A program made the position numbers and the translations under genes. From IMG/VR virus record IMGVR_UViG_3300048927_000485, positions 1 to 45,725 of that record: DNA of 45,725 bases; one strand, written 5' to 3'. Below are positions 1 through 45,725 of this stretch, piece by piece. The notes beneath the pieces are model-generated. The model saw nothing but the letters and a program-made list of their open reading frames with translations. It was not told the DNA's origin and did not search any database. The stretch is from a virus. Positions within the stretch are counted from its first letter, which is position 1, and each line of letters opens with the position of its first letter.

Positions 1-36
1 GCTCGCCGCCTGAGGCCGGCGGGCGAGTGGAGCGGC

Positions 37-110
37 TGGAGCGGGTGAAGGGAATCGAACCCTCGTCGTAAGCTTGGAAGGCTTCTGCTCTACCATTGAG
101 CTACACCCGC
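37..110 (-). tRNA. tRNA-Gly (anticodon TCC)
   Basis: Read on the minus strand, the 7-bp acceptor stem pairs GCGGGTG (110-104) with CACCCGC (47-41). It is followed by discriminator T and an encoded CCA (39-37). The D arm, a CTTCCAA anticodon loop giving anticodon TCC, and a T arm with TTCGATT are all present. The outermost anticodon-stem pair is a G-A mismatch. The 5' half of the gene (71-110) is the prophage attachment core, so the 5' half and everything upstream of it, including the promoter, is phage-side DNA after integration. Confidence 0.96.
71..110. repeat. attL: attL core (40-bp direct repeat)
   Basis: Positions 71-110 are identical to 45684-45723, and identity stops on both sides (70 a vs 45683 t; 111 a vs 45724 t). 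The repeat covers the tRNA from its 5' end through the anticodon loop. Many tyrosine integrases cross over at the anticodon loop, which fits this boundary. Confidence 0.93.
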
Positions 111-331
111 AACTCTTTGAAAAGCGATAGCTTTTCGAAACGTGCGCCGGATCGTTTTACAGCCCGTTTTACCGAACCGGCGGTGAACCTCGTTCCCGGT
201 GCCACAAGCCCGGTGATGACGTCAACTGCGAGCCGGCATTACTCTTCTCGTCGCATTGCTCGCTCATTAAGTTGACTATCTCTGCTACTCACTTCACACA
301 CGCTTCACACTTCGGCAGTAGCGCCGCGCCG
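111..331. other. Phage left end: non-coding, hairpin and candidate integrase arm sites
   Basis: No gene is visible between the tRNA and the cargo cassette. A 7-bp inverted repeat GAAAAGC/GCTTTTC (119-125 and 130-136) sits just upstream of the tRNA in its direction of transcription. CGTTTTACAGC at 153-163 and CGTTTTAC at 165-172 recur near the other end of the prophage (45644-45654), in the same orientation, as expected for integrase arm-type sites. This stretch must also hold the promoter now driving the tRNA-Gly gene; I cannot assign it with confidence. Confidence 0.5.
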
Positions 332-1147
332 ATGATGAGGACAAAAGTGACCAACCCTCTTGTGGGTGCCTCGCCGCCCGAAATCCAACTTGCACAATCG
401 CCGCTCATTCGCGTTTTGTGCGCTGTAGCGTTCTCGCCGATTTTCAGGATCGCGGACGAGACCGGGGCTGGAATCGCGTCTTTTCAGGACCGCATCAGAG
501 ATTTGTATCCGCGGGTGTCCCGGGAGCAGCAGCTTGGCTTCCAGGTGGATGTTCAAGCCGATGGCCAGGTTGTCAGCGCCAAGCAGGCTTCTTCGATTTG
601 GCGCTTTCTCGACGTTACGGAGGGATGGCGATTAAGCTTGTCACAAGACAACATCTCGCTTGAGACACAAACGTCATACGTTAGTCGTGACGATTTTTTG
701 GATCGCCTGCGTAAGATTTGGACTGTCTTTCGAGAAGAGCTTCATCCCGCCGAATGTTCTCGATTGGGTGTGCGCTATGTGAACGCCTTGGATGCTACCG
801 ATCCTGCCACCGTTGCCCAGGCCGCTACGTCGGGGCTACGGTCGCTGTCTGACACGGACGTGGCGGACGGAATTGAACAGACGATGCACCAGGCCGTGTT
901 CAACGTTCAGGAAGGCGTGCTTGCGGCGCGGTGGGGCCTTCTTCCCCCAAATGTAGTCCACGATCCCAGCATCATCTTTCCGCATCCAAAACGGAGGTGG
1001 TATTTGGATCTCGATTGCTTTGCGGAATCGGCTCAGCCATTCGATGTGGATAAGCTCCTGCTGCAAACACGCGGGCACGCGGAGCGGAACTACGCGTTCT
1101 TCCGTTGGGCTATGAGCGACGAATTTTTCGAGAGGGCTAAGGTCTGA
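332..1147 (+). CDS. TIGR04255 family protein (cargo gene 1)
   Basis: 271 aa from the ATG at 332; the adjacent ATG at 335 and a TTG at 272 are alternatives, and no clear ribosome binding site separates them. The layout matches the uncharacterised TIGR04255 family as I know it: an N-terminal SPLIRVLCAVAF strand, a FQDRIRDLYP segment, a WRF..GWRLSLSQDNISLET stretch, and a SRLGVRYVNAL motif in mid-protein. The biochemical function of the family is not known to me. It is the first gene of a three-gene cassette between attL and the integrase, with visibly lower GC and more A/T third positions than the phage core, and its stop overlaps the next start (TGATG-type). It may be a lysogen-benefit gene such as phage defence; that is inference from position only. 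Confidence 0.8.
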   Translation: MMRTKVTNPLVGASPPEIQLAQSPLIRVLCAVAFSPIFRIADETGAGIASFQDRIRDLYPRVSREQQLGFQVDVQADGQVVSAKQASSIWRFLDVTEGWRLSLSQDNISLETQTSYVSRDDFLDRLRKIWTVFREELHPAECSRLGVRYVNALDATDPATVAQAATSGLRSLSDTDVADGIEQTMHQAVFNVQEGVLAARWGLLPPNVVHDPSIIFPHPKRRWYLDLDCFAESAQPFDVDKLLLQTRGHAERNYAFFRWAMSDEFFERAKV

Positions 1148-1794
1148 TGACAGCGGTCCATTCATCTTGGGGCGTGCAGGGAAGCTGCAATGTCGGTTCC
1201 CTGCGTGCGTATTCCGGGGCTGGCTCTTTTTCCCAGCCGGCGGACACCGTCCTACTCGTGGGACTGTCTAACGAGCCAATCCAGCGAACCAGCCAGATCA
1301 ACACGGTTCTACTCGTAGCGACAGCGTGCTTGTCTGGCGTCTTGTCCGCTACGCCTACGAGCAGTGCCGGCAAGGCAGCTATCAGCCCGATCTACGAAGC
1401 GACTTCGTCAGGCCCGACCGACCGCCGCCGGAATCAGCTCGCGCCATCAGCGATGATCGCGGAGATCAGGGCCGCTGCCGCGCTAACATGGCAACAGGTG
1501 GCAGACCTGTTGGCTGTCAGTCGCCGGACCGCCCATCTTTGGGCAAGCGGTGAAAGACTGGCCTCTGACAGTCTTGCGAAGCTGACCACGTTGTATCAGC
1601 AGGTTCGGTCGCTACAGGGTGAGCCCCATGTCAAGCGCGCCCAGCTGCTTCAGGACGCGCACTATCAGCCGGAGCCGGTGGCCACAGGGGAATATCATCT
1701 GCCCGGTGCGCTGCTGGTCGCCGAGCATAGCGTGCTTCAGAGTCCACTTCAGCCGGTCGGGCGCAGGCGCTCTGCGAGGGCGAGGGTGAACTGA
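1147..1794 (+). CDS. Helix-turn-helix protein (cargo gene 2)
   Basis: 215 aa; its ATG overlaps the stop of the TIGR04255 gene, so the two are probably translated together. Residues about 102-155 form an XRE-like helix-turn-helix: TWQQVADLLAVSRRTAHLWASG, a loop, then a LAKLTTLYQQVR helix. The first 100 residues and the last 50 match nothing I recognise and are low in complexity. It may be a DNA-binding regulator of the cassette or a subunit of its product. A start further downstream near the helix-turn-helix cannot be excluded, because the N-terminal part is poorly structured, but the overlap favours 1147. Confidence 0.65.
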   Translation: MTAVHSSWGVQGSCNVGSLRAYSGAGSFSQPADTVLLVGLSNEPIQRTSQINTVLLVATACLSGVLSATPTSSAGKAAISPIYEATSSGPTDRRRNQLAPSAMIAEIRAAAALTWQQVADLLAVSRRTAHLWASGERLASDSLAKLTTLYQQVRSLQGEPHVKRAQLLQDAHYQPEPVATGEYHLPGALLVAEHSVLQSPLQPVGRRRSARARVN

Positions 1795-1801
1795 GCAGTT
1801 T

Positions 1802-2587
1802 GTGACGCAGACTGATCCTGCAGACGAATTGGACAATTGGCGGCAGGGAGACATTGCCGCTGGCGAAGTCCATTTTTCCGTGATGTCGTTGCCCGATGAT
1901 TCGGGTGACGACATGGACGTATACAGCTCCGACGGAGCTGTGCTTCTTACTCAATCCTGCGACATCGTCCGTTCCTATGAACGCAAGCCGTTCGTGCAAG
2001 TCGCTGCGCTACGCCGCGTGACACACGAGGAAATGGCGAGGATTAAGCTTGGCCGAGAACCTCGCTTTCTTTTCGTGCCTGCGTTGGAGGCACGCCTACT
2101 CGTGGCTGATCTCGACCTCGTTATGACGCTCGATAAGCGGGCTCTTGTGACGCGTGATCGAACCCCGGGGTGCACGAGCGATTTGGAGCGGCGGACGCTC
2201 GCCGCTGTGCTTGCGCGGCACAGGCAGCGTTATGCCTTTCCTGATGAGTTCAACGACGCTCTGAGACCGTTGAGACGCTGGATTGAGGGGAAAGCCGGCA
2301 AGGCCAGCGACGCGGGCCGATTCGTCGATGCGATCAAGGAAATCCGAGTTCGGACCACCAGCTGGGAGAATCCGGACGAAATCGAGTTCATCTGTGTCCT
2401 GAAAGACGATTGCTCGGTTGCTGACCGCCAGCAGTGGACAAAGGAACTGCTCAAGGGCCTGCAGGATCGGACGAAAAGCGCATGGTGCCCGTCCTGTTTA
2501 TTCCGCTTAACGACCTACGATGAAATGCTCGCTCGTGATCTCGTCGAGAGTGACCGACTCGATCTGGAAGGGCTCAGCGATGCCTGA
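1802..2587 (+). CDS. Unknown protein (cargo gene 3)
   Basis: 261 aa from a GTG start 7 nt after the previous stop. I do not recognise a named domain. Visible features are an N-terminal DNWRQGDIAAGEVHF segment, an LLTQSCDIVRSYE segment with a Cys followed by Asp, a long charged middle, and near the C-terminus a CPSCLFRLT sequence whose CxxC could bind metal. It ends 9 bp before the convergent integrase stop, which closes the cassette. Its tight link to the TIGR04255 and helix-turn-helix genes suggests a joint function, but nothing in the sequence shows what that is. Confidence 0.7.
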   Translation: MTQTDPADELDNWRQGDIAAGEVHFSVMSLPDDSGDDMDVYSSDGAVLLTQSCDIVRSYERKPFVQVAALRRVTHEEMARIKLGREPRFLFVPALEARLLVADLDLVMTLDKRALVTRDRTPGCTSDLERRTLAAVLARHRQRYAFPDEFNDALRPLRRWIEGKAGKASDAGRFVDAIKEIRVRTTSWENPDEIEFICVLKDDCSVADRQQWTKELLKGLQDRTKSAWCPSCLFRLTTYDEMLARDLVESDRLDLEGLSDA

Positions 2588-2596
2588 TCCCGCCTA

Positions 2597-3724
2597 TCAG
2601 CCGGTTTGATGGCCAGCGGAAATCCGCTGGCCTAGTGCGACCACGACTGCTGCGTCGTCGACATACACCCTTCGAATTGTTCCTACCCGCTCCGGCGACC
2701 AAGCCATGAGCGTGGCGATCTCGCGATCGGTCAGGTCGGTGCTGGTGATCAGCTTCGTTACGAAGGTGCCGCGCACGTCGTGGAGGTGCTTGCGCTTCTC
2801 CTCTCCGCTTTCCTGATCGACGTGGACGATGCCGGCATGATCGCGGACGCGATTGAAGCTGCCGCCGAAGCCGTCGCCGGTCCATGGCAGGCCGCGGCTG
2901 TTGACCAGCACTTCGTCCACGCCGGGCTGACGCGGGCGGGTGCGCAGTTCGGCCAGCAGATCGTCCAGTTCGGGGATGCGCGGCATGGTGGCGAAGCGGC
3001 GCTTGCGGGCGCTGCGCTTAAGCGCGCGTTTGACGATCGCGAATTCGCCGACCTGCGACCAGGTGAGGCTGACCAGATCCTGCCGGCGCAGGCCAGTGAG
3101 CGCGGCCAGCCAGATGCCGTCGATCAGCTGGGGCGTGTCGAGGGCGACGGCGGCGATGCAGAAGCGGTCGATTTCGTCATCGGTCCAGATGATGTCGGCC
3201 CGGTCGCCGCCGCGATAGAGGGTCGGGATATCGGCCGCGACGTTGACCTTCACGTGCCCGCGCAGCCGCCCGAAGGCGAGCAGCTGGTGCAGCACCTGAA
3301 CGCCCATATCGGCCGAGCGGGGCGTGGCGGCGCGGCTGTCGCGCCATTCGACGACCTTGCGCACCATGCGGGCGTCGCTCCAGAAGGCGAGCGGCGTCTT
3401 GCCCCACTTCTCTTCGATCAGATCGAGCTGGTAGCCCCAGACGCGCCGCGTGCCTTCGCCCAGCGCCTCCCATTCCGGGCTGTGCGGCCGGCGGGCGGGA
3501 TCGAGCGAGCGCCACTGGCGGCTTAGCCAGGTGAGCGTGCCGGTGGGGGTGGCGGATACGTCCTGCTGGGCGAGCGTGATGGCGCGCAGCGCCTCCGCCC
3601 CCAGCTTAGGCCGGGTCGGGCCGGTCGCCTTGTGGATGCAAGGCCCGCCGCGCCAAGCGTAAACGTACCAGCGAATCGGCTTTCCGGGCTTCGCGATACG
3701 GACGTAGTGGACGCCCTCGATCAC
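2597..3724 (-). CDS. int: Tyrosine-type site-specific integrase
   Basis: 375 aa from the GTG at 3724, chosen because it overlaps the upstream stop (GTGA) and has AGGGGAAG just upstream; an ATG at 3745 would extend it by 7 residues. The phage-integrase catalytic set is visible: Arg213 in ALTGLRRQDL, His315 and Arg318 in HDVRG, Trp342 at the box III His/Trp position, and nucleophile Tyr354 in RRVYVDD. It would recombine attP with the tRNA-Gly site and, with an accessory factor, excise the prophage. It is the last gene of the thirteen-gene leftward transcript, so its expression should follow the left promoter, as in lambda. Confidence 0.96.
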   Translation of the reverse strand: MIEGVHYVRIAKPGKPIRWYVYAWRGGPCIHKATGPTRPKLGAEALRAITLAQQDVSATPTGTLTWLSRQWRSLDPARRPHSPEWEALGEGTRRVWGYQLDLIEEKWGKTPLAFWSDARMVRKVVEWRDSRAATPRSADMGVQVLHQLLAFGRLRGHVKVNVAADIPTLYRGGDRADIIWTDDEIDRFCIAAVALDTPQLIDGIWLAALTGLRRQDLVSLTWSQVGEFAIVKRALKRSARKRRFATMPRIPELDDLLAELRTRPRQPGVDEVLVNSRGLPWTGDGFGGSFNRVRDHAGIVHVDQESGEEKRKHLHDVRGTFVTKLITSTDLTDREIATLMAWSPERVGTIRRVYVDDAAVVVALGQRISAGHQTG

Positions 3725-3930
3725 AGCTTCCCCTGAGCCTCCCACGCTTCGAATTCATCCTTGGGCCGTTCGGGCAGGGTGCGTGCCTCGACGACGCGGA
3801 TCGTGCCGTCAGGGGACACCTCGACCCCGGCGACGTCAACCCCACAGGCGCGCGCGGCTTCGATGACGTGGCGGATCGCCACCTTGCCGGGGTAAGCACG
3901 CTTCGCGTCGCGGGCAGCCGGGGCGTTCAC
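3721..3930 (-). CDS. Small protein upstream of integrase, possible recombination accessory factor
   Basis: 69 aa. It is rich in beta-prone segments (GVDVAGVEVSPDGTIRVVEA) and ends in an acidic, aromatic tail (FEAWEAQGKL). Small genes of this general type sit directly before the integrase in many alphaproteobacterial prophages, but I know of no proven function. Its stop overlaps the integrase GTG, and its own ATG overlaps the preceding stop. An excisionase-like role is possible from position. There is no obvious helix-turn-helix. Confidence 0.75.
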   Translation of the reverse strand: MNAPAARDAKRAYPGKVAIRHVIEAARACGVDVAGVEVSPDGTIRVVEARTLPERPKDEFEAWEAQGKL

Positions 3931-4298
3931 GGCCGATCGAACCCGAGGCGCCGGCGCAGGGCGAGGTAATCGAGTTCGTCCATGCGGCCGGCGGCGGCGT
4001 CTTCATCGCGCCAGCGCTGGATGAGCAGATCGAGATCGCGCTGGGCGGCGGCGCCGAGCGCGTCGTGGCGGTTGCCGCGGGTGCCGCCCCTGGTGACGCG
4101 AGCGACGACGGCGAAGGGATAGAGCATCGCGCCACGGCGCCGCGTGCGTGCTTCGCGTGCGCGCTTGTGAGCCGTCGAGCAGAAGATTTGCCGGGGATGA
4201 TGCTTGCGCGCGCGTTCGCCGCATTCCGGGCAGACATGGCCAGATGGGGGCGACGGGGCGCTGACGGCGCTCTGTGCGGGTTCGCAGGCGGCGATCAT
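3927..4298 (-). CDS. Zinc-finger-like small protein
   Basis: 123 aa. Residues about 22-50 hold CPECGERARKHH....FCSTAHKRA, a CxxC pair followed by Cys and His, consistent with a treble-clef or rubredoxin-type zinc site. The rest is Arg-rich and probably binds nucleic acid. It is coupled on both sides by ATGA overlaps: its start lies in the stop of the DndC-like gene and its stop in the start of the next gene. No specific function can be assigned. Confidence 0.75.
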   Translation of the reverse strand: MIAACEPAQSAVSAPSPPSGHVCPECGERARKHHPRQIFCSTAHKRAREARTRRRGAMLYPFAVVARVTRGGTRGNRHDALGAAAQRDLDLLIQRWRDEDAAAGRMDELDYLALRRRLGFDRP

Positions 4299-5533
4299 TG
4301 CCCAACCAGGTCGCGGAATAGAATCGGCTCGATCGTGCCGCCTTCGTTGTGTCGATCCAGCCAGATGTCGGCACGAGGCTCATCGCCCGCCCATCCATCG
4401 GGCCACGTGTTCGCCGCGATCAGTTCGCGGATGCGGGCTTCTTCCTCGGCATCCAGTAGATCGATGCCCGGCCGGTCGAGCCGGCGCGCGGCTTCGTTCA
4501 CTTCCGCCTGGATGGCGAGCAGCGTTTCCAGCGCGGCCAGCCTGGTGGCGATCGTAAGCGGTCCCATGCGCTGCTGATTTTTGGCAAGCTTGCCGTCTTT
4601 CAGTCTCTCTCCGCCCGGTTTGCGAAGCCGCTGCTGCGGCTCGCGTAGCCAGCGGTGTAGTGCCTTGATCCGACGTAGCGGCGCGAGATGATCCCAAGCG
4701 GGCATCGCGACGATATTCTGCATCGCCGTGTCGTCCTCGGCGAGCGGGCATTCGATGCAGCCCGTGCGCGCGTTCTTCTCGATCGCGTCGTCACCGCCAT
4801 AGGCATCGACCAGGATCTTTGTCGGCCAACCGCCGAATTCGGGCTGTGGGGCGTAGAAAACCAGCCAGTCGAACACGTGGCAGACGCGGAAGTGAAGGAT
4901 CGGCGCCAGCGTGGCGAGCCGGCCGCGAATGCCCTTCGCCTCGGGTAAGACCTGCTGATACCAGCCCTGTCCACATTCGGCCCCATCCTTGCCGCAGGAC
5001 ATGGCAATGCGACCGTCGCGCACGGCGCTCTCGCCCTGGCGCACGCCCGTAATCATCAGCGCGTTGCCCTCAAGGCCTGCGATTGCGGCTTCCAAGGCGA
5101 ACGACATCGGCTCGACCTTGATCTGACGCGTGCACCACCGGAGCGTGTTGTTGTTCGGCGGCGGCACGCCCCGGCCAAGGATGTAAACCCAAAAGCGCTT
5201 GTCGAGCGCTGCGCGGACGATGTGGACCTTGACCCAATTACGCAGGCGCAGCCGGTCCAGAATCTGTTCGGCGCAGATCGCGATCGGCGGCATTTCCTGC
5301 CGGGTGTCGGCGTAGAAGACGTGCAAGCATTCCGGCTGGGGAAGCTCGCCGGCGTCAATCAAGTGCATCAAGAGCGTGAGTGTCGTCGCGCTATCTTTCC
5401 CGCCTGAAAAGGCGACGGCGAAGTGCTGGTGTCTCGGCCAGTAGGCGCGCAGTGACGCGAGCGTCAGTTCGATCGCTTCCTCGTGCAGCATGCGAACGCC
5501 CTGCGCGAAAAGGTTGTCTACCGGACCGGTCAT
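4295..5533 (-). CDS. DndC-like PP-loop ATPase / PAPS reductase-family protein
   Basis: 412 aa from the ATG at 5533, chosen for its ATGA overlap with the previous gene. The N-terminal PP-loop SGGKDS (43-48) activates substrates by adenylation in the PAPS reductase/ATP sulfurylase superfamily. Features beyond that match DndC, the sulfur-inserting protein of DNA phosphorothioation: YADTRQEMPPI, FWVYILGRGVPPP, RWCTRQIKVEP (Cys134), ITGVRQGES, and TGCIECP (Cys259, Cys262). Cys180 and Cys187 add to the candidate Fe-S ligands. No DndB, DndD or DndE homologue is present in the window. It may thiolate phage DNA, a nucleotide or a tRNA, or be a general phage PAPS-reductase homologue; the substrate is unknown. 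Confidence 0.85.
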   Translation of the reverse strand: MTGPVDNLFAQGVRMLHEEAIELTLASLRAYWPRHQHFAVAFSGGKDSATTLTLLMHLIDAGELPQPECLHVFYADTRQEMPPIAICAEQILDRLRLRNWVKVHIVRAALDKRFWVYILGRGVPPPNNNTLRWCTRQIKVEPMSFALEAAIAGLEGNALMITGVRQGESAVRDGRIAMSCGKDGAECGQGWYQQVLPEAKGIRGRLATLAPILHFRVCHVFDWLVFYAPQPEFGGWPTKILVDAYGGDDAIEKNARTGCIECPLAEDDTAMQNIVAMPAWDHLAPLRRIKALHRWLREPQQRLRKPGGERLKDGKLAKNQQRMGPLTIATRLAALETLLAIQAEVNEAARRLDRPGIDLLDAEEEARIRELIAANTWPDGWAGDEPRADIWLDRHNEGGTIEPILFRDLVGQ

Positions 5534-5931
5534 TGACCCGGCTCTTCGGTGGCGAGGGTGGCGCGGCAAGGAAGTGGAGGAACGTCAAAGCGGCATGCAG
5601 CCAAGACATATCGCCGCAGTCTGGCGATCGTCTCATCGCGCCACGCCTGATGCTTCCCCTTCCGACTTTCCCAGCGAAACCGATCGATCTCGAAATGCGC
5701 CATGTTGAGAAATGCGAAGCGCTGGGAATGATCTCGGGTTCGACCATCCTCGCCAGTGTTGTCCCAACAACGGTGATTTATCGCACCGTTCATCGCCGAT
5801 CTGATCGCATAGCGGTCGCGCTTCCACGGCTTGCGGTCGCGCGGGAAATCGACGCCGAGCAGCGGATCCTCATATTCCGGCGGTTCGGTCAGATACGCCT
5901 CGCAGGCGGCTGAGTGCAGATGGAGGCTCAC
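5530..5931 (-). CDS. Hypothetical protein upstream of the DndC-like gene
   Basis: 133 aa, not recognised. It is rich in Arg, Trp and aromatic residues, with segments FPRDRKPWKRDRYAIRSAMNG and WRDETIARLRRYVLAAC, and looks soluble. The ATGA overlaps at both ends place it between a 166-aa protein and the DndC-like protein. Direct coupling to the DndC-like gene makes it a candidate partner, but there is no sequence proof. Confidence 0.7.
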   Translation of the reverse strand: MSLHLHSAACEAYLTEPPEYEDPLLGVDFPRDRKPWKRDRYAIRSAMNGAINHRCWDNTGEDGRTRDHSQRFAFLNMAHFEIDRFRWESRKGKHQAWRDETIARLRRYVLAACRFDVPPLPCRATLATEEPGQ

Positions 5932-6428
5932 GGACGCGGCTCCACGTCTGGGGTGGGCGTCGGGCGGAGGGCGGCGAGTGCCAAGCCTGCCATTCGATCG
6001 ATCAATCCACGAAGTTCAAGGATGCCGTTAGCGCCGCCGCCGTCAGCATGCTTTGCCAGTTCGATGATCGTTTCGATCTGCTCCCTAGCCGAGCCCGCCA
6101 TAGGGGCCGCCTGCGCTTCCCTGACGATCGCGGCGATCCAGACCTTGCCATCGTCGCCCAGCTCATCCCACTCGCACGCGGCGAATTGGCCGATCACCTG
6201 GGGGCTGTCGACGATATGTCGCGCGCGAAGCATGTCTGCCGAGCCGGGCGGGCGTGGCCGCTCGACCTCGGCCGTCGGCAGATCGACGACGACGGCCTTG
6301 CGGCATCCCATTTCGGGGAAGACGCAGCAGGTGCAGTCCTGCGCCCGGACCAGCGCGGTGTACGTTCGCCAGATGTGCTCGAGGCGGGCGATGACGCCAG
6401 CGCCGGGCCGGCTAGTCGGGCTATCCAT
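5928..6428 (-). CDS. Hypothetical protein with Cys-rich N-terminus
   Basis: 166 aa, not recognised. Near residues 32-43 it has CTCCVFPEMGC, four Cys in a short span, which suggests metal or Fe-S binding. A middle part (IGQFAACEWDELGDDGKVWIAAIVREA) and a helical C-terminal half follow. Its ATG overlaps the end of the 36-aa membrane protein gene by 8 bp, and its stop overlaps the next start. Confidence 0.7.
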   Translation of the reverse strand: MDSPTSRPGAGVIARLEHIWRTYTALVRAQDCTCCVFPEMGCRKAVVVDLPTAEVERPRPPGSADMLRARHIVDSPQVIGQFAACEWDELGDDGKVWIAAIVREAQAAPMAGSAREQIETIIELAKHADGGGANGILELRGLIDRMAGLALAALRPTPTPDVEPRP

Positions 6429-6531
6429 TGATGATGCTCCGGAGGCACCAGTTGAGCGCGATCGTGATCGCGCCGCCTGGGAGGATGAAGCCGAGGGCGG
6501 CGACCGCGCCCATTTCGATCGTGCGCTTCAT
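6421..6531 (-). CDS. 36-aa single-span membrane protein
   Basis: A short gene, MKRTIEMG followed by one hydrophobic helix (AVAALGFILPGGAITIALNW) and a polar tail. Its ATG overlaps the stop of the upstream gene (ATGA), and its end overlaps the next start by 8 bp. It therefore fits perfectly in the coupled chain, which is the main evidence that it is real. Function unknown; small membrane proteins in phage early operons often act on host membrane processes. Confidence 0.65.
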   Translation of the reverse strand: MKRTIEMGAVAALGFILPGGAITIALNWCLRSIING

Positions 6532-7097
6532 GCGGCGATCCTTGCGTTGGTGGGGGTGTGGCGCGCCGCGAGCGCGGCTTGCGTCTCCGCCAGCTCCATC
6601 GCGCGCGGCCAGTGATCGGCGTGCCAGGCCAGCGCCTCGGCCGCGTTGAAGCGGCGTTCGCGATCGAACAGCACGCCCACGATCGGGTGATGGAAGCCGG
6701 CGGTGCGGGCCTTCCAGTTCTGCCAGATGATGGCGCGATCGATGCGGCCGGCCTTGATATCGGCCACGATCGAGGGCGCCAGGGTGGCGCAGAACTGTTC
6801 GCGGTCGCGCGCGAGCTGCTGGCGTTCGCGATCCAGCAGGAAGCGGAGCAGCCGGCGCTTGGCGAAGCGATCGTCCGGCACCTGCCGGGGATCGGCCGGG
6901 CGGCCTTCGCGCAGGGCGACGATGCGGCGCCAGTCGGCGACGATCGCGCGGAGCGTGGCGAGATCGCGATCGGCCTGCGCCGGCTTCATCGATCCGGCGG
7001 CAACCCATGCGGGGAAGTTCGCCTCGCACTCCGCCAGCACGGTTTCGATGCCCTTGAGCAGGAAGGCATGCTCATTCGCGTAGCGGGGGGCGATCAT
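6528..7097 (-). CDS. Hypothetical soluble protein downstream of the methyltransferase
   Basis: 189 aa from the ATG at 7097, which overlaps the methyltransferase stop. The sequence is mostly charged helices: ADRDLATLRAIVADWRRIVALREG near residues 45-68, LLRFLLDRERQQLARDREQF, then IKAGRIDRAIIWQNWKARTAGFHHP. It resembles no enzyme I can name. The helical, Arg-rich character suggests nucleic-acid or protein binding. A helper to the methyltransferase is possible from coupling alone. Confidence 0.75.
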   Translation of the reverse strand: MIAPRYANEHAFLLKGIETVLAECEANFPAWVAAGSMKPAQADRDLATLRAIVADWRRIVALREGRPADPRQVPDDRFAKRRLLRFLLDRERQQLARDREQFCATLAPSIVADIKAGRIDRAIIWQNWKARTAGFHHPIVGVLFDRERRFNAAEALAWHADHWPRAMELAETQAALAARHTPTNARIAA

Positions 7098-8803
7098 GCC
7101 GCTTCCCTTTCGGTCGCGGCGGGCATGAGATTGGCGCGCGCCAGCGCTTCGCTGAGCTGCGGGTTGACGCTGTTGCCGATCATGCGGGTCTGCGCCGTCT
7201 TGCTGAGCGGCTTGCCGTTGGGGCCGATCGCATCCAGCACGTAGGAATCGGGGAAGCCCTGCGCGCGCGCCAGTTCGCGCGGCGTGAGCATCCGCATGCC
7301 GATATCGACCAGAATGTAGGTCGCGGCGTCGATCGTCACGGTGACGACGGCGAAGCGCGGCAGCGCGGTGACGGTGTCCAGTGGCTGGTCCGCCGCCTGC
7401 CCGTGCTGGGCGGCTCCATAATATTTGACCAGGAAGGCTGCGACCAAGGTCGCGCGCTGCATCAGCTCCGGCGGGAGCGCGTCGGCGGGGACGAGCGTCG
7501 TTTCGACCAGCCGCTGCGTGGTGCCGCGCCCGACGATAGTCGACACCGGACGACGGGCATCGTGCCCGACCATGCCGGTGTTCGCCTGCTCCATGTGGGC
7601 GGCGATGATCCGCCCCTGCGCGCCTGTGCAAATGGTCTTAAACGGCTTGGTGGGCTCCCCCCGGCCGCCGTTCGTGTTGCTGGTGTAATAGTGAGAGATA
7701 AAGGCGGCGACCGGGGCATGCTTGATGCCGCCGGCAACCGCAGCGCCCAAAGGCTTGTCGATGTGGGGCACGCGCGGGGCCTGTCCCGGTCGCTCGCCAT
7801 AGCCCGTCTGGATCATGGTGGCCGCGGCCAGGGCAATCTCGCCCCGATGTGCGCCGGTGACGGTGCGGACGGGATCGCCGGGGCCATAGGTGCGGTCCGC
7901 GCCGTGATGCGTCGTCGGAAAGAAGCTGGGCGCGACCACCGCGAATTCGCCGCCCTTGGCGGTGGTGGCGGTGCGCAGCGGTTCGTCGCCCGACCAAGTG
8001 CGATCCGGGTTCCACGTGCTGTTGGTGACTGGCACGATGAACGGCGCGGCGGCGTTGACGACGTAGCGCATGACGCCCGCCGCGATCCGGCGATTGGTGT
8101 TTTCCGCGAGCGGGCGTGTGCGATCGAAGATCGACGGCGGGCGGATGCTCCAGTCGATGATGCTGGCGGCGGTGCGCCAAGGCAGGCGCGTGCCGGCCAG
8201 TACCTCGGCCGAGCCGGGCTTGCCATGTGTCGGCGCGGGCCAGACGATCGGCTGGCCGTCGCAGCGGGCGATCAGGAAGAAGCGCTTGCGGCTGGTGGGC
8301 GCGCCGTAATCGCAGGCGCGCAGTTCCTTCCACTGGAGCTTGTAGCCTTCCTTGCGGAGCGCCTTCGTCCAGCGGGCGAATTCCTCGCCAGCGCGTTCCT
8401 TGTCGGGCCGGCCATCGGGCGCGAGCGGCCCCCACGTCCGGAATTCCTCGACATTCTCCAGCATGATGACGGCGGGGCGGACGCGCTGCGCCCACAGCAC
8501 CACGACCCATGCGAGATCGCGGATGTTCTTTTCGACCGGCTTGCCGCCCTTGGCCTTGCTGAAGTGCTTGCAGTCAGGGCTGAACCAGGCGAGCGCGGCC
8601 GGGCGGCCGGCGGCGACTTCGCGCGGATCGGCGCGCCAGACGGACTGGCAATAGTGGAGCGTATCCGGGTGATTGGCGGTGTGCATCGCCACCGCCTCCG
8701 GATCGTGATTGATGGCGATGTCGATCGCGCGGCCCAGTGCGGCCTCGATCCCGGTGCTGGCCCCGCCGCCACCGGCGAAGTTGTCGACGACCAGGCCGAT
8801 CAT
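7094..8803 (-). CDS. C5-cytosine DNA methyltransferase
   Basis: 569 aa from the ATG at 8803 (ATGA overlap with the preceding stop). Conserved blocks of SAM-dependent C5 methyltransferases are present: motif I FAGGGGAS (9-16), motif IV with nucleophile Cys78 in SPDCKHFSKAKGG, motif VI ENVEEF (116-121), motif VIII SRKRFFLIA, then a very long target-recognition region, motif IX RELARAQGFPDSY and motif X IGNSVNP. In motif IV the usual Pro-Cys is Pro-Asp-Cys, a variant I associate with phage and mobile-element members. No restriction enzyme is visible, so it is probably a solitary enzyme that masks phage DNA from host restriction or marks it for regulation. Confidence 0.93.
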   Translation of the reverse strand: MIGLVVDNFAGGGGASTGIEAALGRAIDIAINHDPEAVAMHTANHPDTLHYCQSVWRADPREVAAGRPAALAWFSPDCKHFSKAKGGKPVEKNIRDLAWVVVLWAQRVRPAVIMLENVEEFRTWGPLAPDGRPDKERAGEEFARWTKALRKEGYKLQWKELRACDYGAPTSRKRFFLIARCDGQPIVWPAPTHGKPGSAEVLAGTRLPWRTAASIIDWSIRPPSIFDRTRPLAENTNRRIAAGVMRYVVNAAAPFIVPVTNSTWNPDRTWSGDEPLRTATTAKGGEFAVVAPSFFPTTHHGADRTYGPGDPVRTVTGAHRGEIALAAATMIQTGYGERPGQAPRVPHIDKPLGAAVAGGIKHAPVAAFISHYYTSNTNGGRGEPTKPFKTICTGAQGRIIAAHMEQANTGMVGHDARRPVSTIVGRGTTQRLVETTLVPADALPPELMQRATLVAAFLVKYYGAAQHGQAADQPLDTVTALPRFAVVTVTIDAATYILVDIGMRMLTPRELARAQGFPDSYVLDAIGPNGKPLSKTAQTRMIGNSVNPQLSEALARANLMPAATEREAA

Positions 8804-9000
8804 CCTTCGGTCACCCAGCAGGCGCGAATCTGCGTTTCGATGCAGATCGGGATCGCGCCGTAGCGGCCGAGGACGATCACGCCGTCCGGCCAGGGCCGGG
8901 GCGTCGGGTGCCAGGCCCACGACGCGAGAGTGAACGCGACGGCGGGCAGGATCGCCCTGGCGACGGCGCCCGCGATATGGCGGATGCGTGGCGCGATCAT
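8800..9000 (-). CDS. Small membrane-associated protein
   Basis: 66 aa. The N-terminal half has a probable transmembrane helix (AVARAILPAVAFTLASWAW, about residues 12-30) after a basic start. The C-terminal half is hydrophobic with two Cys. It is held in the operon by ATGA overlaps with the 58-aa gene upstream and the methyltransferase downstream. Function unknown. Confidence 0.65.
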   Translation of the reverse strand: MIAPRIRHIAGAVARAILPAVAFTLASWAWHPTPRPWPDGVIVLGRYGAIPICIETQIRACWVTEG

Positions 9001-9173
9001 GCCGTGAGCCGATCAGGCCGGGGGTGGCGAAGGCGGCTGTCGAGAAACTGCCAAGCGGCATCCATCGCGTCGAACAGCGGCTTCATGCGCTCGCGCCATT
9101 CGATCGCCTGGAGACGGCGCAGATGCGCGTTGGCGGACCGGCTGGCCTGACTGGCTGCGTTCCGGGCCGTCAT
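8997..9173 (-). CDS. Small hypothetical protein
   Basis: 58 aa, from an ATG at 9173 that overlaps the stop of the 121-aa gene. It is an Arg/Ala-rich amphipathic helical protein (RSANAHLRRLQAIEWRERMK) with no motif I can name. It is kept as a gene because of the overlaps on both sides and codon use like its neighbours. Confidence 0.6.
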   Translation of the reverse strand: MTARNAASQASRSANAHLRRLQAIEWRERMKPLFDAMDAAWQFLDSRLRHPRPDRLTA

Positions 9174-9535
9174 GTTATGTCGCCCGGATGAGCGACTGGC
9201 CGCACCGCATCGTCCGCATTCCACGCGAGGATGAGGTTCGCGCGATGATCGGGGACGAGGTGGTGGACCAGGGGCCGTTCGTTGAGGTGTTGGGCCGCTG
9301 CCTGGACAATCCGCGGGGCGGCGGGATCGTAATCGTCGCCGACGATGCGCGGGTGCCGCTGCACCAGGCGAAGCTGGGGCGCATCCGATAAGGGGTTGCG
9401 CGCCAAGGCGGCGGCAATGGCGCGGCGTTCGCGCGCGATGCCGACGACGATGGTGGCGAGCCCGACGACGGAGCCGGTGAGCAACAGCCCCTCCCCCGCG
9501 ATCCAGATCGCGTTGGCGACGGCGGGGGTCATCAC
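9170..9535 (-). CDS. Hypothetical protein with N-terminal transmembrane helix
   Basis: 121 aa from the GTG at 9535, or 120 aa from the ATG at 9532; both overlap the upstream stop (sequence GTGATG). Residues about 10-33 form a strong membrane helix (AGEGLLLTGSVVGLATIVVGIA) followed by RERR, which suggests a single-span protein with a cytoplasmic C-terminal domain. The soluble part contains two His-rich stretches (NERPLVHHLVPDHRANL). Not recognised. Confidence 0.65.
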   Translation of the reverse strand: MMTPAVANAIWIAGEGLLLTGSVVGLATIVVGIARERRAIAAALARNPLSDAPQLRLVQRHPRIVGDDYDPAAPRIVQAAAQHLNERPLVHHLVPDHRANLILAWNADDAVRPVAHPGDIT

Positions 9536-9885
9536 GCTGCGACCTGGATGGGGGCGCGGAAGGCGCGGTTGGTACAGCTGGCGAGGCTGGAGACGGCGGC
9601 GCCCTCGGGCTCCACCTCCAGCATTTCGAAGCGGTGGCGGGTATCGTCGACCAGCGCCTGTTCGAACTGCGCCTGTTCGATCGTCTCGGCGGCAGGATCG
9701 GCCGCCGCGAAGAAGCGAAGGTAATCGGCATAGAGCGCCGTCAGCGGCGTCCAGCGCTGCTTTTCGTCACGGGGGACGATCAGCGTGCGGGCATCGGCCC
9801 AGCGATAATAGGTGGCGAGATCGACGACGGGAGTGTCGTCGGCGGGAGTGGTCGCGGCGACGGGTGCCGATGCGGGAACAGCCAT
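9532..9885 (-). CDS. First gene of the left operon, hypothetical protein
   Basis: 117 aa, with a strong ribosome binding site (GGAGG, 6-7 nt before the ATG at 9885). The N-terminus is Ala/Pro/Thr-rich. The rest (TYYRWADARTLIVPRDEKQRW and a helical acidic middle) suggests a soluble protein. It lies where lambda places N or other early left functions, directly behind the left promoter, but shows no Arg-rich N-like motif. Function unknown. Confidence 0.75.
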   Translation of the reverse strand: MAVPASAPVAATTPADDTPVVDLATYYRWADARTLIVPRDEKQRWTPLTALYADYLRFFAAADPAAETIEQAQFEQALVDDTRHRFEMLEVEPEGAAVSSLASCTNRAFRAPIQVAA

Positions 9886-9912
9886 GTGAGCCTCCGTTGT
9901 TCAACGGAAGCC

Positions 9913-9941
9913 CGATACATGCGGGCAATTGCCCGTGTCAA
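9913..9941 (-). promoter_or_regulatory. Left early promoter PL with operator in the spacer
   Basis: On the minus strand, TTGACA (9941-9936) is followed by a 17-bp spacer and GTATCG (9918-9913) as a weak -10. The spacer consists almost entirely of the palindrome CGGGCAATTGCCCG (9922-9935). A bound repressor would therefore cover the polymerase site. The first gene of the left operon starts 28 nt downstream of the -10. Confidence 0.75.
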
Positions 9942-9964
9942 ACGCTTTATGCGGGCATTTGCCC
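9921..9964. promoter_or_regulatory. Left operators OL1 and OL2
   Basis: Two copies of the repressor-type palindrome: GCGGGCAATTGCCCG at 9921-9935 (inner 14 bp perfectly symmetric) and GCGGGCATTTGCCC at 9951-9964, 30 bp apart. A further half-site, TGCCCGCA, lies at 9973-9980 inside the end of the repressor gene. The same motif recurs at 10711-10787 on the other side of the repressor gene. Confidence 0.8.
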
Positions 9965-9967
9965 TTG

Positions 9968-10711
9968 CTAGTTGCCCGCAAGCTCCGCGCGGGTTAGCAC
10001 GCGGTGAACCTCCGCCACCTGCGCAGCGGGCAGCCGGAAGGTCATGTCAGGGTTGTATTGACGAAGCTCCACGTACTGCGAGTTCTGACGCACCAGCGTC
10101 TTCAAGAGGGCGGAAACGATTTCACGCCCCTCATCCAGCCGCGTCGCTAGCTGAACGATCACATCATCGCCGGGTCGCGCTGGCCGGAGTGGATCGACAT
10201 AGATCGGATCGCCGTTGTCGTAGCGCGGGAACATGGACGACCCCACCAGGTAGAGGCTGTAGGCGCGTTGATTGCCGGCTAGCGCCGGCACCCTGCGGAC
10301 GTACGTGATCGTTTCGTGGTAGCTGAGGACGTGCTGCTCGACCGCGACCGGCTCGCTATTTTCCTGCACGACAAGGTCGGCCCCGAGCGCCCAGCCATAG
10401 ACCGGAACGTCACGCGGGAATTCAGCACCCCGAAAGCCCGGCATCATGTCCTGGACGCCAGGCGGTAGCGGCAGGCGCCCTTCGCGCGGAATGAGATCGT
10501 CGATGGTGACGCGAAGAAACCGCGCAACGTCGTCGAGACGCGTGCCCTTCGGCATACGGCCTCGTTTCATGTCGCGAAGGACATCGGGCTTGCCGGTGGC
10601 GTGGATCGACACCTCGCGCTCGGTATAGGGCGTCTTCGCGATCAGCTCCGCGATGCGCGCATAGATGCGCTGCGCGTCGTTCGGCGGCGGATTAATGGTC
10701 GTTTCAGCCAT
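9968..10711 (-). CDS. Prophage repressor, helix-turn-helix plus S24 peptidase domain
   Basis: 247 aa from the ATG at 10711, which lies inside operator sequence; the mRNA may be leaderless. The N-terminal part (about 15-75) looks like an XRE-type DNA-binding domain (KPDVLRDMKRGRMPKGTRLDDVARFL). The C-terminal part is an S24/LexA-like domain with Ser159 in LVGSSMFPRYDNGDPIYVDP and Lys204 in ALLKTLV as the likely Ser-Lys dyad. The region where an Ala-Gly or Cys-Gly cleavage bond is expected reads VYGWALGAD, with no clear Ala-Gly, so RecA-stimulated self-cleavage is uncertain. It is transcribed leftward between two divergent operator sets and should maintain lysogeny. Confidence 0.93.
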   Translation of the reverse strand: MAETTINPPPNDAQRIYARIAELIAKTPYTEREVSIHATGKPDVLRDMKRGRMPKGTRLDDVARFLRVTIDDLIPREGRLPLPPGVQDMMPGFRGAEFPRDVPVYGWALGADLVVQENSEPVAVEQHVLSYHETITYVRRVPALAGNQRAYSLYLVGSSMFPRYDNGDPIYVDPLRPARPGDDVIVQLATRLDEGREIVSALLKTLVRQNSQYVELRQYNPDMTFRLPAAQVAEVHRVLTRAELAGN

Positions 10712-10798
10712 GCGGGCAATATCCCGCATAATCCCGCAAATCGCATGCGGGAAAATGCCCGTTGACATGAACGGGCGATTGCCCGCATTTAGCCCGCA
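10711..10798 (+). promoter_or_regulatory. Right early promoter PR and operators OR
   Basis: TTGACA at 10762-10767 and CATTTA at 10786-10791 (18-bp spacing) form a rightward promoter. The palindrome CGGGCGATTGCCCG (10772-10785) fills its spacer. More copies are TGCGGGCAATATCCCGCA (10711-10728, fully symmetric 6-bp ends) over the repressor start, and TGCGGGAAAATGCCCG (10746-10761). Half-sites lie at 10733-10738 and 10791-10798. Transcription would begin near 10798, only about 8 nt before the next ATG, so this transcript too may be almost leaderless. Confidence 0.75.
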
Positions 10799-10805
10799 CA
10801 CTGCG

Positions 10806-11105
10806 ATGGAGCGGGCTTTGACCCTCATTGAACGATTGATGCGGTTGGGAGTGCTTTGGGCCGAAGCGAACGGACGCTCGCCCGCAAGGCTTGCCACGAT
10901 CGTCGCCAACGATGGCAAGCTCTTCGATCGTTTGGCCGGTGGTGCCACATGCACGATCGCGACTTTCGAGCGCTTTATCGTCTTCCTGCGCGACCCGGCA
11001 AATTGGCCGGCGGCCGGCATGCCGGACGAAGCGACCGGGCTGCTTGGCAGCGTGGAGATGAGCGCCGCCGTTCATGCGGGCACCTCCGAACAGGAGGCCG
11101 CATAG
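10806..11105 (+). CDS. First rightward early gene, in the Cro position
   Basis: 99 aa from the ATG at 10806, just downstream of PR. The segment LARLATIVANDGKLFDRLAGGATCTIATFERFIVFLRDPANWP-like (about 27-68) resembles a small helix-turn-helix family common in alphaproteobacterial prophages. By position it could be the Cro-like antagonist of the repressor, or an anti-repressor. There is no visible ribosome binding site, consistent with the near-leaderless promoter. Confidence 0.7.
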   Translation: MERALTLIERLMRLGVLWAEANGRSPARLATIVANDGKLFDRLAGGATCTIATFERFIVFLRDPANWPAAGMPDEATGLLGSVEMSAAVHAGTSEQEAA

Positions 11106-11486
11106 ATGGACGCTTGCATCAATCCCGCGCCCATCATCCATGGCGGGTTACTGCGCCGCCTTACATTGGTGCCGTGGGCGCTAACGCACGGCACTAGCTG
11201 TCCGGTTGAGATACTCGACGTATTCGAGGAAGAGCGGGACCGTGAAGGTGACGATGACGTCATCGCCGCCCGGTTGGCGGAAGTTAAGCGCGACAAACTT
11301 CCTGCCCTCATCATCGACGAATGTGCCGGCTTCGAGCGCGTCGCGACCCCGCGGTGTGATGACGATTTCTGCCATGCTTCTTCCCCTAGATACCGCTCCA
11401 GCGTACCTAGCGCGCCGGACGAGTCCAGCCACGATACATGCCCCTGCGACGTGTGCGTGCTCCAGCGGCTGGAGGATGCGGCGTGA
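11106..11486 (+). CDS. Doubtful rightward reading frame opposite the 64-aa gene
   Basis: 126 codons open from an ATG just after the Cro-position gene; its stop overlaps the next ATG (TGATG), and its end (CPCDVCVLQRLEDAA) has a CxC/CxxC cluster. Against it, third-position GC is lower than on the opposite strand, where a gene with its own ribosome binding site is nested. Only one of the two is likely to be coding across 11181-11375. I favour the minus-strand gene. Confidence 0.25.
   Translation: MDACINPAPIIHGGLLRRLTLVPWALTHGTSCPVEILDVFEEERDREGDDDVIAARLAEVKRDKLPALIIDECAGFERVATPRCDDDFCHASSPRYRSSVPSAPDESSHDTCPCDVCVLQRLEDAA
11181..11375 (-). CDS. Small leftward protein inside the early right operon
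   Basis: 64 aa, from an ATG preceded by GGGGAAGAAG, a good ribosome binding site. It has a compact beta-rich composition (GTFVDDEGRKFVALNFRQPG, DDVIVTFTVPLFLEYVEYL) and strong G/C third positions. It opposes its neighbours, as an independently transcribed lysogen gene or moron would. The region between 11376 and 11485 would hold its promoter. Function unknown. Confidence 0.6.
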   Translation of the reverse strand: MAEIVITPRGRDALEAGTFVDDEGRKFVALNFRQPGGDDVIVTFTVPLFLEYVEYLNRTASAVR

Positions 11487-12028
11487 TGGCGGGCAGCGAT
11501 CATGACGCGGGCGATACGTTCGCACCCCGGCGCGCGTCACCGGGAAAGATCGACCAAATTTCCCTCTGCCCGCGGGACCAGGCGAACAAGATCGCGTTCC
11601 GCGACCTGATCGAGGCAGTCGGCGGATACGAGGTCGCGGCGATGCATTGCCGGCTGGGCAAGAGCCAGCTGCACCGCTGCGCATCGCTGCATTGCCCGGA
11701 CTTCGCGCCGATCGACGTGGTGCGGCGGCTGGAGGAAATCACGCGCGACCGGCCGGGCTGGCCGCATGTGACGCGGCTGCATGCGCGCGAACACGGGATG
11801 GTGCTGGTGGCGCTGCCGGGAACGTGCGTGACGCCGGCCGCGCTGCACGCGGCGCTGGCGGCGGCGATCCGCGAGGCAAACGATGTCGCGACCGGGCTGA
11901 TCGCGGCGCTGGGCGACGGAAATTGCACGGCGGAGGAGGCCGCGGCGCTGATGCCTGAGTGCGTCGACGCGGCGAGCAAGCAAATGAAGCTGCACGCGCT
12001 GCTGGCGCAGATCGCCGGGGAGGCCTGA
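11486..12028 (+). CDS. CII-like phage regulatory protein
   Basis: 180 aa from the ATG at 11486. After a polar start, the segment NKIAFRDLIEAVGGYEVAAMHCRLGKSQLHRC (about 34-65) looks like a helix-turn-helix, followed by DFAPIDVVRRLEEITRDRPGWPHVTRL. This is the arrangement of phage CII-like regulators that recognise DNA and act on lysogeny promoters. The C-terminal half is long and Ala-rich helical. The identification rests on sequence pattern and on its place right after the Cro-position gene. Confidence 0.6.
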   Translation: MAGSDHDAGDTFAPRRASPGKIDQISLCPRDQANKIAFRDLIEAVGGYEVAAMHCRLGKSQLHRCASLHCPDFAPIDVVRRLEEITRDRPGWPHVTRLHAREHGMVLVALPGTCVTPAALHAALAAAIREANDVATGLIAALGDGNCTAEEAAALMPECVDAASKQMKLHALLAQIAGEA

Positions 12029-12032
12029 CGCG

Positions 12033-12605
12033 ATGGCGGGGGGCGAGGCGATGCTGGCGCCGGCGGCGATGCTGGAGACTTGGACGCTGACGGCGGCGCA
12101 GGTGCGCGACTGGGCGGCGACGGCCGAGGCGGGCGCGGAGCTGACCTATGCCCATGAACGCCACCTGGCGCGCCGATCGGACGCGGCGGCGGCGGTGCGA
12201 CGGTTGTGCGAGCAGGGCTTCGCCACCGCCTATCAACGGCCGATCGCCCACGGGATCAGCGACTATATCGTGCGGCGGCTGCGCACGGGGCGGGCGGCGA
12301 TCGGCCGGGCGCCGGCGGCGGGCAAGCCACGGCTGGACGGCGACATGGCGCGGGTTCTGCACGTCATCCGCCAGTGCGTGCGGGCGCGGATGCCGTGCCC
12401 CGCCAATCGCGCGCTGGCGAAGAAAGCGGGCGTGCACAATCCCAGCTACGTCCTGCAGAAACTGAGCGAGCGCGGGGTGATCGAAAGCCGCGTCGTCAAC
12501 CCGGCGACGGGCGCGCGGATCGTGACGATCGTCGCGACAGGCGAGGCGACGGCATCGCCGTTCGCGCCGCACGCGCCGCACGCGCAGGCGGGCGCGGCGC
12601 GATGA
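12033..12605 (+). CDS. Winged-helix DNA-binding protein
   Basis: 190 aa. The C-terminal half (about 108-165) reads as a winged helix: MARVLHVIRQCVRARMPCPANRALAKKAGVHNPSYVLQKLSERGVIESRVVNPATGARIVTIV, where recognition helix, wing and a strand pair are visible. The N-terminal half is Ala/Arg-rich helical. It probably regulates early genes or helps replication initiation. It overlaps the next gene by four bases (ATGA). Confidence 0.7.
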   Translation: MAGGEAMLAPAAMLETWTLTAAQVRDWAATAEAGAELTYAHERHLARRSDAAAAVRRLCEQGFATAYQRPIAHGISDYIVRRLRTGRAAIGRAPAAGKPRLDGDMARVLHVIRQCVRARMPCPANRALAKKAGVHNPSYVLQKLSERGVIESRVVNPATGARIVTIVATGEATASPFAPHAPHAQAGAAR

Positions 12606-12889
12606 GCGGCACGCTGACCCTGGCCGAGCTGGAAGCGCTGTCGCGCGACCGGCTGCTGAGCGGGCGCGAAAGCGACGATCTGTATGCGGCGTGGCGGGCG
12701 GAGGACAATCGCCAGCGCCGGCTGCCCGAGCGGATCATGCGGCTGCGCGCGGCGCTGCACGCGGCGGAGGCGGCGCTGTGGCCGCGCTACCTGCCCAAGC
12801 TGGCGGCGCTGGAGGCGATCGAGGCCGAGCGGCTGATCGGCCGGCTGGAGCGCGAAATCGGACAATCGAACGATGGGGGCGCGGCGTGA
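12602..12889 (+). CDS. Small helical protein
   Basis: 95 aa from an ATG overlapping the previous stop. It is almost all charged amphipathic helix (ERIMRLRAALHAAEAALWPRYLPKLAALEAIEAERLIGRLEREI) with a coiled-coil look. It ends two bases before the convergent leftward membrane-protein gene. Function unknown; the operon partner is the winged-helix protein. Confidence 0.65.
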   Translation: MSGTLTLAELEALSRDRLLSGRESDDLYAAWRAEDNRQRRLPERIMRLRAALHAAEAALWPRYLPKLAALEAIEAERLIGRLEREIGQSNDGGAA

Positions 12890-12891
12890 TT

Positions 12892-13461
12892 TTAGCGGCT
12901 AGAATTGCGCAACGCCACAAGCGCAACGGTCGTGCGTTGGAGAGCGGACACAATCGGCTCGTACGGCGTGCCGACGTCGTCCACGTGGTACATGGTCAAG
13001 GGCAACAATACGGCCGACAGCCTTGCCTGTTCCCTTTCCCACTCCTCCCGGACGTCGATCAAGCACATTGTGGTAGCCACATCATCGGGGGGGTTAATCC
13101 GGCAAAGTTCCTCGAGGGTGCGCATTTCCCGGCGAAGCTGCTCCTCGAGATCGGAAATCGCAAAGCCGTTCGCGCGCTCGAGACGGCTAATAGTTATCAG
13201 CGCTGCGTTCGCTATAGCATAGTAGCGGTTCCGCCGATCGGCGCGGGCTGCCCAATCCTCATATCTCGCGATGATAATTGTGCCGCCGATAGTGATGCCG
13301 GCACCGAGCGCAGCGCCAATAACTTCAGGACTGAATATTGTCGCTCCGAAATTAGAATCCGAACGCGCCAAAAGCGCGATCAAATAGGCCATAAGCGATC
13401 CAGCGAGGGCCCCCGCGGCGAATTCCTTGGCGCGATCAGGCATCGTCGGCCGATAGTTCAT
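12892..13461 (-). CDS. Leftward two-span membrane protein (moron)
   Basis: 189 aa, ATG at 13461 with GGGGAGGT upstream. Two membrane helices are visible near residues 15-32 (AGALAGSLMAYLIALLA) and 44-66 (EVIGAALGAGITIGGTIIIARY). A long cytoplasmic helical domain follows (RRNRYYAIANAALITISRLERANG, then an acidic/basic coiled stretch). The gene runs against the early right operon and uses clearly more A/T than its neighbours, which are marks of a moron expressed from the lysogen. It may alter the host envelope or exclude other phages; that is inference. Confidence 0.8.
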   Translation of the reverse strand: MNYRPTMPDRAKEFAAGALAGSLMAYLIALLARSDSNFGATIFSPEVIGAALGAGITIGGTIIIARYEDWAARADRRNRYYAIANAALITISRLERANGFAISDLEEQLRREMRTLEELCRINPPDDVATTMCLIDVREEWEREQARLSAVLLPLTMYHVDDVGTPYEPIVSALQRTTVALVALRNSSR

Positions 13462-13480
13462 GTTTGACCTCCCCATAGCT

Positions 13481-13714
13481 ATGTTCCGGGCGAATGATCG
13501 GCTCACTAGTGGCGCGCCGCAAGGCATGGGCGCGCAAAGTGGCCGCTGCGCGCTCTTGATGGGCGTCGCGGGGATTCTGGGCGCGGTGAAGCACGGTCGC
13601 CGCGGCTGGGCGGCGAAGCTCAATGCCGATTATTTCCGGGACGGCGTGAGCCTGCGTGAGCAGGATGCCGGACGCGCGATGCCGACCCTGCTCGATCTGG
13701 ATGCGGCGCGATGA
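13481..13714 (+). CDS. Small hypothetical protein
   Basis: 77 aa from the ATG at 13481, or 62 aa from the ATG at 13526 (AAGG just upstream). The core GRRGWAAKLNADYFRDGVSLREQDAGRAMPTLLDLDAAR is basic then acidic. Its stop overlaps the next ATG (ATGA), supporting a real gene. It starts close to the divergent membrane-protein gene, so a shared divergent promoter region around 13462-13480 is likely. Confidence 0.55.
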   Translation: MFRANDRLTSGAPQGMGAQSGRCALLMGVAGILGAVKHGRRGWAAKLNADYFRDGVSLREQDAGRAMPTLLDLDAAR

Positions 13715-14109
13715 GCGGGCTGTTCGCCGATCGGGTGTTCGCGATGCTGCTGGCCGCGGCCGAGGCGGGCGCGGCGTGCCCGACCAACCAGGAGATCGCC
13801 GACACGCTGGGCATAATGGCGAATTCGCGCGCCGGCGCGGTGATCGCGCAGCTGGAGCGGCGGCGGCTGATCGCGGTCGAGCGGCGCAGCCATATGCGGC
13901 GCGTGACGATCATGCGGGTCGGCGCGCGCACGGCATGGAGCCGGCCGGCGATGGCGATCACCAACGCGATCGACACCGAAGGCTATCGCGGGCCGGTGCC
14001 CGAACATCTGCGCGTGATGCGCGACAGCTGCGGCTGGTGCGGGGTGCGAGCCGATATCGGCTGCCGCCACCGGCGCCGGGCAGGATTTCCCATGGAGAAG
14101 ATTGCGTGA
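13711..14109 (+). CDS. Winged-helix protein with C-terminal Cys/His cluster
   Basis: 132 aa. Residues 4-65 (DRVFAMLLAAAEAGAACPTNQEIADTLG...AVIAQLERRRLIAVERRSHMRRVTI) form a winged helix of the type at the LexA N-terminus. The last 30 residues (RDSCGWCGVRADIGCRHRRR) have CxxC plus Cys-x-His, a probable zinc site. It is likely a transcription or replication regulator; coupled by ATGA and GTGA overlaps. Confidence 0.7.
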   Translation: MSGLFADRVFAMLLAAAEAGAACPTNQEIADTLGIMANSRAGAVIAQLERRRLIAVERRSHMRRVTIMRVGARTAWSRPAMAITNAIDTEGYRGPVPEHLRVMRDSCGWCGVRADIGCRHRRRAGFPMEKIA

Positions 14110-14786
14110 GCTTTTCACGGTTCAACAAGCTGCGGCTGCGCGGATGGCTGCGCGAGAAGCAGGACAATCGTGAGGCGATGCCGTCCAAGCGGTCGATCGC
14201 GCTGCGGCTGGAATTCGGCAGCGAAGCGCTGGTCGACGACATCCTGCGCGAGATGGCGGACGAAGGCATGATCACGCTTCATGAAATTCCCTTCGAAGCC
14301 ATGGGTGAGGCGCGCGGCACGATCCCGCATATCACCGTGCCCGACCTGGCCGAAGAGGTGAGCAATCGCGCGCCGAAGGTGCGCACACAGAATACCCAAG
14401 GGGCGTCTGGTACGGCTCGCAAGGCCCCCAGCGCGGCATCATCGGGTGCCGCCAAGCGGATTACAGATCGCGCCCCATCGAACCGGCCGGCATCCCCCCC
14501 GCCGGCCGATCCGTCACCGGCAAAGGAGGGCTCTCCGGCCTCGCCTGAACCGGTGGCGGAGGCGCCGCCGCTTCGTGCCCCCGAGGCGGCGGCGCATGGA
14601 ATCGAGCGTGGCCCCGACCATCCGATGGCGGTGGCATTCGAGCGCGGGCGCAAGCCGCGGATCGAGGCGGACGTGATCCGCGCCGCGAAGGCCAAGAGCG
14701 TGCCGCTGGATCAGTTCGTCAGCGACCTGATCAAGCTGGGATTTGCGCAGTGGTGCCGCCTGGAAGCGGTGGGAGAGACGAGATGA
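14106..14786 (+). CDS. Hypothetical protein with Pro/Ala-rich linker
   Basis: 226 aa from the GTG at 14106, which overlaps the previous stop (GTGA). An N-terminal helical domain (SFSRFNKLRLRGWLREKQDN) is followed by a long low-complexity Ala/Pro/Ser linker (about 95-160). The C-terminal domain reads IEADVIRAAKAKSVPLDQFVSDLIKLGFAQWCRLE and resembles a helical or ribbon-helix-like DNA-binding unit. It may load or tether replication proteins; not recognised as a family. Confidence 0.65.
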   Translation: MSFSRFNKLRLRGWLREKQDNREAMPSKRSIALRLEFGSEALVDDILREMADEGMITLHEIPFEAMGEARGTIPHITVPDLAEEVSNRAPKVRTQNTQGASGTARKAPSAASSGAAKRITDRAPSNRPASPPPADPSPAKEGSPASPEPVAEAPPLRAPEAAAHGIERGPDHPMAVAFERGRKPRIEADVIRAAKAKSVPLDQFVSDLIKLGFAQWCRLEAVGETR

Positions 14787-15010
14787 GCATCGATATGCCC
14801 GACGATCGGCGCTGCGACGCCTGTGGAAAGCCGGTTCCGGCGGATGCCGTTCTGCGCACCGACAATGACGGCTTCACGGCCTGCGTGCCTGCATTCCCGC
14901 GTTCCGAGCATGACGACCGTCCGATGGAGGGTATCTTCTATGACACCGATCCCGCCACGATCGTCCCCTTCGTCGCGGCGCAGGGGACGCCATCGCGTCC
15001 GACGCGATGA
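14783..15010 (+). CDS. Small zinc-finger-like protein
   Basis: 75 aa, ATG in an ATGA overlap. The N-terminus RRCDACGKPVPADAVLRTDNDGFTAC contains CxxC and a later Cys, part of a possible zinc ribbon. The C-terminal part is acidic and Pro-rich. It directly precedes, and overlaps by four bases, the primase gene. A role as a replication accessory is a guess from position. Confidence 0.6.
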   Translation: MSIDMPDDRRCDACGKPVPADAVLRTDNDGFTACVPAFPRSEHDDRPMEGIFYDTDPATIVPFVAAQGTPSRPTR

Positions 15011-16251
15011 ACGAGCGGGAACAGGCGTTCCGGGCACGCGTCGCCAAAGTGCTGGACAAGGCCGATATCGTGGCGGTGGTGGGCGGGGCCGTGAAGCTCG
15101 GCCTGGGGCGGACGCCCCGCGGCAAATGCCCGTTCCACGGCAGCAACAGCGACAGCCTGACGGTCTATCCCGAGCCGCGCAAAAGCGGGACGCCCTATGC
15201 CCATTGCTGGGGCTGCGGATGGCATGGCGATGCGATCAAGTTCGTCGCGGATTTCCACGGGCTGCCGTTCATGGACGCGCTGGTGCGGCTGGAGGGCGAC
15301 CATGGGCTGGACGGGCTGGCGGCGCAGCCGGTGCGGCGGGAGCGCGCGCCGCAGGTGCGATCGACGCGCGAGCGCGAGCTGGTCGACGCGGCGACGCTGG
15401 GGCGATTCATCTGGGATACGGCGACGGCGGACGGCGACGCGGTGCGGACCTATCTGCGCGGCCGGGGCGTGCCGGCGGGCGTGCTGACAGACGATCGGCT
15501 GCGCGACTTCCGCCTGTGCCGGGTGGCGCCGATCGTGCCGTGGGAGGTCGGGCGGCGCCCGACCAGCGTGCCGACCGCACCGGCGATCGTCGGTCTGATC
15601 CGGCGGCCGGTGGACCCTGACGGCGGGCCGAGCTGGCGGCCGATCGGCATGCACGTCACGTTCCTGACCCCCGACTGCACGGCGAAGATGGCGCGGATGC
15701 GGGCGGACGGATCGCCCTATCCGGCGCGCAAGATGCTGGGCGCGGCGCGGGGCGGATGCATCGTGCTGGGCCGCTACCAGGCGCACGTTCCGCTATTCGT
15801 GGGCGAAGGTAACGAGACGGTGCTGTCGGGCATGGCGCTGGCCGAGGCGCCAGAGGATGCATGTGGGCTGGCGGCGCTAAGCCTCGACAATCTGCAGGGC
15901 CGGCCGCTGCGCGCGCGCAAAGGTGCGCTGCCGCTGTACGACCTTCGCCCCGATCCGGCCAACCCGGCGCTGGCATTTGCGCACGACGGGCCGGTCACGG
16001 GACTGATCGACGCCGACATGAAGCCACTGCGCGGTGTGCGTGATCCCGCGACGGGTGGGTGGCGGGGCGAGGACGTGATTGAGGCGCGCGGAGCGCGGCC
16101 GATCGCGCGCACGATCAGCACGGCCGAGCGGGCGGCGATCTGCGCGGAGCTGTTCGTGAAGAGCTGGCGGGCCGCCGGCTCGCGGCGCGTGACTGCCGCC
16201 AGGCCGCCGATGGGGATGGATTTCAATGACCTGGGGAGAGCGGTGGCGTGA
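15007..16251 (+). CDS. DNA primase, CHC2 zinc finger plus Toprim domain
   Basis: 414 aa. The N-terminal zinc finger has Cys41 and His44 (CPFH) and Cys67 and Cys70 (CWGC), followed by HGDAIKFVADFHG, as in DnaG-type CHC2 domains. The Toprim-type catalytic part has Glu267 in FVGEGNETVLSGM and Asp335/Asp337 in LIDADMKP. It should make primers for phage DNA replication, working with the P4/D5-type helicase two genes downstream. The length suits compact phage primases that lack a fused helicase. Confidence 0.9.
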   Translation: MNEREQAFRARVAKVLDKADIVAVVGGAVKLGLGRTPRGKCPFHGSNSDSLTVYPEPRKSGTPYAHCWGCGWHGDAIKFVADFHGLPFMDALVRLEGDHGLDGLAAQPVRRERAPQVRSTRERELVDAATLGRFIWDTATADGDAVRTYLRGRGVPAGVLTDDRLRDFRLCRVAPIVPWEVGRRPTSVPTAPAIVGLIRRPVDPDGGPSWRPIGMHVTFLTPDCTAKMARMRADGSPYPARKMLGAARGGCIVLGRYQAHVPLFVGEGNETVLSGMALAEAPEDACGLAALSLDNLQGRPLRARKGALPLYDLRPDPANPALAFAHDGPVTGLIDADMKPLRGVRDPATGGWRGEDVIEARGARPIARTISTAERAAICAELFVKSWRAAGSRRVTAARPPMGMDFNDLGRAVA

Positions 16252-16424
16252 GCGAGGAAAATCCGGACGGGCTCTTCGGGGCGCTTCCTGAGCAGCGGGA
16301 TTCGAGACAGCGGGTCGCCGACGAACCTGTCCGGCACTGTCGCCTCTGCAAGGTTGTGCTGATGAAAGATGATTATCTGGCCCATCGGCTGTGCGCGGAA
16401 TGTGAAGCGGCTGCGGAATGGTAG
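16248..16424 (+). CDS. 58-aa zinc-ribbon protein
   Basis: A short gene that starts at a GTG overlapping the primase stop (GTGA) and ends inside the next gene's start. The C-terminal half has CRLCK and, 15 residues on, CAECE: two CxxC pairs that would form a zinc ribbon. Codon use is like its neighbours. It is probably a small nucleic-acid-binding replication accessory. Confidence 0.65.
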   Translation: MSEENPDGLFGALPEQRDSRQRVADEPVRHCRLCKVVLMKDDYLAHRLCAECEAAAEW

Positions 16425-17296
16425 GACCTTCCATCCCGACGCCTGCGGCCGATCCGTATCAATCTGCGCTCGCGCTGATGCTGGAGCATCAGAAGGCGTC
16501 CGCGTCTTGGCTGCAGCGCCAGCTGCGCATTGGCTACAGCGAGGCGGCGCGCCATGTCGAGCGGGCCGAGCGAGAGGGCTATGTCAGCGCTCCCGACCAT
16601 GTCGGCCGGCGGACCGTACTGCGCCCGCCATCGGCGACCATGCCGGCTTCATCGGCCGAGCCGCCACTTTGGGAGCGTAACGCCGGCAAATATGACGTGC
16701 CATCGTCTGGCCTACCCGCCGCGGCGACGCCCCCACGGGCGCCAAGACGACTGCCCATCCCGCCCATCGATGATGATACCGGTGCGAGCGATGGCGCTGA
16801 CGATGATGGGCCGAGCGATATCGAAGCGCTGGCGGAAGAACTGGTCGAGCGCTTCGGACTCCGCGACGCGGCCGGGCTGGTCGCGGCGATCGAGGAAGCG
16901 CGCGCGCTGAAGGAGTTGGCCAGCGCGCCGGACGGCGCGGAGCCGGCGGTGGCGCACCTGTTCCAGATCGTCGAGCGGGCGGAGGTGTTGTTCGCCGAGC
17001 GCCAGGCAATCGCCGATAAGATCGGCGATCTGTTCAAATTCGCGAAATCGCTCGGCTTCAACGTCGCGGCGATCCGGGCGTGCATCAAGGCGCGCACGCT
17101 TCATCCTGAATTGCGTAAGATGCAGGAGGCCGAACTGGAGGTGTATCGGCAGGCGCTGGGCATCGAAGGGCCGTCGATCTCGATCGCGCTGCCACGGGCG
17201 GAGGTGGCGCCGGAGCCGCGGAAGATGGCGGTCAGCGGCGCACGGGCGCGGGCGATCGCGCTCGCTGCGCTGGCACACCAGGCGCGACTGGCATGA
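16418..17296 (+). CDS. FtsK-gamma-like winged helix fused to a GapR/DUF2312-like domain
   Basis: 292 aa. Residues 11-68 match the gamma domain of FtsK/SpoIIIE, the winged helix that reads polar DNA motifs: PYQSALALMLEHQKASASWLQRQLRIGYSEAARHVERAEREGYV. A linker rich in Pro/Asp follows. Residues about 180-250 match DUF2312, the GapR family of alphaproteobacterial nucleoid proteins that clamp overtwisted DNA: LFAERQAIADKIGDLFKFAKSLGFNVAAIRACIK, then EAELEVYRQALG. No ATPase domain is present. Placed between primase and helicase, it may mark the origin or stabilise overwound DNA ahead of the fork. The domain calls are from pattern memory, the combined role is inference. Confidence 0.75.
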   Translation: MVGPSIPTPAADPYQSALALMLEHQKASASWLQRQLRIGYSEAARHVERAEREGYVSAPDHVGRRTVLRPPSATMPASSAEPPLWERNAGKYDVPSSGLPAAATPPRAPRRLPIPPIDDDTGASDGADDDGPSDIEALAEELVERFGLRDAAGLVAAIEEARALKELASAPDGAEPAVAHLFQIVERAEVLFAERQAIADKIGDLFKFAKSLGFNVAAIRACIKARTLHPELRKMQEAELEVYRQALGIEGPSISIALPRAEVAPEPRKMAVSGARARAIALAALAHQARLA

Positions 17297-18930
17297 GCGG
17301 CGCCATGATCCCGATGCCGGTCGACGATCCGCTGCAGAGCGCATGGCTGGACACGAACGACCTGGGCAATGCCGAGCGGCTGGTGCGGCTCGCCAAGGGA
17401 CAGCTGCTATGGGTCGATGATCTGGGCTGGGTCGGATATGACGGCCGGCGCTGGTCGGCCCGCGACGGCGAGCGGATGGCGACCAAGCTGGCGCACGACG
17501 TGGCGCGGCATATCGATGCCGAAGCGATGGCCCTTAATGAAATCGCGGAAGACGTTGCGGCGCTGGAGCGCGCGTTCGGATGGGCGGTGCCGGTCGAGGT
17601 GGCGAAGGACCGGGTGATCGCGCTCCGCAAGCATGCGGTCAAAAGCGGCAATGCGACCGCGACCGCGGCCATGCTGAAACAGGCGCAGACGCTGATTTCG
17701 GCCCGGCGCGAGGAATTCGACACCGATCCGCTGGCGCTGAACGTCGCGAACGGCACGATCCGCTTTGCCCCGGCCGAGGGTGGTGGGTGGGAGGCGCGGC
17801 ACGCGCCGCATGACCCGACCGACCGGATGATGCAGATGGCGGCGTTCGTCTATGACAAGGATGCCGCCTGCCCCGACTGGCGCGAGCGGATGGAGCTGGT
17901 GCAGCCGAACCGCGAGCAGCGGCGGCTGATGCAGATGGTCTACGGCTATATCCTGACCGGGCTGACCAGCGAGCAGAAGTGGTTCATCTTCCAGGGGCGT
18001 GGCGGCGACGGCAAGTCGCTGACGAACGACGTGATCGCGCGCCTGATGGGCGATTATTACCGCCACGCCGGCGTGGAGACGTTCCTGCAATCGGGCACGC
18101 AAAAATCGGGCAGCGAGCATTCGAGCGACCTGGCGCGGCTGCAGGGCGATATCCGCCTGGTGACGTGCGACGAGCCGACGGCGCGATCGACATGGAACGG
18201 CACCCGGCTGAAACAGGTGACGGGCAGCCTGATCACCTGTCGCGCGATGCACAAGGCCGAGATCGAATATAAGGCGCACTGGAAGCTGATCGTGGAGGTC
18301 AACCCGCTGCCGGCGGTGCCGACCGACGACGACGGCTTCTGGCGGCGCGTCGTCGCGATCCCGTGGTCCTACCAGTTCGACAAGGGCGGACAGGCATCTG
18401 TGCCGTTCGAGCAGCTGGCCGACCATTTCGTGAACGATGAGGGCAGCGGGATCCTGAACTGGATGATCGCGGGCGCGCTCAAATGGCTGGAAACGCGCCG
18501 GCTGCCGATCAGCGAGGAATCGGCCACGTTCACGCGCCAGTATCGCCAGTCCGTCAGCACGATGGGCGAATGGTACATGGAGTGTTGCGAGGTGGGCGAC
18601 CGCGAGGCGCTGACCCCATCGGGCGACCTGTACGCGTCGTTCAAGCAGTATTGCGAGAATGCCGGCGCGGAGAAGGTGCCCAGCCAGACCGCGCTCGGCC
18701 GGTGGCTGCGCGACAAGCAGCATGAGGAAAAGAAGGATCGGACGGGCAAGCGCCTGCGCAAGGGCATCCGCCTGCGCGAGGGCGCCCCACTGTCCGCCGC
18801 GCCCGACCGCGCCGACGCGCCCGACCCCGCTAACCCTAACAGTGGGGTGGATGGTCGGGGGGCGCCGCAGGCGCCCGCGTCAAATTGGCGGGATGACGAT
18901 GACGACTTCGGTGGCGGGTGGCCCGAATGA
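17293..18930 (+). CDS. P4/D5-type primase-helicase (replicative helicase)
   Basis: 545 aa, ATG in an ATGA overlap. The C-terminal superfamily 3-type ATPase has Walker A GRGGDGKS (235-242), Walker B with Asp293-Glu294 (IRLVTCDEP), and a sensor-like VEVNPLP after KLI. The upstream part (to about residue 210) is the D5_N-type domain that precedes the ATPase in phage and plasmid primases of the P4 alpha/D5 group. The tail (about 500-545) is low-complexity Ala/Pro/Asp. It should unwind DNA at the phage origin, possibly the repeat array directly downstream. Confidence 0.93.
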   Translation: MSGAMIPMPVDDPLQSAWLDTNDLGNAERLVRLAKGQLLWVDDLGWVGYDGRRWSARDGERMATKLAHDVARHIDAEAMALNEIAEDVAALERAFGWAVPVEVAKDRVIALRKHAVKSGNATATAAMLKQAQTLISARREEFDTDPLALNVANGTIRFAPAEGGGWEARHAPHDPTDRMMQMAAFVYDKDAACPDWRERMELVQPNREQRRLMQMVYGYILTGLTSEQKWFIFQGRGGDGKSLTNDVIARLMGDYYRHAGVETFLQSGTQKSGSEHSSDLARLQGDIRLVTCDEPTARSTWNGTRLKQVTGSLITCRAMHKAEIEYKAHWKLIVEVNPLPAVPTDDDGFWRRVVAIPWSYQFDKGGQASVPFEQLADHFVNDEGSGILNWMIAGALKWLETRRLPISEESATFTRQYRQSVSTMGEWYMECCEVGDREALTPSGDLYASFKQYCENAGAEKVPSQTALGRWLRDKQHEEKKDRTGKRLRKGIRLREGAPLSAAPDRADAPDPANPNSGVDGRGAPQAPASNWRDDDDDFGGGWPE

Positions 18931-19175
18931 TGGCGCGGCACGGCCACAAGATGTTGCGTCAGGCGGTGACGGCAGGCGCGCGAGAAACCCGCCGTCAACC
19001 CGCCGTTTTCGCCCTGCTGACGGCGGGTTCTGGCATGACGGCGGGTTCGGTCGGATCGCTGGAAGCGCGGCAAAGCGGGCGAGGCCGGCGGGTTTCGGGG
19101 GTGAAGAACGGCGGGTTCGTGACAGACGCGCCGTCGCCGCAAGTCACTGAAATACCGCGATTGACGGCGGGTTGA
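18927..19175 (+). CDS. Doubtful short frame across the iteron array
   Basis: 82 codons starting in an ATGA overlap with the helicase gene. From about residue 20 the sequence is a translation of the GACGGCGGGTT repeats (TAGSG, TAGSV and similar). The overlap favours translation; the repeat content suggests that the DNA, not the protein, is under selection. It might be a real small protein truncated within the array. Confidence 0.3.
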   Translation: MMARHGHKMLRQAVTAGARETRRQPAVFALLTAGSGMTAGSVGSLEARQSGRGRRVSGVKNGGFVTDAPSPQVTEIPRLTAG

Positions 19176-19261
19176 CGGCGGGACGGCGGGTTTTCGGCAA
19201 GTTGGCCGGCTAAGGTGGGCGGGCAGGCATGTGCGCGACCAAACCCGCTCAACCCGCCGTC
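18986..19261. repeat. Iteron-like array, candidate replication origin
   Basis: Consensus GACGGCGGGTT. Direct copies at 19019-19029, 19037-19047, 19084-19094 (GCC variant), 19107-19117 (AAC variant), 19163-19173, 19174-19183 (GGGA variant) and 19182-19192. Inverted copies (AACCCGCCGTC or near) at 18986-18996, 18997-19007 and 19251-19261, with a partial one at 19242-19250. That is about eleven copies in 276 bp, in two orientations with uneven spacing, directly behind the helicase gene. Iteron arrays next to replication genes are typical of origins bound by initiator proteins. Confidence 0.75.
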
Positions 19262-19303
19262 ATCATGTGAACAGGTCTTTCTTCAAGATTTAGGGTGGTG
19301 GTG

Positions 19304-19801
19304 ATGGGGATGATGGAAACAGCAGGGGCGATTGCGGTGTGGACGCCCGGCGCCGTGCAAGAGCGGCTGGTGGAGGCGTTCGAATTCCTCGATCGGCATG
19401 TGCCGAGCGGGCGCTACCCATTCGCGGGCGACGGCCCGTGGAGCCTGGTGGTGCGGGACAACCGGGCGGCGGCGCAGGTGGACGGCGAGGTGGCCGACTA
19501 TGTCGAGCCGGAGAGCGACCGCGAGGTGAAGCGGCGCGTCGGCCTGCGATCCGCCGAGGTGGACCGGATGGAGGCGACGCTGGCATGGGGCGCCTATCTC
19601 GATGAAGCGCGGGGCGACCGGCGACTGGTGGGCATGGTGTGCATCGCCATCGCGAACGAGGGCGGGCAGATCGACTGGCAGGCGGTGAAGCGGAAGCTGG
19701 CCAGTCCGCGCAGCCCGAATGCGCTCCGCATGCGCTACAACCGGGCGATTTCGACCATATGCCGTGCGCTGACCAAAGCGCGGGTGCCGGTAAGCCTTTG
19801 A
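19304..19801 (+). CDS. DUF6362-like protein, possible late regulator
   Basis: 165 aa from the ATG at 19304 (further ATGs at 19310 and 19313 are possible). The opening WTPGAVQERLVEAFEFLDRH is how DUF6362 proteins begin as I recall them. The C-terminal half, with RRLVGMVCIAIANEGGQIDWQAVKRKLASPRSPNALRMRYNRAISTI (about 109-158), looks like a sigma/helix-turn-helix fold. It stands alone between the iteron array and the non-coding gap before the terminase genes, a typical place for an activator of late genes. That role is inference. Confidence 0.65.
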   Translation: MGMMETAGAIAVWTPGAVQERLVEAFEFLDRHVPSGRYPFAGDGPWSLVVRDNRAAAQVDGEVADYVEPESDREVKRRVGLRSAEVDRMEATLAWGAYLDEARGDRRLVGMVCIAIANEGGQIDWQAVKRKLASPRSPNALRMRYNRAISTICRALTKARVPVSL

Positions 19802-20192
19802 TGTCGGCCCCTAAAATCCCGCAATCCCTAAAATTCGCACGATGCAAAATAAAGGGTGTTCGTTTTAGGGGTCAGCCGGGTGTATTTCTTGCCATGCTGG
19901 GGCGAAGCTGTGGCCCCGTAGCGGCAGCCGCATCCATGAGCCCGACCACCTCCGCGACGATCGATGTGCCGGCCACCGGCCGCGTCGCATCTGACCGGCG
20001 GGGCGGCGCGAGCGGGCGGGTCGGCATCCGCGACGGGCGGGGCCGAGCGGCCGGGACCGATCAAGCCGGTCGAGGTCGACCACCCCTTTGGGTCCTTCCT
20101 GGGCACCTCGCGTATGCGGGGCGCAAAGGCGCAAAGCTCGTGACTAAGCCGATTTTTTGGCCGGCTTGCGTTTATCTTTCGGTTTATCTTCC
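19802..20192. promoter_or_regulatory. Non-coding gap before terminase: late promoter and/or cos region
   Basis: Between the DUF6362-like gene and the terminase there is no convincing gene for 390 bp. The octamer CCCTAAAA occurs at 19809-19816 and 19826-19833, and inverted at 19863-19870, in an A/T-rich pocket. A second A/T-rich patch at 20146-20190 contains an inverted repeat AAGCCG/CGGCTT and a tandem TTTATCTT. In lambda-like phages with GpA-type terminases the cos site and terminase-binding repeats lie right upstream of the small subunit gene, and the late promoter also has to be nearby. I cannot tell these functions apart by eye. Confidence 0.5.
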
Positions 20193-20196
20193 GTGA
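19936..20196 (+). CDS. Doubtful reading frame ahead of terminase
   Basis: 86 codons from the ATG at 19936 whose stop overlaps the terminase small-subunit GTG (GTGA), the pattern seen at most gene junctions here. However, the translation is Arg/Gly-rich and ends in an aromatic patch that looks like shifted A/T-rich control DNA. I keep it only as a possibility. Confidence 0.2.
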   Translation: MSPTTSATIDVPATGRVASDRRGGASGRVGIRDGRGRAAGTDQAGRGRPPLWVLPGHLAYAGRKGAKLVTKPIFWPACVYLSVYLP

Positions 20197-20798
20197 TCGG
20201 CACGCTGGCCGAGCTGGCGGCGCTGCCGGGGATGCCTTCGGAACCGACGCTGCGTCGGATGATCGACGGCGACCCCGAATTCGCGGGGATCATCAAGCGG
20301 GCCAACGGCAAGGGCGACGCGTTCGAAATCGATCTGCCGGCGGCGGCGCGGTACGTTCAGACGCTGGACGAGCGGAAGCGCGAAGCCGAACGGGCGCGGC
20401 TCGAGCAGATGGCGCAGCTGGGGCTGGAGCTAGGCCTGGGCAGCGCCGCGCAGGCGCAGCCTGGATTGACGGTCGCCGAGCGCAAGGCGCTGCTGGAGGA
20501 AGAACTTGTCGCCAACAAGCTGGCGCGCCTGCGCGGCGAGCTGGTGGCAAAATCGTCGGTCGAGGATGCGATCGGCCAGCTGCTGGTGTGGCACCGGCAG
20601 CAATCGGAAAGCTTTTCAGCCCGGCTGGGCAAGCGCGTCGATCTGCCCCGTTCGCTGCAGATCGAGATCGACACGATGATGAATTCGGACCTGGCCGAAC
20701 TGGCGAGGCGGATGCGGACGCTGGCGGAGGTGGAGCCCGAACCCGATGGCGACGCAGGCGACCTTGCTGGCGCCGCGGTGGAGCATTCCGCCGTTTGA
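20193..20798 (+). CDS. Terminase small subunit (Nu1-like)
   Basis: 201 aa from the GTG at 20193; a TTG at 20157 would add 12 residues. The N-terminal part (TLAELAALPGMPSEPTLRRMIDGD) is a winged-helix/excisionase-type DNA-binding unit as in Nu1-like subunits. The middle is a long charged coiled coil (residues 60-130), and the C-terminal part probably contacts the large subunit. Overlap by 53 bp with the large-subunit gene is usual in this family. It would bind cos and start packaging. Confidence 0.8.
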   Translation: MIGTLAELAALPGMPSEPTLRRMIDGDPEFAGIIKRANGKGDAFEIDLPAAARYVQTLDERKREAERARLEQMAQLGLELGLGSAAQAQPGLTVAERKALLEEELVANKLARLRGELVAKSSVEDAIGQLLVWHRQQSESFSARLGKRVDLPRSLQIEIDTMMNSDLAELARRMRTLAEVEPEPDGDAGDLAGAAVEHSAV

Positions 20799-22851
20799 GA
20801 CCGGCGGGCAGATACTAGCACGGCTGGCGCACCTGGCGGAGCCGCGGGAGAAGCAAAGCGGCAGCGATTGGGCGCGGAACAACACGACATTCGATCTGGA
20901 TGCCCTGCCCTGGCATGCCGAAGTCATCGACGCGCTGACCGACGACGAAACCGCCGAAGTCGGCCTGCTCGGCCCGGCGCAGGCGGGAAAATCGACGATC
21001 GGGCTCAGCTGGATCGGCTGGGTTATCGACCAGGCACCGGATAATTTCTTCCTGTGCCAACCCGACCGGTCGGCGACGACGAAGTTCGTGGTGAGCCGGG
21101 TCGATCCGTTCATCAAGGACACGAAGGCGGTCCGGTCGAAACTGTCGACCGCGTCTAACGCGAACAACATGCTGCTGAAGCAATTTCAGGGCATGTTCCT
21201 GTATTCGGTATGGCCGGTGCCCGGCCAGTTCATCCAGGTGCCGGCGCGCTACGGCTGGCTGGACGATTTCGACCAGATGGCCGACGATATCGGCGGGACG
21301 GAGGATCAGGCCGGCCAGGGTTCGGCGATCGCGCTGCTGGAGGGCCGCCTGACCACCCGCAAGGGGCGGGACACCAAATTCGTATCGTCGTCACCGGCCG
21401 ACGAAAGCGGGGGTAAGACGGAAGCCTTCGTTGACGGGGGCACCGACGAACGGCTGTGGCCGGAGTGCCCAAGCTGCGGCGATCGGTGGGAAATCGACCT
21501 GCGCCGCGATCTGCGGTTCGACGACACGGGCGACGAAGATTTGGCAGAACGCACCGCGCACGTGAACTGCGCGGCGAATGGATGCGAACTTGCTCCGTCT
21601 GACCGACGTGCGTTGCTGAACAGCCTGGCACGATTGCCGAATCGGGGCTTCGTCGCGTCGCGACCGACCGCGAGCAAGCGCCGCCGGACGTTCCGGATCG
21701 ACGGACTGCTGGCGTTCACCAGCTGGCCGGACCTGGCGCGATCGTGGCGGGAGGCGCAGCGGACATGGGCGCTGCGGCAGGATGAAGGCCCGCTGCGGAC
21801 GTTCATGAACACCAAGGCCGGCGTGAACTATCGTTCGATCCTGTCGGGCGAAAAGCCGCTGAAGTCTTCGGAGCTGGCGGCGCGGCGGGAGCCGGATTTC
21901 GCGATGGGCACGGTGCCCGCCGGCGTGCGCGTGATCGTGATCGTGGTCGACGCGCAGGCGACATCGTTCGAGTGCGCGGCGATCGGGTTTGGCGACAAGC
22001 TGGAAAGCTGGCTGATCGATCGCTGGGCGATGCAGGTCTATTCGGACGGGACGCCGATCCGCCCGTTCGGCGACAGCCCGGACCGAATCGCCGAAGCTTT
22101 ACTGCCGCTGTGGCGGATGACGTGGCCGCTGGCAGACGGATCGGGGCAAAGCCCCCCGCCGCTATCGGTGGCGATCGACACGGGCGGAGGCGGCGGCCGG
22201 AACGAAGATAGTTGGACGAGCAGCGTCAAGGCGCTGTGGCATCGGGCGACCGCCCCGCTGGCGCGGGGCGGATCGGGGATCGAGCGCAAGCGGATCACAC
22301 TGATCAAGGGCGGCAACAACCCGCGCAACCCGAAGCTGATGCCGCCGGCCGAATTCGCCGACCGCAAGATGAAGGGCGGTGCGCGGCGCAATTCGCCGGA
22401 CCTGTGGATGCCCAACGTCCACCGGATCAAGAATATCATCGACGCGCGCCTGCGGATCGCCGCGGCCGGCGCCGGCTATATCCACCTGCCGGGTGCGGAT
22501 CGGCCGGGGAGCCGCAAGCGACTGGCCGGCGAAGGGCCGACGGGGATTTCGGACGAATATCTGGACGAAATCACGGCCGAGGAACTGAAAGACGGCAGCT
22601 GGAAGAAGCTGCGGCCGAGAAACGAGACGTGGGACCATCTGGTCTACGCCTATGCATCGCTGCTGAAACCGCCGTTCGCGCAGAGCCGCGACCATATGCG
22701 GTGGGTCCCGGCGGCGCACAGGGTACCGGAGCAGAGCGCACCGGCCGCGATCGTGGTCATTCAACCTGAGGCAAAGCCTGTCGATCCGATCGTCAGGGCC
22801 AAGCCGAAAACACGGCCAAGACGGCCAAACCCATATTTGCCGAGGAGGTAG
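20746..22851 (+). CDS. Terminase large subunit, GpA family
   Basis: 701 aa. The packaging ATPase is at the N-terminus: Walker A GPAQAGKST (76-84), followed by the motif QPDRSATTKFV. A central region has CPSCGDRWEIDLR, a zinc-like knuckle typical of GpA proteins. The C-terminal endonuclease half has VIVVDAQATSFE and, further on, an aspartate-rich AIDTGGGGGRNED segment. GpA-type terminases usually cut at cos and make fixed cohesive ends. The last 40 residues are a basic Pro/Arg tail. It packages DNA through the portal encoded two genes downstream. Confidence 0.95.
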   Translation: MATQATLLAPRWSIPPFETGGQILARLAHLAEPREKQSGSDWARNNTTFDLDALPWHAEVIDALTDDETAEVGLLGPAQAGKSTIGLSWIGWVIDQAPDNFFLCQPDRSATTKFVVSRVDPFIKDTKAVRSKLSTASNANNMLLKQFQGMFLYSVWPVPGQFIQVPARYGWLDDFDQMADDIGGTEDQAGQGSAIALLEGRLTTRKGRDTKFVSSSPADESGGKTEAFVDGGTDERLWPECPSCGDRWEIDLRRDLRFDDTGDEDLAERTAHVNCAANGCELAPSDRRALLNSLARLPNRGFVASRPTASKRRRTFRIDGLLAFTSWPDLARSWREAQRTWALRQDEGPLRTFMNTKAGVNYRSILSGEKPLKSSELAARREPDFAMGTVPAGVRVIVIVVDAQATSFECAAIGFGDKLESWLIDRWAMQVYSDGTPIRPFGDSPDRIAEALLPLWRMTWPLADGSGQSPPPLSVAIDTGGGGGRNEDSWTSSVKALWHRATAPLARGGSGIERKRITLIKGGNNPRNPKLMPPAEFADRKMKGGARRNSPDLWMPNVHRIKNIIDARLRIAAAGAGYIHLPGADRPGSRKRLAGEGPTGISDEYLDEITAEELKDGSWKKLRPRNETWDHLVYAYASLLKPPFAQSRDHMRWVPAAHRVPEQSAPAAIVVIQPEAKPVDPIVRAKPKTRPRRPNPYLPRR

Positions 22852-22854
22852 CAG

Positions 22855-23079
22855 ATGGCCTGGACCGATGCCGACCTCCAGAAGCTGCGCGAGACCTATA
22901 TCGCCATCGCCACCGGACCGCAGGAGGTCGCGTTCGCCGATGGCCGGCGGGTCAAATACAATACGCCCGAGGCCGTGGCCGCGGCGATCGCGGTGGTGGA
23001 GGCAAAACTGCTGATGGCGCAGGCGTCGGCTTCCGGTGTCGTTCGCCGCCGGACGCCCTACTATCGGAGCGGCCTGTAA
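22855..23079 (+). CDS. gpW-like head-tail joining protein
   Basis: 74 aa. The sequence AWTDADLQKLRETYIAIATGPQEVAFADGRRVKYNTPEAVAAAIAVVEA has the short helix, beta-hairpin (EVAFADGRRVKY), helix layout of lambda gpW. As in lambda, the gene lies between terminase and portal. The protein would stop leakage of packaged DNA and form part of the tail-attachment site. Confidence 0.85.
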   Translation: MAWTDADLQKLRETYIAIATGPQEVAFADGRRVKYNTPEAVAAAIAVVEAKLLMAQASASGVVRRRTPYYRSGL

Positions 23080-23080
23080 C

Positions 23081-24613
23081 ATGGCCGGACAGTTCAGCCG
23101 CTGGCTATCTGCAATCGCGGGTGGATCGGCACCGATCGAGGATCGCGCGCCAGCCGAGCCTGCGGCGAAGCGCATCCGGCGTGGCGGACGTGCCGAATAT
23201 GACGGCGCCACGATGGGGCGGCGTAGCGCCGGATGGCAGCGCAGCCGGCTCGATCCGAACGGCGAATTGTCGCCGGCGGTACTGGCGGCGCTGCGCGGAG
23301 TATCGCGCGAGCTGGTCCGCAATAACCCGCACGCCAGCGCCGGCGTCGCGCGAATCGCGGAAGCGATGGTCGGCCCCGGCATCACGTTCCAGGTCTATCG
23401 CAACGGCGCCGTCGACGATCGACTGAACGCGATCGCGCGCGATCATCTGGACACGTCCAGCTGCGATGCCGCCGGTCGCCACGACCTGTATGGCCTGCAA
23501 TTGCAGGCGGCGCGCACGATCGTCGAAAGCGGGGCTGCGATCATGCGGCGTCGCTGGCGGCGAATGAGCGACGGGCTGCCGCTGCCATTCCAGCTGCAGG
23601 TGATCGAGCCGGATTACATCGACGCCGGACGCCATGGTCAGCTTCGTGCAGAGCCCGGCAAGACGCCGGGCTTCATCATCAACGGGATCCAGTTCAGCCC
23701 GCTCGGCAAGCGGGAGGGATATTGGTTGTATTCCGGCCATCCGGGCGCTGCGCGTCCGACGTCGCTTTCGTCGAATTTCATATCGGCGGCGGACGTGGCG
23801 CATGTGTTTCGCGCTGACCGACCCGAGCAGGAGCATGGCGCGCCCTGGCTGACGCCCGTAATCCTGCGTATGAAGGATTTCGGGGATTACGAGGACGCCC
23901 AGCTGCAGCGGCAGAAGCTGGCGGCGGCGTTCGCCGGCTTCCGCTACGGCGACCCCGACGCGTCCAATATCGTCGGGCACGACGAAGAAACGGTCGGCGA
24001 ACCTCTGGACTATGTCGAGCCCGGCACGATCAGCGACCTCCGCGAGGGCGAACGGATCGAATGGTCCAACCCGCCGGGCGTCGACGGCTATGTCGACTAC
24101 GCGCGGGTATCGCTGCGCGCGATATCGGTCGGCCTGGGCGTGCCATACGAGGAACTAACCGGCGACCTAAGCCAGGTATCGTTCATTTCCGGTCGGCTCG
24201 GGCGGCTGCGCTATCGCCGTTCGGTGGCGACATGGCAGTGGTTGATGTTCGTGCCGCAATTCTGCGGATCGGTCGGTCAATGGCTGATCGACGCGATGGA
24301 CGCGCTGGGCGAGGATACGACGGGCGTCACCATCCAATGGACGCCGCCGGCCGTCGAGATGCTCGACCCGGCGACCGAGATACCCGCTTTGCGCGACGGC
24401 ATCCGCTCCGGCGTGCTGAACCTGTCCGAAGCGCTGCAGGAGCGCGGCGTCGATCCCGATCGACACCTGGCACAGCGCAAGGCGGACAACGACCTGCTCG
24501 ATCGGCTGGGCATCACGCTCGACAGCGACCCGCGCAAGGTGACCGCGGTCGGAAATCCGGCCACGGCCGACAGCGCCGCAGCGCGCGCCCAACGCGACAA
24601 GAAAGGCCCCTGA
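23081..24613 (+). CDS. Portal protein (lambda gpB family)
   Basis: 510 aa from the ATG at 23081, one base after the gpW-like stop. Features of lambda-type portals include RSRELVRNNPHASAGVARIAEAMVGPGI-like text near residues 78-106, QLQVIEPDYIDAGRHG, a VAHVFRADRPEQEHGAPWL segment, and a VSLRAISVGLGVPYEELTGDLSQVSFISGRLGRLRYRR segment in the C-terminal third. It forms the dodecameric ring through which DNA enters and leaves the head. Confidence 0.95.
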   Translation: MAGQFSRWLSAIAGGSAPIEDRAPAEPAAKRIRRGGRAEYDGATMGRRSAGWQRSRLDPNGELSPAVLAALRGVSRELVRNNPHASAGVARIAEAMVGPGITFQVYRNGAVDDRLNAIARDHLDTSSCDAAGRHDLYGLQLQAARTIVESGAAIMRRRWRRMSDGLPLPFQLQVIEPDYIDAGRHGQLRAEPGKTPGFIINGIQFSPLGKREGYWLYSGHPGAARPTSLSSNFISAADVAHVFRADRPEQEHGAPWLTPVILRMKDFGDYEDAQLQRQKLAAAFAGFRYGDPDASNIVGHDEETVGEPLDYVEPGTISDLREGERIEWSNPPGVDGYVDYARVSLRAISVGLGVPYEELTGDLSQVSFISGRLGRLRYRRSVATWQWLMFVPQFCGSVGQWLIDAMDALGEDTTGVTIQWTPPAVEMLDPATEIPALRDGIRSGVLNLSEALQERGVDPDRHLAQRKADNDLLDRLGITLDSDPRKVTAVGNPATADSAAARAQRDKKGP

Positions 24614-26722
24614 ATGACCGAAATCCTGATCTATGGGATCGTCGGCGACAGCTTCGACGGTCTCGATGCGAAGACGCTTGTCCCGATCATTTCGGGCGCC
24701 GACGACGACCTGTCGGTGCGCATCAACAGCCCCGGCGGCTACGTCATGGAAGGCATGGCGATCTTCAACGCGTTCGCCCGAGCCAAACAGGCGGGCCGCA
24801 AGATCACGGTGTGGATCGACGGGCTGGCGGCGTCGATGGCGAGCCTGCTGGCGATGATCGGCGACGAGATCTGCATGGCCGACAATGCGCTGATGATGAT
24901 CCACAATCCCTGGGATTGCGCATGCGGCGACGCGAACGAGCTGCGCCGCCAAGCGGACAAGCTGGACCGTCTCCGCGACCAGATGGTGGGCATCTATGCG
25001 GCGCAGACTGCGATCAGCGCCGAAGACCTGATCGTCATGCTTAACGCCGAGACGTGGTTCACCGCGGCCGAGGCGCTCGAGCAAGGTTTCATCACGTCGA
25101 TCGTCGAGGCGACCAGTGCCGCGGCGTGCGACGTATCCGCCTTCGGGTTCCGCAAGGCCCCGGAAAACCCCCTCATCGCCGCCAGCTCGTCCGCAGTCCT
25201 GCAGTCGATCACCGGCGGGAAAGCGATGCGGGGAATTTCGCAGACGGCTGCGGCCGCTCTCACCCTCAAGCAACGGGCGGCAGTCCCCGCCAATTCCAAG
25301 GAAGGAACCGACATGTCCGAGCAGGACAACAAGCCGGGCGGGGAAAACCAGCCCGCCGACACCATTACCGCGAGCGACGCACAGGCGCGCATCGACCGGG
25401 CGGTTGCCAGCGAGCGCCAGCGGGTCGCCGGCATCCGGGCGCTGGGCACGAAGCACAACCTGCCGCCCGCATTCATCGACGATCTGGTCGCGGGTGAAAC
25501 CACGCTGGCCGTGGCGCGCGAGAAGATCCTCGACAAGCTGGCGGAGCAGGGCGACGCCGCCGGCGTCGGCCACACCAGCCCGGCGCGCGTGACGCAGGAT
25601 CAGCGCGACAAGTTCCGCGAGGGCGCGACCAACTGGCTGCTGGTCAAGGCCGGCGTCGCCCCGATGGTCGAGGCGGCGGCCAAGGCCCGTGGCGAAACGC
25701 TGCGGATCGACGCGGGCGAATTCCGTGGCGTCTCGAACGTCGATCTGGCGCGTGAAGCGCTGGGCAATGCCAGCATCGCCGTGCCCGGCCGCAGCCCCGA
25801 CGCGATCGTGCGCGATGCCATGACGGCGCGATCGGCGATCACGCAGACGACCAGCGACTTCCCCGTCCTGTTCGAAACCGCGATCCACCGGACGCTGCAG
25901 GCCGCCTATGCGACCACGCCCGACACCTGGTCGCGGTTCTGCGGCACCGGCACGGTGACCGATTTCCGCGCCCATACGCGCTATCTGCGCGGTTCGTTCG
26001 GGGCGCTCGATCAGGTCAACGAGGCCGGCGAGTTCAAGAACAAGCCGATCCCCGACCTGGCCAAGGAGGTGATCAAGGCCAAGACGGTCGGCAACATGAT
26101 CAACCTGTCGCGGCAGGCGATCATCAATGACGACATGCAGGTCTTTTCGGGCCTGGCGGTCGACCTCGGCCGAGCGGCTAAACTGACGATCGAGATCGAC
26201 GTCTATGCGCTGCTCAATTCCAACCCGCTGATGAACGACGGCGTGGCCCTGTTCCATGCGACGCATGGCAATCTGGCCGGCGCCGGCGCGGCGCCTTCGG
26301 TCGCCGCGTTCGATGCCATCCGCGTCGCGATGGCATCGCAGAAGGATGTCAGCGGGACCGAATATCTCGACATCCGTCCCTCGATCGGCCTGTTCCCGAT
26401 CGGGCTGGGCGGCGGTGCCCGGATCCTGAACGGCAGCCAGTACGACCCGGATGCGGTGAACAAGCTGCAGCGGCCGAACATCGTTGCCGGCTTGCTGAGC
26501 GACATTGTCGACACGCCCCGCCTGTCGGGCACCGCTTATTACTTCTTCGCCGACCCGAATATCGCGCCGGCGCTTGAGGTGGTGTTCCTCAACGGCGTGA
26601 CCGAGCCCTTCACCGACAGCCAGGACGGCTGGCGGGTGGACGGCGTCGAGTGGAAGGTCCGCCACGACTATGGCACCGGCGCGGTCAACTATCGCTCCGC
26701 ATACAAGCAGCCGGGCGCCTGA
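24614..26722 (+). CDS. Head maturation protease fused to major capsid protein
   Basis: 702 aa, starting right after the portal stop. Residues 1-170 are a ClpP/SppA-type protease: INSPGGYVMEGMAIFNA, nucleophile Ser74 in GLAASMAS, His97 in MMIHNPW, and the ETWFTAAEALEQGFITSI segment. Residues about 230-330 are a charged scaffold-like section. The rest (about 345-702) is a Mu-type major capsid domain (FETAIHRTLQAAYATTPDTWSRFC, then PNIAPALEVVFLNGVTEPFTDSQDGWRVDGVEWKVRHDYG). Fusions of this kind are known; the protease must cut itself free during head assembly. The capsid domain may also be produced from an internal start near the scaffold, for which I see no clear signal. Confidence 0.95.
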   Translation: MTEILIYGIVGDSFDGLDAKTLVPIISGADDDLSVRINSPGGYVMEGMAIFNAFARAKQAGRKITVWIDGLAASMASLLAMIGDEICMADNALMMIHNPWDCACGDANELRRQADKLDRLRDQMVGIYAAQTAISAEDLIVMLNAETWFTAAEALEQGFITSIVEATSAAACDVSAFGFRKAPENPLIAASSSAVLQSITGGKAMRGISQTAAAALTLKQRAAVPANSKEGTDMSEQDNKPGGENQPADTITASDAQARIDRAVASERQRVAGIRALGTKHNLPPAFIDDLVAGETTLAVAREKILDKLAEQGDAAGVGHTSPARVTQDQRDKFREGATNWLLVKAGVAPMVEAAAKARGETLRIDAGEFRGVSNVDLAREALGNASIAVPGRSPDAIVRDAMTARSAITQTTSDFPVLFETAIHRTLQAAYATTPDTWSRFCGTGTVTDFRAHTRYLRGSFGALDQVNEAGEFKNKPIPDLAKEVIKAKTVGNMINLSRQAIINDDMQVFSGLAVDLGRAAKLTIEIDVYALLNSNPLMNDGVALFHATHGNLAGAGAAPSVAAFDAIRVAMASQKDVSGTEYLDIRPSIGLFPIGLGGGARILNGSQYDPDAVNKLQRPNIVAGLLSDIVDTPRLSGTAYYFFADPNIAPALEVVFLNGVTEPFTDSQDGWRVDGVEWKVRHDYGTGAVNYRSAYKQPGA

Positions 26723-26747
26723 CGCCTCCCCCACGACAATCTAGATA

Positions 26748-26781
26748 GCGGGTCGGGCCGCCGCGACGCGGCCCGCCCCGA
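26748..26781 (+). terminator. Hairpin after the capsid gene
   Basis: GGGCCGC/GCGGCCC (26755-26761 and 26768-26774) with a 6-nt loop and partly matching flanks. There is no T-run, so it may slow transcription or protect the capsid mRNA end, rather than terminate. A ribosome binding site for the next gene follows it. Confidence 0.4.
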
Positions 26782-26795
26782 CTAGGAGAAAGGCC

Positions 26796-27095
26796 ATGAA
26801 GTTCATCAAACTTCTGACCTCCGCCTACGTGGGCGGTGGTCTGCGTCACCCCGACGAAGGGGTGCTGCATGTGTCGGACGAGGATGCCAAGCGCATCCTT
26901 GCCGAGGAGGCCGGCGTGGATGTCACCGCCGACTTCACCGACGAACAGAACGAGGAGACCGCAACCGAGGCGATCTCCGCCGCCGCGCCCGAGACCGCCC
27001 CCGCGGCTTCGGAACCGCACCAGTCGGAGGTCGCCCCGCAGGCGGCCGCCGCCAAGCCCAAGGCTGCCCGCAAGGGCGCCTCCACCAAGGAGTAA
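26796..27095 (+). CDS. Hypothetical head-region protein
   Basis: 99 aa, with AGGAG before the ATG. The N-terminal 45 residues (MKFIKLLTSAYVGGGLRHPDEGVLHVSDEDAKRILAEEAG) form a small beta/helix domain. The C-terminal half is an Ala/Pro/Glu/Lys-rich tail. Small proteins of this kind often lie between the capsid and cement genes in related phages. Function unknown. Confidence 0.8.
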   Translation: MKFIKLLTSAYVGGGLRHPDEGVLHVSDEDAKRILAEEAGVDVTADFTDEQNEETATEAISAAAPETAPAASEPHQSEVAPQAAAAKPKAARKGASTKE

Positions 27096-27101
27096 GCCGC
27101 C

Positions 27102-27440
27102 ATGGCGAAGAATTATGTCCAGCCGGGTGATACGATCACCATGACGGCCCCTTACGCGGTTGCCAGCGGCGCAGGCCTGCTGGTCGGCGCCGTGTTCGCG
27201 GTCGCCCTTGCCGATGCCGCCAACGGCGCAACGGTCGAGGCGAAGCGTAACGGCGTGTGGGACCTGGCGAAGGCCACTGGCCAGGCCTGGGTCGCCGACA
27301 CGACCAAGCTGTACTGGGACAACACCAACAAGGTGGTCACCAGCACGGCGAGCGGTAACGTGCTGATCGGCGTCGCGCGCCAGACGCAGGCATCGGGCGA
27401 CACCGTCGGCCGCGTGCTGCTGACCGGCCAGCTGTCCTAA
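27102..27440 (+). CDS. DUF2190 capsid cement/decoration protein
   Basis: 112 aa. It has the DUF2190 pattern: MAKNYVQPGDTITMTAPYAVASGAGLLVGAVFAVA, a middle GVWDLAKATGQAWVADTTKLYWD, and a final VLIGVARQTQASGDTVGRVLLTGQ. In other phages these trimeric beta proteins sit on the capsid surface and stabilise it. Its place right behind the capsid gene fits. Confidence 0.88.
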   Translation: MAKNYVQPGDTITMTAPYAVASGAGLLVGAVFAVALADAANGATVEAKRNGVWDLAKATGQAWVADTTKLYWDNTNKVVTSTASGNVLIGVARQTQASGDTVGRVLLTGQLS

Positions 27441-27465
27441 CCGGTCCATCCTCTCCCCCAGCCTG

Positions 27466-27500
27466 ACGGGCGGCCCGGCTTCGGCCCGGCCGCCCGTTTC
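27466..27500 (+). terminator. Strong hairpin, probable intrinsic terminator or attenuator
   Basis: A 14-bp stem with a single mismatch (27466-27479 and 27484-27497) around a TTCG tetraloop, followed by TTTCATTT. It lies in the gap between the cement protein gene and the next small gene and probably reduces read-through from the highly expressed head genes. Confidence 0.7.
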
Positions 27501-27516
27501 ATTTCCGGAGCATCCC

Positions 27517-27702
27517 ATGACCGACAAGACCGTCACGCTGGCGAGCCCGGCGCTGGATAATCTCAACCAGTATCACGACGCGGGCAGCGAGCTGCGCGTG
27601 GGCGATGATGCCAAGGCGGGCTTCATCCATCCCGATCGGCTGAAGGACCGCGTCGGTGATGAGGTGACCGCGGCCAAGGCCTCCGGCAGCGCCAAGGATT
27701 GA
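27517..27702 (+). CDS. Small hypothetical head-tail region protein
   Basis: 61 aa, with CCGGAG before the ATG. Mixed sequence (LDNLNQYHDAGSELRVGDDAKAGFIHPDRLKDRVGDEVTAAK), soluble, not recognised. It resembles in size and place the short connectors between capsid and tail genes of lambda-like phages. Confidence 0.65.
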   Translation: MTDKTVTLASPALDNLNQYHDAGSELRVGDDAKAGFIHPDRLKDRVGDEVTAAKASGSAKD

Positions 27703-27704
27703 GC

Positions 27705-28019
27705 GTGAACGCGGCGGAGGCGGCGGCACTGGCGTCGATCGACGCCGTGTTCGAAGAAACGGTGATCTATACCGGCGGCGGACTGACCGTGCCGACGCCG
27801 ATCCCGGTCGTCTGGTCGGACATGCCGGGCGAATCGTTCCAAGGGGCGGGCAACACCACCCGCACCATCACCGCCGAAATCCGCTATTCGCTGCTGGCGC
27901 AGCGCCCCGCCAAGGCCGACCGGATCGCCCGCGACGGCAAGCTGTGGAAGCCGATCCAGGTCGCCGATCGTGACGAGATGGCGCGCTGGGTGGTGACGCT
28001 GGAGCAGACGGCGTCATGA
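27705..28019 (+). CDS. Probable head-tail connector or stopper protein
   Basis: 104 aa from the GTG at 27705, chosen because AAGGA lies 7 nt upstream; a TTG at 27699 overlapping the previous stop is the alternative. The text includes FEETVIYTGGG, WSDMPGESFQGAGNTTRTITAEIRYSLLA and GKLWKPIQVADRDEMARWVVTLEQ, a beta-rich layout as in small head-completion proteins such as gpFII. The assignment is from position and size. Confidence 0.65.
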   Translation: MNAAEAAALASIDAVFEETVIYTGGGLTVPTPIPVVWSDMPGESFQGAGNTTRTITAEIRYSLLAQRPAKADRIARDGKLWKPIQVADRDEMARWVVTLEQTAS

Positions 28020-28453
28020 GCGCGGTGCGCGAGCAGATATTCGCCGCGATCGAGGATCGGCTGCGCGGCATCGCCAGCCCGGTGGTGGCCGAAGTCGAGC
28101 GGCTTCCGTCGGCCGACCCGGTCAGCTTCCCCGCCCTGCACATCTTCGATGGCGGCCACCGCATCGTCGACATGGAGGCGGGAACCACTCGCTACACGCT
28201 GACCGTGCCGATCGAGGGCTATGTCGAGCAGTCGAGCGGCGTGGCCGCGCATGCGGCGCTCAACGCGCTGTACGCCGCCGTCGTGGCCGCCGTGATGCCC
28301 GATCCGCCGCTGGATGGGCTGGCCGAGACGATCGACGAACAGGATTTCCGAACCGCCATCGCCCCGCTCGCGTCGATCGACCGGCTGGGCTTCGCGGTCG
28401 ATTTCGAGATCACTTTCGCAACCCGACGCGGCGACCCCGCGCAAGCCGCCTGA
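28016..28453 (+). CDS. Probable tail completion/terminator protein
   Basis: 145 aa, ATG in an ATGA overlap. It starts with a helix (VREQIFAAIEDRLRGIASPVVAEVERLP), then a strand-rich part and an FAVDFEITFATRRGDP end. That is the pattern of the gpU/HK97 gp10-like proteins that cap siphophage tails, and it sits in the right place just before the tail tube gene. Confidence 0.7.
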   Translation: MSAVREQIFAAIEDRLRGIASPVVAEVERLPSADPVSFPALHIFDGGHRIVDMEAGTTRYTLTVPIEGYVEQSSGVAAHAALNALYAAVVAAVMPDPPLDGLAETIDEQDFRTAIAPLASIDRLGFAVDFEITFATRRGDPAQAA

Positions 28454-28465
28454 GGAGGCACCCAC

Positions 28466-29698
28466 ATGGACCAGACGATCCGCCCCGCCAATGTGGCGGT
28501 GCTCGTGAAGCTGCAGACGGCGGAAGGCACGCCGGCAACCCCCGATCCGACGCTGGACGCGATCCCGGTGGAGGCGGACAGCGTCACCTATCCGTCGCCC
28601 TGGACGACCGAGCAATCGAACGAGGCGACCGGTTCGCTGGTGGCGGGATCGCCGCTGATCATCGGCCAGGCGGCGACGATCAGCTTCCGTTCGCGGATCA
28701 AGGGGGCGGGCGCCGGCGCGACCTACAGCAGCACGGTCAAGCCGCCGCTGCACCAGGCGCTGCAGATGTGCGGCTGGAAGGGCCAGTTCCAGGCGGCGAT
28801 CGCCGCGGCGCTGGCGACCGCGGGCGGCGCGAGCAGCGTCACGCTGCCGGCCGGCTTCCCCGGCACGGCGCGCGCGCTGCTGGGCATGATGCTGCTGATC
28901 GGCGCGGGCACGGGGGCGGGCAACGCGCCGGCCGTGATCGAATATACCGCCGGCCGGGTAGCGACGCTGTCGGAAAGCTTCACGCCGGTGCTGGACACGA
29001 CCACCAGCGTGTCGATCGCGCCGAACTGGACCTATGCCAGCACGTCGCCCAGCGATGCGGCGGCGCGGCTTACCGACCAGCCAGCGGCGACGATCTGGAT
29101 CTATGAAGACGGCGTGCTGCTGAAGTTCATCGACTGCCGTGGCGTGCTGACGCTGGACGGGCGGACGGCGCGGCCCGGCTTCGGCGCGTTCAGCGTGACG
29201 GGCATCTATGCCGGCAAGGAAGATGCGGCGATGCCGACCAACCTGGTGGTGGCCAATCACATGGCGCCGGTGCTGGTGCAGGGTTCGTCGCTGTCGCCGG
29301 CGGTGTCGATGAACCGCAAGAACTTGGCCATCTCCACCTGGTCGCTGGACGCGGGCAGCCAGCTGGAGGTGCCGGACGATCCGAACACGCCCTATGGCTT
29401 CGCCGGCGGCCAGATCGTCGATCGCACGCCGATGCTGACGATGGATCCGCTGGCGACGATCGTCGCCAACCGCAACACGATCAGCGACATCGGCAACGGC
29501 GTGACCATGCCGGCGGTGCTGCGCCATGGATCGCAGGCGGGTAACCGCTGGGCGCTGGTGGTGCCTCTTGGCCAGCCGGTGCGCGCCGACCCCGGCACGC
29601 GGGGCAAGCTGCGGTCCGAAGATACCGGGCTGCAATGCCGCAGCCTGGGCCGCGACGCGGTGGGCCGCGACACCGACCGCGTGCTGGTGTTCTCCTGA
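28466..29698 (+). CDS. Major tail tube protein
   Basis: 410 aa, with GAGG before the ATG. It is beta-rich, low in charge, with many Gly/Ala/Thr/Ser. It opens MDQTIRPANVAVLVKLQTAEGTPATPDPT, as tail tube proteins of the group that adopt a phage tail tube fold do. The next gene is the tail chaperone with its frameshift, which in siphophages nearly always follows the tube gene. Confidence 0.82.
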   Translation: MDQTIRPANVAVLVKLQTAEGTPATPDPTLDAIPVEADSVTYPSPWTTEQSNEATGSLVAGSPLIIGQAATISFRSRIKGAGAGATYSSTVKPPLHQALQMCGWKGQFQAAIAAALATAGGASSVTLPAGFPGTARALLGMMLLIGAGTGAGNAPAVIEYTAGRVATLSESFTPVLDTTTSVSIAPNWTYASTSPSDAAARLTDQPAATIWIYEDGVLLKFIDCRGVLTLDGRTARPGFGAFSVTGIYAGKEDAAMPTNLVVANHMAPVLVQGSSLSPAVSMNRKNLAISTWSLDAGSQLEVPDDPNTPYGFAGGQIVDRTPMLTMDPLATIVANRNTISDIGNGVTMPAVLRHGSQAGNRWALVVPLGQPVRADPGTRGKLRSEDTGLQCRSLGRDAVGRDTDRVLVFS

Positions 29699-30285
29699 TG
29701 ATCGGCACCAGCACGAAAGAACCGATCCCCTTCACGCCGTCCTGGCTGGAGGGGCAGCAGGACGCGCCGGTCTACCTGCTCCGCCATGGCAGCGTGATCG
29801 AGCGCGGGCTGATGGAGGCCGAGCTTTCAGGTGAGCATCGCGCCGGGCCAGTTCACAGCTACGAATTGCGCGCAGCCTTTCTGGAAGGCGTACGATCGTT
29901 GTTGGACGATGACCCCGATCTCGATCGCATCATCGAGATCGAGCAGATCGAGGCCGATCTGGTGAGCGACGCGGCCGAGGGAAACGAACCCAAATCGCTA
30001 TCGGATAGCGACGCACAGATATTGGCCGGGGCGCGTGAGGTTCTGTCGGAATATCGGCCAGCCTATCGGTCGCTTCAGGCCCGGATGCAGCGGCGTGCGC
30101 AGATCGCGCCCATTGTCGCGATGAAGCGGTTCTGTGTGGGCTGGGAGAATACCGGCATCGCCTTCGCGCGTGGAAAGGACGGTCGGGTAACCGACGATGC
30201 TCTGGCCGCGATCGACCCTCTGCAGCTGCGCGTGGCGGGCGCTCGGGCATTCTCGCTGCAATATGGGGGGCAGGAAAAAAACTGA
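29698..30285 (+). CDS. Tail assembly chaperone, upstream frame (gpG-like)
   Basis: 195 aa from an ATG that overlaps the tube-gene stop. It is acidic and helical: SLLDDDPDLDRIIEIEQIEADLVSD and further helices. The protein ends EKN at 30282, immediately before TGA. The last codons carry the slippery sequence A AAA AAC, so a fraction of ribosomes should shift to the -1 frame and make a fusion with 30282-30566. In lambda the equivalent G and GT proteins guide assembly of the tail around the tape measure. Confidence 0.85.
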   Translation: MIGTSTKEPIPFTPSWLEGQQDAPVYLLRHGSVIERGLMEAELSGEHRAGPVHSYELRAAFLEGVRSLLDDDPDLDRIIEIEQIEADLVSDAAEGNEPKSLSDSDAQILAGAREVLSEYRPAYRSLQARMQRRAQIAPIVAMKRFCVGWENTGIAFARGKDGRVTDDALAAIDPLQLRVAGARAFSLQYGGQEKN

Positions 30286-30307
30286 TCGCGGCGCTGACGG
30301 TGCGCCG
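30276..30307 (+). promoter_or_regulatory. Programmed -1 ribosomal frameshift signal
   Basis: Heptamer A AAA AAC (30276-30282) in the zero frame, followed after a 6-nt spacer by a hairpin CGGCGC/GCGCCG (30289-30294 and 30302-30307). The zero-frame stop TGA lies at 30283-30285. This is the standard arrangement for a -1 slip: X XXY YYZ heptamer, short spacer, stem. Confidence 0.88.
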
Positions 30308-30566
30308 GCGTCCGTTGGATTTCGAGTTCGGCCTGACCGTCGATGGAGGCTGGGAGATTGATGGCCGGCGATGGCCCGAAAATCCGCTGATCGTCTTGCC
30401 GGCCTGGGTCTGGCCGGTGGTCGATCTGTGGCTGCTTTGCCGAAGGCATGCGGGAATTGGGGGCGCCCCCTTGCCCTGTCCAGGCAGCGTCGGGGAGCAG
30501 CCGGCGGCGCTTATGGACGCATTCAGGCTGCTCGATCGAGCAATGCAGGGGAAGTCGGATGCCTAG
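30282..30566 (+). CDS. Tail assembly chaperone, -1 frame extension (gpGT-like)
   Basis: After the slip, translation continues as LIAALTVRRRPLDFEFGLTVDGGWEIDGRRWPENPLIVLP and so on, for 94 residues, giving a fusion of 289 aa. A GTG at 30300 could also start this part alone, but no ribosome binding site is visible, and the coding frame is open back to the slip point. The Trp-rich middle (WVWPVVDLWLL) is unusual for a soluble part. It should contact the tape measure during tail assembly. Confidence 0.83.
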   Translation: MIAALTVRRRPLDFEFGLTVDGGWEIDGRRWPENPLIVLPAWVWPVVDLWLLCRRHAGIGGAPLPCPGSVGEQPAALMDAFRLLDRAMQGKSDA

Positions 30567-31215
30567 CTTGATCGACCATCTGACGATCGATTTCGAGCTG
30601 CTGAGAAAGCAGAAGGGCGAGCTGCGCAAGGGCATCCTGAGGGCGCAGCGCGACACGGTCACCGAAGTCGGGCGGGAAGCGGAGCTTGCGCTTGAGGCCG
30701 CCACAGCGGCTGCCGGGATGGGCAAGCTGGCCAAGGCCTGGACGCGACGAGTGTATCCCGCCCGGGCGTTGGCAAACGACCCCGTTGCGATGCTCTATGC
30801 CAAGGGCGGCGCTCGCACGCAGGGGGCGATCCGTGCCGCGGCCTATGGCGGCCGCATCGCCGCGAAGGATGGGGGCATGCTGGCGATCCCGACCGCCGCC
30901 GCCGCCCTCAGTGCGCGTAACAGGCGACCTTCGCCGGCGGAATGGGAGCGGGCGACGGGTATCAAGCTGGCAGCGGTTGAACGGCCCGGCAAGCCCACTT
31001 TGCTGGTGGCGCATGGCGTGCGGGTCGGACCGAAAACGGGACGCGTGCGAGCGGCGAGCGATAATCAGCTCAACAAGGGGACGTTCGCTTCGGCGATCAT
31101 CTTCGTACTCGTCCCCGTGCTGCACCGCATGGGCCGATTTTCGATCGAAGGAACGGTGCGCCCGTTCCAGAGCAAAATGGCAAGTGAGTTCGCGCGGCGG
31201 GCTGGAAGATTATAG
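30559..31215 (+). CDS. DUF6441 family tail protein
   Basis: 218 aa from the ATG at 30559, 8 bp before the end of the previous gene. Basic and helical at first (LLRKQKGELRKGILRAQRDTVTEVGREAELA), then TRRVYPARALANDPVAMLYAKGGARTQGAIRAA. The C-terminus (VLVPVLHRMGRFSIEGTVRPFQSKM) completes what I recognise as DUF6441, a family found between tail chaperone and tape measure genes. Exact role in tail assembly unknown. Confidence 0.75.
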   Translation: MPSLIDHLTIDFELLRKQKGELRKGILRAQRDTVTEVGREAELALEAATAAAGMGKLAKAWTRRVYPARALANDPVAMLYAKGGARTQGAIRAAAYGGRIAAKDGGMLAIPTAAAALSARNRRPSPAEWERATGIKLAAVERPGKPTLLVAHGVRVGPKTGRVRAASDNQLNKGTFASAIIFVLVPVLHRMGRFSIEGTVRPFQSKMASEFARRAGRL

Positions 31216-31225
31216 CTGTCGCGAG

Positions 31226-31654
31226 CTACTGAGCGATTTTCGGGCAAATGGATGCTATAAGAACGTTGCTAGCCGATCGCGACTTATCGTCGTCCCATAT
31301 TGAAACATCTTCGATCCGAAAATTTGCAGAGTAGTGCGCCAGGAATGGCTTAAATCCTGTATATCCGCCCATACTATTCTTTGAATTTATTAACCCACAA
31401 TAAAAGCCTACTTTATGGGTGGATGGAAGCCATTTGTACCGCGCCGACGGTTCATCTTTTAAGACAAGATCAAGATAAGAGCGAATGGCCTTTTGTATCG
31501 CAACGTGCTGAGGCGGCGTTAGACGTGCAGGTGGAGGGCTTCGCTTTTTGCACGGCTCCCCCGCATCGAGCGCTCTCATCCCCCAAGGCTCGCTTTGGGG
31601 AGGGTCCAAGCAGGCTCCGAGTCCTGCCGCCGCGATCAGAAATCCTAGAAACAT
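31226..31654 (-). CDS. Leftward candidate lipoprotein moron
   Basis: 142 aa, ATG at 31654 with GGAGAGG upstream. It starts with a hydrophobic stretch and a lipobox-like LGAC (MFLGFLIAAAGLGAC, Cys15). The hydrophobic part lacks the usual positive charge before it, which weakens the lipoprotein call. The mature part has IQKAIRSYLDLVLKDEPSARYKWLP and YCGLINSKNSMGGYTGFKPFLA, a conserved-looking CG.(I/V)N.KN..GGY.G pattern seen in proteobacterial lipoproteins. It opposes the tail genes and is much more A/T-rich than they are. It is probably expressed in the lysogen and may act at the cell envelope, for example against superinfecting phages; that role is inference. Confidence 0.8.
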   Translation of the reverse strand: MFLGFLIAAAGLGACLDPPQSEPWGMRALDAGEPCKKRSPPPARLTPPQHVAIQKAIRSYLDLVLKDEPSARYKWLPSTHKVGFYCGLINSKNSMGGYTGFKPFLAHYSANFRIEDVSIWDDDKSRSASNVLIASICPKIAQ

Positions 31655-31803
31655 AGCCTCTCCAATTAGGGGCGAAACGCTAGTTCGGTTGCTGCCAGAG
31701 TCCAGCCTCCGCCAGCACTAATCATCACTGATCGGCGGGCGAAAGCGCATCGCATTTTTGACCGTGCAGCAGCCCGGCCGAACGAACACATCTGGAGGTG
31801 AGC
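31655..31803. promoter_or_regulatory. Gap between moron and tape measure
   Basis: 149 bp of mixed GC between the divergent lipoprotein and tape-measure genes. It should hold the moron promoter on the minus strand and ends with TGGAGG, a strong ribosome binding site 7 nt before the tape measure ATG. I cannot place -35 and -10 elements with confidence. Confidence 0.4.
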
Positions 31804-34773
31804 ATGCCTGAATTGGACATTGTCGCTCGCCTCAAGCTGGCGGGTGAACAGTTTTCCAGCGAATTCGATACGCGCATGAAGCGGATCGAAGACACGGCGC
31901 GCTCCACGTCGTCGCGGGTCAATTCGGCGCTGGCCGGCCTTTCCACCGCCACAAAGGGAATCGCCGCAGGTGTGGGTGTGGCAACGCTTGCCACGCTGGC
32001 GCAGCGCAGTCTCGATTATGCATCGTCGCTTGGCGAAACTGCGCAGCAGCTCGGCGTCACGACCCGCGACCTACAGGTGTATCGCTACGCCGCATCGCAG
32101 GTTGGCGTCGAGCAGGACGCCATGGACCGCAGCCTGGCGAAATTGACGCAGACGCTCGGTAAAGCGGCCTTGGGTGCGAAGGGTCCGCTGGAAGCCTTCC
32201 AGGCACTGGGGATCAATGTTCGCGATGCCAGTGGCCATGTCCTGACCGCCGGCGAGGCAATCCCGAAAATCGCCGACGCGCTGGAGAACGTACGGGATCC
32301 TGCCCAAAGGGCAGCGGCGGAGGTCGCGCTGTTCGGGAAGGCGGGTCAGCAGCTCGATACGCTGCTGGCGGGCGGCAGCGGGCAGGTTGGCGAGCTGGCG
32401 CTTGCGGCGGAACGGCTGGGCATCGTCCTGTCGGACAAGCAAATTCAGGCTGCGGATGACACGGCTGACAAGATCGCGTCGCTGAAGCAGGTTCTGGAAG
32501 CGAATGTTTCGAAGGTCGTCGCGGATAATGCGACGGCCATCTATGGGTATGCGGACTCGCTGACAAAGCTGGCCGCATCGATTCCCGATGCACTCAATCG
32601 CCTTGAAGTGCTTAAAACCTACTTCAACGAGCAGGAGGGCCGGGCGTATGAGGGGCCGGGCCGTCTTCTCAGCTTCGTCACCGGCGGGCGGCTGGGCACC
32701 GGACTGGTGCAACGCGCCCAAGCCGAGCAGGCCGAGGCGCGCCTCCGCCGCTTCGATCTCAGCATCGGTTGGACGCCGGACAGCCTCCGCCGGGCGGCCC
32801 CCGCCGCCACAAAGCCAACGATCGATCGCGACCTGCCGAATTTCCTCGATACCGTCACTGACAAAACGAACAAGCTGACGGAGGCACAGCGCAAGGCGGC
32901 GGCGGCGCAGCGTGAAATGCTTGCGACCTTCGATCGGGTGCGCGACGAGGGCGATCCCGAAGCGGCTTTGTTCCGGGACTATAAGGCCCAGACGGACGCG
33001 ATCCGGGATGCGGTGGCCAAAGGCCTGCGCACCGAAGAAGAAGGCGCGGCAGCCGGGCGCGGCGCCATGGATGCGTATTTCGACGGCCTCCGCAAGGTAG
33101 CTGATGAGCGCCAGAGCGAGATCGAAGATATTCTGTCTGGATGGTTCACGGCCGATCCGGTTGACGCTCAGGGCTTCTTCGACCGCAACAAGGCATCTTT
33201 GGACCGAGCGCTGGGCATTGCATCGCCAAAAAATCAGAATGGCAGCAACTATCGTGCGGTTAGCGAGACGCTCGAGAGTATTGGCGGCCTTCGCATCGGA
33301 TCAGGTGCGTCGCGCGCATTGAGCCTGCTAGGCGGCAGTGCGGGTAGCAACGATGACCCCTTTCAGCAGGGGATCGCCTCTGTTCTGTCGCCGCTGGAAA
33401 AGGCGGTCACCAAGAATACGCTGGTGCTCGGCAGCAGCGCTGAGCGAACCAAAAAACTGCAGGAGGCGCTGGGCAGTGTCGCTGGCGCGGCAGCGGTGGG
33501 AGGTCTGAGCGGCGGCGTGTTCGCGTCGATCACCGGCGGAAAGAATAATCAGCTCGCGTCGTCGGTCGGGGGCGCGCTGGGCCAGTTCGCGGGCAAGGAG
33601 CTGGGCAAGTCGTTCGGCACCGCGCTGGGATCGTTCAGCAGCCTGGCCGGCCCGCTCGGCTCGATCGCCGGCGGCATCCTCGGCAACCTGGCGGGTGGCC
33701 TGTTCAGTTCGACGAAGAAGGGGTCGACCACGCTGGCCTATGACGGGTTCGGCAATATCGTCGCCGGCGCCACCAGCGGCAACAGCGCGTCGCGCCAGGC
33801 GGCGTCGGCCGCGAGCGCGGGCAGCGTCGGATCAGCGATCGCGCAGATCGCGGCGGCGCTGGGCGGCACGGTCACCGGCGCGGGTACGGTTTCGATCGGG
33901 ATGCGTAACGACAGCTATCGGGTCGATACGCTGGGGCTGGGGCGGACGAAGGCCGCCACCAGCGTGCTGAGCTTCAAGACGGAGCAGGAGGCGATCCGCG
34001 CCGCGATCAGCGACCTGCTCCGCGACGGGGTGGTCGGCGGGATCAGCGACGCATCGCGCCGGATCCTGCAATCGGGCAAGGACCTGGAGAATGCGATTAC
34101 CAAGGCAAGCCTGATCGAGGCGATCCCCCGCGACCTGAAGGCGATGCTGGACCCGGTGGGCGCCGCCATCGACGATCTGAACCGCAAATGGGCGGATACC
34201 GCCGCAGCGCTGAAAGAGGGCGGCGCATCGGCCGAGCAGCTGGCGCAGGCCGAAAAGCTGCACAGCCTGCAGCTGGACCAGATCAAAGCATCGACCGCAT
34301 CGGCGAGCGCATCGCTGAAGGATTTCCGCGACAGCCTGAAGCTGGGATCGTCATCGCCCTATTCGCTGCGCGACCAGGAGGCGACCGCGCTGGCGGGATT
34401 GCAGCCCTATCTGGACGCGATCGCGGCCGGCGGGGCGATCGACCAGCAGAAATATCAGGAGGCGGCGCAAAGCTTCCTGGAGGTGGAGCGCCAGCTGTAC
34501 GGATCGACCAGCGCCTATTTCGACAAGCTGGACATGATCCAGGCGGCGACGAACAAGGCGATCAGCGCGATCGACAATGCCGTGCCGATCACGCCCGCGG
34601 TGGCCGATCCGTTCGCGAAGGCGACGGCGACCAACACCGCCACCAGCAATGAGCTGCTCGCCCAAATGAGCGAGCAGATGCAGCAGCTGCAGCAGACGAT
34701 GGCGCAGGTGGCGACGAACACGGGGGCGACGGGCGGTTCGGCCTTCATCGGCCAAGATCGGCAGTATCGCTGA
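31804..34773 (+). CDS. Tail tape measure protein
   Basis: 989 aa from the ATG at 31804 (GGAGG 7 nt upstream). The opening MPELDIVARLKLAGEQFSSEFDTRMKRIEDTARSTSSRVNSALAGLS and TKGIAAGVGVATLATLAQRSLDYASSLGETAQQLGVTTRDLQVYRYAA is typical of tape measures. Long helical stretches follow. A Gly/Ala-rich hydrophobic section (about 560-650: GGLSGGVFASITGG, LASSVGGALGQFAGKELGKSFG, GSIAGGILGNLAGGLFSS) probably crosses the host membrane on DNA ejection. The C-terminal end is Met/Gln-rich coiled coil. Its length sets tail length. Confidence 0.95.
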   Translation: MPELDIVARLKLAGEQFSSEFDTRMKRIEDTARSTSSRVNSALAGLSTATKGIAAGVGVATLATLAQRSLDYASSLGETAQQLGVTTRDLQVYRYAASQVGVEQDAMDRSLAKLTQTLGKAALGAKGPLEAFQALGINVRDASGHVLTAGEAIPKIADALENVRDPAQRAAAEVALFGKAGQQLDTLLAGGSGQVGELALAAERLGIVLSDKQIQAADDTADKIASLKQVLEANVSKVVADNATAIYGYADSLTKLAASIPDALNRLEVLKTYFNEQEGRAYEGPGRLLSFVTGGRLGTGLVQRAQAEQAEARLRRFDLSIGWTPDSLRRAAPAATKPTIDRDLPNFLDTVTDKTNKLTEAQRKAAAAQREMLATFDRVRDEGDPEAALFRDYKAQTDAIRDAVAKGLRTEEEGAAAGRGAMDAYFDGLRKVADERQSEIEDILSGWFTADPVDAQGFFDRNKASLDRALGIASPKNQNGSNYRAVSETLESIGGLRIGSGASRALSLLGGSAGSNDDPFQQGIASVLSPLEKAVTKNTLVLGSSAERTKKLQEALGSVAGAAAVGGLSGGVFASITGGKNNQLASSVGGALGQFAGKELGKSFGTALGSFSSLAGPLGSIAGGILGNLAGGLFSSTKKGSTTLAYDGFGNIVAGATSGNSASRQAASAASAGSVGSAIAQIAAALGGTVTGAGTVSIGMRNDSYRVDTLGLGRTKAATSVLSFKTEQEAIRAAISDLLRDGVVGGISDASRRILQSGKDLENAITKASLIEAIPRDLKAMLDPVGAAIDDLNRKWADTAAALKEGGASAEQLAQAEKLHSLQLDQIKASTASASASLKDFRDSLKLGSSSPYSLRDQEATALAGLQPYLDAIAAGGAIDQQKYQEAAQSFLEVERQLYGSTSAYFDKLDMIQAATNKAISAIDNAVPITPAVADPFAKATATNTATSNELLAQMSEQMQQLQQTMAQVATNTGATGGSAFIGQDRQYR

Positions 34774-35138
34774 TGCCCGCCACCACCGGGGATATCGCAG
34801 CCGCGTCGCGCGACGTGGCGGTGGCGAGTTGGACCAGCGCGACGATCGCCGGCCGCTACCCGTCGGCGCGCGACGGATCGACCGAGCCGGCCGTGGGCTA
34901 TTTCGACACGCAGGCGGACGCGCAGACGATGGTGGATGCGCGGGCAACGCTGATCGGAACGGAGCGGCGGCGGTTCGCGGTGGCGGTGGGGGACGTGCTG
35001 TGGCCGTCCATCTCCACCGCGGTGCCAACGATGGCGCTGACCGATGCCGAGCAATCGGCATCGGCGCTCAACTGCCTGGTCGCCCGGATCGAGATCGATC
35101 TGGAGGCCGAGACCACCAACATCGAACTGTTCGGGTGA
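34773..35138 (+). CDS. Distal tail protein
   Basis: 121 aa, start overlapping the tape measure stop. It is beta/alpha mixed and includes YFDTQADAQTMVDARATLIGTERRRFAVAVGDVLWPSIS. It follows the tape measure where lambda M/L-like minor tail genes lie. I do not recognise a specific family. Confidence 0.7.
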   Translation: MPATTGDIAAASRDVAVASWTSATIAGRYPSARDGSTEPAVGYFDTQADAQTMVDARATLIGTERRRFAVAVGDVLWPSISTAVPTMALTDAEQSASALNCLVARIEIDLEAETTNIELFG

Positions 35139-35141
35139 GTG

Positions 35142-35933
35142 ATGGGGATTGCATGGATCGTCCGGCCGCTGCCGATCGCGGCGGCGACCGCCTCCGGCAC
35201 GACGCTGGGGGCGGCGACCAACGTCGGCAACGACTTTGCCGGGATCGTCTGGCGCGGGCCATCGGCCACGTCGACGACGCTGACGGTCGATTTCGGGGCC
35301 GACGTGGCGATCGACACGCTGATGCTGTTCGGGGTGGGCGCGGTCAGCGGCACGGTGCCGACGATGCAGGTGAGCGCGGCGACCGCGGCGCAGGGCAACT
35401 TCACCGGATCGTTCTGGAGCGATACGGCGGCACCGCTGTACGCAGGATCGGTCGCGCCGGTATCGGGAAAGCGCGTCGCGGTGTGGGCGGCGCCAGCCGG
35501 CGCGCCGGCGTCGTTCCGCTACATGCGGCTGACGTTCGCGCGGGCGAGCGCGGTGACGATCGAGCTGGCGCGGCTGGCGGCGGGCGCGCGGATATCGCTG
35601 GAGCGGAACTTCAATGCGATCAACCTGGGCGTGCGCGACCTGAGCAGCCTGGATTTTTCGGCGCGGGGCGTGTTGCTGCGGCGACGGGCGAAGAAATTGC
35701 GAACTCTGGCGCTGTCGTTTTCCAACCTGCTCAAAAGCGAGGTCGAGGCGAGCGTCAAGCCGTTGCTGGAGCAGGTGGGCAATAGCGAGATGGTCGCGAT
35801 GCTGACCGATCCCGATGCGGACGCGCAGCGCGAGAACCGCGCCTATTTCGGCCCGCTGGTGGGCGACCTGTCGGTGGCCTGGCGGCGCGCCGACCGGTGG
35901 GAATCCAAGACCAACCTGGTGAGCATCTTCTGA
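35142..35933 (+). CDS. Minor tail protein
   Basis: 263 aa from the ATG at 35142 (GTG at 35139 is one codon longer). The first 150 residues (WIVRPLPIAAATASGTTLGAATNVGNDFAGIVWRG, VDFGADVAIDTLMLFGVGAV, FRYMRLTFARA) suggest a jelly-roll or discoidin-like beta sandwich. The second part, LSSLDFSARGVLLRRRAKKLRTLALSF, continues to a conserved end. Probably a tail-tip component that docks between tail tube and fibre. Confidence 0.7.
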   Translation: MGIAWIVRPLPIAAATASGTTLGAATNVGNDFAGIVWRGPSATSTTLTVDFGADVAIDTLMLFGVGAVSGTVPTMQVSAATAAQGNFTGSFWSDTAAPLYAGSVAPVSGKRVAVWAAPAGAPASFRYMRLTFARASAVTIELARLAAGARISLERNFNAINLGVRDLSSLDFSARGVLLRRRAKKLRTLALSFSNLLKSEVEASVKPLLEQVGNSEMVAMLTDPDADAQRENRAYFGPLVGDLSVAWRRADRWESKTNLVSIF

Positions 35934-38900
35934 TGCTGGCGGTACTGGCGCAGATCGATGGATATGATCCGGTCGCGAACGCGGCGGTGACGCTGTACGC
36001 GGCCAATATCGACGATGCGGCGGTGTGCCACCTGAACGGGCAGACGTGGTGGCCGGCAATCGCGAAGGCGCCGACGCTGCGCTACGACCTGTTCGATGGG
36101 GCGTTCGCCGGGCAGATCGTGGCGCCGGCATCGTCGCTGTCGCTGCGGACCGAGCCGTGGGCCGATTTCGCGCGCTATGCACTGGCGGATGCGCGGCTGC
36201 GGCTGTGGACGGGCGAGGCCGGCGATGCGTGGGGCGGCTATACGCTGCGCTTCGACGGGCGGGTGACGGCGCAGCCGCAGAGCGCGGACGGGGCGGCGGA
36301 GGTGAGCTTCGCGGTCGACGATCGCTGGCTGGATGGCGCGCTGCTGTCGCTGTACGCGGGCACGACCGGGGCCGAAGGGCCGGCGGCGATGAAAGGCCAG
36401 CCCAAGCCGCTGGCGATCGGCGCGCCGCGCTACATTCCGGGCAAGCTGATCGACAGCGTCAACATCGTCTTCCAGCTGTCTGCCTATGGCGCGATCCAGG
36501 GGGTGGAGGCGGCGCTGGAGCGGCTGGCGCGGTACGGCTCGCCGACGGCGGACTATGCGAGCTATGCGGCGCTGATCGCGGCGAGCGTGCCGGCGGGGCG
36601 GTGGGCGACGTGCCTGGCGCAGGGGCTGGTGCGATTCGGCGCGCCGACCGCCGGGCAGATCAGCTTCCTGGCGCAAGGCGACAAAGCCGGGCCGGACGGG
36701 TGGGCGCGCACGCCGGGCAAGGTGATAAGGCGGCTGGCGCTGCTGTCGGGCGGGGCGGGCAAGATCGACGATGCATCGCTCAACGCGCTGGATGTGGCGC
36801 GGCCCTACAATGTTTCGGTCTATGTCGAGGAACAGACGACGGCGCGCCAGCTGATCCAGGCGCTGGCGGCGAGCGTCAACGCGGTCGCCGGCATGAGCTG
36901 GACCGGGCAGCTGTTCGTGGCGCCGATCGCGGTGGGCGCGCCGACGTCGACGCTGGCTGCGGACGGCAGCGCGCTGCCGCCGGTGGCATCGGTCGCGCAG
37001 ATCGGGGTGGCGGCGCCGTTCAAGAGCCTGGGCCTGTCGGCCGAACGGGCGTGGACGGTGCATGCGCTGAGCGACATCGCGTTCACGGCGACGCTGATCG
37101 ACATGGGCGCCTATGTGGCGGGGCAGACCTATCGCGAAGGCAATATCGTCCAGGATCAGGGCACGAGCTGGGTGTATATCAACCCGGCGCCCAGCAGCGG
37201 GAACGCCCCGCCGGCGCTGCCGACGCTATCGAACGATTACTGGAAGGCGCTGGTCCAGCCCGCATCCGGCATGCGTGTGCAGGGATCGGTCAACGGCACG
37301 AGCAGCTGGCACGAACCGCCGGTGGCGGGCGACGCCTATCTGCGGTTTTGGGATGAGGCCAGCGGGACTTGGGGCAGCGCACTTCCGTTCGGCGGGGAGA
37401 ACGCGCTGGTCGGGCTGCTGACGAACGAAAGCGCGACGGTGGCGGCCGCCAATGACGGCGCGGTCACGTCGGGTGCGCTGGCGAGCGCGGGCGGCACGTT
37501 CCGGGTTTATTACGGGCTGGACGACGTGACGGCGTCGTGCAGCTTCACGCGGGTATCGCAAAGCGGGCTATCGCTGACGATCGGGGCGAGCACGGGCGTC
37601 TATACGATCAGCGCGGCATCGGCCGACACGGGCACGGCGACGCTGCGCGCGACGTTCGCGGGCATATCGATCGACAAGGTCTATTCACTGGCGAAATCGA
37701 AGGCCGGCGCCACGGGCGGCGCGGGCGCGGACGGCAGCGACGCCAAGCTGCTGGTGGTGATTTCGGACCGGCAGACGATCACCTATGACGGCACGGGCGC
37801 GGTATCGCCATCCAGCCAGACGACGACGTTCAGCACGCAAAAGCAGAATACGACCGCGACGGTGACGTGGACGATGACGCGGCTGGACGGCACGTCGATC
37901 AGTTCGGCCAGCTACCTGTCGGACACGACCGGCAACAGCGTGACCATGACCGCTTCGGCGTTCAACACGGCGCGCGGATCGACCAATGGCGTGATCGTGA
38001 TCGGCACGCTGACCGACGGCACGACGCTGACCGACCGGATCAGCATCGTGCGGGTCCAGGCCGGCACGAACGGGACGAATGGGGCGCCAGGCCCCGCCGG
38101 CCCATCGGGCGACGACGGGATTGGAACGACGACCCTTGCGACTGTCGGGTCGGCCACGGTGAGTGGGGGGCAGGCGGATTGTTCCACAAATGCGGGCGGA
38201 TCGTGGGAATCTCATAGCGTCTATTCCACCCAGATCGCCGCGGGCAGCGCTTCCCTGTCGTGGAAAGCGCCGAACGCCTATGGCGATCCAACCGATTTCT
38301 TCATGGGGCTGCGCTCCGCGCCGAGCACGACGTTCACTTATAGCTCGTTCGACATCGGGGCGATCCGGTTCGCGAGCTATAACACCGGCATCGGCAGCGC
38401 GACGTCATACCATACCGAAATCTGGATCGGGAATTCCGCCGTCGCATTCGATAAGACATGGGACGGCAGCTACACCTATTCGATCCGCTATGACGCGCCG
38501 ACCGGCAGGGTCAGGTTCTTCCACACCACCCCGGGCGGGGTGGTGACGCTGCTCTATTCGGGCAGCATCACGTCGGGAAAATCGACCGGCGTCCAGGCAA
38601 TCTTCGCGCGGCGCGGGCGCGCCACGAACATCGCCTATGGGCCATCGGGTGACGACGGGTCGGCGACGACGGGCGGCGACGTCTGGATCGGCTATCTGGG
38701 GAAGGAAGTCGAGATCATCCTCGATAGCGGCGCGACCGCAGTGTTTGAAGGGCAGTATTACCAGGATGGTTCGGGCGTTTCCTCGAGCGGTTCCGGTCGG
38801 CTCGAAATGCAATGGCGCTATCCGGGCGGCGGGTGGAACAGCTTCGCGTCGGTATCGGGCGGCTATAACACCTCGCCCGTCCAGAGCTGGACCAATGCGA

Positions 38901-39049
38901 TGAAGGAGGCGATCTTCGACGTCACGGCCGGCTTCCGCAACAATGACAGCTCAGACCGGGTGATCGGGGTGCGGATGGTCTTCGTGCTGACGGCCGGGAC
39001 CAACCCCGGCCAGAACGTCGCCAATTCGCTGTACAAGAGGGTGTCATGA
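35933..39049 (+). CDS. Tail tip / fibre protein with collagen-like segment (gpJ role)
   Basis: 1038 aa from an ATG overlapping the previous stop. The first 400 residues are a compact tail-hub part (YDLFDGAFAGQIVAPASSLSLRTEPW, YNVSVYVEEQTTARQLIQALAAS). Next come carbohydrate-binding-like and Ig-like beta modules (Thr/Ser/Gly-rich). A short collagen-like GTNGTNGAPGPAGPSGDDG lies roughly at residues 715-735. A C-terminal beta-rich domain (about 740-1038) with many Tyr/Trp/Gly is probably the host-recognition part. The protein plays the role of lambda gpJ but lacks its usual length and names. Confidence 0.85.
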   Translation: MLAVLAQIDGYDPVANAAVTLYAANIDDAAVCHLNGQTWWPAIAKAPTLRYDLFDGAFAGQIVAPASSLSLRTEPWADFARYALADARLRLWTGEAGDAWGGYTLRFDGRVTAQPQSADGAAEVSFAVDDRWLDGALLSLYAGTTGAEGPAAMKGQPKPLAIGAPRYIPGKLIDSVNIVFQLSAYGAIQGVEAALERLARYGSPTADYASYAALIAASVPAGRWATCLAQGLVRFGAPTAGQISFLAQGDKAGPDGWARTPGKVIRRLALLSGGAGKIDDASLNALDVARPYNVSVYVEEQTTARQLIQALAASVNAVAGMSWTGQLFVAPIAVGAPTSTLAADGSALPPVASVAQIGVAAPFKSLGLSAERAWTVHALSDIAFTATLIDMGAYVAGQTYREGNIVQDQGTSWVYINPAPSSGNAPPALPTLSNDYWKALVQPASGMRVQGSVNGTSSWHEPPVAGDAYLRFWDEASGTWGSALPFGGENALVGLLTNESATVAAANDGAVTSGALASAGGTFRVYYGLDDVTASCSFTRVSQSGLSLTIGASTGVYTISAASADTGTATLRATFAGISIDKVYSLAKSKAGATGGAGADGSDAKLLVVISDRQTITYDGTGAVSPSSQTTTFSTQKQNTTATVTWTMTRLDGTSISSASYLSDTTGNSVTMTASAFNTARGSTNGVIVIGTLTDGTTLTDRISIVRVQAGTNGTNGAPGPAGPSGDDGIGTTTLATVGSATVSGGQADCSTNAGGSWESHSVYSTQIAAGSASLSWKAPNAYGDPTDFFMGLRSAPSTTFTYSSFDIGAIRFASYNTGIGSATSYHTEIWIGNSAVAFDKTWDGSYTYSIRYDAPTGRVRFFHTTPGGVVTLLYSGSITSGKSTGVQAIFARRGRATNIAYGPSGDDGSATTGGDVWIGYLGKEVEIILDSGATAVFEGQYYQDGSGVSSSGSGRLEMQWRYPGGGWNSFASVSGGYNTSPVQSWTNAMKEAIFDVTAGFRNNDSSDRVIGVRMVFVLTAGTNPGQNVANSLYKRVS

Positions 39050-39471
39050 TCTGGCTGACGATCGACGCGACGACGCATGCCATCCTGTTGCAGACGGAAG
39101 GCGATGACGATGCGGAGGCTCCGATCGCCGGCGAAGGGCAGAAGGTGGTCCTGGCGCCGGGCAACTACCCGGCGACGATGCGATGGGACCCGACGTCACC
39201 GCCGGACGGCGGGTTCCGTGACATCGAGCCGCTGCCGCTGATGTCGGTCGGCCGGTTCAAGCTGCTGTTCACGCGGACGGAGCGGATCGCGATGCGGCAG
39301 GCCGCCGCGACCGACGACGGGGTGGCCGACTGGCTGGACCTGCTGGACGGCTTTACCGAAGGCGTCGCGCTGGACGATCCGCTGCTGGTGGACGCGATCG
39401 GCGACATGGCGACGGCAGGGCTGCTGACGCCGGCGCGCGCGGCAGCGGTGCTGGCGGGCGAAGCGCCGTGA
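39046..39471 (+). CDS. Tail fibre associated protein
   Basis: 141 aa, ATG in an ATGA overlap with the fibre gene. It has a beta-rich N-terminal half (WLTIDATTHAILLQTEGD) and a helical C-terminal half (MATAGLLTPARAAAVLAGEAP). Position behind the fibre gene resembles fibre chaperones, but no signature is visible. Confidence 0.65.
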   Translation: MIWLTIDATTHAILLQTEGDDDAEAPIAGEGQKVVLAPGNYPATMRWDPTSPPDGGFRDIEPLPLMSVGRFKLLFTRTERIAMRQAAATDDGVADWLDLLDGFTEGVALDDPLLVDAIGDMATAGLLTPARAAAVLAGEAP

Positions 39472-39755
39472 TCCGGCGTCTGCGCGGGCTGGCGCATGCG
39501 TGGCTGGTGGCGCTGGACCAGCTGGCATACGTCACGCTTGCCGGGCCAGCCTACCTGATCGGGCTGGGGCCGCAGCCGAGCCCCTATGAAACGATCAGCA
39601 GCAGCGTCGGCCGGCATGCCAATGACGGCTGGCGCTGGGCGCGGATCGTGCAGCGGCTGATCGACGGCCTGTTCACGCTGCTGGCCGGATCGCCGGCCGG
39701 CCATTGCCAGCGGTCGATCGTGCGCAGCGACTGGATAATCGCCACCTTACCCTGA
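39468..39755 (+). CDS. Conserved small phage protein of unknown function
   Basis: 95 aa from the GTG overlapping the previous stop (GTGA). The pattern ALDQLAYVTLAGPAYLIGLGPQPSPYETISSSVGRHANDGWRW ... HC is one I associate with small phage proteins encoded near tail or lysis genes: hydrophobic start, ETISS, WRWARIVQRLID, and a final HC. Function not known to me. Confidence 0.65.
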   Translation: MIRRLRGLAHAWLVALDQLAYVTLAGPAYLIGLGPQPSPYETISSSVGRHANDGWRWARIVQRLIDGLFTLLAGSPAGHCQRSIVRSDWIIATLP

Positions 39756-39766
39756 CCGAAAGGACG

Positions 39767-41734
39767 ATGATGAAGAGCATCCTGCTCTGGGACCTGCGGT
39801 TCCCGGATCGTGACCCGCTGCGCCTGACGCTGGCCGACGAAATTGCATCGGCGGCGGTGCGCGCGGGCGTCGCCGCTGCGGCCGACCCGGCCGAGGCCGG
39901 GGCATTGGCACAGGGCGGCGCGCTGAGCGGAGCAGACCCGATCGACGTGGTGCTGCAGCATGGGGTGGCCAACGAGCGGCAGCGCCGCGTGCGCGTCCCT
40001 CTGTCGGTGGCGCAGGTGGCGGCCGGGCTGGGCTATGCTGCCGGGGTGGACACGGTGATCGCGGCCGATGCCGCGGGTTATGACGTGATCGTGCTGGCCG
40101 GCCAGTCCAACATGGTCGGGCGCAACGGGCCGATCGACGGCGTGCTGGACGCGACCGACCCGCGCATCCTGATGTACGGGTTCAACGCGCAGGCGGTGGC
40201 GCTGGCGCAGGATCCGCTCGACCACCAGGACGAGGGCGCCAACACGATCGGCATGGGGCTGACCTTTGCCAAGGCGCACCTGGCGACGATGCCGGCCAAT
40301 CGCAGCGTCCTGCTGGTGCCGGTGGCGAAGGGCGGCACGGCGTTCAACACCGGCTTCTGGCGGGCGGGCGGTGGCGGCGATGCGCCGGCCATCGCGCGGA
40401 CCAACGCGGCGATGGCGCAGGGCGCAGGCGTCAATCGGCTGGTGGCGGTGCTGTGGCACCAGGGCGAATCGGACCAGGCGGTGACGCAGGCGCAATATGA
40501 AGCCGATCTGGACGCGCTGATCGCGCGCTGGCGCGCCGGGATGACCGGGGCGACGGCGGCGACGCCGTTCGTGTGCGGTGGCCTGCTGGTGGGCGGAACG
40601 CAGACGGCGGCGGGGGTCAGCGCGGCGCTGCTCAACACGCCCATCCGCGTCTCCCATGCCGGCTATGCGGCGTCGACCGGGCTGGTCAGCGGCGGCGACA
40701 ATCTGCACTTCAGCGCGGCATCGCAGCGGACGCTGGCGGCGCGCTACTTCGCGGCCTTCCAGGCGGCCAAATCGAGCATCGCCACGCCGCAGGCGCCGGC
40801 CGCGATCACCAACCTGGCGGCGACGGCGGGCGACGGGCAGGTCGCGCTCACCTGGTCGGCGCCGTCCGGCAACGGATCGGCGATCACCGATTATGTGATC
40901 GAATATAAGACCTCGGCCGGGAGCGTGTGGGGGGTGTTCGCCGACAGTGCGTCGGCCACCACCGGCGTGACGGTGACCGGGCTGACCAACGCGACCGCGT
41001 ACGACTTCCGGGTCAAGGCGGTGAACGCGATCGGGACCGGTGCGGCGTCGAATGTAGCATCGGCGACGCCGGCGGCGGCGGGCGGGGCCGGCGAGGCAGC
41101 GGCGCTGCGGCACTGGCTGTTCGGCACCGACAATTCGACGATGGCCGACCTGAAGGCGGGCGAGGTACTGACGCCGGTGACGACCGCGCCGGTGCAGGCA
41201 TCGGGCTACATGACGATGGGCGGCCAGAACAAGGGCGCGCGATCGGCACAGACCGATGCGAGTGCGATGACGATCATCGTCGTCGCGCGCTGGACCGCCG
41301 CCGGCGCGATGATCGTCGGCAATGTCAGCGCCACGGCGGGCGATGGCGGGATCGGCATCTATGGCCAGACGACCAGCGACGTGCGGATGATGGCGCGGCC
41401 GACCAGCGATACGCTGACCACCGCCTACACGCTCGGCCAATGGCGGTTCCTGGCGCTGTCGGTAGCGAACGGCGTCAGCCGGGTGGACTATATGGGCGAT
41501 GCGACCGCGCCGACCGTCAAGGAAAGCCCGACGATCGCCACCTCGTTCACCAAATCGCCGGCGAATGCCCTGCTGGGCGTGGGCGACTGCAACTATAATT
41601 CGGTCAGCTTCGCGGCCCCGTGCGACGTGGCCGAATTCATGATCTTCAACGCGGCGCTGACGCTGGCGGATATCCAGGCGATCTACGCGCGATCGGTCAC
41701 GCGGCTGGCGGCGCGCGGCGTCACCGTCAGCTGA
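39767..41734 (+). CDS. Tail-associated SGNH/CE6-type esterase with FN3 and lectin-like domains
   Basis: 655 aa from the ATG at 39767 (AAAGG upstream). The N-terminal 100 residues may attach it to the tail. The hydrolase part has GQSNM with Ser114, WHQGESD with Glu234, and DNLHF with Asp311 and His314, the blocks of SASA/CE6 acetylesterases. An FN3 domain (about 345-440: AITNLAATAGDGQVALTWSAPSGNG ... AYDFRVKAVNAIGTGAAS) and a concanavalin-like beta domain (about 450-655) follow. It probably removes acetyl groups from the host surface polysaccharide before or during adsorption. Confidence 0.88.
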   Translation: MMKSILLWDLRFPDRDPLRLTLADEIASAAVRAGVAAAADPAEAGALAQGGALSGADPIDVVLQHGVANERQRRVRVPLSVAQVAAGLGYAAGVDTVIAADAAGYDVIVLAGQSNMVGRNGPIDGVLDATDPRILMYGFNAQAVALAQDPLDHQDEGANTIGMGLTFAKAHLATMPANRSVLLVPVAKGGTAFNTGFWRAGGGGDAPAIARTNAAMAQGAGVNRLVAVLWHQGESDQAVTQAQYEADLDALIARWRAGMTGATAATPFVCGGLLVGGTQTAAGVSAALLNTPIRVSHAGYAASTGLVSGGDNLHFSAASQRTLAARYFAAFQAAKSSIATPQAPAAITNLAATAGDGQVALTWSAPSGNGSAITDYVIEYKTSAGSVWGVFADSASATTGVTVTGLTNATAYDFRVKAVNAIGTGAASNVASATPAAAGGAGEAAALRHWLFGTDNSTMADLKAGEVLTPVTTAPVQASGYMTMGGQNKGARSAQTDASAMTIIVVARWTAAGAMIVGNVSATAGDGGIGIYGQTTSDVRMMARPTSDTLTTAYTLGQWRFLALSVANGVSRVDYMGDATAPTVKESPTIATSFTKSPANALLGVGDCNYNSVSFAAPCDVAEFMIFNAALTLADIQAIYARSVTRLAARGVTVS

Positions 41735-41791
41735 CCGGGCATTGGTGAGGATTAACCCCGTGCCGGCCGGCGCGGTTGAGGAGACGTGTCC

Positions 41792-42301
41792 ATGAATGAT
41801 GCCGTGCCTGTCGCCGTCCATGGCTTCACCTGGACCGCCGCGTTGGTGGGGTTGCTCAACATACTGGTCGGCAGCGTGCTGGTGGCGTTCATCAAGCAAC
41901 GGCCGGCGATCAAGAAGCTGCAGAACGAACGCATATCGGCCGATGATGCGGCGACGGCGCGGCTGCTGGAGCAGCAGGCGGGGACGATCGAGCGGCAAGA
42001 TACCCGGATCGACCAGCTGGCGACGGCGCTGGACCGGGAACGGGCGGCCCGCGAAACCGCGCTCGCGCACGAGCGAGCGATCTGCGAGGCCGAACTGAGC
42101 GTGATCCGCCACCGGCTGAACAACGTCGCCGGCAACTTCTACTCGCTGATCGACATGCTGGAGATCAATCCGGCCGCAACGCCCGAGATCGTCGCCAAGG
42201 TGAAGGCGCGACGTGCCGAACAGGCGCAGACCGAGGCGAGCGAGAAATCTTCGGTGATCGCGGCGCGGATCAACGCGACCGCGCCCCAGCAGACCGACTG
42301 A
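41792..42301 (+). CDS. Membrane-anchored coiled-coil protein of the lysis region
   Basis: 169 aa from the ATG at 41792 (GAGGAG upstream). One membrane helix (about 13-35: FTWTAALVGLLNILVGSVLVAF) is followed by a long charged coiled coil (residues 36-110) with heptads such as KKLQNERISADDAATARLLEQQAGTIERQDTRIDQLA. It could be a holin, antiholin or membrane regulator of lysis. It is too long for a typical holin. Confidence 0.65.
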   Translation: MNDAVPVAVHGFTWTAALVGLLNILVGSVLVAFIKQRPAIKKLQNERISADDAATARLLEQQAGTIERQDTRIDQLATALDRERAARETALAHERAICEAELSVIRHRLNNVAGNFYSLIDMLEINPAATPEIVAKVKARRAEQAQTEASEKSSVIAARINATAPQQTD

Positions 42302-42324
42302 CCACCCCACCATTGGAGGAACCG

Positions 42325-42378
42325 ATGAAGGACCGTGCCACGGCACGGGCCGCGCTTTCGCGCGCGGCCCGCGCATGA
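42325..42378 (+). CDS. 17-aa leader peptide coupled to the endolysin
   Basis: ATG at 42325 preceded by GGAGGAACCG, a strong ribosome binding site that the endolysin start itself lacks. It encodes 17 residues (MKDRATARAALSRAARA), and its TGA overlaps the endolysin ATG (ATGA). A perfect 9-bp hairpin lies in its second half, so its translation would open the endolysin start. See the hairpin entry. Confidence 0.6.
   Translation: MKDRATARAALSRAARA
42347..42370 (+). promoter_or_regulatory. Hairpin controlling endolysin translation
   Basis: GGGCCGCGC/GCGCGGCCC (42347-42355 and 42362-42370), perfect 9 bp with loop TTTCGC, ending 4 nt before the endolysin ATG. When folded it would block ribosome access to that start. 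Ribosomes on the leader peptide would melt it. Confidence 0.65.
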
Positions 42379-42875
42379 CCTATCGCCTAGGAGACGCTTC
42401 GAAAGAGAAGCTGGTCGGCGTCCATCCGATCATCCGCGGCGTCGTGCTGCGCGCAATCGCGCTGACGGAACAGGATTTCGGCGTCTTCGAAGGGGTGCGG
42501 ACGACCGAGCGGCAGCGCAAGCTGGTCGCGTCGGGCGCATCGAAAACGCTGAACAGCATGCACATTCCGCAAATCGACCGGACTGGGCGGACGAAGGAGG
42601 TGCTGGGCCATGCGGTCGACCTGGTGCCGTGGATCGACGGCCAGTTCCGCTGGGAATGGGGGCCGTGCTTCAAGATCGCGGTCGCGGTCGATCGGGCGGC
42701 CACCGAACAGAATGTCGCGCAGCTGTTCTGCTGGGGCGGTGTGTGGGATCGGTGGCTAAGCCAGTATGGCGGAAACGCTGCGAATATGGGCCAGGCCGTC
42801 CAGCAATATGCCGCCCGGCATCCCGGTCCCGATTTCGTCGATGGGCCGCATTACCAGATCGGCCGGCTGGGATGA
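42375..42875 (+). CDS. Endolysin, M15-type L-alanyl-D-glutamate/D,D-peptidase
   Basis: 166 aa from the ATG at 42375, coupled to the leader peptide. The peptidase M15 zinc ligands are likely His63 (SMH), Asp82 (GHAVDL) and His159 (DGPHY). The sequence between SMH and GHAVDL carries an insertion (about residues 64-77) relative to the usual SxHxxGxAxD motif. Segments FGVFEGVRTTERQRKLV and VDLVPW fit the family. No signal peptide; it should reach the wall through the holin and cut peptide stems of peptidoglycan. Confidence 0.9.
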   Translation: MTYRLGDASKEKLVGVHPIIRGVVLRAIALTEQDFGVFEGVRTTERQRKLVASGASKTLNSMHIPQIDRTGRTKEVLGHAVDLVPWIDGQFRWEWGPCFKIAVAVDRAATEQNVAQLFCWGGVWDRWLSQYGGNAANMGQAVQQYAARHPGPDFVDGPHYQIGRLG

Positions 42876-43285
42876 GCGCGCCGAACCGCCGCCCGCCGCG
42901 TGCGTGGAACTGGACCGTGTATGCGACGATCGCGGCGCCGGTGATGATCACGGCGATCCTGATCTGGCAGCTTGCGCAGCTGGAGCCGACGCGCTGGTGC
43001 GATGTGTCTACCGACACCAGCAAGGCGACCGGCGGCCGTCCGATCGAGGCCGTGCAGGCGTGCTTTTCGCTGCTGACCAACATGCTGCGCATCTACCGCC
43101 AGAACACGCTGGCGCTGATCGTCATCCTCGGCATCTCGCTGGTCACGATCGTCATCACGACACTGAAGGCGCGCGTCGATGTCGAGGGGTTCGGCTGGCG
43201 CGGCAAGATCGGTGGCGACGCGGCGATGCCGGTCGAGGTGGTCAACGAACCCGACAATGCCATTCCGGTGGAGCCCAAGCCATGA
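42872..43285 (+). CDS. Holin-like two-span membrane protein
   Basis: 137 aa, start in an ATGA overlap with the endolysin gene. Two membrane helices are visible: about 17-38 (ATIAAPVMITAILIWQLAQL) and 71-95 (NTLALIVILGISLVTIVITTLKA). A short periplasmic loop with two Cys lies between them. The context (endolysin before, spanins after) makes it the best candidate for the holin, which forms the lesion that releases the endolysin. Confidence 0.75.
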   Translation: MSAPNRRPPRAWNWTVYATIAAPVMITAILIWQLAQLEPTRWCDVSTDTSKATGGRPIEAVQACFSLLTNMLRIYRQNTLALIVILGISLVTIVITTLKARVDVEGFGWRGKIGGDAAMPVEVVNEPDNAIPVEPKP

Positions 43286-43833
43286 TCACCCGCCTTTTGC
43301 CCGCGCCGTGGAACTGGATCGTCGGTATCCTCGGCCCGCTGCTGTTGCTGGGCGCCGCCTATTGGGCGGGCGACCATTTCGGTGCGCGCCGCGAGAACAC
43401 GCGGCTTAGCACCAAATACGGTGCCGCGATGGAGCGCGCGCTGCATTCGATCGATATCACGACCGAACGGCTGAAGCGCGCACGCGCCGTGGCCGAGGCG
43501 GCCGACCAGGCCAACGCCCGCCGCGTCGAAGGGGCGCAGGCGACCATCACGCTGGAGGAAGTCGATGCGCTTCAACACAATCTGGATACGGCTCGCGCTC
43601 TTGCCGCTGCTTATGCTCGGCGCCTGCGCGACCAGGCGGCCGGCGGTGCAACCACTGGAGGTGGTGGCGGGCCAGCGGGTCAGCCCCAAGCTGCCCGATC
43701 CGCCGCCGGCGCTGCTGGAGCCGGTGCGCTGTCCGTCGTGGATGAAGACGATTTGCTGATCTGCACCGAGAATACGGTGAAGGCGCAGGGTTGGGTGACC
43801 TGGTGGAAAAAGGTCAGCGCGATCCCGCGGTGA
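43282..43833 (+). CDS. i-spanin (Rz-like)
   Basis: 183 aa, ATG in an ATGA overlap. An N-terminal membrane helix (WNWIVGILGPLLLLGAAYWAG, about 10-31) is followed by a periplasmic coiled coil (HSIDITTERLKRARAVAEAADQANARRVEGAQATITLEEVDALQHNLDTA). The C-terminal part is Gly/Ala-rich. The nested o-spanin gene lies inside it in another frame, the classical Rz/Rz1 arrangement. The pair would bridge the envelope and fuse inner and outer membranes at lysis. Confidence 0.85.
   Translation: MITRLLPAPWNWIVGILGPLLLLGAAYWAGDHFGARRENTRLSTKYGAAMERALHSIDITTERLKRARAVAEAADQANARRVEGAQATITLEEVDALQHNLDTARALAAAYARRLRDQAAGGATTGGGGGPAGQPQAARSAAGAAGAGALSVVDEDDLLICTENTVKAQGWVTWWKKVSAIPR
43565..43759 (+). CDS. o-spanin lipoprotein (Rz1-like), nested in Rz
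   Basis: 64 aa, entirely inside the i-spanin gene in a shifted frame. Signal sequence MRFNTIWIRLALLPLLMLGAC with lipobox LGAC (Cys21), then a Pro-rich mature part (SPKLPDPPPALLEPV), as expected of Rz1-type outer-membrane lipoproteins. Its lipidated end would sit in the outer membrane and its other end contact Rz. Confidence 0.85.
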   Translation: MRFNTIWIRLALLPLLMLGACATRRPAVQPLEVVAGQRVSPKLPDPPPALLEPVRCPSWMKTIC

Positions 43834-43839
43834 CCGCGT

Positions 43840-44184
43840 CTAGCCCTCGCGCCCCTTGTGGCGCATGCCCACCATCAATTCGCCGGTGCGGAGACGCACC
43901 ACGCCCGACACGGCGGACGTATCATCGTCGAACAGCTTGGCAAAATCATTGAGCAGCGCGTTGGCGCGCTCGCCAAGGTCAGGCGGAATATGTGCGGTCG
44001 CATAGTGGCCGATGGGCGCGGCCGCGTGATGAGCGGCGCGCGCGACGCGATCCTCGATCGCCCGTTCGCCGCGTTCCAACAGGCCGAGATACCCGCCGGT
44101 CACGCCGATCGCTTCGCCGAACTGCGCCTGTGTCAGTCCGGAGGCCTTGCGGAGCCTTCGCAGTTCATCGCCTTGCATCGCCAT
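43840..44184 (-). CDS. XRE-family transcription regulator
   Basis: 114 aa from the ATG at 44184 (AGGTGG upstream; an ATG at 44178 is two codons on). Residues 6-52 are a standard XRE helix-turn-helix: DELRRLRKASGLTQAQFGEAIGVTGGYLGLLERGERAIEDRVARA. The rest is helical then beta (FDDDTSAVSGVVRLRTGELMVGM). It is convergent with the lysis genes. The perfect palindrome at 44211-44241 lies just upstream of its start and may be its operator. Confidence 0.85.
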   Translation of the reverse strand: MAMQGDELRRLRKASGLTQAQFGEAIGVTGGYLGLLERGERAIEDRVARAAHHAAAPIGHYATAHIPPDLGERANALLNDFAKLFDDDTSAVSGVVRLRTGELMVGMRHKGREG

Positions 44185-44210
44185 CGTGCCACCTGTATTT
44201 TGCACCCTAT

Positions 44211-44241
44211 CCCCGCCCCGGAGTGCTAGTCCGGGGCGGGG
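44211..44241. promoter_or_regulatory. Perfect 12-bp palindrome upstream of the XRE gene
   Basis: CCCCGCCCCGGA (44211-44222) and TCCGGGGCGGGG (44230-44241), loop 7 nt. No T-run on either side, so more likely an operator for the XRE protein or an mRNA stem in its leader than a terminator. Confidence 0.5.
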
Positions 44242-44375
44242 GGCTTCTAGGCTTGGATCGTCAGCTGAATGCTGATTTTCCAAACCCGAAGCCGGATCGA
44301 GAAGTGCATTCTCTTTCCTTTCGGGTTGTCAGCGGGCTGGGTGGGATACCGTCGCCGTCTGACCTGCTCGAAATA

Positions 44376-44419
44376 CAAACTCAGTCACTATTCGTCAATG
44401 GAAATAGTGACTGAGTTTG
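44376..44419. terminator. 17-bp perfect inverted repeat, probable terminator
   Basis: CAAACTCAGTCACTATT (44376-44392) and its exact complement (44403-44419), 10-nt loop. On the minus strand it directly follows the stop of the zinc-binding gene (44424) and ends in GAGTTTGTATTTC, a weak T-run. It is the most A/T-rich element near this end. Confidence 0.7.
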
Positions 44420-44423
44420 CATT

Positions 44424-44825
44424 TTATTGGCGCATCTGGCGCTTGCGATCGCGATCATATTTGGCGTCTTCCAGCGCTTCGCAGAGCCGGCGCCTCGCTT
44501 CGGCGTGGCGGCGGCGATCATCCTCCACCCACTGCATTTCCTGTTCGGCGGTGTAGAGGTGGTACAGCCATGGGCCGTGCTTGTAGGAAAAGACGTTCCA
44601 TCCGTCGCATCCGGCGGTGAGCCGGCAGCGGGTGCGGCGATTGGTCATGCGAAAGCGGATGCCCTTCGCGGCCATGACGCGCTCCAGATCGGTCACCGCG
44701 AGGATCCGGTGGGCGTTGCACGTCTGACAGCGCACGCGCACCTCCTGGCCCGCCGCGACCGCCTCGATCATCATCCCGATCGTGCGCGCCCAATCGGGCA
44801 GCAAAGGTGCAATTCTGTGTCCCAT
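44424..44825 (-). CDS. SOS-linked zinc-binding protein, unknown function
   Basis: 133 aa from the ATG at 44825 (a TTG at 44837 is 4 codons longer but would overlap the LexA box). A CxxC (VRCQTCNAHRIL, about 35) and a second Cys pair (CRLTAGCDGWN, about 70) suggest a zinc ribbon. A Trp/Tyr-rich stretch follows (KHGPWLYHLYTAEQEMQW), and a charged helical tail. A LexA box directly precedes the start, so it is probably induced by DNA damage. Its role could be in prophage induction or host shut-off; not recognised. Confidence 0.7.
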   Translation of the reverse strand: MGHRIAPLLPDWARTIGMMIEAVAAGQEVRVRCQTCNAHRILAVTDLERVMAAKGIRFRMTNRRTRCRLTAGCDGWNVFSYKHGPWLYHLYTAEQEMQWVEDDRRRHAEARRRLCEALEDAKYDRDRKRQMRQ

Positions 44826-44831
44826 GGACCA

Positions 44832-44846
44832 GAACAAGCGTGGAAC
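44832..44846 (-). promoter_or_regulatory. LexA (SOS) box, alphaproteobacterial type
   Basis: GAAC-AAGCGTG-GAAC on the plus strand, which is GTTC-N7-GTTC on the minus strand, the known alphaproteobacterial LexA box. It lies 7-21 nt before the ATG at 44825 and overlaps a possible -10 region (TTGCCC at -35, 17 bp upstream). It would repress the gene until the SOS response. Confidence 0.7.
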
Positions 44847-44878
44847 ATTGATTCGGGCAAGCGCTAACCGAAGGCCAG

Positions 44879-45526
44879 CTAGAACAGCGTTAGCACGGCC
44901 GGCTGACGCGTCGGAAATTCCGGCCCGCGCACGCGCATCAGCTCGGCCGGATAAGGCCGCTGCAGCGCGACCACGTCGTCATAGCTGCCCTCCAGCCAAC
45001 GCTGGTGATCGGCCGGCTGCAGAATCGTGATCATCGCCTTGGGGTGGACAGGCTCGACCAGTGAATTTGGATCGCACGTCACCATGGTAAAGCCGCGTTG
45101 GTCGCCGATCGCCTTCCAGAAGCCGGCGACCATGAAGACGGGCTGGTCGGTCACCTCAAACCACATCTCGCCCTTGATCGGCTTCTTGCCGTCGTGAAGG
45201 TCGATCGCCTGCGGCGTCCATTCGCAGAATTCGGTCAGCGGGATCAGGCAGCGATTTTCCGGCCGTTCGGCCAGCCGGCGCCATTGCGGAAGGCCGAGCT
45301 GGCGCACGTTCGTCATCGGCCAGGCCGCCTGCCCGCCAAGCACATCCCACGACATGAGATCGAGCCCCAGCCCGCGATCGTCGCGGCGCACGACATAGGC
45401 GCGGCTGCGCGGCGTCAGCTCGCGCCAGTCAAACCGGTTGTCGGCCGGGCGCGGCGCCATCCATTCCAGCGCCCAATTGGCCTTGAGCGCTTCGGGTTCG
45501 GTGCGGTTGCGGGCGCGGTTGCACAT
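44879..45526 (-). CDS. SRAP domain protein (YedK/HMCES-like abasic-site binder)
   Basis: 215 aa from the ATG at 45526 (AAGGCGG upstream), chosen because Cys2 must follow the start. The SRAP catalytic set is present: Cys2 (MCNRARNR), Asn73 (MTNVR), Glu102 (EFCEW) and His161 (VHPKAM), at the positions known for YedK. After Met removal Cys2 forms a thiazolidine crosslink with abasic sites in single-stranded DNA and shields them. It is the last phage gene before attR, and probably protects phage or host DNA at damaged forks. Confidence 0.92.
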   Translation of the reverse strand: MCNRARNRTEPEALKANWALEWMAPRPADNRFDWRELTPRSRAYVVRRDDRGLGLDLMSWDVLGGQAAWPMTNVRQLGLPQWRRLAERPENRCLIPLTEFCEWTPQAIDLHDGKKPIKGEMWFEVTDQPVFMVAGFWKAIGDQRGFTMVTCDPNSLVEPVHPKAMITILQPADHQRWLEGSYDDVVALQRPYPAELMRVRGPEFPTRQPAVLTLF

Positions 45527-45683
45527 GCCGCCTTGTGCAGCGCCACGGCGACCGATGTCCATGCCGATCAGCAGCCGGAATGCGGCGCCTGAATTTTACC
45601 CGCTTTTGCTAAGCTATTGGAAAGGCGAGCGGCGAATTTGATGCGTTTTACAGCAAGGCGCCCGGAAATCCGCCAAAGGCCCT
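45527..45683. other. Phage right end: non-coding, candidate integrase arm site
   Basis: 157 bp without a gene. CGTTTTACAGC at 45644-45654 repeats the sequence at 153-163 near the left end, in the same orientation; a related TTTTAC lies near 45595. It should also contain the promoter of the SRAP gene on the minus strand. A possible -10 is TAAAAT near 45594-45599, but I cannot fix a -35. Confidence 0.45.
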
Positions 45684-45723
45684 AGCTTGGAAGGCTTCTG
45701 CTCTACCATTGAGCTACACCCGC
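45684..45723. repeat. attR: attR core (40-bp direct repeat)
   Basis: Exact copy of 71-110, holding the 5' half of the tRNA-Gly gene cut at the anticodon loop. The window ends two bases later, so the host DNA that originally preceded the tRNA gene is just out of view. Confidence 0.93.
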
Positions 45724-45725
45724 TT

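What the first reader, a model, noticed from the sequence alone, without database searches (positions are those of the whole stretch)
332..2587. Three-gene TIGR04255 cassette between attL and the integrase: candidate undescribed defence or toxin system
A TIGR04255 protein, a helix-turn-helix protein and an unknown CxxC protein are tightly linked (start/stop overlap, then 7 bp), have lower GC than the phage core, and occupy the attL-integrase gap where prophages often carry defence or toxin cargo. Nothing in phage growth needs them. The family has no function known to me, and none of the three proteins has a recognisable enzyme motif. This is the best candidate for an undescribed system in the window.
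Basis: partly seen in the sequence, partly recalled or inferred. Interest (0 to 1): 0.75.

Follow-up and report, generated by a model that had tools for sequence, protein, structure and literature searches.

The report
Modular three-gene toxin-like prophage cassette
A prophage carries, next to its integrase, a three-gene cassette that recurs across many bacterial phyla as a swappable module (a constant protein of unknown function, a DNA-binding or adaptor protein, and a toxin-like protein), so it is probably an undescribed toxin-based module, perhaps one that protects cells from phages.

Summary
Confirmed and enlarged. At window 332-2587, inside an intact prophage (40-bp attL/attR), lies an operon of three genes: T (TIGR04255), X (helix-turn-helix protein) and Y (no Pfam or NCBIfam family). 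A search with Y alone gave 72 genome loci in about ten phyla. Where upstream DNA is visible, 61 of 68 have T and X in the same order, and no full-length Y stands alone. A direct repeat (TTCACA-N6-TTCACA and variants) precedes T in this class, and in none of 85 TIGR04255 loci with another X; its sequence varies with X's recognition helix, so it is probably X's operator. Y's predicted fold is MazF/CcdB, with other conserved residues (Q-x-C-D). TIGR04255 genes in general head T-X-Y operons whose X/Y pairs are swapped: MazF-fold, HEPN, PIN, PtuB-like HNH, and unknown pairs. A related prophage carries another TIGR04255 cassette in the same integrase-tRNA-Gly slot; another has nothing there. Most likely: an autoregulated three-part toxin-antitoxin-like module, Y the latent effector, X antitoxin/adaptor and repressor, T the common sensor or stabiliser, possibly anti-phage. 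No function is tested. No paper in the held library mentions TIGR04255.

The parts
71..110 (.). attL: 40-bp repeat inside tRNA-Gly(TCC) (tRNA 37-110, minus)
   Evidence: identical to 45684-45723; same tRNA flanks the related prophages L127 and L128
292..309 (+). Putative operator: direct repeat CTTCACA-CACG-CTTCACA (11-bp period), 22 bp before the T start codon
   Evidence: conserved, class-specific repeat that varies with X's recognition helix; binding not shown
332..1147 (+). T: TIGR04255 protein, 271 aa; constant component, putative sensor or stabiliser
   Evidence: NCBIfam 131.6 bits, cut-off 30; model pLDDT 94
1147..1794 (+). X: helix-turn-helix protein, 215 aa; putative repressor and antitoxin/adaptor (helix-turn-helix about 1456-1572)
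   Evidence: alignment A3; profile matches antitoxin HigA-2, E 3e-4; operator covariation
1802..2587 (+). Y: 261 aa, MazF/CcdB-fold protein; putative effector
   Evidence: no Pfam or NCBIfam family; model pLDDT 90 matches MazF, Z 10
1817..2236 (+). MazF-fold part of Y, residues 6-145; invariant Cys53 and nearly invariant Asp54 at 1958-1963
2597..3745 (-). Tyrosine integrase of the prophage, facing the cassette
   Evidence: PHROG 1, E 1.6e-20
45684..45723 (.). attR

Best explanation
The cassette is a mobile, autoregulated three-part toxin-antitoxin-like module, most likely a latent abortive (anti-phage) device carried as prophage cargo. Inferred working: X binds the repeat before T and represses the operon; X also holds Y (a MazF-fold effector with an altered conserved site, Q-x-C-D) inactive. 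T, constant while X/Y pairs are exchanged for other pairs that include nuclease-type effectors, stabilises or licenses the X-Y complex and acts as the sensor; disturbance of T frees Y, which stops growth. Shown here: operon, co-inheritance, class-specific repeat that varies with X, MazF fold by prediction, exchange of X/Y pairs, exchange of cassettes in one prophage slot. Inferred: DNA binding, toxicity, neutralisation, sensing, phage trigger.
For: T and X lie upstream of Y in 61 of 68 assessable loci across about ten phyla, and full-length Y never stands alone while 5 solitary copies are all truncated. The repeat before T: 38 of 73 loci against 1 elsewhere in 760 kb; 14 of 39 HTH-type operons against 0 of 85 others; covariation with the recognition helix. 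Y has the MazF/CcdB fold and a linking family aligns with MazF by profile. X's profile matches antitoxin HigA-2 best. X precedes Y, as antitoxin before toxin. Other TIGR04255 operons carry HEPN and PIN proteins and a PtuB-like HNH nuclease as Y; pairs swap on the T tree. Empty, type-A and type-B versions of one integrase-tRNA slot.
Against: Nothing is tested in cells. MazF's catalytic residues do not seem conserved in Y. PIN and HNH partners rest on one operon each. 22 of 145 T loci have no called co-directional partner, in part through gene calling. No shared T-binding segment was found in X. Neighbourhoods mix defence genes with ordinary ones, without a control.
Confidence: 0.5

Rival explanations
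1. An addiction (stability) module: the same toxin-antitoxin parts, but the benefit is to keep the prophage or plasmid in the cell, not to stop phages.
For: Common on large plasmids and in prophages; Y only with T and X.
Against: Related prophages without it exist (L127); many copies lie among chromosomal genes; a third constant gene and PtuB-like and HEPN effectors fit a sensor role better.
Confidence: 0.25
2. A sensor-effector defence system without neutralisation: T senses a phage nucleic acid or protein and activates Y through X, which is an adaptor and repressor, not an antitoxin.
For: Constant T with variable effectors; T's two-repeat fold has weak TBP and AdoMetDC matches, Z 6-7.
Against: The fold matches are no stronger than chance arrangements; absence of solitary intact Y and the HigA-like X fit neutralisation better.
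Confidence: 0.15
3. A prophage regulatory or lysogeny-control operon that happens to lie by the integrase.
For: X is a DNA-binding protein, and weak family matches include phage CII-like regulators and a recombination activation factor.
Against: The same trio occurs on plasmids and chromosomes of many phyla, with unrelated neighbours; related prophages lack it (L127) or carry a cassette without the HTH type of X (L128).
Confidence: 0.06

Closest known systems
TAC (toxin-antitoxin-chaperone) modules, including anti-phage CmdTAC (PMC5105189, PMC11618068)
   Same: Three-gene operon; one constant protein combined with different toxin-antitoxin pairs (HigBA, HicAB, MqsRA there); HigA-like antitoxin type; latent effector.
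   Different: The constant protein there is SecB-like; T is TIGR04255, unrelated by sequence, twice as long and encoded first. No addiction segment was found in X.
MazF/PemK and CcdB toxins
   Same: Predicted fold of Y residues 6-145.
   Different: No Pfam match; different conserved residues (Q15, G16, C53, D54, K112); extra C-terminal part; partner is a helix-turn-helix protein plus T.
Panacea and the NetFlax network of promiscuous antitoxins (PMC8832971, PMC10440598)
   Same: One constant component paired with many toxin families.
   Different: Panacea is a domain of the antitoxin in two-gene pairs; T is a separate third protein and X varies along with Y.
Septu / retron I-A (PtuB)
   Same: One sampled TIGR04255 operon (L254) has a PtuB-like HNH protein as Y, E 2.7e-6.
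   Different: No PtuA-type ATPase or retron part inside the three-gene operon; it is not the window's own Y.

Membership tests
TIGR04255 (NCBIfam) | Score over the curated cut-off | tested here: met
   131.6 bits against 30
MazF/PemK toxin (PF02452) | Sequence-family match | tested here: not met
   no Pfam match for Y or for 10 relatives
MazF/PemK toxin (PF02452) | MazF/CcdB fold | tested here: met
   predicted model: Z 10.1, rmsd 3.2 over 106 residues with 6l2a
MazF/PemK toxin (PF02452) | Catalytic Arg and Thr/Ser of MazF | tested here: inconclusive
   they fall on non-conserved residues in a weak profile alignment
Toxin-antitoxin system | Toxin harmful alone, neutralised by the antitoxin | not testable with these tools
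   indirect only: no solitary full-length Y
Toxin-antitoxin system | Autoregulation through an operator before the operon | tested here: inconclusive
   conserved, class-specific, covarying repeat; binding not shown
TAC module | SecB-like chaperone gene | tested here: not met
   T has no SecB match in Pfam up to E 1; it is TIGR04255
TAC module | Chaperone-addiction segment in the antitoxin | tested here: inconclusive
   no common motif in X N-termini above shuffles; C-termini not examined
Known anti-phage systems (PADLOC-DB 2.0.0) | Match to a system protein model | tested here: not met
   no match beyond a weak helix-turn-helix hit of X to RmrA, E 0.03
Known anti-phage systems (PADLOC-DB 2.0.0) | Protection against phage | not testable with these tools
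   needs plaque assays

The most novel reading that the evidence does not exclude
TIGR04255 defines an undescribed class of bacterial immune modules: one constant sensor protein that guards interchangeable adaptor-effector pairs (MazF-fold, HEPN, PIN, HNH and unknown ones), spread through prophages and plasmids of many phyla, with at least one class that carries its own conserved operator.
Probability: 0.4. Interest if true: 0.88.

Novelty: new variant of a known kind. Interest (0 to 1): 0.74.

Why it matters
A protein family with a name but no function turns out to be the fixed first gene of a modular operon whose other two genes are exchanged as pairs and include known RNase/nuclease toxin families. 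That gives a testable function to TIGR04255, adds several unknown adaptor and effector families as candidate toxins, and gives a defined cargo slot where empty, cassette-A and cassette-B prophages can be compared. In the groups sampled, 3-14% of genomes carry a member, so it is not rare.

Tried and rejected
A shared short motif or hydrophobic segment at X N-termini as a T-binding (chaperone-addiction) site: Gibbs motif score no better than shuffled (303.6 against a mean of 305.9), hydrophobicity as in Y. Function of T from fold: matches to guanido kinases (Z about 8), TBP (6-7) and AdoMetDC (6-7) are weak and close together; no catalytic residue is conserved across classes. SecB does not appear among the listed matches, which excludes nothing. 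Solved-structure sequence searches with the Y and T profiles: no relevant match. A PIN reading of L214_Y and a HicA/HicB reading of L193, made by eye, gained no support from solved structures (L214_Y and L193_Y searched) and are not used. Direct scans of viral contigs with T or Y alone found nothing; the Y alignment found 8. Defence-island enrichment was not claimed for want of a control.

Full report
What is there. The window is a 45,725-base virus record that holds a prophage bounded by a 40-bp repeat, 71-110 and 45684-45723; the left copy is the 5' half of a tRNA-Gly(TCC). Between attL and the integrase (2597-3745, minus) lie three overlapping or abutting genes: T 332-1147, X 1147-1794, Y 1802-2587. 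T is a TIGR04255 protein. X has a helix-turn-helix that curated families see only weakly. Y has no match in Pfam, NCBIfam, PADLOC or PHROGs. T and Y are low in GC (55.9 and 57.8% against 66.6%), X less so (62.7%).

The genes travel together. tblastn found T and Y on the same plasmids of Rhizobium, Sinorhizobium, Sphingomonas, Chroococcidiopsis, Kocuria and Paenarthrobacter, with X between them; Acinetobacter and Gloeocapsopsis plasmids carry more distant trios. A scan of 84,980 genomes with Y alone gave 72 loci from alpha-, gamma- and deltaproteobacteria, Cyanobacteria, Myxococcota, Planctomycetota, Acidobacteria, Actinomycetota, Chloroflexota, Rokubacteria and Leptospirillum. Four copies lie at contig ends without upstream DNA. 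Of the other 68, 61 have both T and X upstream and 2 have one of the two recognised; the 5 solitary Y copies are all truncated, and no full-length Y stands alone. This is what a toxin-like gene would show. The query contained only Y, so the T-X linkage is not built in.

An operator. Just before T lies a direct repeat, typically ACTTCACA-N5-CTTCACA. The strict form TTCACA-N6-TTCACA is before T in 38 of 73 cassette loci and once elsewhere in 760 kb. The window has an 11-bp-period variant at 292-309. Some Rhizobium and Sinorhizobium copies read CTTTACG/CTTTACA, three others TTTCCCA, and actinobacterial copies carry the reverse complement close to the start codon. Half-site and recognition-helix residues vary together (SRR-x-x-H with CTTCACA; C-S/T-RQ-x-x-Y with CTTTAC), permutation p 5e-5, not corrected for relatedness, and with sites chosen by a motif-guided search. 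In a second sample drawn with TIGR04255 (partly overlapping the first), the strict repeat is before 14 of 39 operons whose X is the HTH protein, 0 of 85 with another X, and 1 of 23 without a called partner. So X very probably binds this site and regulates the operon; binding itself is not shown.

What Y is. A model from 56 aligned sequences (pLDDT 90) matches MazF toxins and, below them, CcdB: Foldseek best 4mzp, E 8.5e-4; structural alignment Z 10.1, rmsd 3.2 over 106 residues for 6l2a, with the 50 listed rows all MazF-type or CcdB toxins. By sequence the link is faint, but a Y family from HTH-type operons in the Actinomycetota sample (cluster 16) aligns with MazF homologues over 111 columns, P 4.8e-5, and with Y, P 3.3e-4. 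MazF's catalytic Arg and Thr do not seem conserved; Q15, G16, C53, K112 and P147 are invariant, and D17, Q51, D54 nearly so. Y may thus be a MazF-fold effector with a different active site, or a binder like CcdB.

What T is. The model is confident (pLDDT 94): a two-repeat alpha/beta fold with weak matches to guanido kinases, TBP and AdoMetDC and one stronger match to an unnamed viral protein. Across classes only P24, Y116, Y149 and F257 exceed 90% identity, which suggests a binding protein rather than an enzyme.

TIGR04255 heads a modular operon. Sampling six groups (1,742 genomes), with the earlier loci, gave 151 T loci with a usable gene model. Of 145 with at least 1.2 kb downstream, 109 have two co-directional genes next to T; where a first gene is called, it overlaps T in 102 of 128 and is within 20 bp in 126. 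X and Y change as pairs: HTH with the MazF-fold Y 29 times; a 'GWDG' protein with three related subfamilies of unknown small proteins 29 times (for their relation); and smaller sets, among them HEPN proteins (two confirmed by Pfam), a PIN protein and an HNH nuclease like PtuB of Septu and retron I-A (E 2.7e-6). On a T tree of 128 rows the partner type changes 32 times, against a minimum of 6 and a shuffled mean of 72, so pairs are inherited for a while and then swapped; for example sister T genes L225 and L226 have HEPN-type and short MazF-like-type partners. PIN and HNH rest on one operon each.

A cargo slot. Prophages with a 55-56% identical integrase show the slot empty (L127: integrase stop 99 bp from tRNA-Gly-TCC) or filled by a different TIGR04255 cassette, with X and Y related by profile to the GWDG type (L128, also L129). 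The Jiella relative of the window's cassette (L012, Y 56% identical) lies next to what reads by eye like a tyrosine recombinase and a tail protein. Eight viral contigs carry the trio or parts of it, several at their ends.

Mechanism. The best reading is a three-part toxin-antitoxin-like module: X represses and neutralises, Y is the latent effector, T is the common sensor or stabiliser. The nearest working model is TAC: SecB-like chaperones combined with HigBA, HicAB or MqsRA (PMC5105189), and CmdTAC, in which newly made capsid protein triggers release of the chaperone and the toxin is freed (PMC11618068). T is not SecB by sequence, and an addiction segment in X was not found, so this is likeness, not membership. 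Defence is favoured over plain addiction by the prophage cargo position and the PtuB-like and HEPN partners, but it is not shown; neighbours include restriction, Gabija, Pgl and Wadjet genes as well as ordinary ones, with no control.

Known or new. No paper in the held library (5.39 million) mentions TIGR04255; most subscription journals, preprints and supplements were not covered. PADLOC has no model that matches T or Y.

Noticed in passing
window 37-110 and 45684-45723: The att repeat covers the 5' half of the tRNA-Gly, so the tRNA's 5' end, not its 3' end, faces the prophage; integration into a tRNA usually rebuilds the 3' end.
   Followed up: partly
window 4295-5569 (-): A phosphoadenosine-phosphosulfate-reductase-type moron gene (PHROG 12882, E 6e-210) close to the integrase, shared with Microcystis and Pseudomonas phages at about 73-74% DNA identity.
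   Followed up: no
window 31200-31800: A low-GC stretch (about 56%) with no long convincing ORF, between structural-type genes.
   Followed up: no
window 44879-45562 (-): By eye, an SRAP/HMCES-like protein (starts MCNRARN after an upstream ATG) next to attR.
   Followed up: no
L128 6101-7879 (also L129): A different TIGR04255 cassette (other X and Y families) in the same integrase-tRNA-Gly slot of a related prophage.
   Followed up: yes
L068 158-6238: Two TIGR04255-X-Y cassettes in tandem, the first with T and X apparently in one frame.
   Followed up: no
L209, L211, L263 (Y); L010 7476-8132: Another T-X-Y type whose third protein has a conserved GLTC-S/A-T stretch, cysteine-peptidase-like by eye; no solved relative found.
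   Followed up: partly
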